Of a stretch of DNA of 64,000 bases, positions 1 to 64,000 are shown piece after piece. The stretch lies in contig ML682005.1 in NCBI GenBank assembly GCA_007922195.1, positions 27,391,183 through 27,455,182 on the forward strand. The letters run 5' to 3'. A program made the translations under genes and the position numbers. The DNA is from Podocnemis expansa (lineage: Eukaryota > Chordata > Testudines > Podocnemididae). Positions within the stretch are counted from its first letter, which is position 1. Each line of letters opens with the position of its first letter. The notes below the pieces were generated by a model. The model ran no database searches, was not told the DNA's origin, and saw only the letters and a list, made by a program, of their open reading frames with translations.

Positions 1-560
1 AAAATTTCATTGAGCAAGGATTGCAATATTTGTCCCTTTGTTAGTAGTTTATCAAATCACAGAAAACAAACAGCTTGGTTCTGCCTTTTGCATATATAGT
101 CTATGCTTATTTTTATTTTAGGGTGAGTTTCTTTTGGTATATTTAGGAAAAAACTGATCATTGCATCTGAGAATAGGTGCTGTCATCTTGGGTGCATCAT
201 TTGATAGTCAAAAACATCTAATTTTACTCCCCCCCATTTGATGTGTATTTCACATAAAAGCAAAAGGAAAATGTCAATGCTCATAAAATAGATATATGTC
301 CATCTGTGGTTTATAGCAGACATAGTAGGATGTGACGTCTAGAAACTTGCATTTTAGGTAAAAGGTTATTGTCCATTGCCCATTAATTTAATTGGATGGC
401 CACCCCTCCCAGGCCATCGGTTAAGTGTGTAGAGTGGAGCAGATGGCCCCTTCAACTGAATGGCCGTTGACACCCAATTGATTTCTACAGGGCTAGGCAT
501 AGGAGGGCACTGCCCAGATTGCAAGATCTGTGAAATGGTGAAGGCATGAGTCATGCTCAC
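1..560. other. AT-rich DNA, no feature recognised
   Basis: This stretch is AT-rich and holds only short open frames with no recognisable protein motif. I see no RNA gene and no terminal repeats. Confidence 0.5.
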
Positions 561-2075
561 CTGAAGTTTCCTGCCTTACCTGTAATCAGCAAACTGTGGC
601 CAATCATAGCCACTGGCAGGAAACAAACGGTTTAAAAACCCAGGGTGTGGATTGATCAGCAGGACAGTTCCTGACATCCTGCCTGGCTTGATCACCCAGA
701 TACTGACCTCCTCTGCTCATGAGTTCTTTCCCGAGCATACCATGATTGAAACTGCCGGCCAAGTAACGAGTCTCTCTCCTGCTTGTAATGCTGCTGCTGC
801 TGCTGGTGGTGGAATTGGTAAGAGCCTGCACCTGCAGCTTTCTTTAAAACAAATTACCTCCTCTTTGGCTGCTGTTTTTGCCATTGCTCTCTCCCAGCTC
901 CAACAAGCCCATGCTCCTGAGAGCAGGCTTGTCTTTCGCTTTCTGGCTTCCCCTTTTTTTAGATTGCTGTTTCGCTCTCCACTGTTTATAAAAGTTCCCG
1001 TGTTTCCAATTGTTTGCCACTGCTCTATTTTTTATTACTTGTTGTATCTCTCCCCTCTAAATTTGTTTGAACTTAGGATACCTTAGAAGTACTACTATGA
1101 GTTGCAACATTGTTTCACTTTAGTCTGTAAGCCTTAGAAGTGTTAGGATAAATTGTAAGATTGTTTCATTTAGTTTGTAAACCTTAGAGTTATTGTGCTA
1201 GGTCATTTTGCCTTCCCCTCTGTGACTCCCCTGAGTTAAATAAACTTTTCTTACTTAAACTTTCCTTGTCCCCTCTTTATCTTTTGAATTTCCCCCTTGT
1301 GCCCCAACTTCCCCTCTGCTCCTTTTCCTTTCCCTACCACCACTCCTGCCATCCCCATGGCCCGCCCTTGCTGTGGCTCCCCGCAGCTCCCCGTAGCTCT
1401 CCCTTGCTGTGGCTCCCCCTTGCTGCCGCTGGCTCCCTGCTCCTGTGGCACCCCCTAGCTGCCGGTTCCCACAGCTGCCGGCTCCCACAGCTCCAGCTCC
1501 CCCAGCCGCTGCTGCTGCCAGTTCCCGCCGCTCCTTTCTCCCTGCCGCTTCCCACAGCTCCCGTGGCTCCTTTCCTTGCCGCTCAGCCCCCTTCTGCCTC
1601 CCTCTGTAACCCCCGAACTTCCCTGTTGCTGTCCAGCCTTAAAATTCCTGCTCCCCCGCTTGTTTCCACTCTTCTCTGCTACTGCCACACACTGAGTTTG
1701 TATTGTACCCCCTTTTACTTATATGGTGTTAGAACATCTTTTTAAGCCACTGTGATTTGATTAATAACTGTAGGTTAAGTTAGTTTGAGAACCTCCATTG
1801 TCCCCCAACTTGTTCCACTCCATAAAGTTAAGTTTATTTAACAAAACCCCATTGTAAAAAGCCGTGACAAACCTCATATACATACACTTCATAATTAATT
1901 TTGTATTAATATCCATTTTAATAAAGGTTAAATTGTACCCCACTGGTGCGGTAATTGCCCCCCAGGATCCTCAAAGTATTGAACCTGCTAGCAGGGTGAG
2001 TTATGTTTCAAGCAGGTCTGCACATAAAAACCAGCAGCTCTCACTTCTGATTGCTCCTTTCCTGTGTGTGTAAAA
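560..2075 (+). repeat. LTR-like or retroelement-derived segment (tentative)
   Basis: The segment has a TATA-like TTTAAAAA near 631, a polyadenylation signal AATAAA at 1239-1244 followed by a pyrimidine-rich stretch, and a second AATAAA at 1920-1925 followed by a GT-rich stretch. This pattern resembles U3-R-U5 of a retroviral LTR, but I could not define TG...CA ends, a target duplication or a partner LTR. The open frames inside are low-complexity (Pro/Leu/Ser-rich) and do not look like proteins. It could instead be ordinary repetitive DNA. Confidence 0.28.
1345..1580. repeat. GC-rich degenerate minisatellite
   Basis: Short degenerate units built on GGCTCCC, GCTGCCG and CACAGCTCC recur through the stretch. 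This generates several overlapping open frames on both strands that reflect composition rather than coding. Confidence 0.55.
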
Positions 2076-2079
2076 CTTA

Positions 2080-3150
2080 AACAGCTTGTCTGTGATTTTT
2101 TTTAAATACTGCACAGTGAGATTCAAAACTGAGGCTAGACAGGGATTTCCCTACACCCCCCTCCAGTTGTCAGCTAGTAACAGTTATACCAAATTAGTGA
2201 GCATCCCCTACACCCTCCTGAACTCCCCCCTTCAATTTAAAGTGTTGAGGAGAATCCTGCTGACAGAGATTACTTTTCCTTTAGAAGCCAACACCCCAAA
2301 TTCTGCTAGACTTCATGGAGACAAGGGCCGGTGTAGTGTGAAAAAGTATGGTCTGGCAGTCTCTGTCACATAGTGTGTTCTGCACATGCTCAGATTAACA
2401 GAGCATGCTCAGTAACATTCCCAGTGTCTTTTCTCGGAGGTTGCTCATGCTCCCTCCCTACCCTTACTTACTGGCAGTTTTCGCTCCTCTTTTTACAGGG
2501 CTTCAAGGGGGGCAAAAGGGGTGACTTTGCTGGGGGAGGGGCTGGGCAGGGTGTGTGCAGGGAATGGAGTGTGACTGTCCTGGGGGGTTGGGCAGTTGGA
2601 GGCTGGGGCAGGAGAGGGGTGAGGAGCCAAAACAGCTGGGGTTGGGGGGAGAAGCCAGTGTCCAGCCCTGGGCTGAGAGCTGCCAGCTCTTAGAATAAGG
2701 GCACAAACTCACCCCACAGAGGGGCAGAGGGTGTAGTAGTAACCCCAACAACAAGAATCCTCTCCCCTGATTTCAGAAATGTGTGTCGAGGGGCTTGATT
2801 GTTTTCCCACTTACAGGAATTTGTGTTTTACTAAGATGCTGGGCTCTGCCTTCTAGGCTGCCTTGTGAAAGGCACCTGGCTTCTTAAAGGCACAGGCATC
2901 CCAATTTCTAGAGCCAGCAGCTCTTATCTTTCTGATACATCACTCTGTGAGACTACAGGGGACTTCATTCAAGGAATAATTTTTTAGTCACCCCGTTCTC
3001 AATTTACATGTGGACATAAAGTCCCATGAGAGCACACACCTAAAATTGTCTTAACTGCCGTGATTCCCTGAATCACACACAGCTGCATCTCATCGTGCTA
3101 CATAGTGGTTACTTTAATAGCAAATACCTTCTGATAAGTAAATAATTATT
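2080..3150. other. No gene seen; contains a dispersed repeat shared with 63.07 kb
   Basis: No coding or RNA feature is recognised. At about 2138-2200 the text GGGATTTCCCTA followed by TTGTCAGCTAG and a CCAAATTAGT-like tail matches 63070-63160, so both are copies of one interspersed family. A G-rich block lies at 2500-2660. Confidence 0.45.
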
Positions 3151-3239
3151 TTAATCAGGGATCTAATATTTTAGTTGGGGAGGTTCTTATTGTGGGTTTT
3201 AATTTTAACACTTGAAATTTTATGGCATAAGTGTCTTCT

Positions 3240-4640
3240 GTTGGATAGTTCCTGATTGCTTGTCCTGCTGTAAAGACAACTTCTTCAAGTGCTGCTTGGA
3301 TACATTCAGTAAAAGGTGTATCCATGCTGCAGCACACAATTGGTTGGAAACCTTTTTGCCCTAGCCTATCAAAACAGAACTGGTGGCCACTGTTCCCTGG
3401 CCACCCTGTGGTTATATATGTGGCCACAACCCTGTCCCTCCTCAGTTCCATTTTCTGCAGAACCTTGGAGCAAGGAAATTGCTCCCACTCACTGCCTGCC
3501 AAGCCAGGGTTCAAACTTGGTGCTACATGCAGCAAGGCCTTCCCGTTGGATGACCCCCATTAGAAGTGCCTCCGATGCTTGGGTGAAATCTATTTAGTCA
3601 CCGAGTGCTGTATCTGTCGGTCCTTCAAACCATGGACCGTTAAAGACAGAGAGCAAAGGTGCCATGTGTTGGCCTCAGAGCAAGTGCAGCAGCCTACATC
3701 TGAAGCTTCAGGGACTCCTTCGGGACCGCGTGCCAGCTTGGCACTGGAGCCTACTCAGTACCACTCTCCCAGAGAGTGAAGGAGGACGGGCTTGGTACCA
3801 ATAGTGGTATCGAAGCACCAGCGCCACTCTATATCCCCTAGTAAGGGGTCACCTTGGGACCAGCAGGAGCCTGTACCAGTCCCTTCCACCCCAGAGGCCT
3901 CTGAAGCAGTAAAGGCTCTTCTTCTTCTGCCGACACCTCCCACTCTGGTGCCCCCCAAGAAAAGGGGTAAAGTGGCCTTTGCGTCAGAAGCCTGGTCACT
4001 CCGGCAGTGATATCAGATTCTGTCACCGATTTCAATGCTGAGTTCCCTGCACCTGAGCTGGCTACCCATGAAGGTCCTGGTTCCATTAAATCCTTCCCTC
4101 GGCGCCATGTTACCCTTCCTTCTCTGACACCGCAAACATGGAGCCATGAAGTTTCTTGATCACTGAGCCCTGAGGAGGGCGCCTCGAGAGGGACTAAACG
4201 ACCTTGTCCACGGTGCTCAGTACCAACACCATATAGATACCGACCCCGTGAATGGTCTCCACTGGAGACCCCAACAGGTTCCTGCTGTACCGGTCAGCTC
4301 GGCTCAGCCCAGTGTCCTCCAGCACCAGACAGAGCCCTGAACCCTATGCCCCGCAGTGTGGCCTCAGCCCTAACCCTGTGGTGAGCAGTGTGGCTCCGGG
4401 AGGCAAGGGTGTCCCCTTCCTCTCAGCTTGTCATAATGGACCTTCCATTTGAAAGTGGCCCTGTGCTCACGGCTGGAACGGATGCAATGGTCCATGATGC
4501 TGGGGATCCCCGAGGGGATATCAAGTGTCTAGGCATGTCCAGGAAGGCAACTATGAGCTGCCCCCCCCCACCTCATAAGGGGCAGTTCATCTTCTATGGT
4601 TATAGTCCTCACTCCACCAGCCCTTATCTAGGTTACAATA
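3240..4640 (+). mobile_element. DIRS-like retroelement, 5' part (copy A)
   Basis: This partial copy starts with a terminal-repeat segment at about 3265-3420 that aligns with 7535-7690. Shared landmarks are CTTCTTC(A/G)AG.GCTGCT, then CATTCAGTAA.AGGTGT, then TTGCCCTAGCCT/TTGTCCTAGCCT, then TATATATGTGGCCAC/TATATATGGCCAC. A gag-like segment follows. Recombinase and RT parts are not visible, and similarity to copy B fades near 4.6 kb. DIRS elements use a tyrosine recombinase instead of an integrase and make no target duplication, so boundaries are approximate. Confidence 0.62.
3558..3779 (+). pseudogene. DIRS-like gag remnant with CCHC-like motif (copy A)
   Basis: From 3567 the frame reads C-x2-C-x4-(Y)-x4-C-x2-C, followed by SFKPWTVKDRE. 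The same block occurs in copy B at 7946-8033 as CLWCLGEDHLVTTCSIC then SFKPKTIKDR. In copy A the expected His is Tyr (TAT where copy B has CAC), so the knuckle is damaged. Motifs of this type, Cys/His pairs followed by F.P.T.K.R, are typical of the ORF1/gag of vertebrate DIRS-like elements. The frame ends at 3779 and the downstream gag is broken. Confidence 0.55.
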
Positions 4641-7380
4641 TACTTAAAACTTGAAAACTTTGCAACCCTTCCCCTTTTCTCCTTCCCTGTAGTGGGACAA
4701 TTACTACCTGGTTCACCTTTAAGTACCAGAGCAAAGTGCATTATTCTGGTGGGAAAGTGAGCCCAAGGCAAGGCCTTAAGTCAGGGCACTCCCCTCCATC
4801 TGCAAGAAAAGCCAGTAGTCCCTTTGGAATTATTAGGAATTCTTAAGAACCTTTCCACTGTGGGGGATGCCCCCTCCTGCGTGTTTCCAGCCAGTGCCAT
4901 AACCTTAAATTCCACTATTCAAGAGTATAAAGTCTGTTGCTATTGGTGTCTCCCTTAGAGGCATTATCAGGACCATTAAGTCCAAGGTAGATGATGGGAT
5001 ATATGAGGGGTTTATAGGATTAGATACCGCCACACCCCTCAAAATGACACACTGGGACATACCTTCTGACGGTGCCTATTGCTCACTCCATTGCTCTTAA
5101 GAGGTGCACCTTTTTAGGGCTTGCGGGATGCCAAAGGCTCCCTATGCCTCCCTTCAGTGTGGACAAATATTTTTGTCCGTCACATAACTTATGAATTTTG
5201 GACACCCAGAACTGTTATTCTTGTGTTCCAATGTTATATACCTTCTTGAACCAGGGATACAGACCCTGTTATTTGGACTACCAATGGGGTGGGCTCTGCC
5301 CCCCCCCCCCAGGCCATTAACATTACAGCCTAAGGGCACAAGATCCGGACAACTTCCCATGCCATTTCTTGATTCGAATCTCCAGCTCTGGAACCCCCTT
5401 TCCACAGAGTGCCAAGTTGGCAGCCAATGCACACCCTAGAGGCTAATTCCCAGGGCATATACATACTTTTCAGACCCAGTGTAGCGGTGTCCAAGCTGGA
5501 AAGCTTCAAGCATGGCCATACCCTCCCGTCCATTGTCAGACCTCTCCCGGTCTTCCATACATCTTGCTACAGGACAACTCAACCTAACAAAACTGCAGTT
5601 GTCTCCTTATCTTATGAGGAAAACCTTATGCCTCCTGTTGAAATGAAGTTTCTTTCCCCTCCCTGGGTATCTATAAATCCCAAACTGCTAGGCGCAGGAG
5701 GGTGAGACTTGGGGTCGCAAACACCCAAGTTCTGATTTTAAGGGCTCCAATGGTGGGCTAACTGGTGCACTCATGGGCATGTCCGGTAGGACAGTAGTGA
5801 CAGTATGGTTGGACTACTTTGGAGCATCCAGTCTACAGTGCTCCGTTCTTCCTTGTTTTCAGAGACTGCTAGGTATCAGACAAAGTGGTTCAAAGCCCTA
5901 CTACAGAGGCCCTACCGAAGGGAGCAAGAGCGCATAGGCTGCAAGCCCAAGCCCCCTGGCCCTCCCAAGCTTGAGAAAAAGTGAATTGAGGACTGGCTGT
6001 GTCAAAGATAAGCCAATTTCGGTGGATCTCTATGTGGTCTCACACTGACACACACAGAAAGAGGGATAATATCCACCATTGAACTAAGGTGCTGGCCCTC
6101 TTTTAATCAAACTCAGAACCACAAAGTGTTCAAGAGACTCATCAGCTCATGCCCGGTGTTACCTTTTGCATCCATCCATTTCCATGAGGGCCAGTAGTAT
6201 GCCAATCGATATCTTTTCCCCTTGGCCAAGTCCTATGACAGTCAGTGGTCAGCTTCTCCCCCCCCCTTTTTACAACTGAACTCTTCTTTCCTGGGTTCAG
6301 TCTAGTATAGACAGGGGTGATCAGGAGACCTTGGTCCTGCTCCCTTTCTTTGGGATGAATACCTCCTCCACTGATATCTCTCAGCTTCAGGATTATTTCT
6401 GCGCTTTTTCCTTCTACTAGGGGATTCATAACAGGGGGAGTAGCTGATCCCTCGCTATACTCTAACCCCTCCACCTTGTAGTGAGCGTTCCATTAAAGAA
6501 GAAACTCTCTCACACTTTCAATTCATTCCCAGTCAGGGGTGTAGTGACACATACGTGTCGTACATTTCAGAAGAAATTTTACGACTCTAATCAATTATCA
6601 CCCTCACCCATCCCCTCCCATTAGTCGTCACATCTTGGAGATGGAGGAGGGGACCTATTGAGTCATGGAAACACCGTGACTCAGGCATGGAGAAATATCT
6701 CAGTAATATATCCATACTTTTACCCCAATTCCCTATTAAACAGATCTGGGGCTTTACATGCCCAGATTCTATGGCCTCCTTCCAAGTTTTCTTCTTAAGA
6801 GGATACTCCAACTCCAAATCCTCAGCTTCTTCCGACCACTTTGGCCTCATTTTCCTGCCTTTCAAGGGTTGGTGAATACACATAACCAGGGGTTAGAGAA
6901 GGTGTTCTGGTATTCACAAGGTGTTGCCCACCATGGGACTATGTTCACCAGGTGGTCATCCAAATTTCCCCCACACCTCACTGGGATTTTCTCCTTGAGG
7001 TAAACCAGCTGTATATGTACATATATAAATAGATATATAAGGAAAAAGGGGGTTTCTCCCACCAATTCCTATCTCCTGGTGCTCGCCTGTAGGCTGAATT
7101 CTAACTTTGGGGACTACTTTGTCTCTCCCCATTAGTAGTTAACTATGGGTCTAAGACCAAAGGAAACTCCCTTATACACTTCCTTGACAGAGGTTTATTG
7201 CCAACCTCTGACATACTCTATGTGACTGCTCCTTCCAATCTTCGATTGGTGGCTGTGGGTGTTTCCCTTAATAAGGTGACTTGAGGCCACCTGCTATCCC
7301 TGCAGAACGCAGACAGGGTGTGCTCTAGGTTTGTAGACCTTTCAAGATAGGCCCTGCCACTTGTAGGCCTCCCTATGCAT
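4640..7380. other. Unassigned, probably retroelement-derived DNA
   Basis: No clear gene. Several open frames of 80-110 codons occur on both strands but carry no motif I can name. The plus-strand frames around 4.9-5.95 kb have a scattered-Cys, secreted-protein-like flavour and could be a decayed retroviral envelope, but I cannot support that. The segment lies between DIRS copy A and the terminal repeat at 7.4-7.55 kb, so it may be a separate insertion. Homopolymer C runs lie at about 4561-4569 and 5300-5310. Confidence 0.4.
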
Positions 7381-7439
7381 GGGGCATTGGCCTTTATAGG
7401 GGTTGCAGGGCTGAAGGTGGAAAAGAGGCCAACTCCGCC

Positions 7440-7700
7440 CACCATCCTCAGCACAGCTAGCAGGCACCTATTACTGAATGTATCTGAGCAGTTCTCAAAG
7501 AAGAATGGTGGGTTACTTACCAGTAACTGTCCTTCTTCTTCGAGCGCTGCTCGGATGCGTTCAGTAATAGGTGTCTCTGTGCTGGAGTGCCAGATTGGTC
7601 GGAAAAACTTTTGTCCTAGCCTGTCAGGAGAGGGCAGGTGGGTACTTCCCCTCATGCCACCCAGTGGCTATATATATGGCCACCTCCCTACTCTCCAGTT
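7440..7700. repeat. DIRS-type terminal repeat with palindromic core
   Basis: The core at about 7495-7546 is an imperfect palindrome: CTCAAAGAAGAATGG...GTTACTTACCAGTAAC...CTTCTTCTTCGAG. It is flanked by two inverted arms. The right arm has GCTCGGATGCGTTCAGTAA; the left arm, read on the minus strand, has GCTCAGATACATTCAGTAA. The same structure recurs at 11620-11760. It is either two head-to-head terminal repeats or the complete palindromic terminus of one element. Confidence 0.6.
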
Positions 7701-7869
7701 TCATTTCTTCTGCCTTGTGCATCAGATCTGGAACGTCAACTCCTTGCAAAAGCGAGCAGCTTGTCTGGGATTGTATGAGCTTCATGCCCGACTGGGAGCA
7801 GCTTTTTGTGGACATAGTTCCACCAAAGACTCCTCCAGCTTTTGGGCTGGAAAATCAGAATCCACGCCT

Positions 7870-9060
7870 CACCATGCTGGGGTTTAAACCCTGCACTGAG
7901 TGCGACAAGGCCTTCCTCCGGGATGACCCCCCCCCCCCCCGGGAAGTGCCTCTGGTGCCTAGGCGAAGACCACTTGGTCACCACCTGCTCCATATGCCTG
8001 TCCTTCAAACCCAAGACAATAAAGGATAGGTAGCAAAGGCGTGTGCCCTAGCCTCCAAACAGAGTCAGCACTCCTCACCCAAGTCTTTGGGAGCCCATCT
8101 GGTGCCGTGAGCTGGCTTGGCACTGGGACCCACCTGGCACTGTGATGACAGAGGCCGCAGGAGGACAAGCTCGGTACCAACTTTGGTACCTTGGCGCTGA
8201 CACAGTCCATCGGCACCAGGCTCGCCCTGGTGCTGCTCAAGGTCACCATCAGCACCACAGGCTTGCCACAGCCCCGTACTGACGGTGCTGGGGCCACCTT
8301 GGCACCAGCCACCCTCAGCATCGCAGGGTCGAATTTCACCCTCTCCCCTGGTGCTACTTCACAAGGGCTGCCCCATCTTTCCTGGTAGGGCTCATCATGG
8401 ATTCATTTGGAGTCACTCCTGATCCCAACGACCCCAGAGGTGGTGGAGGCCACATGGGCACTCCTTTTGTTGCCCACACCTTGCTTTCTGGTACTGGTTA
8501 GGAGGGGCAAGCTGGCCTTCATATCAAAGGCCTGGGTGCATCATGAGCAGCATCGCTTTCCCTCCTCCCCCCGACCCTGGGCACTCAAGCCCCACCACCC
8601 ATGACTCCTTCGGGCCTGGGTACCGTAGAGCCATCCCCGCAGCAACATATAACCTTGCCGTCGCTGGTACCACCTCAGGGCTCACGCGATGCTTCCCCTT
8701 ACTCAAGTCCCAAGGAAGGTCCATCAAGGGGCTCCAAGCAGCCTTGGTGCCACGTTTCGGCACCATCCCCATTCTGCTTCTGCCCTCATGAATGGGCCCC
8801 ACATGAGACATCATTGCCATCAGTCCTGCCACAGGCACCGGGTACCACTCTCTCCCCAGTACCGGGCTCACATACAGGCTATCTATGTGCGCCCTTTGAC
8901 CTCTTGCGCCATGCCGCGGCCCACTGGGGATGGAGGTGCAATCCTCCGAGCCCCCCTCAGATACCCTGTTTGAGCCGATGTTTTCCTCAGCAGAGCCAGT
9001 GATGGTTCCTTTCACCCCAGTGTTTGTGACCTCACCTTCTCTCGATGGCAGAGCCTGGGT
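7870..9060 (+). pseudogene. DIRS-like gag, N-terminal half with CCHC-like motif
   Basis: The block at 7946-8033 reads CLWCLGEDHLVTTCSIC followed by SFKPKTIKDR, an intact Cys/His array matching the damaged one in copy A. A stop follows directly (TAG near 8030). Downstream frames to about 9.0 kb are Ser/Pro/Thr-rich and shift several times, as expected for the low-complexity middle of a DIRS gag. A run of C at 7929-7940 interrupts the frame before the motif. Confidence 0.55.
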
Positions 9061-9072
9061 TCCATCGCCCTG

Positions 9073-9490
9073 GTGTCAGACACGGTCAGTCTCAAGTTTA
9101 GAGTCCGGGGATCAGAGTTCCCCTCCCCAATCGACCACCCAATCACACCCCAGGATGTGGTACAAATGGCATTAGGCCCGGGTGAACCCCCTAGTGACCC
9201 CTTCCCAGCATTGAGGGAGGCAAGAGAGTTAGGACTTCTAAGGCATAAGGTCTACTCCTCATTGGCCTTCCAATTGTGGGTGGCAAACAACCAGGTCCTA
9301 ACCAGTAGATACATGCTGGATGTGTGGGAATCCTTCGCAAAGCTCAGACATGTGCTCCCACCAGAGGCCAAGGAAGAATATGATGCATTCCTGGAGGAGG
9401 GAAGAATAATCTCCCAAGACCTCCTTCTGTCAGCCTGGGATGCAGTAGACACAGCAGCCTGCACCATGGCCTCAGCCATAAACATCCGTC
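9073..9490 (+). pseudogene. DIRS-like gag, C-terminal (LAP2-alpha-like) domain
   Basis: An open frame of about 140 codons reads through a helical region. Landmarks are LREARELGLLRHKVYSSL, VLPPEAKEEYDAFLEEGR and a terminal SAWDAVDTAACTMASAI. The pattern 'PEEAKEE...EG...A.DAADTAAR.MASA' is characteristic of the gag of vertebrate DIRS-like elements and of the related C-terminal domain of LAP2-alpha, which has been reported to derive from such a gag. The frame runs on to 9540, but similarity stops at about 9490, where a GC-rich inverted repeat begins. No own start codon is assigned; it is the tail of a longer ORF. Confidence 0.6.
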
Positions 9491-10895
9491 AGGGCCAGAG
9501 GCTGCTCCACCTGCCTGCCTGCCTGGCCTCCCTACAGTGAGGGTGGAGCGGTCAGCCCCGCCTACCCCTGGCTGTCTGCAGCTCCCTGGGGCAGGGGGTG
9601 TAGAGGGCTGGCACTGAGCTACTGTGTGCAGGTGTGGGGCCCTGGAGCAGCTGCTCCGAAGAGTTTTGGCTGCTTCTTCCCCTGACCCTCAGTGCCCCCC
9701 CCCAGGGCCTGAGTCAGGCCCATTCAGGCCTGGAGTGGCTGGGGGAAAGCGGCCAAAACTCTTTGGAGTGGCTGCTCCAGGGCCCCACATGCCAGTGCTG
9801 GCTCTCTCTGCCCCCTTGGGAGGTGCGGCCAGTGGGGATAGGCTGGGTTGGCTGCTCCATGCTCACTGTAGGGAGGCTGGGCAGGTGGAGCAGCCTCTGG
9901 CCCTGACGGTCTGTGGTGCCCCACTCCCCCATGGGGGCACGGGTAGGTGGAGCAGGCCACTATGGGGTCCCCCTTACTGCTGGGAGCCTAGGCAGCTCCC
10001 TCTTCACTTACCCCAAAAGCAGCCTCTGGGGGCAGGGTCAGCAGGGGAGCCTGAGCAGCTCTGTGTGTTGCTCAGGATCAGCCTGTGTGCCAACTTTGGC
10101 ACACATGCCAGGGGTTGCCAATCCGTGACATAAGGTTTTGTGGTGGTTAGGGCAGCAGGGGGGCCCGGGGCCCGAGGGAGGGTGGCAATGGGGGCCTATC
10201 AGGGGCCCCATACAGGGCCCCTGCCTACGGCCCCCAATTGCCAAAGGCTGCCTCCCCCAAGTGTGGCCTGGAGGTTGGGGCCACAAGAGGCCGCTGCAGC
10301 AGCTCCAGGCTCCCCAGGCTGCACTTTTCCACTCCTCCCTGTACGGAGTAGAGACTCCAGTCCCTGATTCCACAATGAGATTAAGTGATGTGGGGGGAGC
10401 CTTGAGTCAGGAGTCAGGCAGGAGGAAAAGTGACTTGCAGCGCGGGGCAGCACAGCCTGACTCAGGGGCTCAGCAACCAGTGCAGCTCGGCAGCTAATGC
10501 TGTGGGTGGCTAAGGGGCTGGCACGCTTCAGCTTGGTTGGGCTATAGGCGTGGTGCAAAGTGGTGGGCAGCTCAGACTAATGCAGTGCACTGCAAGTTGG
10601 GAGCCAGCCTGGAGCTCAGCCAGTGCTGATGCCTGAGGTTCAGCCCAGCCAAAATGAGTCGTGCGAGTTGCTGCGCCAGCTCAAGCTGCCCATCGTACTG
10701 GCTGGAACTTCAGGCAGCAGTTGTGGTGGAGCTGCTGGCTGAGACTCAGGCTGGCTCACAAGTTGTGCTGCACCACGTTGGCCTGAGCTGCCCACCATGC
10801 CATACCTGTAGTCCAGCCGAGCTGAGCCATGCTGTGCCAGCTGCCCAGCTGTGCTGGCCTCTGAGCCCCTGAGTCAGGCCATGCCACACAATGCT
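9487..10895. repeat. GC-rich foldback block inside the DIRS element
   Basis: Three nested or adjacent inverted-repeat pairs are visible. The outer pair (9487-9541 and 9855-9908) shares GTCAGGGCCAGAGGCTGCTC in opposite orientation. An inner pair (about 9638-9685 and 9750-9795) shares GGCCCTGGAGCAGC and AAGAGTTTTGGC. A third, looser pair around 10460-10500 and 10815-10885 shares CCTGAGTCAGG- and GCTCAG-type words. Open frames here are compositional. It sits where RT would be expected. Confidence 0.6.
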
Positions 10896-11640
10896 GCAAG
10901 CCCCTACCCCACAGCTGCAGCTGAATGTGGTACTCCAGGCCCTGACTCAACTGCCTTATGAGCCTATTGACTCTCATACCCTTCTAGTTCTGTCCTGGAA
11001 GGTGGCCTTCCTAGTTGCAATAACCTCAGCCAGGCAGGTCTCAGAGCTCAGGGCCCTCTCTTCTGAACTGCCATATATGACTTTCCATTTGGACAAGGTG
11101 CAGCTGCACCCACATCTGGCCTTCTAACCCGAGGTGGTTTGTCCGTTCCACCTAAACTAGGACACTCGCCTGCTGATTTTTTTCTCTGACCCCCAGATAA
11201 CACAGAACCAAGGAGAATGGCATACCTTTGATGTCAGAAGGGCATTATGGACTTATATTAAATGAACATGTCAGTTCTGTAAAATATCCCACCTATTTGT
11301 GGCAGTTGTGAAACCCAAAAGAGGCAAACAGTAACCACACAGTGCATCTTGGCTTCGATAGTGAAATGTGTTAAGGACTTTATGAAAGATCAAACACTCC
11401 CCTCCTTGAGAGGCTCAGGGCACACTCAACAAGAGCGCAAGCATCCTCTGCAGCTTTTCTTTCGCCAGTCCTGATCCAGGTGATCTGCAGAGAGGCGTCC
11501 TGGTCATGAGTCCATATGTTCATGCCGCATCACACCATTGTTCAAGGATGAGATGCTGCGGCCCTGGAAGGAGTGGTCTGCAGAGCAGGAAGCCAATAAC
11601 TCCATCCACCATCCTAAATACGGCTAGGAGTCACCTGTAT
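10891..11640 (+). pseudogene. DIRS-type tyrosine recombinase remnant
   Basis: The frame beginning at 10891 reads LVLSWKVAFLVAITSARQVSELRAL; the block AFLVAITSAR.VSELRAL holds the first catalytic Arg of the DIRS recombinase family. After a TAA at 11125 the same frame continues with PEVVCPFHLN, a stop, then EWHTFDVRRALWTYIK, all typical of this family. The C-terminal end is recognisable near 11510-11640 (TPSTILNTARSHLYQNYVGSA), but the His-x-x-Arg and nucleophile Tyr region cannot be read because of stops and shifts. Such recombinases circularise or integrate the cDNA; this copy is inactive. Confidence 0.66.
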
Positions 11641-11760
11641 CAGAATTATGTGGGCAGTGCTTGAAGAAGAAAGGGGGAATTACTAACCAGTAAGTGTCCT
11701 TCTTTGAGATGGGCTGCTCATATACATTCTGTACTCTCCCTCCAGCCCTGCTACTCAGAG
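11620..11760. repeat. DIRS-type terminal repeat, right end of copy B
   Basis: The core GCTTGAAGAAGAAAG...TTACTAACCAGTAA...CCTTCTTTGAG is the same palindrome as at 7495-7546, with arms on both sides. It follows directly on the recombinase remnant, as expected for the right end of a DIRS element. Confidence 0.58.
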
Positions 11761-11929
11761 TTGGGCAAAAGAAGGGACTGGGGAGCAGGCAGGCACAGGG
11801 TTGTATGAATAGCTGCACAGCTCTAAGGGGGTGTCGACCATTGACCCTGTGTGGACAAGTTTGGGCTTACTTTTTCATTACAATATATTATTTTATATAT
11901 TAATTCACAGTATTCAGAAGTTTGTTGGA

Positions 11930-12440
11930 AATAGACCAAGGCATTTCTGCAGGCAACACTTTCTGGTTTTGAGCGCTGTAGATGGCAGAAACTGTGGTTG
12001 TGCAGAAAATGTGAGGGTGGACTTCTCAGTCTTCTATATATAAAGATTATGTTCTTTGCTTATAATACATTGCATAATGCTGTATTATTATTATTAGTCT
12101 AGGTTACTTCTTATCTCCCAAAACACCATTTTACCTGCACTGTTATTCCAGGGCAGGGGCAAGTCTCTTAGGCATAGGCCCTGGCATTTCTGCAGGCAAC
12201 ATTTTCCAGATCTAGCACTGTAGGTGGCAGAAACGCAGGGTGTGCAGGAAATGTGAGTGCGATACGCAGGCAGGGATGATGTGCCTAGCTTGCAGTGCCT
12301 GGCATAATGCCGTGTTATTATCATCAGCCTAGATTACTTCTTGCTTCCAAATACACCATTTTACATGGACCGTTACTCCAGGGCAGGGACCGACCTCTTA
12401 AGCATAGACCCTGGCATTTCTGCAGCCAAATGCATTGTAT
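11930..12440. repeat. Tandem repeat, unit about 230-245 bp, just over 2 copies
   Basis: The word GGCATTTCTGCAG recurs at about 11940, 12182 and 12413. Each is followed by matching text (GGCAACA.TTTC, GTAG.TGGCAGAAAC, TGTGCAG.AAATGTGAG) and preceded by CCAGGGCAGGG. The last unit is truncated. It looks like a local satellite or a duplicated interspersed repeat. Confidence 0.72.
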
Positions 12441-12559
12441 AATACTTTGTTTTGCTTTGTTATGTTAAATGGTCTATTATTGTTAATGTACATTATTATT
12501 TTCCTTAAAATATATTATTTTACTTAATATGTTTTTCCACGGTATGGGCATTTGGCACT

Positions 12560-12722
12560 TTAAATGGCAGAAACCATAGGTGCAGCAGTTTCTGTACCTT
12601 ATAGGTCACATCTTCTACATTTAACATACTATATGTCAGAAAACATAGGTGCAGCAGTTTCTGCAGCTTAAAGGTAAAGGTAACATGTTCGACATTTAAC
12701 ATGCTATATGCCAGAAACAGAG
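12560..12722. repeat. Tandem repeat, unit about 70-80 bp
   Basis: CAGAAAC.ATAGGTGCAGC is followed by AGTTTCTG.A, ACAT.TTC.ACATTTAACAT and CTATATG, twice, then a third truncated start (CAGAAACAGAGGG). The GGCAGAAAC word also occurs in the 240-bp array just upstream, so the two arrays may be related. Confidence 0.68.
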
Positions 12723-13704
12723 GGTGGTGACAAGTTTTGGACGACCCACTGTTTTTCACACTACACCAGCACTGGGGAGTGGAGGCAGTGCTCTGGAGCT
12801 AGAGGTCAGGCTCTGCACTCTGGCCTGTCCCTAGTCTGGCTGGCCTGCCCCTGGGGGCGGGAGGGACAAACCCTGTTTGCTCTACTTAGGAGAGTGGGGC
12901 TTGCTGGCTCACAGCAAGGCTGCTGCTGCTCTGACACAGCCTTCCAGGGTCCATGAACCAGGGAGGCGGTGGGGAGGCTCCTATGCTGCATGCCAGCTGG
13001 CCCTCCCCAACTCACAGACTTACTAGGGCAGGAACACAATCTGGGAAAGGCAGGGGCCAGCCCGTAAGGTGAGGGGGGCCAGGGAAATCCAAGCAGGAGG
13101 GGGTCCTGTGATGGGAGCAGTTCAGGGCCCCCAGACCAGTTAATCCAGCACTGAGTCCCACAGTTCCCAACACTAATAATACAATTGATGCAAGTGAACC
13201 TAGTGAAGATGTGTATTGCTGACACAAGAAGCCAAAAAAGTGATTTTATAACTATAGCAGCCATGTGGGTTTAGATATCACCTGAGTTGATAAAGGATTT
13301 GGAAATAGCTGATTGGGCAATAAGAGGAGAAGATCAGGCAAAAGGTCCAGGAGAGCAGATAAAGACATCTGAAGTGGTATCAATTCAACCAACATCCTCT
13401 CTGTCCATTCCTACAACACATTCATCAAAAGGGCTCTGATAGGGGAAAGAGAATTAACAGGAAGTTGCATAGTTAAAACTGATGTTAACTTGAGTTTGGA
13501 TAATTTGGAGTCTTGAAAAAACAAAGGAAATGAGCCCAGGGCCTTAAGCAGGGCAGAGAACTGTTTCCAGGAGGTCAAATCTCCAGTCCTCTTAATTTAA
13601 GAAGAAACTAGTATTTGGGTACTATTTTTTTCTAAGCTCTTGGTTCTCAAATATCTCCTTACTGGGAACTAGCATTAAGGTCCTGTTTCCATCTAGCCAG
13701 AGGA
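12723..13704. other. No gene seen
   Basis: Mixed-composition DNA with short open frames only. A minus-strand frame of 152 codons at 12806-13264 shows no domain I recognise and overlaps others of equal quality, so I do not call it. Confidence 0.45.
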
Positions 13705-13922
13705 GGGTTACCAGATGTCAGGCAAAAGGAGAACATGTCCTCCTTTTTACCTTCATGTCCTCCATCCAGCAGGCACTTTAAAAATATACGATTTTGTCTG
13801 GCTTTTTACTTACAGGGGTTAAAGTATGCTGGAACACCCCAGAGCACCCTATTTTTAGGCAGAAACATTCCAGGGGTCCCTAAAAATGGAAGAATATTAC
13901 ATTAATATTACATTTTCTCCAT

Positions 13923-14668
13923 GGCTGTGTTCACACAGCATTTTTGTTTCAAAACAACGAGGTTGTTTCAAAACAAAAAAAAGCCATGTTCACATGATAC
14001 ACAGTTGTTTTAAAACAATGGGAACCCGTTGTTTCGAAACAAGGGTGTTGTTTCTAAACAAATTAAACCCCATTTGGGGGCAAAACAACCTTGTTTCAAA
14101 ACCATTGTTTTGAAACCAATGTGTGTGAACATGTTTCAGAACAAGGTGTTCCGAAACAACATTCGAAGGGCTTTCCCCTCAGCACCCTGGCCAGGGAACC
14201 CTCGGCACCCTGGCCAGGGTGCTGAAGGGTGTCCCCTGGCCGGCAGAGCAGGGCTACAGGTACCAGTGGGGTTCAGCACAGCCCAGCGCTGATCCCTGCC
14301 TACTTAAAGCCTGGGCTGCCCCCAAACCCGCCGTGGGTTGCGGCAGGTTTGGGAGCAGCCCAGGCTTTAAGCTGGCGGGGATCAGTGCTGGGGTGCGCTG
14401 AACCCCGCCGGTGCCTGCAGTCCCACTCTGCAGGCACCGGCAGGGTTCAGCACTGGGCTGCACTGAGCCCCCTGGTGCCTACAGCCCGCTCCCCAAGCAA
14501 AATAGCATGTTAACACTGTGAACTTGCCATTTCGTTTTCCCCCTTTTTCCTTATTTCAAAAAAACTTTTTGTTAATTCAGCATGTTATTTCGAAATAAGG
14601 TGTTATTTCGATATAAGTTGTTTTGAAACAACTTATATCGAAATAACCCCCTGTGTGTGAACACAGCC
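13923..14668. mobile_element. Palindrome-rich MITE, inner member of the nested pair
   Basis: Terminal inverted repeats GGCTGTGTTCACACA and TGTGTGTGAACACAGCC flank a body full of GTTTCGAAAC, TTATTTCGAAATAA and TTGTTTTGAAACAA palindromes, with a GC-rich centre (14160-14500) that itself folds back (AGCCTGGGCTGC.CC.AAACC in both orientations). A short CAT-type duplication is possible but ambiguous because the end is palindromic. Non-coding; open frames in the GC-rich centre are composition artefacts. Confidence 0.68.
14602..14647. repeat. 46-bp near-perfect palindrome
   Basis: GTTATTTCGATATAAG at the left is matched by its exact reverse complement at the right. The arms are about 21 bp around a 4-base centre. 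It lies just inside the right end of the inner MITE and is expected to extrude as a hairpin in single-stranded DNA. Confidence 0.85.
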
Positions 14669-14756
14669 CATGTGTCCTCCAATATCCTCCTTTTCCTACT
14701 TCCCTGTCCTCCTTTCTATGCTTTGGTATCTGGTAACCCTAAGCCATAATGTGCAA

Positions 14757-14814
14757 GTGTGTGCGCGCACACACGCACACGCGCACATGCATGCACACGC
14801 ACACGCACACTCAC
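14757..14814. repeat. CA/CG dinucleotide microsatellite
   Basis: An interrupted (CA)n tract with CG and TG steps. It lies immediately right of the nested elements. Confidence 0.85.
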
Positions 14815-16930
14815 TCTCCTTCAGTAAACACTTGGAGACAGGCAGGAAGTTCATGGCTAGAGCTGGCTGAAGTTCAGGGTCTTTGGTTCTCAAGGGATTT
14901 TGGTAGTTACAGATTTGCTTTCTATATGATCTTAAGCAAAAGCAAATATACTGAACATTTACTGGACTTGCGGATTCAAGAAAACATCATTACAGAAACA
15001 GCAAAATATGGTATTCCTGGGATGGAATGTGAAATCATAGCCAGCGTGAAACTGACAAGAATGTCAGTTTCATGGGTAGTGGCCTCTCTTCCCTGGAGGT
15101 GGGAACCTAGCAGAGCCAAAACTCCTGCAGAGGAGACTCCCAGGGCTGCAGCTGCTGCAGTGCAGAGAGCTCATCAAACCACAGAATCCTGGATCCAGCT
15201 GGGCACTCACATATTGACTGCTGTGTTGCAGTCTCACAAGGGCTCCCAGGCTCCCTGTCAGGGCTGTGGATCCTGGAATGCCCAATGGAAACCTGCTTGT
15301 GTTTCAACAAGTTTCACTGACTCCATACAGAGGACAAAGCATGTTGGTCCAGCAAATCAGCACTTTTCTGTCTATGTTTCTTCCAAAAACAAGCAACCAG
15401 CCCCAACCATAAATCCCTGACACTTTTAACAGTCATGACCCCTAGCCAAGACCCCCTGTTCTTAAGGGAAATGGACCTAGAATGAAGAACCTGCTAAGCT
15501 TCTTTGCTTAAGAAATGGGCATCTTTGAATGGACTTGAGCCATAGAAAGCTTGTGAGAGTTTGTCCAAGAGAGATCCTACAATCAGTAGTCTAACTTGTC
15601 ATTCTAGTGCATTTTAAGTAGAAGAACTTAAATTTATGTACATGTATTGAGATAAGAGAGTAGTCCATGAAATGAGCAAACAACCAAAATTTTGGGGACA
15701 AGAGCTCTTGAGTTTCTTGGCTGGAGTTGGGTTTCTTTTACTTTTGAAGGAGGCTACTTAATACACAAAAGAATTACCATAAACTTCATTTACAGACTAT
15801 GAACTGCATCTGCAACAAAGTGGTGTTGCAAGAGTATGTGGGGCAGAAATGGAGAATTTGTCCAAGGGAACCAGTACAGCCTCCCAAAATTCCAGTGATC
15901 TGTTTCAGAGCTATAACTGGTCAGACAGAGACTGATCCTTCAGGGTATAAAAATAGCCTAAATGGTTGCTGGACATATCTCTAGTCAGCAAGGCTCAATC
16001 CCATGTCCATTGGTGTGGACTTCAGTGGACCCTAAAAATCCAAGTTTTCCTTGAAATTCAAGCTAATCATCTTGGTAAATCTAATTTATAGTGAAGTTCT
16101 AAAAGTCCCTATGGGCCAGCCCACTAGTGACATTTCATCTCCTTCATGCACCTACTGCTTACCTTTCTTATTCTTCAGGTCTAAGGACTCAGACACAATT
16201 AATTTTAAAATGAGGGTAATAGTAAGGGAAAACACTGCTCACATCTGAATCCTGTGAAGAGATGCACACAGGGACACCTTTTCAACTGTTCAGAATCCCA
16301 ACAGATCAATGAAAATTTATGGGGACATAAAGTGCAAGATCAGAGCCTGTTTCAGTAAGTGCTTTGGAGTCCATGCACAGAAGTTACTATGGAGAAAGTC
16401 CCATTGAGTTTATTCAGTTTGGGGTCAGGCCCTGTATGAATTCTAAATATCATTATTTGGTTTTTATAATATAAAGTAAAATCTTTATTGGTGAGAGATT
16501 TTTTTCAGAAAGTTTACAACACAATTTTGCATCCTCAGCCCTTAACAATTACTCTCTTGTCTAATGGGCTCAGATACCCATAGAGTCATTCATGAAGACT
16601 GCACTGAAATATAAATGGATTTTGGCTATACAACAAAGAAGAATTTGTACATGTTGAATACTATTTAATTAGTGGAAGTATTGTGCTGCTATTGAACTTT
16701 GCAGTGAATATAAATTATTTTGGTAGTTGACAGTTATCTTAATTACAATTTTCTTATAAAATAAATGAACTAGCCGTTCCTTCTGCAAACAGATGACATA
16801 CTGACGTCTCAGGCACACTTGTTCAATGGACTTAAGGAATTTTTCTTCTAAAGCCAGTTTTCAGTAGTGGTGGTCTATCCTAAGTCTAAATCATTTTGCG
16901 TGCTGAAAATGAACCATGAACCATAATAAG
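14815..16930. other. No gene seen
   Basis: The 223-codon frame ending at 15420 starts inside the microsatellite and has no recognisable domain. The rest is AT-rich DNA with short frames only. Confidence 0.45.
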
Positions 16931-16932
16931 TA

Positions 16933-17300
16933 CAGCTAGTCCTCACTTAGTGACCTACTCGTTTAGTGACCCCTCAGAGTTATGACCGGCTCTCTGATGA
17001 GTTGGTATTATGGCGATGTACGAGAACTTGCATCAACTCTCTCAGATTACCTATATTTACAGTACACTATGCAAACTAAGTTTAGTACATTAGAGCTTAA
17101 AACATTTAAAATATATATTAAAAATGTTATAAATGATGCAAAGGTGACATTAAAACTATCTACCGATAGTTGAAAAACCCACTACCAGTAAAGTACATTA
17201 TGCCTGAAATACCGGTAAGGGCTGCTCCTCGTTTAGTGACCAATTCGTTTATCAACCGGGTTTCAGGAACGCAACCCGGTCACTAAGTGAGGACTACCTG
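16933..17300. mobile_element. Tigger/pogo-like MITE with TA duplication
   Basis: The ends CAGCTAGTCCTCACTTAG and CTAAGTGAGGACTACCTG are inverted and flanked by TA on both sides (16931-16932 and 17301-17302). The inverted homology extends inward (GTGACC...CTCGTTTAGTGACC). At 368 bp it cannot encode a transposase. CAGGTAGTCC-type ends with a TA duplication are typical of pogo/Tigger elements. Confidence 0.8.
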
Positions 17301-17302
17301 TA

Positions 17303-18490
17303 CTTGTAACATTCTTTAGAGGTTTTTTAAAATAACATTTTGACAGTAGTCAGCAGTTTTAGATGCAACACTTATGTCAATTTTCAGTCATTTCTGATGA
17401 TTCTTATTTAATTCTCAAAAGAGAAATACAAGAGAAATAATTTTGCATAATATTACAATATCTGGAAATGCCAGGTGATTTTTAAAAAAAGAAAATTAAT
17501 TTACGATTGCTTTTCAGGTTTAAATTGCTAGATTATCATCACATCTGTAGTTCATTGTAGACTTGCTCTTGATCAATTTATGTTGCCAGTTTTAAAAAAT
17601 ATTTACCCAGGAAACAATATCAAAAAAGAAACATTTAAAAAATCATGCACTCAAAAGGTCAGACTTCTTTTTGATAGTGCTATTTTAATTCTGCCTCTTT
17701 GTGCGTCTAGTTTGTGCAATGAATGAAGCCGGTGATGATGTAATTAAAGACTGTATCATAATGCATACAGACAAGGAAGGTAGAATTAATATTTTGTGGG
17801 TAAACTGTAGAATGAGACATTTACTTACTTTGAGTGCTTGTCTTTGCACCTAACTGACTGTTACTTTTCCCTGCTGGGTCTCACAGCGCTACGCCTCCCC
17901 TCCCAGCTCTTACCACGCTGCTTTTTTCTGCCAGCTCTCACAATGCTGCCTCTCCCCTGAGGGCTCTCACTATGCTGCCGCCTCTCTGCTGTCCCCAACC
18001 ATTGCACATTTCTCACCCCTGGCTCCCACCATGCCTCCCTTCCCTGCCGTGCTCTTCTGGGAGCTGCAATTTTTCTTTAAAGAGCCACAGTTTCGCCATG
18101 TCTGCTACATAATATATTGTTATTATAGCGGTGGCTATCTGCCAGCAAAACTTTTGTCGGCAAACCACTGTAGTGTAGACATAGCCTGAGTCCCACAAGA
18201 CAAAGCCAATGAACCTATGCCAGCTTTGGACATTTAATTGTTGTGGAGATGTACCCTATGTATTCCTAATTCACTCCCCCTTGTGTGTGAAAATACTCTG
18301 AGAGCATGAGGATTTATTATGAGAGTTTAAGGGCCACAGTCTCATTCAGCATGTAGGAGTGGCAGTAAATGAGTCAGGGGTGTGCAATAAGGAACACAAA
18401 GTCTATGGGACTCCTGACTCATGCCTTTTGAAAATTGGAAGATGCATAGAGAATGAGGAAGAGCACTAGCAGTGACACATTATTTCTCAT
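17303..18490. other. No gene; includes a C-rich short repeat and a MITE end
   Basis: 17303-17870 is AT-rich and featureless. At 17877-18060 units of the type GCTCTCACAATGCTGCC recur in degenerate tandem. At 18166-18187 the text GTAGTGTAGACATAGCC matches the end sequence of a common reptile MITE class; its partner end is not clear. Confidence 0.45.
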
Positions 18491-18501
18491 ATTTCCTAAT
18501 G

Positions 18502-18679
18502 CAGTGGTTCTCAGCCTTTTGTGGATCATGTCATGCTTGGCAGCATGTTGCGACTCTATAGGACACACTAGCCCACTTGCTCCAAGGCAAATCCTGTCAT
18601 TTTCCTGGCTCTCTGCAACACACTTACCACTGTGTGGTAACACAGTAATGTGTCCTGACCCAGTGGTTAAGAACCACTG
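18502..18679. mobile_element. hAT-type MITE, 178 bp, perfect 8-bp duplication
   Basis: The element begins CAGTGGTTCTCAGCC and ends with the inverse of CAGTGGTTCTTAACC. The flanks are identical 8-mers TCCTAATG at 18494-18501 and 18680-18687. End motif and duplication length are both those of hAT transposons. Confidence 0.92.
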
Positions 18680-18689
18680 TCCTAATGTT

Positions 18690-19407
18690 TGAATGCTGTG
18701 CCATCTTAATGTCTTAAAATCACTTTTGCTTGTAATTCCCTAGAGATTTTTTTTAAATGTAAAACCAGATAATGTCTGCAACTATTCCTTCTAGCCTCCT
18801 CATCATAGTTTGAACTCTAACCTTGAATACAGACCCTGAACCTTTGAGCTGCAGAACTAATGGTGTGAGGTGACAGTGGGAGAAGATTGTTACCCTATGT
18901 GAAGCAGCCTGTTGAAGTGAATACATAACACCTGGAAAGAGAGGGTAATGCCATTTTAAAGTGAGCCTAGCCCAGGATAAAGATGTCAGGTTGTTATTGA
19001 GTGGTGAGCCATAAGTGGATGAAATTTGGTGCTACCAGATGAGAGACATGAGTCCTGTTTCTGAAAGATGTAAATTCTTTGTAGGTATGAGGCCTTGGGT
19101 AATAAGCGGCTACAAAGGATGCAGAATAAGTAACATCACTTAGTAAAAGGTGAATCTGGAACTCATGGGCTCTTGGTATGAAGTGCACATTCATCTAAGG
19201 CAAATGTCATTTTGATAGAGGAAAGAGCTGGCATCTGCAAGATTTTTGCCAGAGTTTTGTGGAGAATTTGAACTCTGAATAATGCTGAAACATGACAATA
19301 ACATAGAAGCTGCATAGTTTTGAGGAAATTTTTTGCTATGTTGTCAGAAACAAGCTGTACCATATAAACCAGAGATGAATAGGGCAGGGGAGGTTGATAA
19401 TTTGTAA
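18690..19407. other. No gene seen
   Basis: Ordinary AT-rich DNA with short frames only. Confidence 0.45.
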
Positions 19408-19415
19408 CTGCCAAA

Positions 19416-19735
19416 CAGGGGCATCGCTGGCTGGGGGAGGGACCCGGGGCACGGCCCGCAGGCCCTGCCCCCGGCCAGCAGGCCCCACCCCCTGGCGAGG
19501 AACAGGGACAGGCGTGGCCGTGCCACCACGGCTGGCTAGGCCCCGCATCCCTAGCTGGGGACGGGGCTGCTGCGGCTGCCAGGAGCCAGGCCCCAGATCT
19601 CAACTGGGGATTGGGGCTGCTGTAGTTGCTGGCTGATGGCCGGGCCCTGGATCTCCAGCCCGAGTGGGCTGGAGATATGGGGCACTGGGGTTTGGGGCAC
19701 GTGCCCCAGGGTGCCCAGCACTGGCAATGCCCCTG
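19416..19735. mobile_element. GC-rich hAT-type MITE, 320 bp, perfect 8-bp duplication
   Basis: It starts CAGGGGCATCGCTGGC and ends GCAATGCCCCTG (inverted CAGGGGCAT). Identical 8-mers CTGCCAAA flank it at 19408-19415 and 19736-19743. The interior is strongly GC-rich against AT-rich flanks, and its open frames on both strands are compositional. Confidence 0.92.
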
Positions 19736-19743
19736 CTGCCAAA

Positions 19744-20763
19744 TATGAATGCATTCCCATGAGCTTAGGAAAAAAGACATTTCCTTGTCTCGAGGACTCT
19801 TCTGCTTTCCAGTTTCCAAGCACCACTGCCACTTATGCTGGAAGTCTTCATAATATGGTTTGCAAGAATAGTTTATAATGCCAAATGTTCAATAACCTTA
19901 AGATAGTAGTTTCTGTCCCCTCACATAGGCTGCTCTTCAATGCTTGTGTAACTTCCATCAATTTTGTAATTTCTGTTTAGCATGCCATCTCTCTTGCACT
20001 ACACCTACGTGATAAGCATTCTTGTCAATGCAGTGCTATGCTTTTGGGGGAGATGGTGTTATTAAGTAGACTTCTGAATTGACTGAGTGGGTCATCACTT
20101 CCGCTCAATCAGTCTGGATAAATCAATCTAATGGTGGAAAATTTGCTGCCGGCAGTGAAGACATACCCTAAGACAAAAAATTTAATTAGCTACAACTAAA
20201 GCCTCAAAGAATCTGTACATATGACTCACTTTTAGCTAAGTTCTATCATTCTACACAGGTATGGAATCCTATGGACTTTGGGACTCCTTGCCTGAGGAAA
20301 GTTACAGCTGTGCATGTGTGCTCTGCTGAACCAGCCCCCCCCCCCCCCCAAATTGGTCTCTCTCCTGACAGAGTTAAGTAAATCTGTCAAGTGGTGACTG
20401 CAATCCAGCCTAAATTCCTTAGTGGTGTAGAAGTGGAATAACAATCATAAATCAGTGTTAAATTTGGATCCTGATTTCAAATAACCACTGAAGTTCTGAG
20501 GTGTTTGGGGTGCTAACATGGAGCATTTCTAACTGACATAATTGTCCTGATTGCCTTTAAGCCCCTGTGATAGTGTCCCCACTGACCCCTCCCAGTCCCA
20601 CTGACAAAATGACCTCTACCAGTTTCAGCTCTCTGTTTGCAATAACTTGTGTTGCCTTTCTCCCTATTTTTCCTAGTTGCAATAAAGCAGGGCTGGAATT
20701 ACAGGATGACAGTCAACCAGGAAGTGCTTTTTCTTTAAATTCACAGAAAATGGCACTCTGTTA
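19744..20763. other. No gene seen
   Basis: AT-rich DNA. A C run lies at about 20335-20349. Around 20150-20172 the text GTGAAGACATACCCTAAG resembles a MITE end of the GTGTAGACATAGCC type, but no partner is defined. Confidence 0.4.
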
Positions 20764-21345
20764 ATCATAGAATCATTATAGAAGATTAAGGTTGGGGGGA
20801 CCTCAGAAGGTCATCCTAAACCATCCCAGCTAGGGCTTTGTCAAGCCAAGCCTTCAAAACCTCTAAAATGGAGATTCCATCACCTCCCTAAGTAGCCCAT
20901 TCCAGTGCTGCACCATCTTCCTAATGAAAAAGATTTTCCTAATATCCAACCTAGACCTCCACACTGAAACTTGAGACCATTGCTCCTAGTTCTGTCATCT
21001 GCCACCAGTGAGGACAGTGTAGCTCCATCCCCCTTGGAACCTCCTTTCAGCTAGTAGAAGACTGCTATTAAGTTCCTGCTTGCTCCTTTCCTCTGGAGAC
21101 TAAATAAGCCTAGTTCCATCAGCTTCTTCTCTTAAGTCATATACTCCAGCCCCCTAATCATTTTAATTGCCCTCTGCTGATTCCTTCTAGTATGTCCACA
21201 ACGCTTCTGTAGTGGGGGGCCCAAATCTGGACACAATTCTCCAAATGTGGCCTCAACAGTGCCAAACAGAGGGGAATAATCACAATTTGCTGGCAGTGCT
21301 CTTATTACTGTAGTCCAATATGCCATTAGCCATCTTGGCACTAAA
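20764..21345 (-). mobile_element. CR1 LINE, 5'-truncated 3' end, antisense
   Basis: Read on the minus strand the element ends ...ATGATTCTATGAT at 20764-20776, the typical CR1 3' terminus. Inward come the characteristic plus-strand phrases GTTGGGGGGACCTCAGAAGG, CATTCCAGTGCTGCACCA and TTTTCCTAATATCCAACCTA, all known from CR1 3' ends, then a decayed ORF2 end up to about 21345. Non-coding. Confidence 0.88.
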
Positions 21346-24300
21346 AGGAATGTAATGAATAAATATTGAGCCAGATGCTCTGGTCTTAATGCAGGTGCTA
21401 CCCTGAATAGGAGCTTTGCCTGAGGAAAGGCTCTACCAGTTAGCCTCCAAAAAGGGGTGTTTAAAGGCTCAGTCTCTAGTGCTTCTCTTACTCTTTTGGT
21501 GCCACATGATAGAGAGATGGTGACAAACCGCCACTACCACCTTCAAACTGACTTCGATAACAGGATCCCCACAGTGAATAGCCAGTACTGCAGCCAGGTG
21601 TCTGAGCCTGGTGAATGAAGATGCTTCCTAATTGTAGAAAAAAAGAAAAGAAGAAACCATTAGCATTGCAGGTAAAACAAACCCTGTGTCCTAAGCAAGG
21701 AATCTGTATCCACACAGTCACTTTCCATAAAGAGTTTGGGAGCCACCATCAGAACTCAAAGTTTTATCCTGCACCACAGTAGTCCCCTGCAGTTTTACTA
21801 CCCACTTCAGTGGGAGCAAGATCAGGGTCATAATTCTCTGTGGCAGCTGAGGTGGACTGGAAAGAAGAGGCCTCTTCCAGCAGCTTCAAAAGAGGAAAGC
21901 ATCATAAGTATCAGAATGAGCAATGGAGGCAAACAGGGAGCCAGCTGGGGATGGAATGTCTGTCCACAAAAATACTAGAATATAAAGGATCAAGAAGGAA
22001 GCAGTCTGGAGCCCTTGAATTCCTGTTGTAAGACCAGATCAGGCAGCTGTCTTCAAGTAGTGAAGAGTTATTGAAACAGTTAATTAAATCTTTGTCACTT
22101 TGAAATCACTTCTCTGAGATTCAGCAGATCCAACAATAGAAGAACCTTTTATTCCTGTGGCTCTTGTTAGTCATCTTTCCTGCCCTAGGAAGTGGTGGCC
22201 TCTTCCTCCAGGGCATTGGAGCTACTTGCCAGGTGTATGAGACACCAGCCCCATCTCAGGATGATGGAGTAATTTCTCAGACTGTTAGGGAGCATTACAT
22301 TGTGGGGCCCATCAATAAATTTCTAAGCAGCAAGTTTCTGTGTCATAGTAAAATGCAATCTATACATAGCTTGCAATTAGGTCCCTAGAAGTCAAGAGTT
22401 ACATCCAGTTTGACTTTTGTGTTCACAAAGGTTAGCAGAAGCATACTGATCTGTGTAGCCCTCACGCCCAGGGAAATGTCCCTGCACTGCATCCAGGAGT
22501 CCATGAGCTGCAGGAAAAGCAAGAGAGGCCATGCTTAAAAATAATGAGGAAGAAGGGATGTGTATGCAAGTGAACCCCAAGAAATGAACTTTATCCTGGC
22601 TGAATCATCTCACTCCTACAGATACAGGCTGCCTCTGCTTTGGGCAAACTCAAAGGATACATGGAATTTTCATCCTCACATGCAAGTGAACTGCATTCTG
22701 AACAGAGATCCCTCCCATGCTTGAGGTCCCATCCTGGCACACTATTCTGTCCCAGATTCACCCTAATTGCTGGAACCAGAATTGTATTCAGAGAGGAGGC
22801 CAATAGCTACCCTCCAGCCCCAGATCAGAGGGTCTCTCTAAGCGCACAGTGACACACCAACTGAAGTTGAGTAAAGATTGGCATGGATAAGTCTGTAGAT
22901 CAAACAAACACTCAAATCAACAGAAAGGCCTCCATTTGATTTCATTGGACATTGGATCCAGCCCTTGCACAACTGGATCCTAAGTAAGGAAGAGAAGAGA
23001 GTCTTCTCTGGCCAAGCCCAAGTATCCAGGATCTCATTCAGCAAACAGCAGTGGCTTGATGAAAAGTATTATTCTCACATGATTGCAGACTTTGGGTGAG
23101 CCCTTCTGGCCTTTAGTTAGTGGCAGTCTTGGCCCCCATTGTGGTATCTTACTCTGGAATACCTGGAGTTGGGAGACTAGAATCCTGGGAGCAACCCATC
23201 CAATAGCATCAAAAGTAGAAATGATGAGCACTAAAGGGAATTACATCCTCATTTGGAGAGGACAGAGTCAAAACTGTGGGCCAACAAGAGACAGGAAAGA
23301 AACTGAGGGTAACAAAGGAAGAGATTGTCAGAGCTCACAGATGGAAGCAGAAGAATCTCCTGTGCTACATGAACTGAGTCACATGTGCCTAAAAGAGCAG
23401 AACACAGGGTTCTACCCAGCAGGACAGTAACTAAGGCAGACCAACTAGGGCAAATTTTGGAGAGCTCACGGGATGGATCCAGCTCCCCACAGTGTCTGGG
23501 GACAGATCCAGTTCCTCACTGCTGCCATGGACTGCAGACTATCCCCAGCTGCTTTGGGGAACCAGATCCTTCTACTGTATCCTCTCAAATTTGGCACCTG
23601 GGGCTCCTGGCACGGCTGGGGCTTCCGCTGCCGCAGGGGGCTCGACACCACCTTCCGGCAGAGGCTGCAGATAGATCCAGTTCCCAGCTGTCCCAGTGGT
23701 GGTATGGAGCTGGGTCCATCTTCAGCTGCTCCAAGAAGGCAGGTGGGGACACATCTGGCTCACTGCTACCTGTTGAGGCAGAATCCTTCTCCCCGCTGCT
23801 TTTTGGAAGTGGGTGGGGCTGGATAGGGCCCTAGGCCAGATCAGGGCCCAGGTCAGGGGAGGGTACCTTTTGGAGCTGCTTGCACCGGGCACCAAAATAA
23901 CTTGTTACAGCCCTGCCAGCCCAGAGAGGCCTGTGGAGATGGAGCACTCCATTCTTTCTTTAGCTCTTCCCCCTGCCACAAGTTCTTTGCAAGATGTCCT
24001 TTTACCTCTTCCTTGTCTTAACATCTTCCTACTTGCATCTCCAGATCCCGTTTACCTGTCAGATTCCCTCCAGCTCAGCTGGAACTGGATTTTCTAGAAT
24101 CAGACTTTGGAGCATCTCAGTGAAGATCTGCAATGTTCCAATGAAGGCATCCTGCAAGGAGTGGAACCACCATGCTCAGCAGGGATTATACAGAGAATTT
24201 GTGTCAGTTTCTTGATGCAAGAATCAGAGGGTGAAATTATTTGGCCTGTGTTAAACAAAAAGTGAGGCTTGATGATCTAATGGTTCTTTCTGACTCCCAA

Positions 24301-24525
24301 ATCACAAATCATTAGTTTTATAGTTTAGACTTTATCATAGGACAATGTGCATAGAAATAAGGCCAGAACCTCAACAGTGGCACAGTAACATAGCTCCATC
24401 AGCTAAGTGAAGTTATGTTGACTCATAGTAGCTAAGGATCTGGCCCTTACTTTGAATATACAGTAGTTGCTAAATAGTTAGCTATGCCACTTATTTAATA
24501 ATGTGGGTGTCATGAGCGAAAGAGA
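21346..24525. other. No gene; contains a GC-rich repeat shared with the right edge
   Basis: Short frames only. Around 23440-23880 a GC-rich segment with the words GATCCAG, GCACCTGGGG and GCTGGGGCT..CCGC matches the style and order of 63780-64000, so both are probably one interspersed family. The rest is unassigned. Confidence 0.45.
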
Positions 24526-24527
24526 AT

Positions 24528-24850
24528 CATAGTATCCTAGAAGATGAGGGTTGGAAGGGACCCCAGGAGGTATCTAGTGCAACTTCCTGCTCAAAGCAGG
24601 GCTGACCACAGCTAAATCATCCCAGTCAGGACTTTGCCAAGCCAGGTGTTAAAAACCTGGATGGTGACTTTACCACCTTGCTAGGTAACCCATTCCAGTG
24701 CTTCACCACACTCCTAGTGAAATTTTCTTTTCCTAATATCCAGTGTAGTCGTCTCCCAGGGCACCTGAAGGCCACTGTCCATACTTCTGCCATCTACCAC
24801 CAGTAAGAACAGCCTAGCTCCATCCTCCCTGGATCCCCTTTCAGGTAGTT
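24528..24850 (-). mobile_element. CR1 LINE, short 3' fragment, antisense
   Basis: AATCATAGTATCCTAGAAGA, then GGGTTGGAAGGGACC, CCTGCTCAAAGCAGGGCTG and CCCATTCCAGTGCTTCACCA are the diagnostic CR1 3'-end phrases in antisense. Similarity ends near 24850. Confidence 0.88.
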
Positions 24851-27800
24851 AGGGAAATCATGTGTAGCTTTGTTCTGAGCAGTGAATCCTTCCCGATTCT
24901 GGGGAAAACAACCTTCATGTTTCATTTGATTTTGGCCTAACATGGTCAAAGCTGGGCTCTTGACAGTCACCCAGAAAGGCAATGGAATCACTGTATCCCT
25001 GTGATAACATCCCTTCCATTATAAACACAAAGCGACTGATAACAGAAAGACATCCGCAGCACAAATTACCCTTTTATTATCAATCATCTTCTAAAGCATC
25101 CCCAGAGCCTGATGTAATTAATTGATCAACACCACCCTTCAGAATATAACATTCAGCAAAGTCATTATCAGAGCATAAGGAACTTCTTACAGCTCAGGAA
25201 AGCCCTACATCGAAATGAGGTTTTTAAACATGTCATTGAATAAATACAAAAGCATGCAGGCTGTAAGACAAGTTCATTGCTAGGGTAAGTGCCCTAAATT
25301 CCATAGAGCCTTATGTGGCCTTTCCGAAGAAAGATGTGCAGGCACAGGAAGTTTTAGCCAATCTGACAGTACAGACCAGAGGTTTGGCATGATGTTTATA
25401 CCCACAGTTTGTAGGCTCAGTTTTGCTCTTCCAGGTCTGTTCACCTGTCTTGTTAATGACTTAGGTGTCAAAGTGCTGGATTTACTTGTGAAATCAGGTA
25501 TTTTAGGTGTCCCTGTGAGCTGGCAGGTGATTGCAAATAATTGTAGGTCAAAAGTAGGGACCAAAGATAAGTTCTGGCTGGAAATGTGGCTTTGTCAGAT
25601 GCGACATGACTAACTTTAATCAGCCTCTTCATGCAAGAGGATCTAGCCACACACCAGAAATTCTGTGACAAAAGAATAGGACAGCCCCATTCCTGAGGCA
25701 AAATCAAAGTAGGTTTTCCTCATTCAATGTGCCTAACTCTAGCTTCACCAACCAGAATGTGATACCTGGTAGTCCCTGGTTAACTGAAAACTGATCATTC
25801 TCCTAATTGAGGACATGGAGGCTACTTGCTGTATTGCATGAGACAAATGACCAAGGCCACATCACTAGGTGTGAAAGTTACAAAGCTACATTGACAGGAC
25901 TAACCACCATAGTCATGTATCACAACAATGGGCCAAAGTAGGCAAGGGGAAGCTTTTCTATGACTATGTCCTCCCAGGGCTGGATAACAAATTAGCTGTG
26001 TGTCCTGAGCACTTGAGATGCTGCTTGTTTCTTGCTTGTGAAATGGGTCTAAAATTGGCAGGGAAAACCTGCTCTTGAGGAATGTTCTCAGAAGGACCCT
26101 TCTCTTGTGGGAGCCCATGGCCTTCACCACATGCTTTTTGCTGGTAAAAGGAAGAAGCATGGGTTGAACTTCAAGGTGCTGAAGCATAAGGGAGACTTTA
26201 ATGGGGACATCAGGTGGTGGGGACATGAACGGAGAATTATGCTGAAGGAGCGTGATGTTCATAGAGATCTGGCTTATGCAGAACAGGACCACACAAACAG
26301 TAGCAACGTAGGAGACTCAGGCAAAGAGTAACAGGACAGAGGAACAGCTAGGTAGGACAGGGACAGGCTTGCTCCCTTTAGTACCTGGATAATAAGTCCA
26401 GCCCAGAAATGCTACAGAAAATAATGAAGGAAATGTCTCAGCTGGCACCTTCACAAGGAAAATCACTTCCAATGGCTACAGAGGCTCTTGGTTTTGATCA
26501 ACATTTGCAGTAAAGATGCTAAAGTTACTGGGAAGAAAAATCATCAGTCCCTCATGGAGCACTCCCTCAGTTTCTCCCCAAAGAGTCCTTGGTGTCTGAA
26601 GAAGAGAAGACACTCCCTGAGACACTGCCCTTGGTGACTCTGATCTCACAGAACACAGAGTGAGAAGCAGGGTTTGAAGGCTGGCAGAGAAATGAGAAGG
26701 CCCTACCTCGTGTCAGTAATGGTGGTTATGGCCTAGACACGTATGGCGCTGAATAGAGACTCATGGGTTTCTTCCTCTATCATTTCCTGTAAGTGAGAAT
26801 GTTGGAAACAGTTAATTGGACTCAAGGGCTCCCAGACTCAGTCTTACTCCCCTGCACGACATTCCCTGGGGAGATTATGCATAGCCCCAGCACCACAGCT
26901 AACTCTGGAGGCTTCAGAAAAAGTCTTAACAGCCCCGGGGTTTTGCTGAGTCTCTGATAAATCCCCAGCTGAAAGAACATCACATTCCAAAAGTAACAAG
27001 CCCACTGACTCAGGCTGACTTCAGTGTTACACTGTGCAACAATTGTTTTTTGTATGCAGCAAACTTCTTTAAAACCCTCCACATTCTATTAACCTTAAAG
27101 TGGGTTTAGCACAGGAGTATTGGCCATAGTTTAGCAATCTTTTCCTTCCAACAACACGGACTCTGTGTATATTATTTACTCACCACTAAGACTACCGCAG
27201 TGTCTGATGCAAAGGTCTGAACACAATCACTGGGCATGTGAGGCCAATTGATAGTCTTGCTGAGAGCAGAAAAGAGTCTTAAGTAGCTTTTCTTCATTGT
27301 GAAATCCTAAACAAACATGAGAAATGTATCAGGGTGAAGCGGATTTAGATAAATAACATCACTGGCTATAGCATTATCCATTCGTTCCAAACCCTTCCCC
27401 ACAGAACACCTGGTACAGGACTTAGTGATGTCAGAGCTCTTAATTATCTTTTTCCATAAAATGGCACTATTTACTGCATAGACAGGATCAGAACCAGGAG
27501 TGAGCATAAGATGATAGCGAATGCTGCAGAAACCACAATATGCCAGACTCTGTCTTCTCCGCACGTGAAAGAAGCTACAGCCTCAACTCTCAAGAGCTCA
27601 TCATTTAGGAATTGTTATGATGGCTTGCAGTGGCTGATGAATTGTGTACGATAAACATTTCAAGAGCCTGACTGGGTGAGCTGCTTGTTCAGAGAAGAGT
27701 TAGATCATTGAGAACAAGCAGAACTGCAGTGGGACTGTAGGTGAAGAACTTCACATGAAGGACCTGTTTTGAATAGAACAAGTAGCCAGATTAAGCGTGA

Positions 27801-29810
27801 TCATGTGTATAATCTACAATGCTGGACTCATTTCTTTTATCAATGAAGAGTTAAGGGAGGAGTAGTCACCAGGGGAGACCTGGGGTATGAATGTTTAGTT
27901 CTTGAGACCCAATAGCTAGCATAAGGCAAGTGAGTAGCCAGCAAAGATCTATGGAAGTTAGCACAAATTAGTGGTTTCAGTAACTAGGCTCTCCATGGCC
28001 ATGGAAGTGCCTCTAAGGATCTCGATGAGGGAGCCTGCACCCAGTGACTCAGCATATGTCAAACCAAGGAGTTCGGGGTGTGATTCCCATCTTGCATTGA
28101 CATATTCTCATTGGCTAGCTAAAACAGCAGAATAGCTAGGGTAGCAGTGGCAAGGCCACCCAGCACAACCCCACCTAGAGCTTATGGTACAGATTTGGGC
28201 TGTTAGCTCAACTCAGTGTATGGCAGTTAGCTTAACCTACTTTGCTATTTTTAACACAGTTTGAGAGCAAGAGCAGGTATGTCTCCTTGAATGGGGAACC
28301 TTACCCAACTTGGTTCTGCCCCTACTCAGAGGGCTGGATTCAATGAGTTCCTGAGGTCCCTTCCAGCCTTCCATTTCTCTGATTCTATCACAAGATGAGA
28401 ATAAGCTTATTAAAGGGTGTTGCCAGACCTCAGCTGAGAATTTCCTTGCTCTTACCATGTAAAGGCTCAACTGTAATGTATCTAGGTTTTTTAAGTACAG
28501 AAGTCAATCTTTGTTCATTGGATATTGTCAAAGATCTGGGGTTCTTTTGGAACATCTTTGTTCTAATAAAATCAGTAAAGACAGTCAAAACTATGCAAAA
28601 GATTAGCAGTGTGGGCTAACAGTCTGAACATAGGACTGGAAATCAGAAACAGATTGAATGAGTGGCAAAGCCAGGGTTGACACTGTGTGGTGACAGGCAA
28701 CTGACTTCCATGCTATGTGCCTCAGTTTTTCCATCTACAAAAAAGGGGATGAAGATACTGATTCTTCTGTACCTCCCAGGATGGAGGAGGAAGAATAGTT
28801 AATGTTTGTAGATCGGAAGAAAAAAGGCAATTAAAAATAAATCTGACAAAATGATGGCATCAAGAGTGGAATTAAAAAGTGCCTAAAACTCCAACCAAAT
28901 ACCTGTGTATCACAATATTTGCCAGCCCAAAACACAGTTATGTTTCTTCTGAAAAAGAGACATTGAGCAGTTCCATTGTATATGTGTTTCTTTTGAATAC
29001 TACATTTAAGTCAGATCCTCATCTGATATAAACTAGAATTCCTCACTGAAGTCATCAGTGCTGTAGATCTATAGCAACTGAGAAGCTGGCCCATCTAACC
29101 TAATACATTTGACATCCAGAGCTGACTTGCTTTAGAAGTGGTGGCTAATTAGTTTTAGTACTTTTGGAATCATTGGTTTTCTCCAAAACCTAGACTATGA
29201 GCACGGGTGGGGAAGGAAGCTTACAAAACTAAAATTACAGGCACAATGATCACCACTCAATATCAACTCTCCTAATTTGTTATCTGTGGGTTTGATGTGA
29301 AGTGTACCATGTGACAGGCCATTGTTAGCAATGGGCATTGCTCCCTGGGAGCAATTGGTTGAGTACCCTCTGACATAACAATTGCCTAGTCTTGGCATGG
29401 CACAGATATATACCTCATTGTACAATTTATATGAAGGATACGAATTATCAAGGAAAAGTTCCAGCTGACCATAGAACTTTTGCTAAAAACATTGTAATTA
29501 AAGAGCTATTAATCAATTAAAACAAACAATTCCTGAATTCCCTTTTGATTTTTCCCTTGTAGTTTTTGATGGGTTACAGCTGGCCATAACATTTCTTCAC
29601 ATGACTGGCATCTTCAAAATATCACATTGAAGCACAATGTTACTTAAATCCTCTGTCAAAGATTTTAATCTTAAGTGACATAGTTGTGAGAGAGCAGCAA
29701 AAATGACAACTCTTCACAGGATATTTTAGTGTATCTTAAGGCTATCGGAGAAAGTGGGATGTAAGAGGTATGTGACTATGTCTGAACCTCAGTACAAAAG
29801 TGAATTGCAC
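24851..29810. other. About 5 kb without any recognised feature
   Basis: I checked both strands for long frames, RNA-like structure, terminal repeats and tandem repeats and found nothing I can support. Frames are below 131 codons and have no motifs. Confidence 0.45.
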
Positions 29811-29814
29811 CCAA

Positions 29815-30150
29815 GGCTATGTCTACACCTAAACCCTTAGTTTGGACTTGCTTACTCCAAACTAAGTTAGTTTGAACTAGCTGTGCTTTTCTTAATTCTA
29901 ATTTTTTAGTTCTAACTAAAAAAAAGAAAGCAGCAAGTTTCAGGTAAAAGTTAATTTGAACTAAAAAAAACCCCTCAGTTAGTTCAAACTCCTAGTTCAG
30001 ACTGACTTAGTTTGAACTAGCATGTCTACATTGGGATAGTTTGAACTACTTATGCAAATAAGTTCAAACTAAGCAATTAGTTTGGATTAACCAGCCAAAC
30101 TACCTAGTTCGAACTAAGGTTTGTTTGGCAAAGCCTAGTGTAGACAGGGT
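29815..30150. mobile_element. AT-rich palindromic MITE
   Basis: It starts GGCTATGTCTACACC and ends near GTGTAGACAGGG, in inverse orientation. The interior is filled with AGTTTGAACTA- and AGTTCGAACTA-type palindromes in both orientations. The ends are of a MITE class common in turtle and crocodilian DNA. The exact right boundary and duplication are unclear. Confidence 0.65.
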
Positions 30151-30175
30151 TCAAACTAGTTCAAATTACAGCTCC

Positions 30176-31170
30176 TTAACTAATGGGCTACTGTATACAA
30201 AGCCTGAGAGACTTAAGGAGTATGTACAAATGTTTGCCTGTTCCTTCCTGAAGCTGTAAAATTTTAAAACTGAAAAGCGCAGCACAAAACCAAAATGATC
30301 TACCCTTGTGGGGACAGGAAATATTCATTGGGGGAGGAGGGAGTCGGAATTAGGGACAATCAACTTCAAGACTGGTTTTCAAGGCCATATCTTCAGTCCA
30401 GTTCCTACTTCTCATGCCACCCAGGAGGGTGAGGTCACAATGAGAGTCAGCTTTCCTAAATCTCTCAGAGCTGAAGTGAAAACACCTTGCTGTCCATTCT
30501 GCACCTTGAGAAAACAGCAGAGCCTCTCCTTTCCACACTCTGCTACAGGTACCAGAGGAGCCATATTTTAATTTTTCCTTTATTTTAGTTAGATCCTACT
30601 CCCAATGAAGACAGTGGAAGACTCCCCTTCTTGCACATTCTGGGGTCTATGTGTATAGAGCTTGTCTGAACCCTCAGATGAATGGCCCAGAACCTACTCC
30701 CTTTTCCTGCTTCAGGGGCAAGGAGACTGAGCAAAATCCCAGAACAGGGTCCCAGCGAGGAATTAGTAGAAGGGACATGGAAAGATTTCCCCCATGGGAG
30801 TATCTCAATCTATGCTGCACCAAACCATGGCTGCTCCCCAACCTTTCCCCAAGTCATGGTTGGGGCCACTGTGCACAGCCAGAAGAGAAATAGCAGTGAT
30901 CCTATGAGATCTTAAGTATCCAGGGATGATGGTACTACAGATCAGGCCTCCAAACCGTTCCAGGCACACACCCACGTGTAGTCACACACCAGCAAACCAG
31001 CTGCCTGGGCTTGTTTTAAGGTCTCCTGCATTTACAGCCACCATCCCCTGTCTCCCTTTCCACAGCTGCCCGATTCTCTCTCAATCATGTCAAACAAATC
31101 CAGAGAAAAACATGTTTGACTTCATCAAAATTCAAACCTCCACCTGGCTGAACCTCCAAGCATGGGCCCT
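30176..31170. other. No gene seen
   Basis: Mixed-composition DNA with short frames only and no repeat structure I recognise. Confidence 0.45.
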
Positions 31171-31176
31171 TTAAAG

Positions 31177-31400
31177 CAAGGGTCTCAAACTCAAATCACC
31201 ATGAGGGCTGCATGAGGACTAGCATGTTAGTCCAAGGGCCACACCACTGAAACCTTTTCATATAATCCACAAAGATATAAACTCCCCCAGGTCTTCATTA
31301 TGTTTTACAGGCTAAACATTGTATCAGATTATGGAATCATTAAACCAAAAAAAGTGTACTCCAGAGAGCCCTCTAGTTATCTTGTCTCAATATAACAGCA
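31177..31400. mobile_element. hAT-type element fragment, same family as 46871-47052
   Basis: CAAGGGTCTCAAACTCAAAT, then GAGGGC.GCATGAGGACTA, then CACCACTGAA.CCTTTTCATA align with the left 95 bp of the element at 46871. After that the two diverge, so this copy has a different interior, and its right end is not found. Confidence 0.62.
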
Positions 31401-32440
31401 TCATTTTTAACCAAAGAGCTGGTACAGTCTGTGACGTTGTCTGTGTCTAGGGGACTGTCTGTGAATATCCTTCATATTCACAATAATCTGTATGTGATAT
31501 GCCATATTTGGTACCAAGAGAAAGGTTGCAACCTGCTAGGAATGATTATATGGTTTATATGTAGGTGTCAAATCTGTATTAGAAATTGGGAATATATTTG
31601 GTCTATTTGTGTTCCAAGTTATTGGATTCTAAAGAAGTCCCAGACTGGGTGGCTGAATGTGTGTGTGAGTCTCTGAAGGCGTGCTTCCTCAGGATTAGCC
31701 TTGGCTCAGATCTCTAAGTGGGGACTCCATTAGCTCAGTGATCTGGAGCCTGGTTTGGATCTTTAGCAGGAACTGAGTTAGCTTGGTGATCCTAAGCTGA
31801 GGTGTTCCTTTGGTTACCTTTGGCTCAAATCTCTAGTGAGAGCTCAGTGATTTGGAGCCTAGGCATAGCCTGGGTGCACGAACTAAACTGAGGCAACACT
31901 CGTGATCAAGGAAAACCAACACAACCACAGATCCATGTAGAAATGAAGGTTCTAGGCTAGGCTTTATGGTGACTTAACACTATGGCCAACAATCTATTTC
32001 AACAAATTTATTGGCAGCATGGGTGCTCTCAATGCAACAGAGCAACTCAACTGAGGGAAGGGCTTGCCATCACCCTCTTTGGCCATGGGAAGCCTATGCT
32101 CCAGGGCTTCTGTACTTATATCCTACTTGGACCTACTGACTTGGCCCCTTGGGGATCCAAATTTACCTTGATTGGTCCACATACCCCAGTTTTGCTGTCA
32201 CCAACCAACATGATAGGTCCATGCATCGGTGGATATCTCCCTCAGTCAAGGTGTCAAGTTTGACCTTTATCACCTTTATCTCCTTGGCACTAGGCTGACT
32301 GAACACCCCCTAGCTTTCTCAAGGTATTTTTTCCATTTTTCGTACTTAAATTATGACAATTTCACTTATTTCTTACCAGTTTCAGTTAGGTTGAACTTTT
32401 ACAACCTGTCTTTTGTCAGTATCTTCAGTTCAGGCCCACT
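31400..32440. other. No gene; degenerate tandem repeat at 31700-31885
   Basis: Phrases of the type GGCTCA.ATCTCTA.TG...AGCTCAGTGAT.TGGAGCCT recur two to three times between 31700 and 31885. The remainder is unassigned AT-rich DNA. Confidence 0.45.
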
Positions 32441-32481
32441 GTACTATAAAGCGCAAAAGATTCTTTTCCCAAAAGTCAGGC

Positions 32482-32736
32482 AGCTTAGATTATCAACAAG
32501 AAGTTGTGTGGCACTTGAAGGCTAACAGATTTATTTTTTGCATGAGCTTTCATGGGAGAAGATCCCACTTCCACAGATGTTTTGAAGATTCGAAGCATCT
32601 GAGGAAGTGGGATCTTCTCCCACAAAAGCTCATGCAAAAAATAAATCTGTTAGCCTTCAAGTGCCACACAACTCCTTGTTCTTTTTTCACTGGACTAGAC
32701 TAACATGGCAATCCATTTTAAAATAGCTTAAATAAT
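32482..32736. mobile_element. Foldback retroposon inside the LTR
   Basis: Two arms of about 75-78 bp in inverse orientation (GAAGTTGTGTGGCACTTGAA... and ...TTCAAGTGCCACACAACTCC) surround a short centre that also folds (CAGATG...CATCTG). Each arm matches an interspersed family also present at 41455-41580 and, as a fragment, at 63218-63255. Comparison with the other LTR shows a near-duplicated flank (AGCTTAGATTAT and AGCTTAAATAAT, 10 of 12), as retroposition would give. A short tail of 32 bp beyond the arm includes GACTAACATGGC. Confidence 0.7.
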
Positions 32737-33189
32737 ACCTAAGTTTTTATTCAAGGTACCAAGAGGGAAGGCTGACTGGATTCAGCTTCAAATCAGTGAT
32801 GTAACAGTGGTCAAATTTATATGCTTCTTTATCAGTTACATAAACCATTTGAAATCTTTACCTATTTAATTAGCAGTACAGACTTTGTTCCACTGGAGAG
32901 TACAGAGGTGATAATGACAGATATACGGCTGCCCCTTTGGAACTTGGTTAGATGCAAGGCACTTCAATGACAGATACAGAATATTAATTACATTAAAGAC
33001 CCTATGAATACAATTAGGGCGGGGAATAGGACAGAGAAGAGTTCTTAATGTTAAGCAGGCTGTGTGCCAGAAAGCCTGGGGAATATATTGTTCCCATCTA
33101 AGTCAGGGTTTCTCAATAGACAGCTGGCCACTGCCTTATTGATTGTTTATGGCAGCAGGTAGATGCAATAGAACTGAAAATCAACAGGG

Positions 33190-34612
33190 GAAAGTAGGGC
33201 AATTGGCCCAGTATTTTAGGCACCTGAACATGAATGCGAGGAGCCTGGGAAACAAGCAGGAAGAATTGGCAGTACTGGTGCAGACAAGGAACTATAATAT
33301 AATTGGAATAACAGAGACGTGGGGGGATAGCATGCATGACTGGAGCTCTGTCATGGATGGGTATAAATTGTTCAGGAAGGACAGGCATGGGACAAGAGGG
33401 GGAGGAGTAGTGCTGTATGTAAGAAAGCTCTGTGACTTCTCAGAGCTCCATTATGGAAGTGGAAATGAGCAAGTTGAAAGTCTGTGGATTAAGTTGAGAA
33501 GGGAGGGCAACAAGGGGGATGTCACAGTGGCTGTCTGCTATAGACTGTCAGGCCAGAAAGAAAAGGTGGATGAGGCATTCTATGGACAATTGGCAGAAGT
33601 TTCTAGATCACAGGCTCTGGTTCTCATGGGGGACTTCAATTACCCTGATATTTGCTGGGAGGCCAACACAGCAGTGCACAGGCAAGCCAGGAATTTTTTG
33701 GAGAGCGTGGAGGAGAACTTCTGGTACAAATGTTGGAGGAACCAACTAGGGGCCTTGCACCTGTCGACCTGCTGCTCACAGAGAAGAATTGATCAGGGAA
33801 GTAAAAGTGAATGGCAACTGGGGCACCAGGGACCATGAGAGGGTAGAGTTCAAGATGCTGATTAATGGAAAAAAGAAAAGAAGCAAAAATGCAGACCCTG
33901 GACCTCAGAAAAGCAGATTTTGGCTCCCTCAGGAAACTGATGGGCAGGATCCCTTGGGAGGCTGATCTGAAGGGGAAAGACATCCAAGAAAGCTGCCTGT
34001 ATTTTAAAGAAACCCTGCTAAGGGCACAGGAAGATACCATTCTGATAAGCAAAAAGAACAGCAAACATGGAAGGCGCCCAGTTTGACTTAACAGAGAACT
34101 CTGCAATGAGCTAAAGCATGAAAAAGGAAGCTTACAGGAAGTGGAAGCTTGGACAGATGACTAAGGAGGCATACAGAGATGTTGCTTGGGACTGCAAGGA
34201 TAAAATCAGAAAGGCCAAAGGACAATTGGAGTGGTGGCTAGCAAGGGATGTGAAGGATAACAGGAAGGGGTTCGACAATTATGTCAATAGCAAGATGAGG
34301 ATCAGAGATGGTGTAGGTCCCTTACTCAACGGGGCAGGTATCCTCATGATGGAGGATGTGGAAAAAGCTGAAGTGCTAAATGCTTTTTTTACTTCAGTTT
34401 CCACAGGCAGGGCCAGCTCCCAGCACACTACACTAGGTACGGTAGATTGGAGAGAAGAAGAGAGCCCCTTGGTGATGGAAGGCCAAGTTAGGGACTACTT
34501 AAAGAAGCTGGATGTGCACAAGTCCACTGGGCTGGATGAACAGCATCTGAGGGTGCTGAGGAAGTTGACCAATGAGACAGCATGGGCCATTACCTTTGAA
34601 AACTTGTGGTGA
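33190..34612 (+). pseudogene. CR1 ORF2 endonuclease and linker, frameshifted
   Basis: The first frame (to 33838) has the APE-type endonuclease landmarks in order: N-A-R-S-L-G-N-K, IIGITETW, GYKLFRKDR, RGGGVVLYV, VESLWIKL, VAVCYR and LVLMGDFNYPDICW. The segment to 34086 carries TLDLRKADFGSLRKLMGRIPW in another frame. The part from 34118 to 34612 carries RKAKGQLEWWLARDVKDNRKGF and VGPLLNGAG..MMEDVEKAEVLNAFF. All are in the usual CR1 order. At least three frame changes separate them. Confidence 0.88.
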
Positions 34613-35962
34613 ACGGGGGAGGTGCTGGAGTACTGGAAAAAAGCTAATATAGTGCCTATCTTCAAGAAAGAGAAAAAAGGAGGATCCGGGGAATTACAGA
34701 GCTGACAGCCTCACCTTAATCCCTGGAAAAATCATGGAGCAGGTTCTCAACAAATCCATCATGAAACCCTTGGAGGCAAAAAAAAAAAAAGAGTGATCAG
34801 GAACAGTCAGCATGGATTCACCAAGGGTAAATCATGCCTGACCAACCTCACCATGATTACATGACTGGATTTGTGGATGCAGAAAGATGTGATATACCTT
34901 GAATTTAGCAAGGCTTTTGATACTGTTTCCCACAGCATTTTTGTCGGCAAGTTAAGGAAGCATGGGTTGGATGTGTGGACTGTAAGGTGGATAGAGAACT
35001 GGCTAGATAAACAGTTTCAGTGAGTAGGAGTTAATGGCTCCATGTCTAGTTGGCAACCAGTAATGAGTGGTGTACCCCAGGGGTCAGTCCTGGGGCCAGT
35101 TCTGTCCAACATTTTCATTAATGATCTGGATGATGGGATAGATTGCACACTCAGTAAGTTTTCAGATGACACCAAGCTGGGGGGAACAGTAAACATGCTG
35201 GAGGGCAGGGACAGGATTCAGGGAGACCTTGAGAAATTGGAGCAGTAGGCCAAGAGAAATCTCACAAGGTTCAACAAGGACAAGTGCAAAGTTCTGCACT
35301 TGGATGGAAAAACCCCATGCACTGCTACAGACTGGGGAGCAATCAGCTAAGTAGCAACACTGTAGAAAAGGACCTGGGGGTCCTTGTGGATGGGAAGCTG
35401 GACAAGAGTCAGTGTGTGCTTGCTGCCAAAAAGGCCAATGGCATCAGAAGAAGTGTTGCAAGTAGATTGAGGGATGTGACTCTTCCCCTCTATTTGGCAC
35501 TGGAGAGGCTGCATCTGGAATACTGTGTCCAGTTTTGGGCTCCCTGCTACAAAAAGGACATGGACAAATTAGAAAGAGTCCACCCGAGGGCAACAAAAGT
35601 GATCAAGGGGCTGGAGCACAAGACCTATGAAGAAGGACTGAAGGAACTAGGTTTATTTAGCCTGCAGAAGAAAAAGACTTAGGGTGGGGCCAGGAGGGGA
35701 TTCAATAGCAACCTTCAACTACTTGAAGGGATGCTCCAAGGAGGAGGGAGCTCAGCTGTTCTCAGTAGTAACAGAGGACAGAACAAAGAGTAATGGTTTC
35801 AAGTTGCAGCTGGGGAGCTTGAGATTGGATATTAGAAGAAACTTTCTTCCTAGGAGAGTGGTAAAGCATTGGAATGGGCTACCTAGGGAAGTGGTGGAAT
35901 CTCTGTCTTTGGAGATATTGAAGGCTCAGTTAGACAAAACCCTGGCTGCAATAATTTAGTGA
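34613..35962 (+). pseudogene. CR1 ORF2 reverse transcriptase, frameshifted
   Basis: Landmarks include FTKGKSCLTNL- and EFSKAFDTVSH-like text in broken frames near 34820-34940, then [23 protein letters not shown] and the catalytic box FSDDTKLGG (about 35080-35185). After that come the C-terminal SRLRDVTLPLYLALERLHLEYCVQFWAP region and RRNFLPRRVVKHWNGLPREVVESLSLEIL up to a stop at 35957-35959. The RT box has Ser for the usual Ala before DD. A run of A at 34779-34791 contributes to frame loss. Confidence 0.88.
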
Positions 35963-36159
35963 GAGTGGTCCTGCTTTTTTGGAAAGGAAGTTGGACTAGA
36001 TGACCTCATGAGCTCCCTTCCAACCCTATGATTCTATGATTGCTCTGGGTGGGTCTGGTGTAAATTTCATGGCCCAACTTGTTGGTACCTAAGATATAAG
36101 AGATGAGACCTGACAGAAAGAAATATCTAAAAAGACATAAAAATACCAGTTCTTAACAA

Positions 36160-36174
36160 TTCCCTCCTTTTTGA
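36160..36174 (-). promoter_or_regulatory. ERV1 polypurine-tract-like sequence
   Basis: On the minus strand the sequence just upstream of the LTR reads AAAAAGGAGGGAAT, an uninterrupted purine tract ending one base before TG of the LTR. Reverse-transcribed elements use such a tract to prime plus-strand DNA. Confidence 0.6.
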
Positions 36175-36380
36175 TAAATCAAGCCCATAAGCTAGATGCA
36201 GTCAACACCTAAATACTTTAGGATATGTGATCTGCCTTAGAGTTGAGGGGGATGGGAAAGGGGGAAGGAGGGAAATGGGGAATAGAGGCAAAGTCAGATG
36301 CAGTAGCAAGATTTTGACGCATGTGCGTCTAATAATCAGAGTAAGAGAAGTTAGTAGCACAAACACAGAAATAGCAGCAG

Positions 36381-39108
36381 CTATCTGTCAATTAGTTCAC
36401 TAAGAAATAATATTAGAGATATCTTAGAAGTAGGATCATCCAGGTGACTTATGGTTTCATTGGAAAACAGAACCAGGGCACAGCCTTTACTGGTGTTGTC
36501 ACAAATGGTGGCAGATGCTAAAGCAGCAGCAAGGACCACTATGAATAGCAGCTCCTTGGCTAACTGGATCAGTGTATTGCCTAGATGCAAGTTGTCATAC
36601 CACCAGATGGGCCTTTGTCATTTCAGTGAACACACTGCCAAGTAAATGGAAACTGCAGTAAACAAGTCCTTAATTTGCAGACACATAGAAGAGCTCACTG
36701 GGCACTTCAACAATCTGTAGGTGTAGTAAGAGATAGTTGTAATGATATACCATAGGGTGACAGAGACCTGAACAGCAGTCTCAGCATTCATAAGAGGAAA
36801 AATATTATTTACAATGGGAAGGAAGGGGTTAGAGGAGGAAGAGTAAAGCAAGAACACACAGTATAATTTGTTGTTCCTGTACAGCAGTTCAATGCTGCCA
36901 TTAGCACAGTGCCTTCTTATCCTGTGCACACTAGCTATGTCCACACATACACGCTAATTTCAATTTAAGTTAAATCAAAGTAAGTTCATTCAAAATAAAA
37001 TCCTTTATTTGATTTAACTTAAATTGAATTAAAGCAAAAACACCAGACCAAAATAGCAAGTCCAGACACAGGACTTACTATTTCGATTCAGGACAGGGGC
37101 AGCATGGGAGGTGTGGCAACATGGCCCCCTTGCTGGGCCATGCCCCCACCCATTATACAGAAAAAGGAAGGCACCCTGGGAAGGAGAAGGGCAAGTGTTA
37201 AATCGAAATAACACATCTGAACAGCATTATTTTGAAACAACCATTTTGATTTAATGGCTATTTGGCTTTCTTCCTAGGTTTTACTATTTTTTTTAAAAAA
37301 AAGGTTAGTTGTTTCAAAATGATGGGGTGCATCATTTCAAAATAATGAAATGTTGTTTGGACATGCCATTTTTTAAATCGAAACAATGATTATATATACA
37401 TCCACATATATTTTATAAAATAAATCACAGACTAACATGCCACAAACATTGCCCTTGGACTGAGATTTGGCAATGCTGACTTTAGCATCTGAGGTTTTTT
37501 TCAGTGGTGGTGTGGAAATTTTCTATAGCAATCTTAACTGCAGTAAGGGCATATAACAATTCCATGTTGGTATGTTTGAGGGCCTGAGTGGCTTGACTTT
37601 CTCCCAAAGCATTACAAGATCTTTCAGTGACTGGGTTAGATGTATTTAGCACTGAATTAGATTAGCGCTTCTAAAGAAAACCCCAATAATTACCCAAAAT
37701 ACTATATTTTGTCATTTGGCTGCATGAGCGTGAATGGTGTACTAGTGCATTAGAATTTTAGCTGGCCCAGTAGCCATTGCAGGAAGGGTGGATGGTCTGA
37801 CCATATATTTTGTAGGGGCATTGCAAAATTAGATAAATCATATTTAATTTGGACAGAAAACATACGGACATCATGCAGGAATGTTTTGTTGGGGCCCACT
37901 TGAATGATACAATTTGGCAGGGTAGGGACAGGAGGTAGGTGTGGAATATCCACAGGTAGTTAACTTGTAACATTTTACATTAACACAATGTGAACATTTA
38001 ACTTGGTCTAAACAAGAATCTTGACAATATTGCCCCTCCATCCTGGGTTCCCACGACGGGTAGGGGGGTGGGGGGGAAATCGCTGTCCAACCTGCATTAA
38101 CAACTATTAGATTAACACTGCTTAACCAAGCCTCCACCCCATATGCAATGACACGGATATTGTCCCAACCCATTAGTGACCCCATACATGATAGGTTTTA
38201 ACTGATCCATCCGAGGCCCTGGAGACTAAAGATTTGTTTGCTCTAAGTTTTGTTTGCTCTTAACTGGGATAGACCAGATAATGGGGTATCTTGCTCTTTG
38301 TTCTGCATTTCTTAATTTTGCACTTTGGAAGAAAGGTTTGATTTGAGCACCTTTGCATCCTGCAATACTAAATTCCCATTTGCAGTGCCAGTTTGGCAAA
38401 AGGCATGGTAGGAGTCAGAGACTGCTTCCAGGTCAGGGTAACTGGATCAGGATTCTGGAGCTTGGATGTTCAAGGCAAGCTGATATCATGCTAGATCCTG
38501 TGTGTTCTGGTTTAGGGGGTCTGGCTTCTTTACCCTTTACCACAGCTTCTTGTAGGGAGTTGTACATACTGTCCAGCTTGTGAGACATGTATCACCAGTG
38601 GGTCCCAGGGGTATGCACCAGGTGGGATCACATAATGGGTCAGCAAGGGGAGCTGCATCCTTTTATGTAGCTCCAATACAGTTGTCTGTTGTGCGGCTGC
38701 AATAATTTCAATTTGACAGTCTGAGGAAAGGGTTCTGGAGTCCTGCGAGACCACATAACCCAGATCATGGGTAAAGCTACCTGTGTTTTTCAAGGATTGC
38801 CTTTTAAACTTGCTTCTGCCAAGGCTTGCAGTAACATCATGTTCAAGGCCTCAGAAGGTAGGTGCAGGAAGAGGACTGGTAGTCTGGATGGGTGGGCAGA
38901 GATAAGCAGGCACCACACAGGATAACTTGTCCTGGGCCCAGACAGAGGGTGACCTGGAACATAACTTCTGTGAAGGGTTAGAGGTATCCCAGGAGGCAGC
39001 CACAGAGATAGCAGTGATGACAGAAGAAAAAGGTTTATCTCTGTGGAGGGGGATAATGTGAGTCCACATGAGCTTATCAATAAATGTAACTACTCTGAGC
39101 CAAATCAA
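36381..39108 (-). pseudogene. Envelope-like remnant of ERV1
   Basis: Several minus-strand fragments lie in env position, upstream of the 3' LTR. The 37871-38185 fragment has many Cys in C-x2-C-like spacing, as in secreted surface proteins. The 36381-36590 fragment has a long hydrophobic run (LLFIVVLAAALASATI) preceded by a helical stretch, like a transmembrane anchor. The fragments are broken by stops and by the MITE at 36933-37366. Identification as env rests on position and these general properties; no fusion peptide or CKS-type motif was seen. Confidence 0.42.
36933..37366. mobile_element. AT-rich MITE inside ERV1
   Basis: GCTATGTCCACACAT at the left and TGTTTGGACATGCC at the right are inverted. 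The interior has TTAAATCAAA/TTTGATTTAA and TTTCAAAAT/ATTTTGAAA palindromes. The central part is GC-rich. No transposase. Confidence 0.62.
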
Positions 39109-39109
39109 G

Positions 39110-40786
39110 AGTGGCTACAAGCTCACAAAGGGCATCCATGCCTGGGATTGTACCCTCTACATTTTGGATTACATAAATACATTAAGTCCAGAAAAACAAA
39201 TCAGACTCCACAAGAACCGAGTGGCTCTTGTAAGCAGTGATGAATATATCTCACACACCTGAAATAGTGATGTGCTATTTAGTGGTGGGGAGGGAGAGGT
39301 TTGCGATGGAAACAGACACTCCTGTATTTACAAGAGTTGTGCATGGTTGACCCTTAGTCCATGCTTGTAAATATGATTTCAAGGGATTTACCTCTGTCTC
39401 CAGAGCACTGACAGGTAAGGGATGGGGGGGCTGGACCCTAGCAGGTCACAGAATTCAAACGCCTTGCCATTTCTTCCTAGCTCAGGTGGGAGAAGGGGTT
39501 AGCAGTTTGCTGTGACACCAGCTGAGGGCATCAATTGGGGCTGGTTACCTGCAGCTGCCTGGCTTGGGCATGAGGCTGCCCAGTGTCCAGTTTCTCTATA
39601 CTGGAAACATTAAGAAGCAGGGAAGAGGAGGGCAGTGGGAGCAGGGCCTGGGCCAGATTGAAAGTGCAGCAAAGTGCTGGGAGGGTTCAGTTGGCCACAG
39701 ACCCATCCCTGGTTAGTATTTGAAATATTATGCTGTCATATCCTTTGAGAGTATCCAAAGGACAGGTATGACAGGCCATTTTACTTTTCAGTGTTACCAC
39801 AGAAATACAAGCAGGCTGATGGCCTGTCTTGCCTCACATTTAGAAGCCCACCAGCAGATGGATCCTGAATCAGAGCCTGGGTTCACTCCCCAGTTAAGGG
39901 CTGTTTGCAGATAGGAGTTGAAACCTTTTCACATTTTCGAAATGTCCAGCTAGTCTTTTTGTGGGCTAAACACCATGATTAATCCCCAATTACTGGCTCC
40001 ATTACGCAGATTGTCTTGAAAAATTTCTTGAACTCAGCATTACAATTTCAGATTCAAATTTAATAGAAGCCCTATTGCCACAGGTGGCTTGCTTAATTTA
40101 GGTGTTGCTCTGGTGTTAGAGCCTGTTGGCTCTCTCCCAATTCTTTTATCTTTCCCTCATATTCACAGCACAGTACCACAAACCCTTTCTTTGTCTTCCC
40201 TTTCATCTGACCAGACCACCACCACAAACTTCCTTTCACACTTGAGTCATCTCTCCAACCCTTTTTTACCATAGCCTTTTGAACCTTCCCATACTTTCCT
40301 TTTAAATGCTGAATTATTTTTCCTGGGCAAGTCACCAGACATTGTTCCCAGCTTCCTCCAATTGAATTCAGGGAAACAAAACTCTACCGAGACACACACC
40401 TGGGTGCCCCCTGCTACCAAGGCATACAACTGGGCGCTCAGCGCTTGGTGCTGCAACCTCTGCCCTCTGAAGTCCCTGCAACCCAAAAAGCCCTACTGAG
40501 ACACACACCTGCATGCTCAGTTACTGATACACACATCTGAGTGCTCAGCAGCTGATGTTGCAGTCTCTGCCCTCTGTAGTCCCTGCAGTCCAAAAATGTG
40601 ACCAAAACACAACCCTATTCAGTCTGCTTATCTATGTGCCTTGTTAATGTTTCATTTTAAGAAAAAAGGAGTGTGAAGGGGGGATCCTGGGAAGCCCCAG
40701 AGCAAGGTGTGCACTAGAAGTGGTAAGCATAGAAGAACACACCTCTATGGTTGGTGGTGGAAGACTCTCCAAAGGTTCCTGATCAT
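39110..40786 (-). other. ERV1 interior, 5' part; possible gag remnant
   Basis: Minus-strand frames at 40093-40335 and 40247-40486 are Lys-rich, lie just after the primer-binding-like site, and include MSGDLPRKNNSAFKRKVW. Position and basic composition would suit the start of a retroviral gag, but no capsid or zinc-knuckle motif is visible. Two short direct repeats of the type GACACACACCTG.GTGC lie near 40390-40560. Confidence 0.35.
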
Positions 40787-40804
40787 ACCCTGCTCACTGT
40801 GCCA
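40787..40804 (-). promoter_or_regulatory. ERV1 primer-binding-site candidate
   Basis: On the minus strand the LTR end GCTTTACA is followed after AT by TGGCACAGTGAGCAGGGT. A TGG start complementary to tRNA CCA, 2 nt from the LTR, fits a primer-binding site. I cannot name the tRNA. Confidence 0.5.
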
Positions 40805-40806
40805 AT

Positions 40807-41330
40807 TGTAAAGCATGAAAGATTCTTTTCCCAAAATCAGGCAGCTTAGAAAATACTGAAGAGGTTTTTATTCAAGGTACCAAGAAGGAAGGCTGACTGG
40901 ATTCAGCTTCAAATTAGTAATGTAACAGTGGTCAAATATGCTTCTTTTTCAGTTACATAAACCATTTGAAATTCTTTACAAGTGCAGACTTTGTTCCACC
41001 TGGACAGAACAGAGGTGATAATGACAGATGCAGAATGTGAATTACATTAAAGACCTTATGACTACAATTTGGGTGGGGAATGGGATAGAGAAGAGAGTCC
41101 TTACAGGTAAGTAGGGTGTGTGCCAGAAAGCCTGGGGAATATATTGGTCCCGTCTAAGTCAGGGTTTCTCAAAAGGCAGCTGGCCACTGCCTTATTGATT
41201 GTTCATGGCATCATTGTTCTGGGTGGGTCTGGTGTGAGTTTCATGCCCCAACTTGCTGGTACCCAAGATATAAGAGACACGATTTGACAGGAAGAAATAT
41301 CTAAAAAGACAAAAATACTAGATCCTCACA
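40807..41330 (-). repeat. ERV1 5' LTR, intact
   Basis: On the minus strand it begins TGTGAGGATC and ends GCTTTACA, so it has TG...CA ends, 524 bp long. It aligns throughout with the three pieces of the interrupted 3' LTR. Confidence 0.72.
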
Positions 41331-41454
41331 GTTTGTTCTGTTCAGGCCCACTATTGTGGATTACTTTGTTAGGCCTTGGGACCACACCTATACACTTCTA
41401 CTTGTCTTTCCTATTTTAACCTTTTACTTTCTCCTACACATATATCAGATTGAT

Positions 41455-41585
41455 GAAGTGGGATGGAGCCCATGAAAGCTTATGCATCTGACAGAGAGGT
41501 TTGGAACCCACAAAAGCTTATGCCTGAAGAAATCTGTTAGTCTTTGAGGTGCCATAGAACTCTTTTTGCTTTTGCTGTAAAATCA
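41455..41585 (+). repeat. Interspersed repeat, same family as the foldback arms
   Basis: GATGAAGTGGGATGGAGCCCATGAAAGCTTATGC is followed by CTGTTAGTCTTTGAGGTGCCA. The arms at 32482-32660 carry the same phrases (GAAGTGGGATCTTCTCCCAC, AAAGCTCATGC, CTGTTAGCCTTCAAGTGCCA). This copy contains an internal duplication of CCCA(T/C)(G/A)AAAGCTTATGC. The family is frequent in turtle and crocodilian DNA; I do not assign a name. Confidence 0.65.
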
Positions 41586-41639
41586 ATAAAAACTAAAAAC
41601 CCACTGCCAGCACCAGTAGGCTGGAAAAGTTGATGGTTG

Positions 41640-42435
41640 GAGCTACAAAATGTTTGGACTAAAAATTCCTTAGATGCAGAAAAAGTAGAAATGGAAGTTA
41701 CTTTAGTGGGAGAGATTGCTTCCCTTATTAAGCACTAATTTCTGCAGAGAATTTATAGTGGGACATGCGGAAAAGGCAGGAACACTATGCATTGTTAGAA
41801 AGACCACAGTGGATCTAGACAGAAGAGGCAACTCAAACATGGGAAAGTAAAGGGTTAATGGAACTTCCTACCTAAGTGGATCAAAACAATGAGTTCCCAT
41901 ACATGTTATATCCTAGTATCAAAACTTTCTGGATTGTTACTATGATTATGCAGGATACTGAAGCAGGAGAAAGACCCATCACATATTACAGAGCCTTAAC
42001 AGCTCCAGAAAGCAAACTAGGAATTTTAGAGCAAATGACTCTAGCTATGTACTCGACATTGCAAAAAAAGCTCAGGCAATAATTGGAGCTGGGAGAGTCA
42101 TCATGCTTTGGGAAAGTTAATGTCAGGAAAATTTGTCAAAAGGACATGCAAGAGTGAATAAAGCCATTCTTTTGGTTTTTGCACTCATGACAGAAAATGT
42201 ACAGCTAGTCTCACTCAAGGAATCTGAACCAGCAGTGTGGTGGTTTACTCTTAACAGGTTCAGCTTACAGCTGTGAGCCGCAGGAGGATGTAAAAAGCCA
42301 TGCTGTATTTAAAGCTATCCAAACTGAGCAAGCAGAGGAAAAAAAAACCAAATCTGGTTTATAGATGGTAATTCATATTACAAATAAGGAAAGTGAGTTA
42401 TTGGGTTTGCAAGTGTGAGTATGGATAAACATATG
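41640..42435 (+). pseudogene. Foamy-like ERV pol: RT connection and RNase H start (ERV2)
   Basis: The frame at 41876-42082 contains ERPITYYRALTAPESKLGILEQMTLAMYSTLQK, the connection region of foamy-like/class III retroviral pol (pattern 'RP..Y.S.ALTAPE.KLGI.E...LA...'). Upstream, broken frames carry FIVGHA..-like text. Downstream, WFIDGNSYYK-GK-VIGFA with two stops is the start of RNase H with its first catalytic Asp. It is cut at 42435 by a hAT element. The copy is dead. Confidence 0.68.
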
Positions 42436-44364
42436 CAGGGCTGGCTCAAGGAGCCGTGGTGCCCCATGGTGGCTTTTGCTTTCACACCCCTGCTCTGGGC
42501 CTGAGGTGGGAACAGCCAGCCCAGGGGCTGGCCTCCATTCTCCTACTCCTCCCCTGGGCCCACTGTTCTGCCCTGTGGGAGGGGAGGGCCAGCCCAGAGG
42601 CAGGGTGAGAGAGTGGAGTCTGCCCCATGGGCTGACTCACTCCGCCCCTTGCATCTGATCAAGTTATGTGTATTGGATCTGAAACCAGTTAGTCAATTCT
42701 TTCAGGTCCCCAAGAGGTGATTTGTGGTAATGTCTACATCAATACTAACAGAGCAGTTTGCTGGCTGCTTTACATAAAGCAAATGCCTAGAAGGACAGAG
42801 GGGCTGCTACCCTGGGTTCTCTCAGCTAATGGAAATGTGGCTGAAAAAAGAAACAAACAGCAGAAGTGCTGCTTATATTGGGACTGTGTTTTACAAAAAT
42901 ATCTAGCAAACTGGAGATTACTGGCAGCTCCTCCCCAGACCCACTTGCTTCGTTCTAGTCCCACTCTCTTCTGGTGAGCTTTACACCACTTTGCCATTCC
43001 ACTCTGACTCCTGTTCCTCAATTTTAGCCCAACAATCAGAAAGAGAAAAGCATCAGATTCTTCTGTTTCCTATCTCGTGGGGCCCAGAAAAAAGTAAAGG
43101 TTACAGATAATTCTTTAGAAACAAAGAAAATCTTTGATTAAATAACTAAATTATAATTAAATATAACTAACAAAAAACCACACAAAAAGGCACATGGTTA
43201 AAAACAAAACCACTAGAAATAACAAACAAAAGCAGAAAATAGCTAAAGTAATCACTCATTTTATGTTAATGAAGGAACACAGGCACATTTAAAAGACAAC
43301 AAGGATTAGACAATCATAATACTAGGCAAAACAACTGTGTCCCTTATACCCATTCCTTCTTCCTTTAGATTTTTCTTCTTGGTGTTAATTAGACTGCCAG
43401 TTGATCTTTAGGGTCTAGGTGCCTCTTTCTAAGTGCTTTCACAGCACCCGGCCCAAACAGGACCCTCAATTTGATTTGGGCTGCTGGGTGCTATTTTATT
43501 GTATTACTCACACATGCAAAAACATTTATTTTGTGTTTAATTCCTCCATAGGGATCCATACACACTTATGGTGCTACAAAGATGATAGTATCCAGGTTGC
43601 CTGTCACACACACCAAGACCTTAGTTACTTCTTCCCTTACTATGTTTTATCTTCCACCTCAAAGGAAGCAACCCTCAGCAAAGATGATGCCCATGTTCAT
43701 GAGCAGCTCTGTATTTCTAGGACTTTGCTGTGCTTAACAGAATTTGTGGCCAGTAAGAAATAGCAAACCAGAAGAATATATGGAAATGTGGTTGGTCTAT
43801 AATAGTTCTTCTTTGGATTAAATGAGCTCAGTGTTTGCATGGATTGAGGAGAGAAGGGACCAGTCAACTGGTGTGGGCTGGGGTTATGCTGGCCATGGGG
43901 TGGTACACGTATGTGAGTATGACCTGTACATTTTTGTTACCATTCTCTGTTGCATTATCTGTGGGTGAAATCCTGATCCCATTTAAGTTAATGGCAAAAA
44001 CTGCAAACTGTGATGAATTAGAACTTGTATTGTCTGCAGGTTCCTTGTTAGCATACTTGACATTCACCCTTTTCTTCCTCTGTCTCACTAGAAGATCCTG
44101 ATGTTACCCAATAGAGTAGGTTTTGAAAACTAAAGTGATTTTAAAACAAAGCAAACAGTAATAAAGTACATAAGAAATACTCAGCCTTCACAGCTGATGC
44201 AGATTCTATCCACCTCTGGAATAAAAAGTCCTGGGGTGAAGGAGGCAGATCACTGAACATTTAGCATTTGAAAGATCTCAATTGCATTTCAAAACAGGGC
44301 CTGTGCCCCTAAGCTATGGCGCCCCAAGCCAGTGCCTCAGGGGCTTATTGGTAGAGCAGCCCTG
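42436..44364. mobile_element. hAT-type element, 1.9 kb, inserted in ERV2 RNase H
   Basis: It begins CAGGGCTGGCTCAAGG and ends GAGCAGCCCTG, inverted. The flanks AACATATG (42428-42435) and AACTTATG (44365-44372) match at 7 of 8. The interior has no recognisable transposase; the longest frame, 114 codons at 43419-43763, shows no hAT or BED motif. It splits the RNase H coding region of the host provirus exactly. Confidence 0.82.
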
Positions 44365-44760
44365 AACTTATGTAAATAGATCAATACTTTCAGTACCAAT
44401 TGGAAAAAAGGAGGATCCCAAGATGCAGAGGGCACTGTGGTAATACAGTTTTTGGAGGACAGGAAAGGCAAACAGAAATTATTAGAACAGACTCAGATTA
44501 TGTTTACAGAAGTATCACCATGTACCTGCCATGGTGGGCTTCTCAAAATTTTAAAGGCACAGATGTGTCTGAAATAAAGCACAGAGATGTTTGGTGAAAA
44601 TTGGAAAACTTGGCAAAAGAGTACACAAAAATTAGAACAATTAAAATAAAAGCCCACCAAAAGAAAAATGGATCATTGCAATGGGGAAATGATCAGGCTG
44701 ATAAACTTGCTAAAGAAGTTGCTTTAACTGGCAAAATTTGGTAAACGCTGCCTGTGGCTA
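44365..44760 (+). pseudogene. Foamy-like ERV RNase H, second part (ERV2)
   Basis: After the hAT insertion the frames give RTDSDYVYRSITMYLPWWASQNF, IKHRDVW and, after stops, IKIKAHQKKNGSLQWGNDQADKLAKE. The DSDYV box, the W...NF..T.....IKH.D.W block and the late H...GN..AD..A box (His and Asp of RNase H) are all in the right order for foamy-like or ERV-L-like RNase H. Two in-frame stops and a shift are visible. Confidence 0.72.
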
Positions 44761-46862
44761 TAACTACCCAAGCATAGGCAAAAAGAGAACTAGAATCACA
44801 AAAAGGGGTCAGGTAGTAGAACAGTTTTTACAAGCTTTACCAAAGAAAGCCGAACTGCTACAGCAGTGGATTGTACACTATCCCTCTAAACTGCAGGGCA
44901 TGTCAACAGAAAGAGAAAATAATTCCCTCTTGGCAAAGCCAGGTAAGAAATGGGTGATTTAAATACAGCAGCAATTACAACATCTGTCCAGGAATGAGAA
45001 AAGATCTGGATAGCAAATTAACAAACAAACAAAATAGGAGGCAACACATTGCAACAGTTACTGTATGATCGAAGAACAGGTCCCTATAATACTTAAATCA
45101 AAACCTAGACTGGTGCATGTAAGAATGGGAAAAGTAAGTTCAAGAGGAAAAAGTAGTGAAAACACACTTTTACTGGATTGGCAAATAAGAAAAAAATGGA
45201 ACTGTTCACAGAGCACATTAGAAGACAGGAGAGCTGCAACTCTATTGCAGAAGAAGAGCTATAAAAAAATTCAAGGTGAAATATTAAAAATTTAACATCT
45301 AAAATAAATGCAGTAACACACACAGTTGTCCAGAAACACTTAACTGCTGCAGGTAAAGGCACTTCTGCAGCTTATTTGTCATGCACACAGGAGCAATAGA
45401 TGCTGGGGGAACACCTTCCGGTTTCACAAGAGCATCTAAGAACCTCCACTCTCCCCTCAGAGCCACGATAAAATCCAGGAGTGCAGGTTCCTGATTTCTT
45501 TGGGTCACCCCCCTTCAGAGCTCAAACCTTCTTTCTTATATTTTTACATGCCAGTCGAGCTTATTACAGAAACCACCATTTTGAAAAAGATGAAGCGCCT
45601 AAGAACAGAACAGAACAGAACACAGACAAAGAAAAACCAGATAAAAAAAGAAGTTATTTTTTAACTCTTCAGGAATATAACAACTGGAGGTATGCCATCT
45701 GTCGTGAAGATATGATTAGCTAGCCAAAGAAATACAAACTGTGGAATCCTAACCGCTAATTGGCACCATTTGTTCGTAATAGTAAATTTGTTCTGTTTGT
45801 TGCCCTGTGCATTATGTTGTGTGCACCATGTGACTATTTTTGTTTTTGCAACAAAAGTCAATTTTATACTCTTTACTCTGAGTGGCACCACATTCTAATA
45901 TTAAAATTGGTCATAACCTTCTTAACCCCAATGTATTATTACAAACTTCAAAAAGGCCTTATTGATAAATGTACTTACACATTTTTGTCTCAATAAATAA
46001 TGCAATTGCAAACACTTCTTTTAGTAATCTTTTTTTTTTCCCCAGAGAAGAACAAGAATAAGGGAAAACAGTAATGCAAAAGTAATGATAACAAATCAGT
46101 TTCTGGTGTGGGTACTTATACTTTTATCTATACATCTGTGAAATATGGAAATATCATTATAAGAATTCTGTGGTGAAATGTATAATGATATATACTAGGT
46201 TTGGTAAAAAAAAAAAGGTGTTACAGCTAACCAAACAATTTCAACAGGTGTCGCCTGTGTTATGGAAGAGGTGGTTCCTATTGCATTACAAACAAACAGT
46301 TACTGAAAACAAAAGAAATGTAAAACAGACATTTAAAAGTGTAATTTTGTTGAGCTGTTTAAGGTTGCAGCCAAGAAACCAAAGACACCGGAAAATATCA
46401 TACCCTAAAGAAGCCACAAGATATCAATACACAGGGAAGAAACCCTAGGTATCAAGAAAAGGATCATGGAGTACTTTAAAAACAATGGACTGGTCTAGTA
46501 TACTTCTCATTAGACCACATGTGGACAATTAAGTTGGCAATTACCTAGAGCTGGACCAGATTGATCTGTCATTTAAATTACAGTTGGCTACTGCAAAAGT
46601 AATTCTTCTACTGTATTATTGTGCTGCCACCTCTCTTTTACAGTGTGCAAAGCTGTACTAAATTGTTTCATCAACCAACAAACCAATGGCAGCAAAGAAT
46701 ATAAAAGCAGACGAAAAGCAAAGTGGTTAATGAATGAACAAATGGACTAAGGAACAAAGTTACATGGTAACAAACAGTATCAAACTACCTGTTAGTCTTA
46801 GTCAATTTGGAGTTAGTAACAGTGCATCCTAACTAAGACATAGGTAATTCAAAACAATCTTG
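44761..46862 (+). other. Unassigned ERV2 interior
   Basis: In position this would be the RNase H/integrase junction, but I recognise no HHCC domain. Short frames with Lys/Gln-rich composition occur on the plus strand at 44738-45295. A run of T at 46030-46038 and a run of A at 46207-46216 mark low-complexity sites. Confidence 0.4.
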
Positions 46863-46870
46863 GTCTATAG

Positions 46871-47052
46871 CAGGGGTCTCAAAACTCAAACCACCACGAG
46901 GGCCGCATGAGGACTAACACGTTAGCCCGAGGGCTGCACCACTGAAGCCTTTTCATAGAACAATATTGCAAATATTGGTAACAATAGTGTTGTTGTGGAT
47001 TGCAGGAAATAGCTTCGGGGGCTGCATGCAGCCCATGTGTTTGAGACCCCTG
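46871..47052. mobile_element. hAT-type MITE, 182 bp
   Basis: CAGGGGTCTCAAAACTC at the left and GTTTGAGACCCCTG at the right are inverted. Flanks GTCTATAG (46863-46870) and CTCTATAG (47053-47060) match at 7 of 8. Its left 95 bp are shared with the fragment at 31177. Confidence 0.9.
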
Positions 47053-47219
47053 CTCTATAGGTAAGTACCAACGTTATGTCTTTACACCACAATTTAATAA
47101 ATTGGTTATCCATCCAATCATAACACTCTATTCCCCAATCAAAATCACAGACCTCATATCATTAACCAGAACATTTCTCTTCTGTGCACGTAACACACGC
47201 TGCCCAGTGCACTACACCT

Positions 47220-47625
47220 TCCCTCAACTGTATTTGTGTATTAGGCTGACCAAACCAAGCTCTTTGTTTCTCCTCTCATAAGGCAGTTTTTTCCATACCT
47301 CAGATCATAGTAGCCCTTCTCTACACCTGTTCCAGTCAGAATCCAACTTTCTTAAAAATGGAAGGCAAGAATTGCAGAGCACTCCAGACAAGGTCTCACC
47401 AGTGACTCGTATAACATACTAACACCTCCCTGTCTCTACCAGAAATACCTCACCTGGTGCATTGTAGAACTGTAAGGCCTTTTTCAATCACATTGATGAC
47501 AAAATGATTGAGTTCTCAATCAGTAGGTTACCCCCAGATTTTCTACTCAGGAACCCCACAGTGACTTATTTGTATCAACACTTTGTTAAATTTATCAGCT
47601 GCATAACAGGAATTGTTCCACACTG
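47220..47625 (-). mobile_element. Old CR1 3' fragment, antisense
   Basis: Antisense CR1-like phrases are AGCCCTTCTCTACACCTGTT, AAGGTCTCACCAGTGACTCG, ATACTAACACCTCCCTGTCT and AATACCTCACCTGGTGCATT. No ATTCTATG terminus is present, and divergence is higher than in the other copies. Confidence 0.75.
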
Positions 47626-47935
47626 CCAGGGTTTACCAGGGTCTCCCTTTTAACGGATGAGAAGCCTCCCAGAACAGACCGACTGTTAATCCTTGGAGAA
47701 TGGGGATATGGATATAGCCTTCCACTCAAAGGCTTGCATCATAGCATTATTTGAAACTAAACTAGGCAAAAAATATATATTAACATGTAAATTTTAAACT
47801 CAAGGTTAAAAATCCAATAATTAGCTATTGTGACGGGGTGGGCCCACCCCGCACTCAAGTGGGCCTATATGCCCGGAAGAGAAGGGAAGCCCTGCCCCTC
47901 AGGCCCTGCTGGGCATGCTCAAACAGCTGCCCAGC

Positions 47936-47942
47936 TATAAAA
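47936..47942 (+). promoter_or_regulatory. TATA box of the Gypsy 5' LTR
   Basis: TATAAAA lies about 107 bp into the LTR, after CCAGC and before GGCTGCG. The same site is present at 53216-53222 in the 3' LTR. It would place the start of the element's RNA near 47965, giving a short U3. Confidence 0.65.
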
Positions 47943-48393
47943 GGCTGCGATTCCCCTCAGTTGGAGGCTGGCCAGCGGAGGGAGCAGACGCAGGCTAGAG
48001 ACTCTCGCTCAGACTCTGGTCTGGCTCCTGCCTCAACGGGATGGACGCCGGGGACGCTAGAGGCATGGAACTCAGAAAGCACTGCTGACCAAGGCGCCCT
48101 CAGCTGTGAGGATCCGAGGACCCCGACTGATCAAGGCACCTGACCAGGTGGACGTCAAGAGTCCAGGTGGGGCACCTCATAACGGCTAGGTAGGAAGTAG
48201 CCCAGGGCTGGGTAAATCGGGGTGAGCATTGGCCAAGTCCAGGCCTCAGTTGGCGCGTTGCGGTTTGGATCCCCGCCGACTGGGCCAGGATTCCCGTACA
48301 CCCCAGGGCCCTGGGCTGGGGTTCAGAGGAGTGGGAGGGCCTGAACCCCCCCACCTGGGCCTACGTCCCTCAGGGCGCCCAGCCGGGACGGGG

Positions 48394-48532
48394 ACTCATT
48401 GACTCTGGCCAGTGGGCCACACTGCCCTGACGTTGAGGGCTGAGACTTATTGACTCTGGCCAGTGGGCCACACTGCCCTGACGTTAAGGGCTGAGACTTA
48501 TTGACTTTAGCCAGCGAGCCATACTGCCCTGC
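48394..48532. repeat. Three-copy internal repeat in the LTR
   Basis: Units built on TTGACTCTGGCCAGTGGGCC, ACACTGCCCTGACGTT and GGGCTGAGACT recur three times; the third is the most diverged (TTTAGCCAGCGAGCC). The same array is in the 3' LTR at about 53674-53814. Confidence 0.85.
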
Positions 48533-48638
48533 CCACAAAGTACCCCGTGGACAGGGTCAGTAACCATAGGGCCATCCGGCCTTAGACCGAGAGCTGCCCG
48601 GCTCAGGAGCACGCGGAGCTAAAACACTCCGTGACACG

Positions 48639-48656
48639 TGGTGGAGAGTGCAGGCA
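48639..48656 (+). promoter_or_regulatory. Primer-binding-site candidate of the Gypsy element
   Basis: Two bases after the 5' LTR the sequence reads TGGTGGAGAGTGCAGGCA. The TGG start fits a tRNA 3' CCA. I cannot assign the tRNA with confidence. Confidence 0.5.
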
Positions 48657-48762
48657 TTCGATCGGACCCCGGAGCAGGGGTCGTAGAAGAGGGGTTATAC
48701 CCCACCCGGGACGTTGTGGTGTTTGAGGGTCGTTTTTTTTTTTGCTTATCTCGCAAGGGACA

Positions 48763-50592
48763 ATGGACACTGAGAAGGTCCTGAAATGGCTGTTGGAGAG
48801 CCAACAACAACAACAGCAGCAGCAACAGCATGTACAGCTGCTTCAGCAGGTGACCTCCCAACAACAAACGCAAGCCTCCCGGCAACAAGAGCAGTTGCAA
48901 CAATTCATGAGGGAGTTAGCTGCCCAACAACAGGCCCACCAGGAGCGGCTGGTCCAGCAGATGGGAGCGACGTTGAAAGCACCCGCCCCTATAAGCCCAG
49001 GGATCGAGGCCTCAGTGACAGGGGTAGGAAGGACCAACCTGCCCTTACAACTGACCAAGATGGGCCCGGGGGATGATCCAGAGGCCTTCTTGGTAACGTT
49101 CGAGCGGGTGGCCACGACGGCACAGTGGGCCCCCGGACACTGGGCTACCGTGTTAGCGCCGTACCTGACGGGACCGGCGCAATTGGCATCTCGAAACCTA
49201 GATCCCCGGGACGCCTTGGTGTACGAGAAAGTCAAGGAGGCAATCATGGGCCAGATGGGGGTGGATACCGAGGCCTACCGCCGACGTTTGCGGGGCACCA
49301 GGTACCCGGCCGACACCCGCCCCCGGGCCATGGCGCAGAAGATTAAAGACGATTGCTGGTGGTGGTTGGAGCCGGAGAGACGGTCGGGACCGGAGGTGGC
49401 GGAACTGGTGGCCCTCGAGCAATTTACATGGGAGCTGCCCTGCGGGTCGAAGGAGTGGGTCCAGCAGCACCGCCCGAAGACCCTAGCGGAGGCGGTTTCA
49501 CTAGCAGAAGACTATATGGCCGCCGAGGCACTGGGGCCCCGCCCATGGAGACAACCCGATACACAAAAAGGGGAACGTAAAAGAGGGTTGGACTCGTCCC
49601 AAACCAAAATAGGGGAAACATCCAGACCCCTTGGCCTGGGCCCCCCAAAACCCGGAGGGGGAGCTTGGAGGCAGCAAGGGGAAGGGGCAGGAAGCCGCCG
49701 GGTGGAGGTCGGCCCCCCTTCCGGAGGGGACCAGCGTAGCGCTGACCGGAAGCACTGTTGGGAGTGCGGAGAGGAAGGTCACTACCGACGAGAATGCCCC
49801 TACATGGAGTGTGAGTATGCACAGGTGGGCGTGGTGGGGCACTGGGCCCGAAAACGAACCGCCCCGAAAATGGTAATACCCGTGAGCGTGGAGGATGCGC
49901 AAGGCCTGGCCCTGATAGACTCGGGATGCAGCCAGATGCTCATTAGGGAGGGTATGATACTGGACCTAGATGTGTTGGGGCCAACCATCCAGCTCCAGTG
50001 CATTCATGGGGATACCCGTCCCTATCCAACCGCCCAAGTCCGGCTGAGGGTTGGACAGCAGACGGCACGACTCCAGGTAGGCGTGGTCCCGAGGTTGGCG
50101 TACCCGGTGGTGTTGGGCCGGGACTGGCCTGGATTCGACGAAGTCCTGAGGAGAGAGGGCCCAAACCCCTCGGGCGTGGCCCCAACGAGCCGCCGCGATG
50201 TAGGTATGTTAGGACGCCAGGGGTCCACAGAGCTGGAAGCAGAGGCGTCGAGGCCTGCAGATGAGCCCCAGAGCCCTGACAAACCCCCCGAGGTGGCCCT
50301 GAGGCAAACACAGGGCGAGTTGGAAAAAGATGGGGACTTCCTCCGCGATCAGCGAGAAGACCCGACATTAAAACACGCCTGGGAGCAGGCTGCCAAACCC
50401 GACGTGGAGCCCTCCAGCAATCAGTCCCGGCCTCAGGGGCCCCACTTTGAGATCAGGGGGGATTGGTTATACCGGGTGACGCATGAACCTCAGACGCAGG
50501 AAGTCATCTACCAACTATTGGTACCCCGGCGTCTGCGGCGAGACATCCTGCACTTGGCCCACGACATCCCCTGGGCCGGGCACCTGGGGTGA
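48763..50592 (+). CDS. Gypsy gag-protease, SCAN-like capsid, ends at a TGA
   Basis: I start at ATG 48763; an in-frame upstream extension uses only a TTG. The product is 609 residues. Residues 14-68 are Gln-rich and probably coiled coil. Residues 103-252 are the capsid; 168-252 show the SCAN pattern: YRRRLR, PRAMAQK, the WWWLEPE turn, LVALEQF (LEQF at 218-221), ELP, WVQQHRP and EAVSLAEDY. A zinc knuckle CX2CX4HX4C is at 332-345. The protease has its catalytic Asp in LIDSG (D386) and a late VLGRDW. The last 45 residues are already the start of integrase (His-rich HDIPWAGHLG), so the TGA at 50590-50592 falls inside the integrase zinc domain rather than at a natural boundary. Confidence 0.9.
   Translation: MDTEKVLKWLLESQQQQQQQQQHVQLLQQVTSQQQTQASRQQEQLQQFMRELAAQQQAHQERLVQQMGATLKAPAPISPGIEASVTGVGRTNLPLQLTKMGPGDDPEAFLVTFERVATTAQWAPGHWATVLAPYLTGPAQLASRNLDPRDALVYEKVKEAIMGQMGVDTEAYRRRLRGTRYPADTRPRAMAQKIKDDCWWWLEPERRSGPEVAELVALEQFTWELPCGSKEWVQQHRPKTLAEAVSLAEDYMAAEALGPRPWRQPDTQKGERKRGLDSSQTKIGETSRPLGLGPPKPGGGAWRQQGEGAGSRRVEVGPPSGGDQRSADRKHCWECGEEGHYRRECPYMECEYAQVGVVGHWARKRTAPKMVIPVSVEDAQGLALIDSGCSQMLIREGMILDLDVLGPTIQLQCIHGDTRPYPTAQVRLRVGQQTARLQVGVVPRLAYPVVLGRDWPGFDEVLRREGPNPSGVAPTSRRDVGMLGRQGSTELEAEASRPADEPQSPDKPPEVALRQTQGELEKDGDFLRDQREDPTLKHAWEQAAKPDVEPSSNQSRPQGPHFEIRGDWLYRVTHEPQTQEVIYQLLVPRRLRRDILHLAHDIPWAGHLG
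50590..50592 (+). other. TGA separating gag-protease from integrase-RT
   Basis: The TGA follows GHLG and precedes EKTLQRV within the integrase zinc domain. Ty3/Gypsy integrases often have Arg or Ile here, so CGA to TGA by CpG decay is the simplest origin. Programmed readthrough is possible but less likely because the stop splits a folded domain. Confidence 0.85.
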
Positions 50593-53113
50593 GAAAAGAC
50601 CCTCCAGAGGGTGGGGCAGCGGTTTTACTGGCCGGGACTCCATAGAGAAGTACGGGATTTCTGCGCATCCTGCCCAGAGTGTCAAAGGACTGGACCAGCA
50701 GGGGTACCACGGGCCCCCCTCGTCCCGATGCCGGTCGTGGGGGTACCCTTTGAACAGATGGGCATGGACCTGGTGGGTCCGCTGGAACAGAGTAAGACGA
50801 AAAACCGTTATATCCTGGTGATGGTAGATTATGCGACTAGGTACCCGGAGGCCGTGCCCCTCCGGACAGCAACGGCGGCAAACATTGCCGGTGAATTGTT
50901 GAAAGTCTTCTCCAGGGTAGGGATCCCAAAAGAAATTCTAACTGATCAAGGTACGAACATCTCCTCAAGACTAATCGGTGAATTGTGTCGGCTGATGGGG
51001 ATAAGATCTCTCAGGACCGCCGTATACCATCCCCAAACAGACGGCCTGGTAGAGCGGTTTAATGGCACCTTAAAGGCCATGTTACGTAAGTTTGTACAAG
51101 AAGACCCCCAGCACTGGGATGCGATACTACCGGCCCTCCTCTTCGCTATAAGGGAAGTCCCGCAGGCCTCCACGGGGTTCTCCCCTTTCGAATTGTTATA
51201 CGGGCGGAGGCCTAGAGGGATATTGGACCTCCTAAGGGAAGACTGGGAGACCCAGGAGACTCGGGTCCAGGGCACGGTACAGTACATAATCAAGCTGCGA
51301 GAGCGGCTGCGTAGCCTGGGAGCTTTCGCCCAGGAAAATTTAAAAAGGGCCCAAGATGTACAGATGCGCCAATATGACCGGGGAACGAAGACCCGGGTGT
51401 TCCAACCTGGGGACAGGGTATTGCTACTCCTCCCCTCAAGCGAGTCTAAGCTACTGGCCAAGTGGCAGGGCCCATTTGAAGTGACCCGGCGGGTCGGCCC
51501 GGTAGACTACGAGGTCCGAATGCCAGGACGCCGAAAAGAAGCCAGAGTTTACCATGTAAACTTATTAAAGCAATGGCGGGATAGAGAGGCCATGTGGGTA
51601 GCCCCGCCTACACCGGAGCCAGACTTCGGGCCCTCAACCGACGAGACCCGGGATGTCGGGTCCCCAACAGTGGGGGATGAGCTGACCCCTGAACAGAAGG
51701 GTCGACTAAGGGAACTTCTGGATCAGTTCCCCGATGTCTTGTCTACCCGCCCAGGGAAGACCCCGCTGACTAGTCATCATGTCGCTACCCTGCCAGGACA
51801 GAAGGTGAGGGACAACCCCCGATCGTTGCCACGAAAGATGTGGTCAACAGTGAGACAGGAGTTGGATAAAATGTTGGAGATGGGAGTCGTAGAGGAATCC
51901 AGGAGCGAGTGGCGAAGCCCCATTGTCCTGGTCCCCAAACCGGATGGCAGCACACGCTTCTGCATAGATTTCAGGAGAGTTAATGCGATTTCCAAATTCG
52001 ACGCCTACCCAATGCCTCGGGTAGATGAATTGCTGGAACGACTGGGCGCGGCGCGGTACCTATCCACGTTGGATCTGACCAAGGGGTATTGGCAGATCCC
52101 TCTCACACCGACATCGCGTCCGAAAACGGCCTTCTCTACCCCATTCGGCCTCTATCAGTTCATCACGATGCCCTTCGGGCTGCACGGAGCGGCCGCCACC
52201 TTCCAAAGGTTGATGAATAAGATGTTGCAACCCCATGAGACCTATGCCGCTGCCTACATCGATGACATTGTGATATACAGTAACAACTGGAACGACCACC
52301 TACAACACCTTAACTGCATCCTGACGGCCCTCCGAGAAGCCCACCTCACGGTAAACCCCGCTAAGTGCCACTTGGGGCAAAGGGAGGTAATCTACCTGGG
52401 GTACATCGTCGGAGGGGGGACGCTGCGGCCATTAATTGAGAAGGTTCAAGCCCTGGCACAGACGCCACGGCCAAGCACTAAAAGACAGGTACGCCAGTTT
52501 TTGGGGCTGGCGAGTTATTACCGCCTCTTTGTACCCGAATTCGCAACCCTCGCAGCCCTGCTGTCGGACCTTACCAAGAACGCGGCCCCCAAGAAAGTTC
52601 AATGGACAGACCAAACAGAAAAGGCGTTCCAGGCATTGAAACACAGCCTGATGCGAGAGCCAGTGCTCGTGCATCCTGATTTTAGCAAGGACTTCATATT
52701 GCAAACGGACGCTTCAGAAGTAGGCCTGGGGGCGGTATTGTCTCAAGAGATTGAGGGGGAGGAACACCCCGTGTTGTATATAAGCAGGAAGTTATTTCCC
52801 AGAGAGACACGTTACTCGACTATTGAAAAGGAGGCTTTGGCTGCGCGATGGGCCATAGATGCGCTCCGCTACTATCTTTTAGGATCTACATTTACCTTAG
52901 TGACTGACCACGCACCCCTAAGGTGGCTGCAGTCCATGAAAGACACGAACCCCCCGACTAATGAGGTGGTACCTGGCCCTCCAACCCTATAACTTCATGG
53001 TGGCACATCGACCAGGTACAAAACATAAGAATGCAGACTTCTTCTCTAGGACAGGAGAAGGAGGGTACAGAGACTGCCCCCGTAAAACCCGTCATAAAGG
53101 GGGGTGTGTGTGA
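50593..53113 (+). pseudogene. Gypsy pol: integrase, RT, RNase H; lesioned
   Basis: The region is in frame with gag-protease after the TGA and has no ATG of its own near the start. Numbering from codon 50611: integrase CASCPEC completes the zinc domain (18-24). The catalytic triad is D53, D112, E148 with D-x35-E spacing. A GPF/GPVDY module (about 285-300) and HVNLLKQW follow. RT has FCIDFRRVN, LDLTKGYWQIPL (D488), TMPFGLHGA and YIDD (549-552). RNase H has QTDAS (D700), STIEKEALA and TDHAPLRW (D766). A C run at 52950-52955 shifts the frame; the last 50 or so codons continue in another frame, keeping the HRPG..H.NAD.FSR ending, and stop at 53111-53113 just inside the 3' LTR. Everything else is open. 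Confidence 0.92.
53096..53104 (+). promoter_or_regulatory. Polypurine tract of the Gypsy element
   Basis: AAAGGGGGG lies 4 nt before the first TG of the 3' LTR and overlaps the end of pol in its shifted frame, as is usual for the plus-strand primer. Confidence 0.75.
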
Positions 53114-53918
53114 TGGGGCGGGCCCACCCCGCACTCAAGGGGGCCTATATGCCCGGAAGAGAAGGGAAGCCCCGCCCCTCAGGCCCTGCTGGGCATGCTC
53201 AAACAGCTGCCCAGCTATAAAAGGCTGCGATTCCCCTCAGTTGGAGGCTGGCCAGTGGAGGGAGCAGACGCAGGCTAGAGGCTCTTGCTCAGACTCTGGT
53301 CTGGCTCCTGCCTCAACGGGACGGATGCCGGGGACGCTAGAGGCATGGAACTCAGAAAGCACTGCTGACCAAGGCGCCCTCAGCCGTGAGGATCCGAGGA
53401 CCCCGACTGATCAAGGCACCTGACCAGGTGGACGTCAAGAGTCCAGGTGGGGCACCTCATAACGGCCAGGTAGGAAGTAGCCCAGGGCTGGGTAAATCGG
53501 GGTGAGCATTGGCCAAGTCCGGGCCTCAGTCGGCGCGTTGCGGCTTGGATCCCCGCCGACTGGGCCAGGATTCCCGTACACCCCAGGGCCCTGGGCTGGG
53601 GTTCAGAGGAGTGGGAGGGCCTGAACCCCCCTACCTGGGCCTACGTCCCTCAGGGCGCCCAGCCGGGACGGGGACTCATTGACTCTGGCCAGTGGGCCAC
53701 ACTGCCCTGACGTTAAGGGCTGAGACTCATTGACTCTCTGGCCAGTGGGCCACACTGCCCTGACGTTAAGGGCTGAGGCTCATTGACTCTAGCCAGCGAG
53801 CCATACCGCCCTGCCCACAAAGTACCCCGTGGACAGGGTCAGTAACCATAGGGCCATCCGGCCTTAGACCGAGAGCTGCCCGGCTCGGGAGCACGTGGAG
53901 CTAAAACACTCCGCGACA
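53109..53918 (+). repeat. Gypsy 3' LTR, 810 bp
   Basis: It starts TGTGATGGGG and ends TCCGCGACA. It differs from the 5' LTR at about 25 sites by eye, nearly all transitions, plus one CT insertion. TATAAAA is at 53216-53222. The exact first base is slightly ambiguous because TGTG is repeated at the junction. Confidence 0.93.
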
Positions 53919-53923
53919 GCTAT

Positions 53924-54118
53924 AAAATAATGCAAACTAAAACAACTTGTCCAACAAATGTAAGACAAGCTAGTGGTCTAATTCCAATACCAGTTCAAAG
54001 AGTTTTAATTGATCAGGTTCGATTCATGCGTATACCTGTGATGTTAAATGTATCAAATTGGTCCGCAGGTAAATTTAACTATTGTGGTTATACAAAAGTG
54101 CTTTCTTTTTGGTGCTGA
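53924..54118 (+). pseudogene. Foamy-like ERV2 integrase fragment
   Basis: The frame 53930-54118 reads KTTCPTNVRQASGLIPIPVQRVLIDQVRFM and, near its end, NYCGYTKVLSFW. This fits the 'C..C......GL..PIPV....DQI..D' entry into a retroviral integrase core and its 'YTKVL.F' strand. The second zinc-domain Cys (now Asn) and the first catalytic Asp of the core (M in RFM) are not preserved. The frame ends at 54118 beside the start of the C/A-rich repeat. Confidence 0.52.
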
Positions 54119-54139
54119 TGGTAAATGAAGTGGTAGCTC

Positions 54140-55720
54140 CAGCAGGCTCCACCCCATTACACATAGAGCCACCTGCCCAGAAGCCACACCCTGACCCCCC
54201 CAGGACAGCACCAGACACCAGTCCTCCCAAACCAACAAATCTTGGACCCGAGTCCACAGGCAACAAGCCAACAAACCAACCCATGGGTGACAATCAAAGG
54301 AACTCCCCTACCCTGTTACCCTCCCAACTGACCTCATGGGGCAGCAGAGGACCCTACAATCACCATAATAACCCCAGAGTAGATACCATTGGTGGCAACC
54401 ATAGTGCTTCCCACACCCACATGTTGCCCCCAGACCAGACCTCACTCTCCACGGCAGTAAACAGAGAATGCACCTCCTCCCAAATACCTCAGCTCAGACC
54501 CCAGAGCAATAACCAGGTCCCCTTGCACAATACTGAAAGTGCAACATTCTTCCCAGCAATCAGCCCTACAGGAGGGCAGACAAGACACTTTTAAAGCAGC
54601 ATCCCACACAGCATGGCATCTGGACCCACCCAAGCAACACACAAACCTCACAAGACTTTAACCAAGAACCCCACCACAGCAGCACTCTCCTGCTCAAACC
54701 TCATCACACAGCAACCAGATTTCTTTCCACTCTTTAAGAAACCTGAGAACTGACCTCACAGGTGACAGAGGAACACTTCCCACCCATCCTCCCAAAACCC
54801 CAGACCAGACTGGACCCTACACATCCCCTTGCAGCAGCAACTTGCACACCCCAGACCTCAAAGCACAGTAAACAGGTCATCCCACACCTCAGCAAACCTC
54901 ATCCCATCTCCTCCATTCAAAACCCACCTACATCACAATCCCAGACAAGATGTCACAGCCTCCCATCCCCGCAGTAGCAATTCCCAAACCAGATCCCACA
55001 GCACATCCACCAACCACTCGTCACAGCACAAACCCATGCCGTAGCAGACCTCACTGTGCGACCACCAGTAATCTCCCTTCCCCCGAAAGCAACCCCAAAC
55101 TAGACCTCATAGCAGTACCACCACTGCAACAATCCCCAAACAAGGCCCCACAGCATGGTCCCCAGTGGTCCTCCGTTACCCACCTGGAACAACACCAAAG
55201 CAGCCCCTTAGTGCAACAGTCAGCACCCATGCTGCCTGAAGCAGCCCCTAGACTTGACATGCACTGGCACCCCCACCACCAAACTAGGCCCCACAGCACA
55301 GCCATCAGCACCTGCCCTGTAGTAAACCCTAAACAAGACACCACAATACAGCAACCAGCACCTGTTCCCTCACCACTCACAGCAACCCTGAGACTAGGGT
55401 CCAAGACACAAGACTCCAGGATCCACCCGTTCTCACTTTAGATCCCACAGCAGTGACCCCCCCACACCTATCACAACCCTCAGGCACAAACTACAGTGAC
55501 CAGGCACCAAAGGATACCCCACATAGGACCCCATTTTGACTAGCTCCCCCCACCACCAAAGTCCCAGATGCCCACAGGCCTCTCTCACCCACTACTGATA
55601 ACCTCTAGGCCAGACCTCAAGACCACCAAACCCCCTCATGTGTCCCTACAGAAACCCCTAGCCAGACCACAGCCACCCCTTCCCCAGGCTTTATATAAAT
55701 ACCCTGTAAGGGACATCCCA
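54140..55720. repeat. C/A-rich degenerate minisatellite
   Basis: About 1.6 kb is strongly biased to C and A on the plus strand, with recurring words CCCAGACCAGACC, CACAGCA.C, CAGCACC and CCCAAAC.AGA. The unit seems to be about 40-55 bp but is heavily diverged. Overlapping Pro/Gln/His/Ser/Thr-rich frames (for example 163 codons at 54950-55441) are the expected by-product of such composition, and I do not call them genes. Confidence 0.72.
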
Positions 55721-56340
55721 GAAGATGTGGCATTCACATTTGCCCTAGAGTTTGGGTTTCTAGAGAGACTTTTCCACAACTAAGAAATCCCCCTCCCCAG
55801 GAGAGCCCTGGGAAAGGGTGCACTCCCCATCCATGCTCTTGCCCATGGCTAGGTGTGGCACAGAAGCTATCTTTCAGGTTGTCACCCCCATAGCAATGGC
55901 CACTCTGTCACTACAGTGGTTCCTCTTCCCTTCACTCAGCCCTCTGGCTCAGTTGTAGGCCATACTGGCCTAAATTACCCATAGACCTTAGCAGCTAACC
56001 AAAATAGTGAGTTTGAGCCCGAACTTTTCCCATCTCCTTCCTTCTTATTCAAAAGATAATTGACTTTAACTAAAAACAAAAGAAAATCTTGTAACCCTGA
56101 ATGATTCAATAGACTATGGTCTTCAGCAAAGAACATCACCTTGTAACACCAAACACTTACAGCTTAAGATAAGCTGGTAGCTGGGCTGTAAAAAGGACAG
56201 CAATGAGCAACAATTATGTTTTAAAGGTGCTAGACTAATAGTAAAGACTGTAGCTGATGTTTTAATCATATGTAACTTAATGGTAAAACCTTTTCTATCT
56301 TTCTTTTTATGTAAAGGAGGGGACGCCAAGGGGGAGTGAT

Positions 56341-56859
56341 TGAACTGGTATGCATGTGTAATTTGGGAGGTGAGGAGTGCCAGACCAGAGATAAGTGAGA
56401 TCCAGGTGGCTGAAGAATGATAACAACATCACACCAGCAAGATAAAGACTGTGACAGGAGTAAGACATTCAAGAAGCCATGTTCAAAGGATGTAAACAAC
56501 TGATGAGATATGTTAATTTCTGGCTTTGGCCCTATAAAAAGGGTGAAGAAAATAATGGACTCTGGGTTCATTCTGCAACTATAGGAGCATCATGTCACAA
56601 CCAACTGGACCCTGCTCCAATACTCAAGATCTCCCACCTGGCCAGTGGGTAAGACTCAAGCAACATGAGGCTGGTAACTATCCCCCTCCCTGTTGCAGAA
56701 ACGTGTGTGTGTGTGTTGGGATTTAAGCTCTGAGCAAGACAGAATTGTTGATATTTTTCCTGTACCTTTAGTTTATAGAAAGTTTGTGTTTTTCAATAAA
56801 TGTGGCTCATTGCCTTGTCACCCGCATAAGGTCTCATTGTCACTTCTTGGTATAACACA
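56341..56859 (+). repeat. ERV2 3' LTR (or solo LTR), 519 bp
   Basis: It starts TGAACTGGTATGC after a purine-rich stretch (AAAGGAGGGGACGCCAAGGG from 56313) and ends GGTATAACACA. TATAAAAA is at 56533-56540 and AATAAA at 56795-56800 with a GT-rich stretch after. U3, R and U5 are therefore recognisable. No second copy is in the window. Orientation and position fit the fragmented foamy-like ERV2. Confidence 0.68.
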
Positions 56860-58280
56860 GTCACAGTTCAGATCACCCCTCCTGGGAGAATAGAGAGTCC
56901 AATGGAGAACAGTTCAAAAGCCCTACAAAGTCTTTGGCCCCAGTGCCAGACCTCTGCTCCTCACTCCCTTGCCTCAAGGCTTTCTAACAGCCTCCTGTCC
57001 TCTTCCAAACTCAGAACTGCAAAGACAACCTCCTGCTATTTGGGTTTCCAGCCCAGTGACCTTCAACCACCAAGGTCTGTATGATTCCCCTCCTTACCTC
57101 TGTTTCCACAGACTCCTTCCTAAACAGCCTGTCTCAGGCCTTTCTCCCATAGACTGAAGTTTTCCCTGCTCAACATCCTCATTCCAGCCTTCAAACTCTC
57201 TTTTCTGCAGCAGACATCCTCTCCTCAGCCTGCTACGGCCCAGCTGAGCTTTAGTTATACCTGACCCTTCCTCCAGGTGCAGCTAGGTAACTTAATTGGC
57301 TTCTCTGGGCTGATGTTAACTCCTTCAGGGCCTCAGTGAGATGCACACATCCAACATCCTCTTTTCTGATAACTCTTCTTTTGCTTTCCTACTGGGAGCT
57401 TGTGTTCCTCCCTCCTCTTTCTGCTTTGGCATCTTTAACAAACTCAGCACCTTTGGCAGGTCCCTTCCTCCCTGCCTCACCCCCCGCATATACTGATAAA
57501 GAAAGAGAACCTGAGGTGAAGGAGACAAATTAACCTTCCACAACATCAAACCATTTCCTTACACCTGTGCAGGGATGTGAGGTCAGACAGAGACTGGGAG
57601 CATGGAATGAGAACTGGACGAAACAGAGTGAGATAATTTTACTGAGCAAGCTTGATTTGTGTGCACCCAAGCCCGAGAAGATAACCACATCCTTATATAT
57701 CAATTGAAAATGCAGCAGCTAGGACTTAGAATAATAGTGGTTGCCTGCTGCTTTTCTCCCAGCAGACACAGAGGCCCAGGTACTCAGAGACTTTGTGGTG
57801 GGGATAGATGTTATCTCCCACCACTTGTTCCAGGGTATTAAGCTACCCATAAAGTAGACAGAAAGACCAAAAGCCAGGGGTCATAAAACTCTTGTCTGCA
57901 CTCCCTGCAACACATTCTCCTTAGATAACACAGCCATAAAGCACAGACAGCCAACATAGGAGCCTGCGGAACACTGTGCATGTCAGAGGCAGAGAGAGCT
58001 ATGCGGGGCTCTGAAGATACTGCAAAGCATGATGTGATTAGTGGGAGGCAGAATCTGCAATGGCATTTAAAACTGAAGAGCAGATCCAACAGGTAAACGT
58101 GAACAGGAACTACATCCATCAAACTGAGTGTGTGCATATATGTTACAGGCTGATAGTGCTGTACTTGTGAGAGGAACAGATCTCACTAACACATATTCCC
58201 AGCCAGTTACCTAGTATTTGTGTTAAGCAAAGATCTGGTTTGGGAATACATTACAATCTATTCCTTTTCTTACACTATGA
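56860..58280. other. No gene seen
   Basis: Short frames only and no repeat ends recognised. Confidence 0.45.
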
Positions 58281-58781
58281 CAGGCTTGCCCAAACTGTGG
58301 CTTGGGAGCTGCATGTAGCTCTTGAATGAAAAAATGCAGCTTGTGGAAGAATGTCAGCAAATCAATTTAGGAAAGCAGCCCCAGCCTAGGAGTTTTAAAT
58401 CTCTCACCCTCAGCATGCTTTGACCATGCTTAGTGCATGCTCAATGGGGAGCCACAGCCATTGCCTAGCCACTGGAGAGGCCAGGTAAGGGAACCCTGGA
58501 GATAGGAGGGTCGGCTCGGGGGCATCAGTAGCCAGAGCCTGCGGTCAGGGACAGAGTCGGGTCAGTGGGGAGAAGTGGTGGCATGTTCAGATTTTCTTGT
58601 AGGCCCTAATGCAGTTCACTTGTTAACTTATGTTTTACTAGTCCTTCTAAACATGACATTGAATAATAAATGAAAATATGAAGAAGAAAATAGATACTAT
58701 ACTATATGCCTCAGTGTGGCTCTCGAAGGTTTAATAATCAAATTGTGTGGCTCTTGAGTTCCATAAGTTTGGCCACCCCTG
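58281..58781. mobile_element. hAT-type element, 501 bp
   Basis: CAGGCTTGCCCAAACTGTGG at the left and AAGTTTGGCCACCCCTG at the right are inverted. Flanks CACTATGA (58273-58280) and TACTATGA (58782-58789) match at 7 of 8. The subterminal words GTGGCT and GAGCTGCATGTAGCTCTTGA / GTGGCTCTTGAG are shared between ends. No transposase. Confidence 0.88.
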
Positions 58782-58789
58782 TACTATGA

Positions 58790-59171
58790 CATCAGAACAC
58801 CTTATCAGGGCCATAGGTGTCACCAAAAAGGTGGCTTGTCTTACAGGGCTACTATCTGAAAAGCTCTTTTCCTTCTCTCCCTCCCTTCCATTTCTCTGTC
58901 TCTCCACTATCAGCCTTAACCTTGAAGTTGAAATCTGCCTGTCAGAGGATAATCTCCTGGGCTTTTCGTAAAGGGGCAAGTGGCAACAGTTCAGGTCTGC
59001 AGAGAGGCCTAACTTAGTTTCACAGGGGATTGATCAGTCAATCCTGAGAAATCAGCACACATTCTCAGTTCATCTGAGAGCAAGTATTTTTTCCAGCCTC
59101 TTGGTGTGCCCCATTCTAATATTGAAATGGAACACAATTGCATTGTTTATTTTGTTACAGTGTATTTAGCT
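58790..59171. other. No gene seen
   Basis: Short spacer between two hAT-type elements with no recognised feature. Confidence 0.45.
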
Positions 59172-61088
59172 CAGGGGTGTCAAACTTACAGCCTGCAGGC
59201 CAGATCTGGTCCACAGGCATGTCCAATCTGGCCCACAGGGCCCTCACCACTGATACCCTGCCTTCAGCAGCAAGACTAAGGCAAGGGACAAGGTGAGAGC
59301 ACGGATCCTTGCCTTTGGGCTGGCCCACCCAGCCTCTCCAGCACTGGGAAGCCAAAGGCCCTCTATAGGCAAATTGGCCCAGGGCCTCTCCCCACACCCC
59401 AACCGCCTGAGGGATGGCACTGTCCATACTGCCCCGCTGCCTTCAGGGCAGTGTGGGGCCCATGCCACTGCCCTTCTCCTACCACCCTGTCTTTGGTTCA
59501 GTGCCAAGAGCACCTCAGACCTACCCAGTTGAAAGCAGAGCATGGATGTTGCTGCTTTTCCTGACAAAGGGGAACCCCATGCATATGCAGCCCACCCAGG
59601 TGGCTCCTGCTGGCTGAGCCATGTGGATATGCCAGAGTGTTCCATGGCCGGCAATGTGAGACCCTGATGGGTTGCAGTGAGGCACAGCACAGTGAGTGGG
59701 AAGTGCCGGAGTCCATCTGCTGCTACCTCGACTCATTCACAGGTCAGAGTCACAGCAGGATGCATCAGCATCTAGCCCTAGCTTTTCTGAAGTAAGGCCA
59801 GGGAGAGATGATCCCAGTGCAGTGCCCAGCTCCCCGAGCCCAAAGGCTGCCTCCTATCTTGGGAACATGTCCGTTCAGTGCCACCTCTTCTGGACTTTGG
59901 GTTGCAGTGTGGGTGGTAGCAGCCAGGCACTTAGGACCAGGGACCAGGGTTGGCCCAACCAAGCAGGTGAAATAGGCGGTTGCCTATGGTGCCAGGCTTT
60001 AAGGGGTGCCAAATTAGACAGAAGAACATTTTTTCTCTCTATTTAAAAATATATATATATTAATATGCTATCTCTTATAAACAAAGGTATTGTCCTCTGA
60101 CAGGAGTGCAAAGTCATAGTTCATCTAGGGCACCAAAAATCCTTGGGCTGGCACTGGCAGGCACCATCACATGCCTGGGCTGATGCAGACAGGGCTGATG
60201 GGGCACCACCCCTTTAGCCTTCCTGGGACCTGTTTACATGGCACAAGTCTCTCAGGATGCATGTGTAGTTATCCTGGGCTTCCACCAGGGCAAGGGCAGC
60301 TGAACCCATTCTGGCTGAGGGCTCTGTGGCTCCTTTTCCTCCCTGCCTTGCTGAATGACTGCCTTGCATAGTGGAAATTAATCCCATGCCCCAAACACCA
60401 CACTTCTCCTGACTGCGCCCAGCAGGGAGCCGACTACGAGCTGCTTTTTGTGGCACGTATCAGGCTGGTTCCCTTGACTCCCAGGCCACAGCACCCTTGG
60501 CACTGAGGAGGTAGCCAACGAACCAATACTGCTGCTAAGGCAAACATCTATGGGTGAGTCTTTCCAGCCAGGCCTCTTGGTGACACCCTGGGGAAATCAA
60601 CAGACAAAAAAAAATTAGTTCCTTTTCTCAGTAAAGTAGTTTGTAATTGTTGCCAAGCATTGCTAAGTACAACAGGTGCTCAGTTTGCCTCCATACCTGT
60701 TGTGTTACCAGTGCCTGGGTTGTGGCCACAGCTTCTGAGGCCAGAATGGAACACTGTGATCATCTAGTCTAGTAGTTCTTAAACTTCTTTTCTCAGGGTC
60801 TAGTTGAAAAAGCTCATTTATGCCCATGACCCAACAATTAGATCTGTCAGCAATGTATTCCAGTCTTTTGGTGCCAGCAGCAGCAGCAGCAGCAACAGGT
60901 ACCATGAACCTGTTCCATCCAGGCTGTGATTGCACTCAACTCCCTAACAGAGAGCGTGGTCTCACATACCGAGCACTCTGTGATGTCGAAAGAGTGCCCT
61001 AGTATTTTGATTTATGGTATGTATAGCCCCCCTTGAAGTACACTTAAGTCAAATTTGGCCTGCCACAGCAAATGAGTTTGACACTCTG
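59172..61088. mobile_element. hAT-type element, 1.9 kb, composite
   Basis: CAGGGGTGTCAAACTTACAG, then GCAGGCC at the left; GGCCTGCCACAGCAAATGAG, then TTTGACACTCTG at the right, inverted. Flanks TTTAGCT and TTTAGCC match at 6 of 7. Inside are pieces of other hAT-like families: GGCGGTTGCCTATGGTGCCAG near 59970 and TAGTTCTTAAACTTCTTTTCT near 60772. The interior may therefore be nested. No transposase is recognisable. A short (CAG)n tract lies at about 60877-60896. Confidence 0.7.
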
Positions 61089-62510
61089 TTTAGCCATAAC
61101 TAAATTTTCTCTTTTGGAGAAGAGAATCTTAACTCATGAAGACAGTCACCCATGCATATTTCATTTGGTTTCTAGCATTGGTGGCATCAAAAGGTTGTAA
61201 TCACTTTCTCCCTCACCACAGTCTGTGCATCTACTGAATTATTTATTTTTCCAGTACAAACCTCCCTTTCTACAAATCTGAGAAGTCACATTTATTCATT
61301 AAGGAAATAATAAAAATTAATCTGTAAAAAAAACTTGTGTAAAGAAAAATGCTGGTTTGTGTGGGATTAGCAGGTCAGGGACTAACTCAGATTATTAGAT
61401 GCACATTACCAGGTCCATAACATGAAGTCTAGTGTACGAAAAATGCACCTTGCTCTACTCCACCTCCAGTAGCAGAGAGGGTCTCCAAGAAGGTCTAAGT
61501 CTGATTTAGCATCTTTACCTCCCCGCCTTACTGAGTGACTGCCTTGCACTGGGGGAATTAATCCCATGCCTTTCTTAGACTTGCAGCATCTAAGAAAAGG
61601 TGCATTATACCAAATGAAAAACAACTGACAGCCAGGAGGAGACACACCTTTATTGTACATAACATCTGTCTCTGAAGACTACTGTAGAATGCCAGCCACT
61701 GTGTTCCTGTCTGAACTTTAGTGCTCTCTTCTAGTTCCATGAAGATGGTTTTCTTGTTTTGAAGGCATTTTTCACCAAAGAAGAACAAGATACCACGAAG
61801 GAGCAAATCAATAAGATCACAGTGAAGATGGATGTGCCAAGCCACTGACGTACAGTGTTCTCCACCAAAGAAAAGGAACAGCTCCAGGCTCTGGTATACA
61901 GATAAGGCTGAGGTGCTTCAGAGAGAGGCTAGAAGGTGCAATTTAAATCACAAATTACTACTGAGGTGGTTAGCAAAGGGCGAGCACGTAACATCAAGCA
62001 ATTCAGGAAAAGGGATTTTGTTCTTGAAGGAAGGCACTTCTGAGCAAGTGATTGGAAGCTAGCCACTCCTGAACTGCAATTTCGCCTCTGACAGGCATGC
62101 CATCTTCTGCTTGGTCAACATTTTCGGGGTGGTCTCAGCAGAGGCCAAGAGAAGAATGGCTCACCAGGACAAACTATGAAGAGTCCCTGGGGAAATGGGC
62201 TACGTGTCTGGCAGCCTGTGCTGTTACTACTGGCACTATACTTTTCCCACAGATTCAGAATCTCAGTCTTTAGGACTGTCAAGTCAATGTTTCTCATTAA
62301 CCAAAGCCTTGAGGAGGTCCTTGTTCATCCTCTATTGGGCTCCTGCAAAGGGAAGTTGGAGCAGAAACAGTTTAGCATAGTGAAAAGCCTCTGTAGGAAC
62401 TTCTTACATCTTTATTCTACTTTAGTCTTACTGCTCTTCTGATGGGAAGAAGATCCAGGTTAGCATACTACATACTTGCTGGACATGTTCATCTAGATAT
62501 ACTCTCCAGG
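61089..62510. other. No gene seen
   Basis: AT-rich DNA with short frames only. The text around 61520-61580 (ACTGAGTGACTGCCTTGCA, GGGGAATTAATCCCATGCC) resembles 60350-60390 inside the hAT element (TTGCATAGTGGAAATTAATCCCATGCC), so a segment of about 60 bp is shared. Confidence 0.42.
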
Positions 62511-62511
62511 G

Positions 62512-62690
62512 GTATGTGTACACTAGGGGCTTACGCTGACTTAAGCAACTCCTTGGCCACATTTGGAATTTATTTGCTTAAGTCGACTTAACTTATTTGC
62601 ATTTGCTTAAGTTGACTTAATAAGTCCCACTTGTTAAGTTGACTTAAGCCAATGTAGCCTGACATTAAGCTTAAGCCAACTTCATTGGCC
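62512..62690. mobile_element. MITE end with TTAAGTCGACTTAA palindromes
   Basis: GGGTATGTGTACACTAGGGG is followed by repeated CTTAAGT.GACTTAA palindromes. The left end is of the GTCTACAC-type MITE class. I find no matching right end, so this is a partial copy or the element continues beyond the recognisable part. Confidence 0.5.
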
Positions 62691-63285
62691 TCCTGGCCAT
62701 CTGAAACCTCCTGGCAACCAGGAAGTGCCTACCCTGGCCAACACCAGGGTAGGATAAAGCCCTGCTCACCCTTCCCACCATGCTGCACAGCCAGAACTAA
62801 CAAGGACTCCAGCTGTGTTGCAGGCATGGCTGAGGGCAGAGGCAGGCATGCCAGGAAGGGGGCCCCATCTTGGACCCACCAGGACATCTAGGTCACAAGG
62901 CACCATGCTGGTCCCAGACAGTGCCACCCTGGAACTCATCCCAGGGACTCAGGAGGAGGCTCCACCCACCCTGGATAAGGGGACATTGCTCCAGCCTCCT
63001 GCTGTACGTGCCAGTGAGTGCTCCCTCCATGCGGGCTTGGTGGGGCAGGCAGATGGGATAGAGACCGCAGGGATTGGGATTTCCCTAACACCCCCACCCT
63101 CCAAATTTCTTAACACCTCCCCAGTTGTCAGCTAGCTAATAACATTGTTATCCAATTTAGTCATTGATGGAAATGACTGGACTGAACTGAACTCACTAAG
63201 AAGTAAGGAAAGCAAACAAGGAGTGTGGTGGCACTTTAAAAGACTAACAAATTTAAGGAGGTTCAGTCTACAATGTTCCCTCTAA
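62691..63285. other. No gene; dispersed repeat at 63070-63160 and repeat fragment at 63218-63255
   Basis: 63070-63160 matches 2138-2200 (GGGATTTCCCTA, GTTGTCAGCTAG). 63218-63255 (AAGGAGTGTGGTGGCACTTT then AAAGACTAACAAATTT) is the reverse-oriented tail of the family at 41455. The rest is unassigned GC-richer DNA. Confidence 0.5.
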
Positions 63286-63293
63286 GCCAAGGA

Positions 63294-63640
63294 TCAGCAA
63301 CCCAAAAGATAAGAAGAGCCGTTTTAAAAAAAAATCCTTCAGTAGCCACGTGGTTTGAGAGCCACAAGGGGTGTTGCCTGCTAGTTAAGCAACTGAATAA
63401 CAGACCAGAACTGCGTATTGATTTTTAATAACAAAAAATGATGTTTGCTGATGTGAACAAACAATTTACATATACATTTTAACAATATACGATGTGTTTT
63501 AATGACAGTTCATTTTTAAAAAACATATAGCTTTTAGATCTTTACTGAAAACTAATTGGCTGATGACACATTGCAGAATAAAGGCTTTGTTGAAGTAAAT
63601 CGTCAGTTAGAAGTTACTTTTAGTTAACATTTAGCAATAA
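63294..63640. mobile_element. hAT-type element, left end only (tentative)
   Basis: CAAGGATCAGCAACCCAAAA, then GAGCCG and GAGCCAC resemble hAT families that begin CAGGGGTC.GCAACC. The right end is not found before the window stops being recognisable. Confidence 0.45.
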
Positions 63641-63744
63641 AAGTGAGCTCTAATTTTGAGAGGGAACAGAGGAGAAGAGAGGAAGAACAACTACCTGGAG
63701 TACTGGAAAAAATACAAAATGCCATGGTCTTACACACAAAGTAC

Positions 63745-64000
63745 CAGAACCGTAACTAGGTTGGGGTGAACAGGGCAGTGCCCCAGGGATGGAATTTTAG
63801 ATGGTGCAGGGGACAGATCCAACTCTCAGCAGCAGTTGGGGATGGATCTGGATCCATCCCCAGTGCCCTTCAAAATTCTGCACCTGGGGTGTCCGGTGCT
63901 GCTGGGGCTCACCGCCAGAAGCTGCTGCCACAGCAGACCGGGGGGGATCTGTGTCCATCACCAGCCACAGCTGGAGGCAGCAGGAAACTTCCACTACCAC
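63745..64000. repeat. GC-rich interspersed repeat, cut by the window edge
   Basis: GGGCAGTGCCCCAGGGATGG, GGACAGATCCAACT and CACCTGGGG...GCTGCTGGGGCTC.CCGCC match the order of words in 23440-23760. The element continues past the right edge. Confidence 0.5.

Follow-up and report, generated by a model that had tools for sequence, protein, structure and literature searches.

Emerson and Thomas are said to have proposed in 2011 that the SCAN domain descends from Gmr1-like capsids. The literature on the closest systems describes a protease-integrase-reverse transcriptase (RT)-RNase H order in Gmr1 that is unusual and Ty1/copia-like (PMC2582038), SCAN domains in more than half of frog Gmr elements (PMC4131045), a double SCAN fold in the Ty3 capsid (PMC6525542) and, among host proteins, an 'extended SCAN' or ESCAN (PMC3406341). 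In a 2024 survey, the capsid models missed known human SCAN proteins, and none of these models was built for SCAN (PMC11011659). The link between SCAN and the capsid is published; the turtle element described here is therefore a fresh example, and the essentials of the origin of SCAN have already been described.

Anatomy and coding capacity of the element

The window, i.e. the whole stretch of DNA analysed, comprises 64,000 nucleotides from Podocnemis expansa. An LTR retrotransposon of 6.1 kb occupies positions 47829-53918 on its forward strand and is flanked by the target-site duplication GCTAT, with its left copy at 47824-47828 and its right copy at 53919-53923. A repeat search delimited the 5' LTR (808 bp, 47829-48636) and the 3' LTR (810 bp, 53109-53918), both with TG...CA ends and 96.8% identical; 784 of 808 aligned bases agree (K2P 0.031), and the differences consist of 23 transitions and one transversion, with 14 of the 24 at CpG. 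A candidate primer-binding site beginning with TGG (48639-48656) is proposed from its position after the 5' LTR, and a polypurine tract (53096-53104) was seen in the sequence just 5' of the 3' LTR. The two LTRs, their TG...CA ends, the target-site duplication and the positions of the primer-binding site and polypurine tract are those of a complete copy. Degenerate tandem copies at a spacing of 51 to 53 bp were observed inside each LTR (48352-48531 and 53632-53813). At the thresholds used, gag, pol and the LTRs had no additional copies in the window. An open frame at 33143-33838 has an endonuclease/exonuclease domain (PF03372, E 3.8e-11) and is probably a LINE retrotransposon fragment.

By translation and Pfam searches, an open frame starting from an ATG at 48763 and extending to 50589 encodes gag, protease and the start of integrase. 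The capsid N-terminal domain (49039-49266) was identified by a fold model and by a purpose-built profile that scored 117 bits and included the window gag among its 41 rows. Downstream of the capsid are a CCHC zinc knuckle (49753-49800; PF00098, just at the cut-off) and an aspartic protease domain (49876-50127; PF13650, E 7.7e-4, below the cut-off). The integrase H2C2 zinc finger (50521-50697) is split by an in-frame stop and was matched by PF17921 in two pieces, covering positions 1-22 (E 0.014, below the cut-off) and 32-58 (E 2.2e-8) of a profile of length 59. A second frame holds the rest of this finger, the integrase core (50746-51033; PF00665, E 3e-11), the integrase C-terminal domain (51469-51570; PF22938, E 5.6e-12), then reverse transcriptase (51931-52410; PF00078, E 1.2e-34) and RNase H (52603-52950; PF17919, and PF17917 over profile positions 1-92 of 105). 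The pol order that the original prediction had regarded as matching Gmr1 is borne out by these Pfam assignments, in which protease is followed by integrase, and integrase lies 5' of the reverse transcriptase and RNase H.

The coding frame is broken at two places. The in-frame stop (50590-50592) lies inside the integrase zinc finger, with the profile matched on both sides. The second break comes at the end of RNase H, where the frame runs into a stop at 52990-52992 and the remaining residues continue in another frame. Gag and pol do not form an open frame, and the present copy is unable to make a full polyprotein. The expectation of a near-intact copy is therefore true of the anatomy of the element and false of its coding capacity, as both breaks are disabling.

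Based on its pol order and SCAN-type capsid, the element would be classed as a Gmr1-like Ty3/Gypsy LTR retrotransposon. Both traits are shared with that class, although the window copy differs from the Gmr1-like elements known before in that it is of turtle type, has its own sequence and is broken.

The SCAN domain of the capsid

The capsid C-terminal domain (CTD) lies at 49264-49518 on the forward strand. When gag is numbered from the ATG at 48763, this segment translates exactly to the 85 residues (168-252) for which a SCAN resemblance had been predicted. The resemblance was upheld by the Pfam SCAN profile (PF02023), which matched the 85-residue piece with an E-value of 1.2e-21 and 76.7 bits (cut-off 27 bits) over profile positions 2-83 of 90, and matched the whole 616-residue frame with an E-value of 5.1e-20. 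Against PDB sequences, phmmer matched the SCAN chains 3lhr (4e-12), 4bhx, 2fi2, 1y7q and 4e6s over residues 168-252. A purpose-built SCAN profile, the seed of which contained the 49264-49518 piece itself, scored the gag frame at 95.7 bits, compared with 10.0 for the best shuffle (871 scored of 1000). The segment is the CTD of the Gag capsid and is identical in domain type to SCAN. No further SCAN match was obtained at E 0.1 in the six-frame translation of the window (1668 open pieces of at least 25 residues), and a pattern scan of the window's six-frame pieces for a C2H2 gene near the element gave no match.

The predicted structure also agreed with a SCAN assignment. When modelled alone as a single chain (49252-49536), the CTD adopted the five-helix SCAN fold, with TM scores of 0.80-0.84 to 3lhr and 4bhx, 0.66 to 2fi2 and 0.73/0.81 to 4e6s. 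In a two-domain model the CTD was capsid-like, and 3lhr could be fitted only at 11.7 Å. The CTD of this second model shares its fold with the retroviral capsid CTD (RSV, MLV, HERV-K and HIV-1) and the Arc C-lobe, but these rows are just 4-17% identical to the window CTD, and phmmer matches to retroviral PDB chains were confined to the zinc-knuckle region, with none over the CTD. Foldseek returned no match to the two-domain model at E <= 0.001, the best being an Arc chain at 0.026. The CTD is predicted to be SCAN-like by itself and retroviral-CTD-like beside the N-terminal domain, a comparison that is confounded; the alignments behind the two models differ (32 versus 30 rows), and SCAN structures may have been among those from which the predictor learned.

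Relatives of the gag and its position in trees

A search with 400 gag residues returned 41 proteins at E <= 1e-3. The six best matches (P0002-P0007) were 39-44% identical and covered 87-100% of the query. Among the 31 matches with an organism name, 29 were from turtles (of the genera Pelodiscus, Pelusios, Chrysemys, Mauremys, Chelydra, Carettochelys, Terrapene and Chelonoidis), one was from a sturgeon and one was a Pogona host protein. A profile search returned 402 proteins, and the best 120 of these include sponge, sturgeon and paddlefish sequences, as well as many 'ena' proteins listed with SCAN; the sturgeon protein P0216 is marked unverified by its source. Of the sponge proteins, P0245 (named Amphimedon) is listed with SCAN and P0264 (Ephydatia) is listed without a SCAN domain. 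P0179, which like other proteins with Em... locus names we take to be from Ephydatia, is above the SCAN cut-off with an E-value of 1.7e-17. The Pfam SCAN cut-off was cleared by all five gag-type proteins run (P0032, P0163, P0168, P0179 and P0252). In P0163 and P0168 gag is followed by integrase, with no RT within the protein; in P0252 it is followed by RT, with no integrase, an order that perhaps reflects a spliced gene model. With a lizard host SCAN as the query, 1680 proteins were found, the best 120 of which come from reptiles and mammals. Transposon fusions of SCAN were also observed, with a HARBI1-like transposase domain in the lizard proteins P0042, P0091-P0093, P0095, P0096 and P0111, and with piggyBac in camel PGBD1 (P0102).

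A tree of the CTD was built from 93 chosen rows and 89 columns, with 33 of 35 turtle-type rows passing the length filter; neither this tree nor the one that follows held a gag known to be from lizard or frog. Hosts formed one clade (100/97), turtle and fish gags another (100/92) and sponge and unnamed gags a third (100/99). Despite this high bootstrap support, none of the four AU tests on the CTD alone gave p < 0.05 when the hosts were joined with the window gag (p 0.156), P0027 (0.238), P0037 (0.160) or turtle gags (0.276), and both capsid domains were therefore used (163 columns, 84 of 164 available rows).

The two-domain tree contains a single host SCAN clade (100/99), a clade of sponge and unnamed gags (100/99) and a separate clade in which turtle gags stand with those of sturgeon and paddlefish (100/96), with the window gag inside the last. 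Taking each AU p as a single-test value, one among several tests, the joining of hosts with the window gag was rejected (p 0.0166), as was that with P0037 (p 0.0154); the value was 0.0177 with fish and 0.053 with P0027, the latter changing to 0.0167 on removal of seven long, partial or near-identical rows after the first result. Joining hosts with turtle gags without fish was not rejected (p 0.164). The window gag has as its nearest neighbour the Pelusios protein P0008, at 65% across 138 columns. The 'turtle' group includes six rows without an organism name (P0002, P0020, P0021, P0029, P0034 and P0035), and P0034, which has a long branch, is placed with fish (83/63) in the two-domain tree. From this tree and the AU tests, the window gag therefore belongs with the turtle gags, deep inside them. 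The phylogeny suggested with the original prediction places the window gag outside the host SCAN/ESCAN clade.

Capture of capsids by zinc-finger genes

The host SCAN and ESCAN zinc-finger proteins carry the same domain as the window gag, accompanied in ESCAN by the capsid N-terminal domain. Host SCAN proteins have C2H2 fingers, whereas the window domain sits in a Gag with a zinc knuckle, protease and pol. With E-values computed on a small local set, the N-terminal domain was present at E <= 1e-5 in 21 of the best 120 (of 1680) host proteins, including turtle P0046 (Pangshura) and tuatara P0160; 20 of these 21 matches were at 1.2e-17 or better, and five more hosts matched weakly (0.0012-0.0029). 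The four mammal rows among the best 120 of 1680 gave no N-terminal-domain match up to E 10. Judged by sequence, the gag N-terminal domain in hosts re-derives the published ESCAN, and in this set it is seen in turtle and tuatara. Both capsid domains are present twice in P0046 (residues 78-239 and 619-795).

We put at about 0.95 the probability that the feature is the capsid CTD of a Gmr1-like Ty3/Gypsy element and that it and host SCAN are one domain through capsid capture. In a working element, Gag capsid subunits, each composed of the N-terminal domain and the SCAN-type CTD, would pack into an RNA-holding particle, within which the CTD would make dimer contacts between neighbouring subunits. 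An ancestral host gene would have captured a capsid of the wider Gmr1-like kind, and it is because of such a capture that the window CTD and host SCAN would be the same domain. A single capture would fit the finding that the sampled hosts all fall into one clade.

A resemblance to SCAN arising by chance or by convergence of helical bundles might be entertained, as middling structural scores come easily to such folds, but it is refuted by the sequence scores of the 49264-49518 domain and its probability is virtually nil. Capture in reverse, by which the element took SCAN from a host zinc-finger gene, would equally account for host SCAN and the window domain being clear homologues, and the direction cannot be read from an unrooted tree alone. 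It is nonetheless extremely improbable: SCAN-scoring gags are present in sponges (P0245 and P0179), the best 120 of 1680 host-SCAN matches are confined to reptiles and mammals (albeit that such a list favours near relatives), and the N-terminal domain carried by 21 of those 120 hosts is expected if a whole capsid was taken. Among vertebrate Gmr1-like gags, the window lineage could be singled out as the survivor of the lineage that donated host SCAN, but this is very unlikely. The CTD-only tree allows it, and turtle gags can be joined with hosts without fish on either data set, but the two-domain AU test opposes it (p 0.017, one among several tests), as do the single clade of sampled hosts and the depth of the window gag within the turtle gags. 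The element had been described as a direct living relative of the donor type, which holds insofar as its gag belongs to the group to which the origin of SCAN is attributed; special closeness to hosts is unsupported because the sampled hosts form one separate clade and their union with the window gag is rejected when both capsid domains are used. On the sequences compared, the element is a relative of the donor type and not demonstrably the donor lineage.

Two turtle gene models raise the question of whether zinc-finger genes of the SCAN type arose on more than one occasion, with turtles fusing younger Gmr1-like capsids to C2H2 fingers, in one case with KRAB. In P0027 (Chelydra), residues 1-214 match the turtle gag P0015 at 63% and are followed by C2H2 fingers; P0037 (Chelonoidis) has a partial N-terminal domain (profile 36-78) and SCAN, followed by KRAB and fingers. 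The capsid parts of both group inside the turtle gags and not with host SCANs, and this tree position, together with the open gag part, favours a second capture. However, both are uncharacterised predictions in UniRef, the first finger of P0027, inspected by eye, has no cysteine pair where the two parts meet, and the SCAN of P0037 is truncated, its match stopping at profile position 62 of 90. A second capture is therefore doubtful, and chimerism of the gene models is the more likely explanation of P0027 and P0037. Among the papers listed by literature searches, judged from titles and the starts of abstracts, none was recognised as reporting SCAN capture in turtles.

SCAN ranks among the large dimerisation domains found in amniote transcription factors, and turtle gags of the type described here are diverse. 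The Podocnemis element, with both LTRs and all domains recognisable, clearly illustrates the type of capsid that lies behind SCAN. It makes testable both the recurrence of capsid capture by zinc-finger genes and the changes that turned a capsid CTD into a free-standing swapped dimer.
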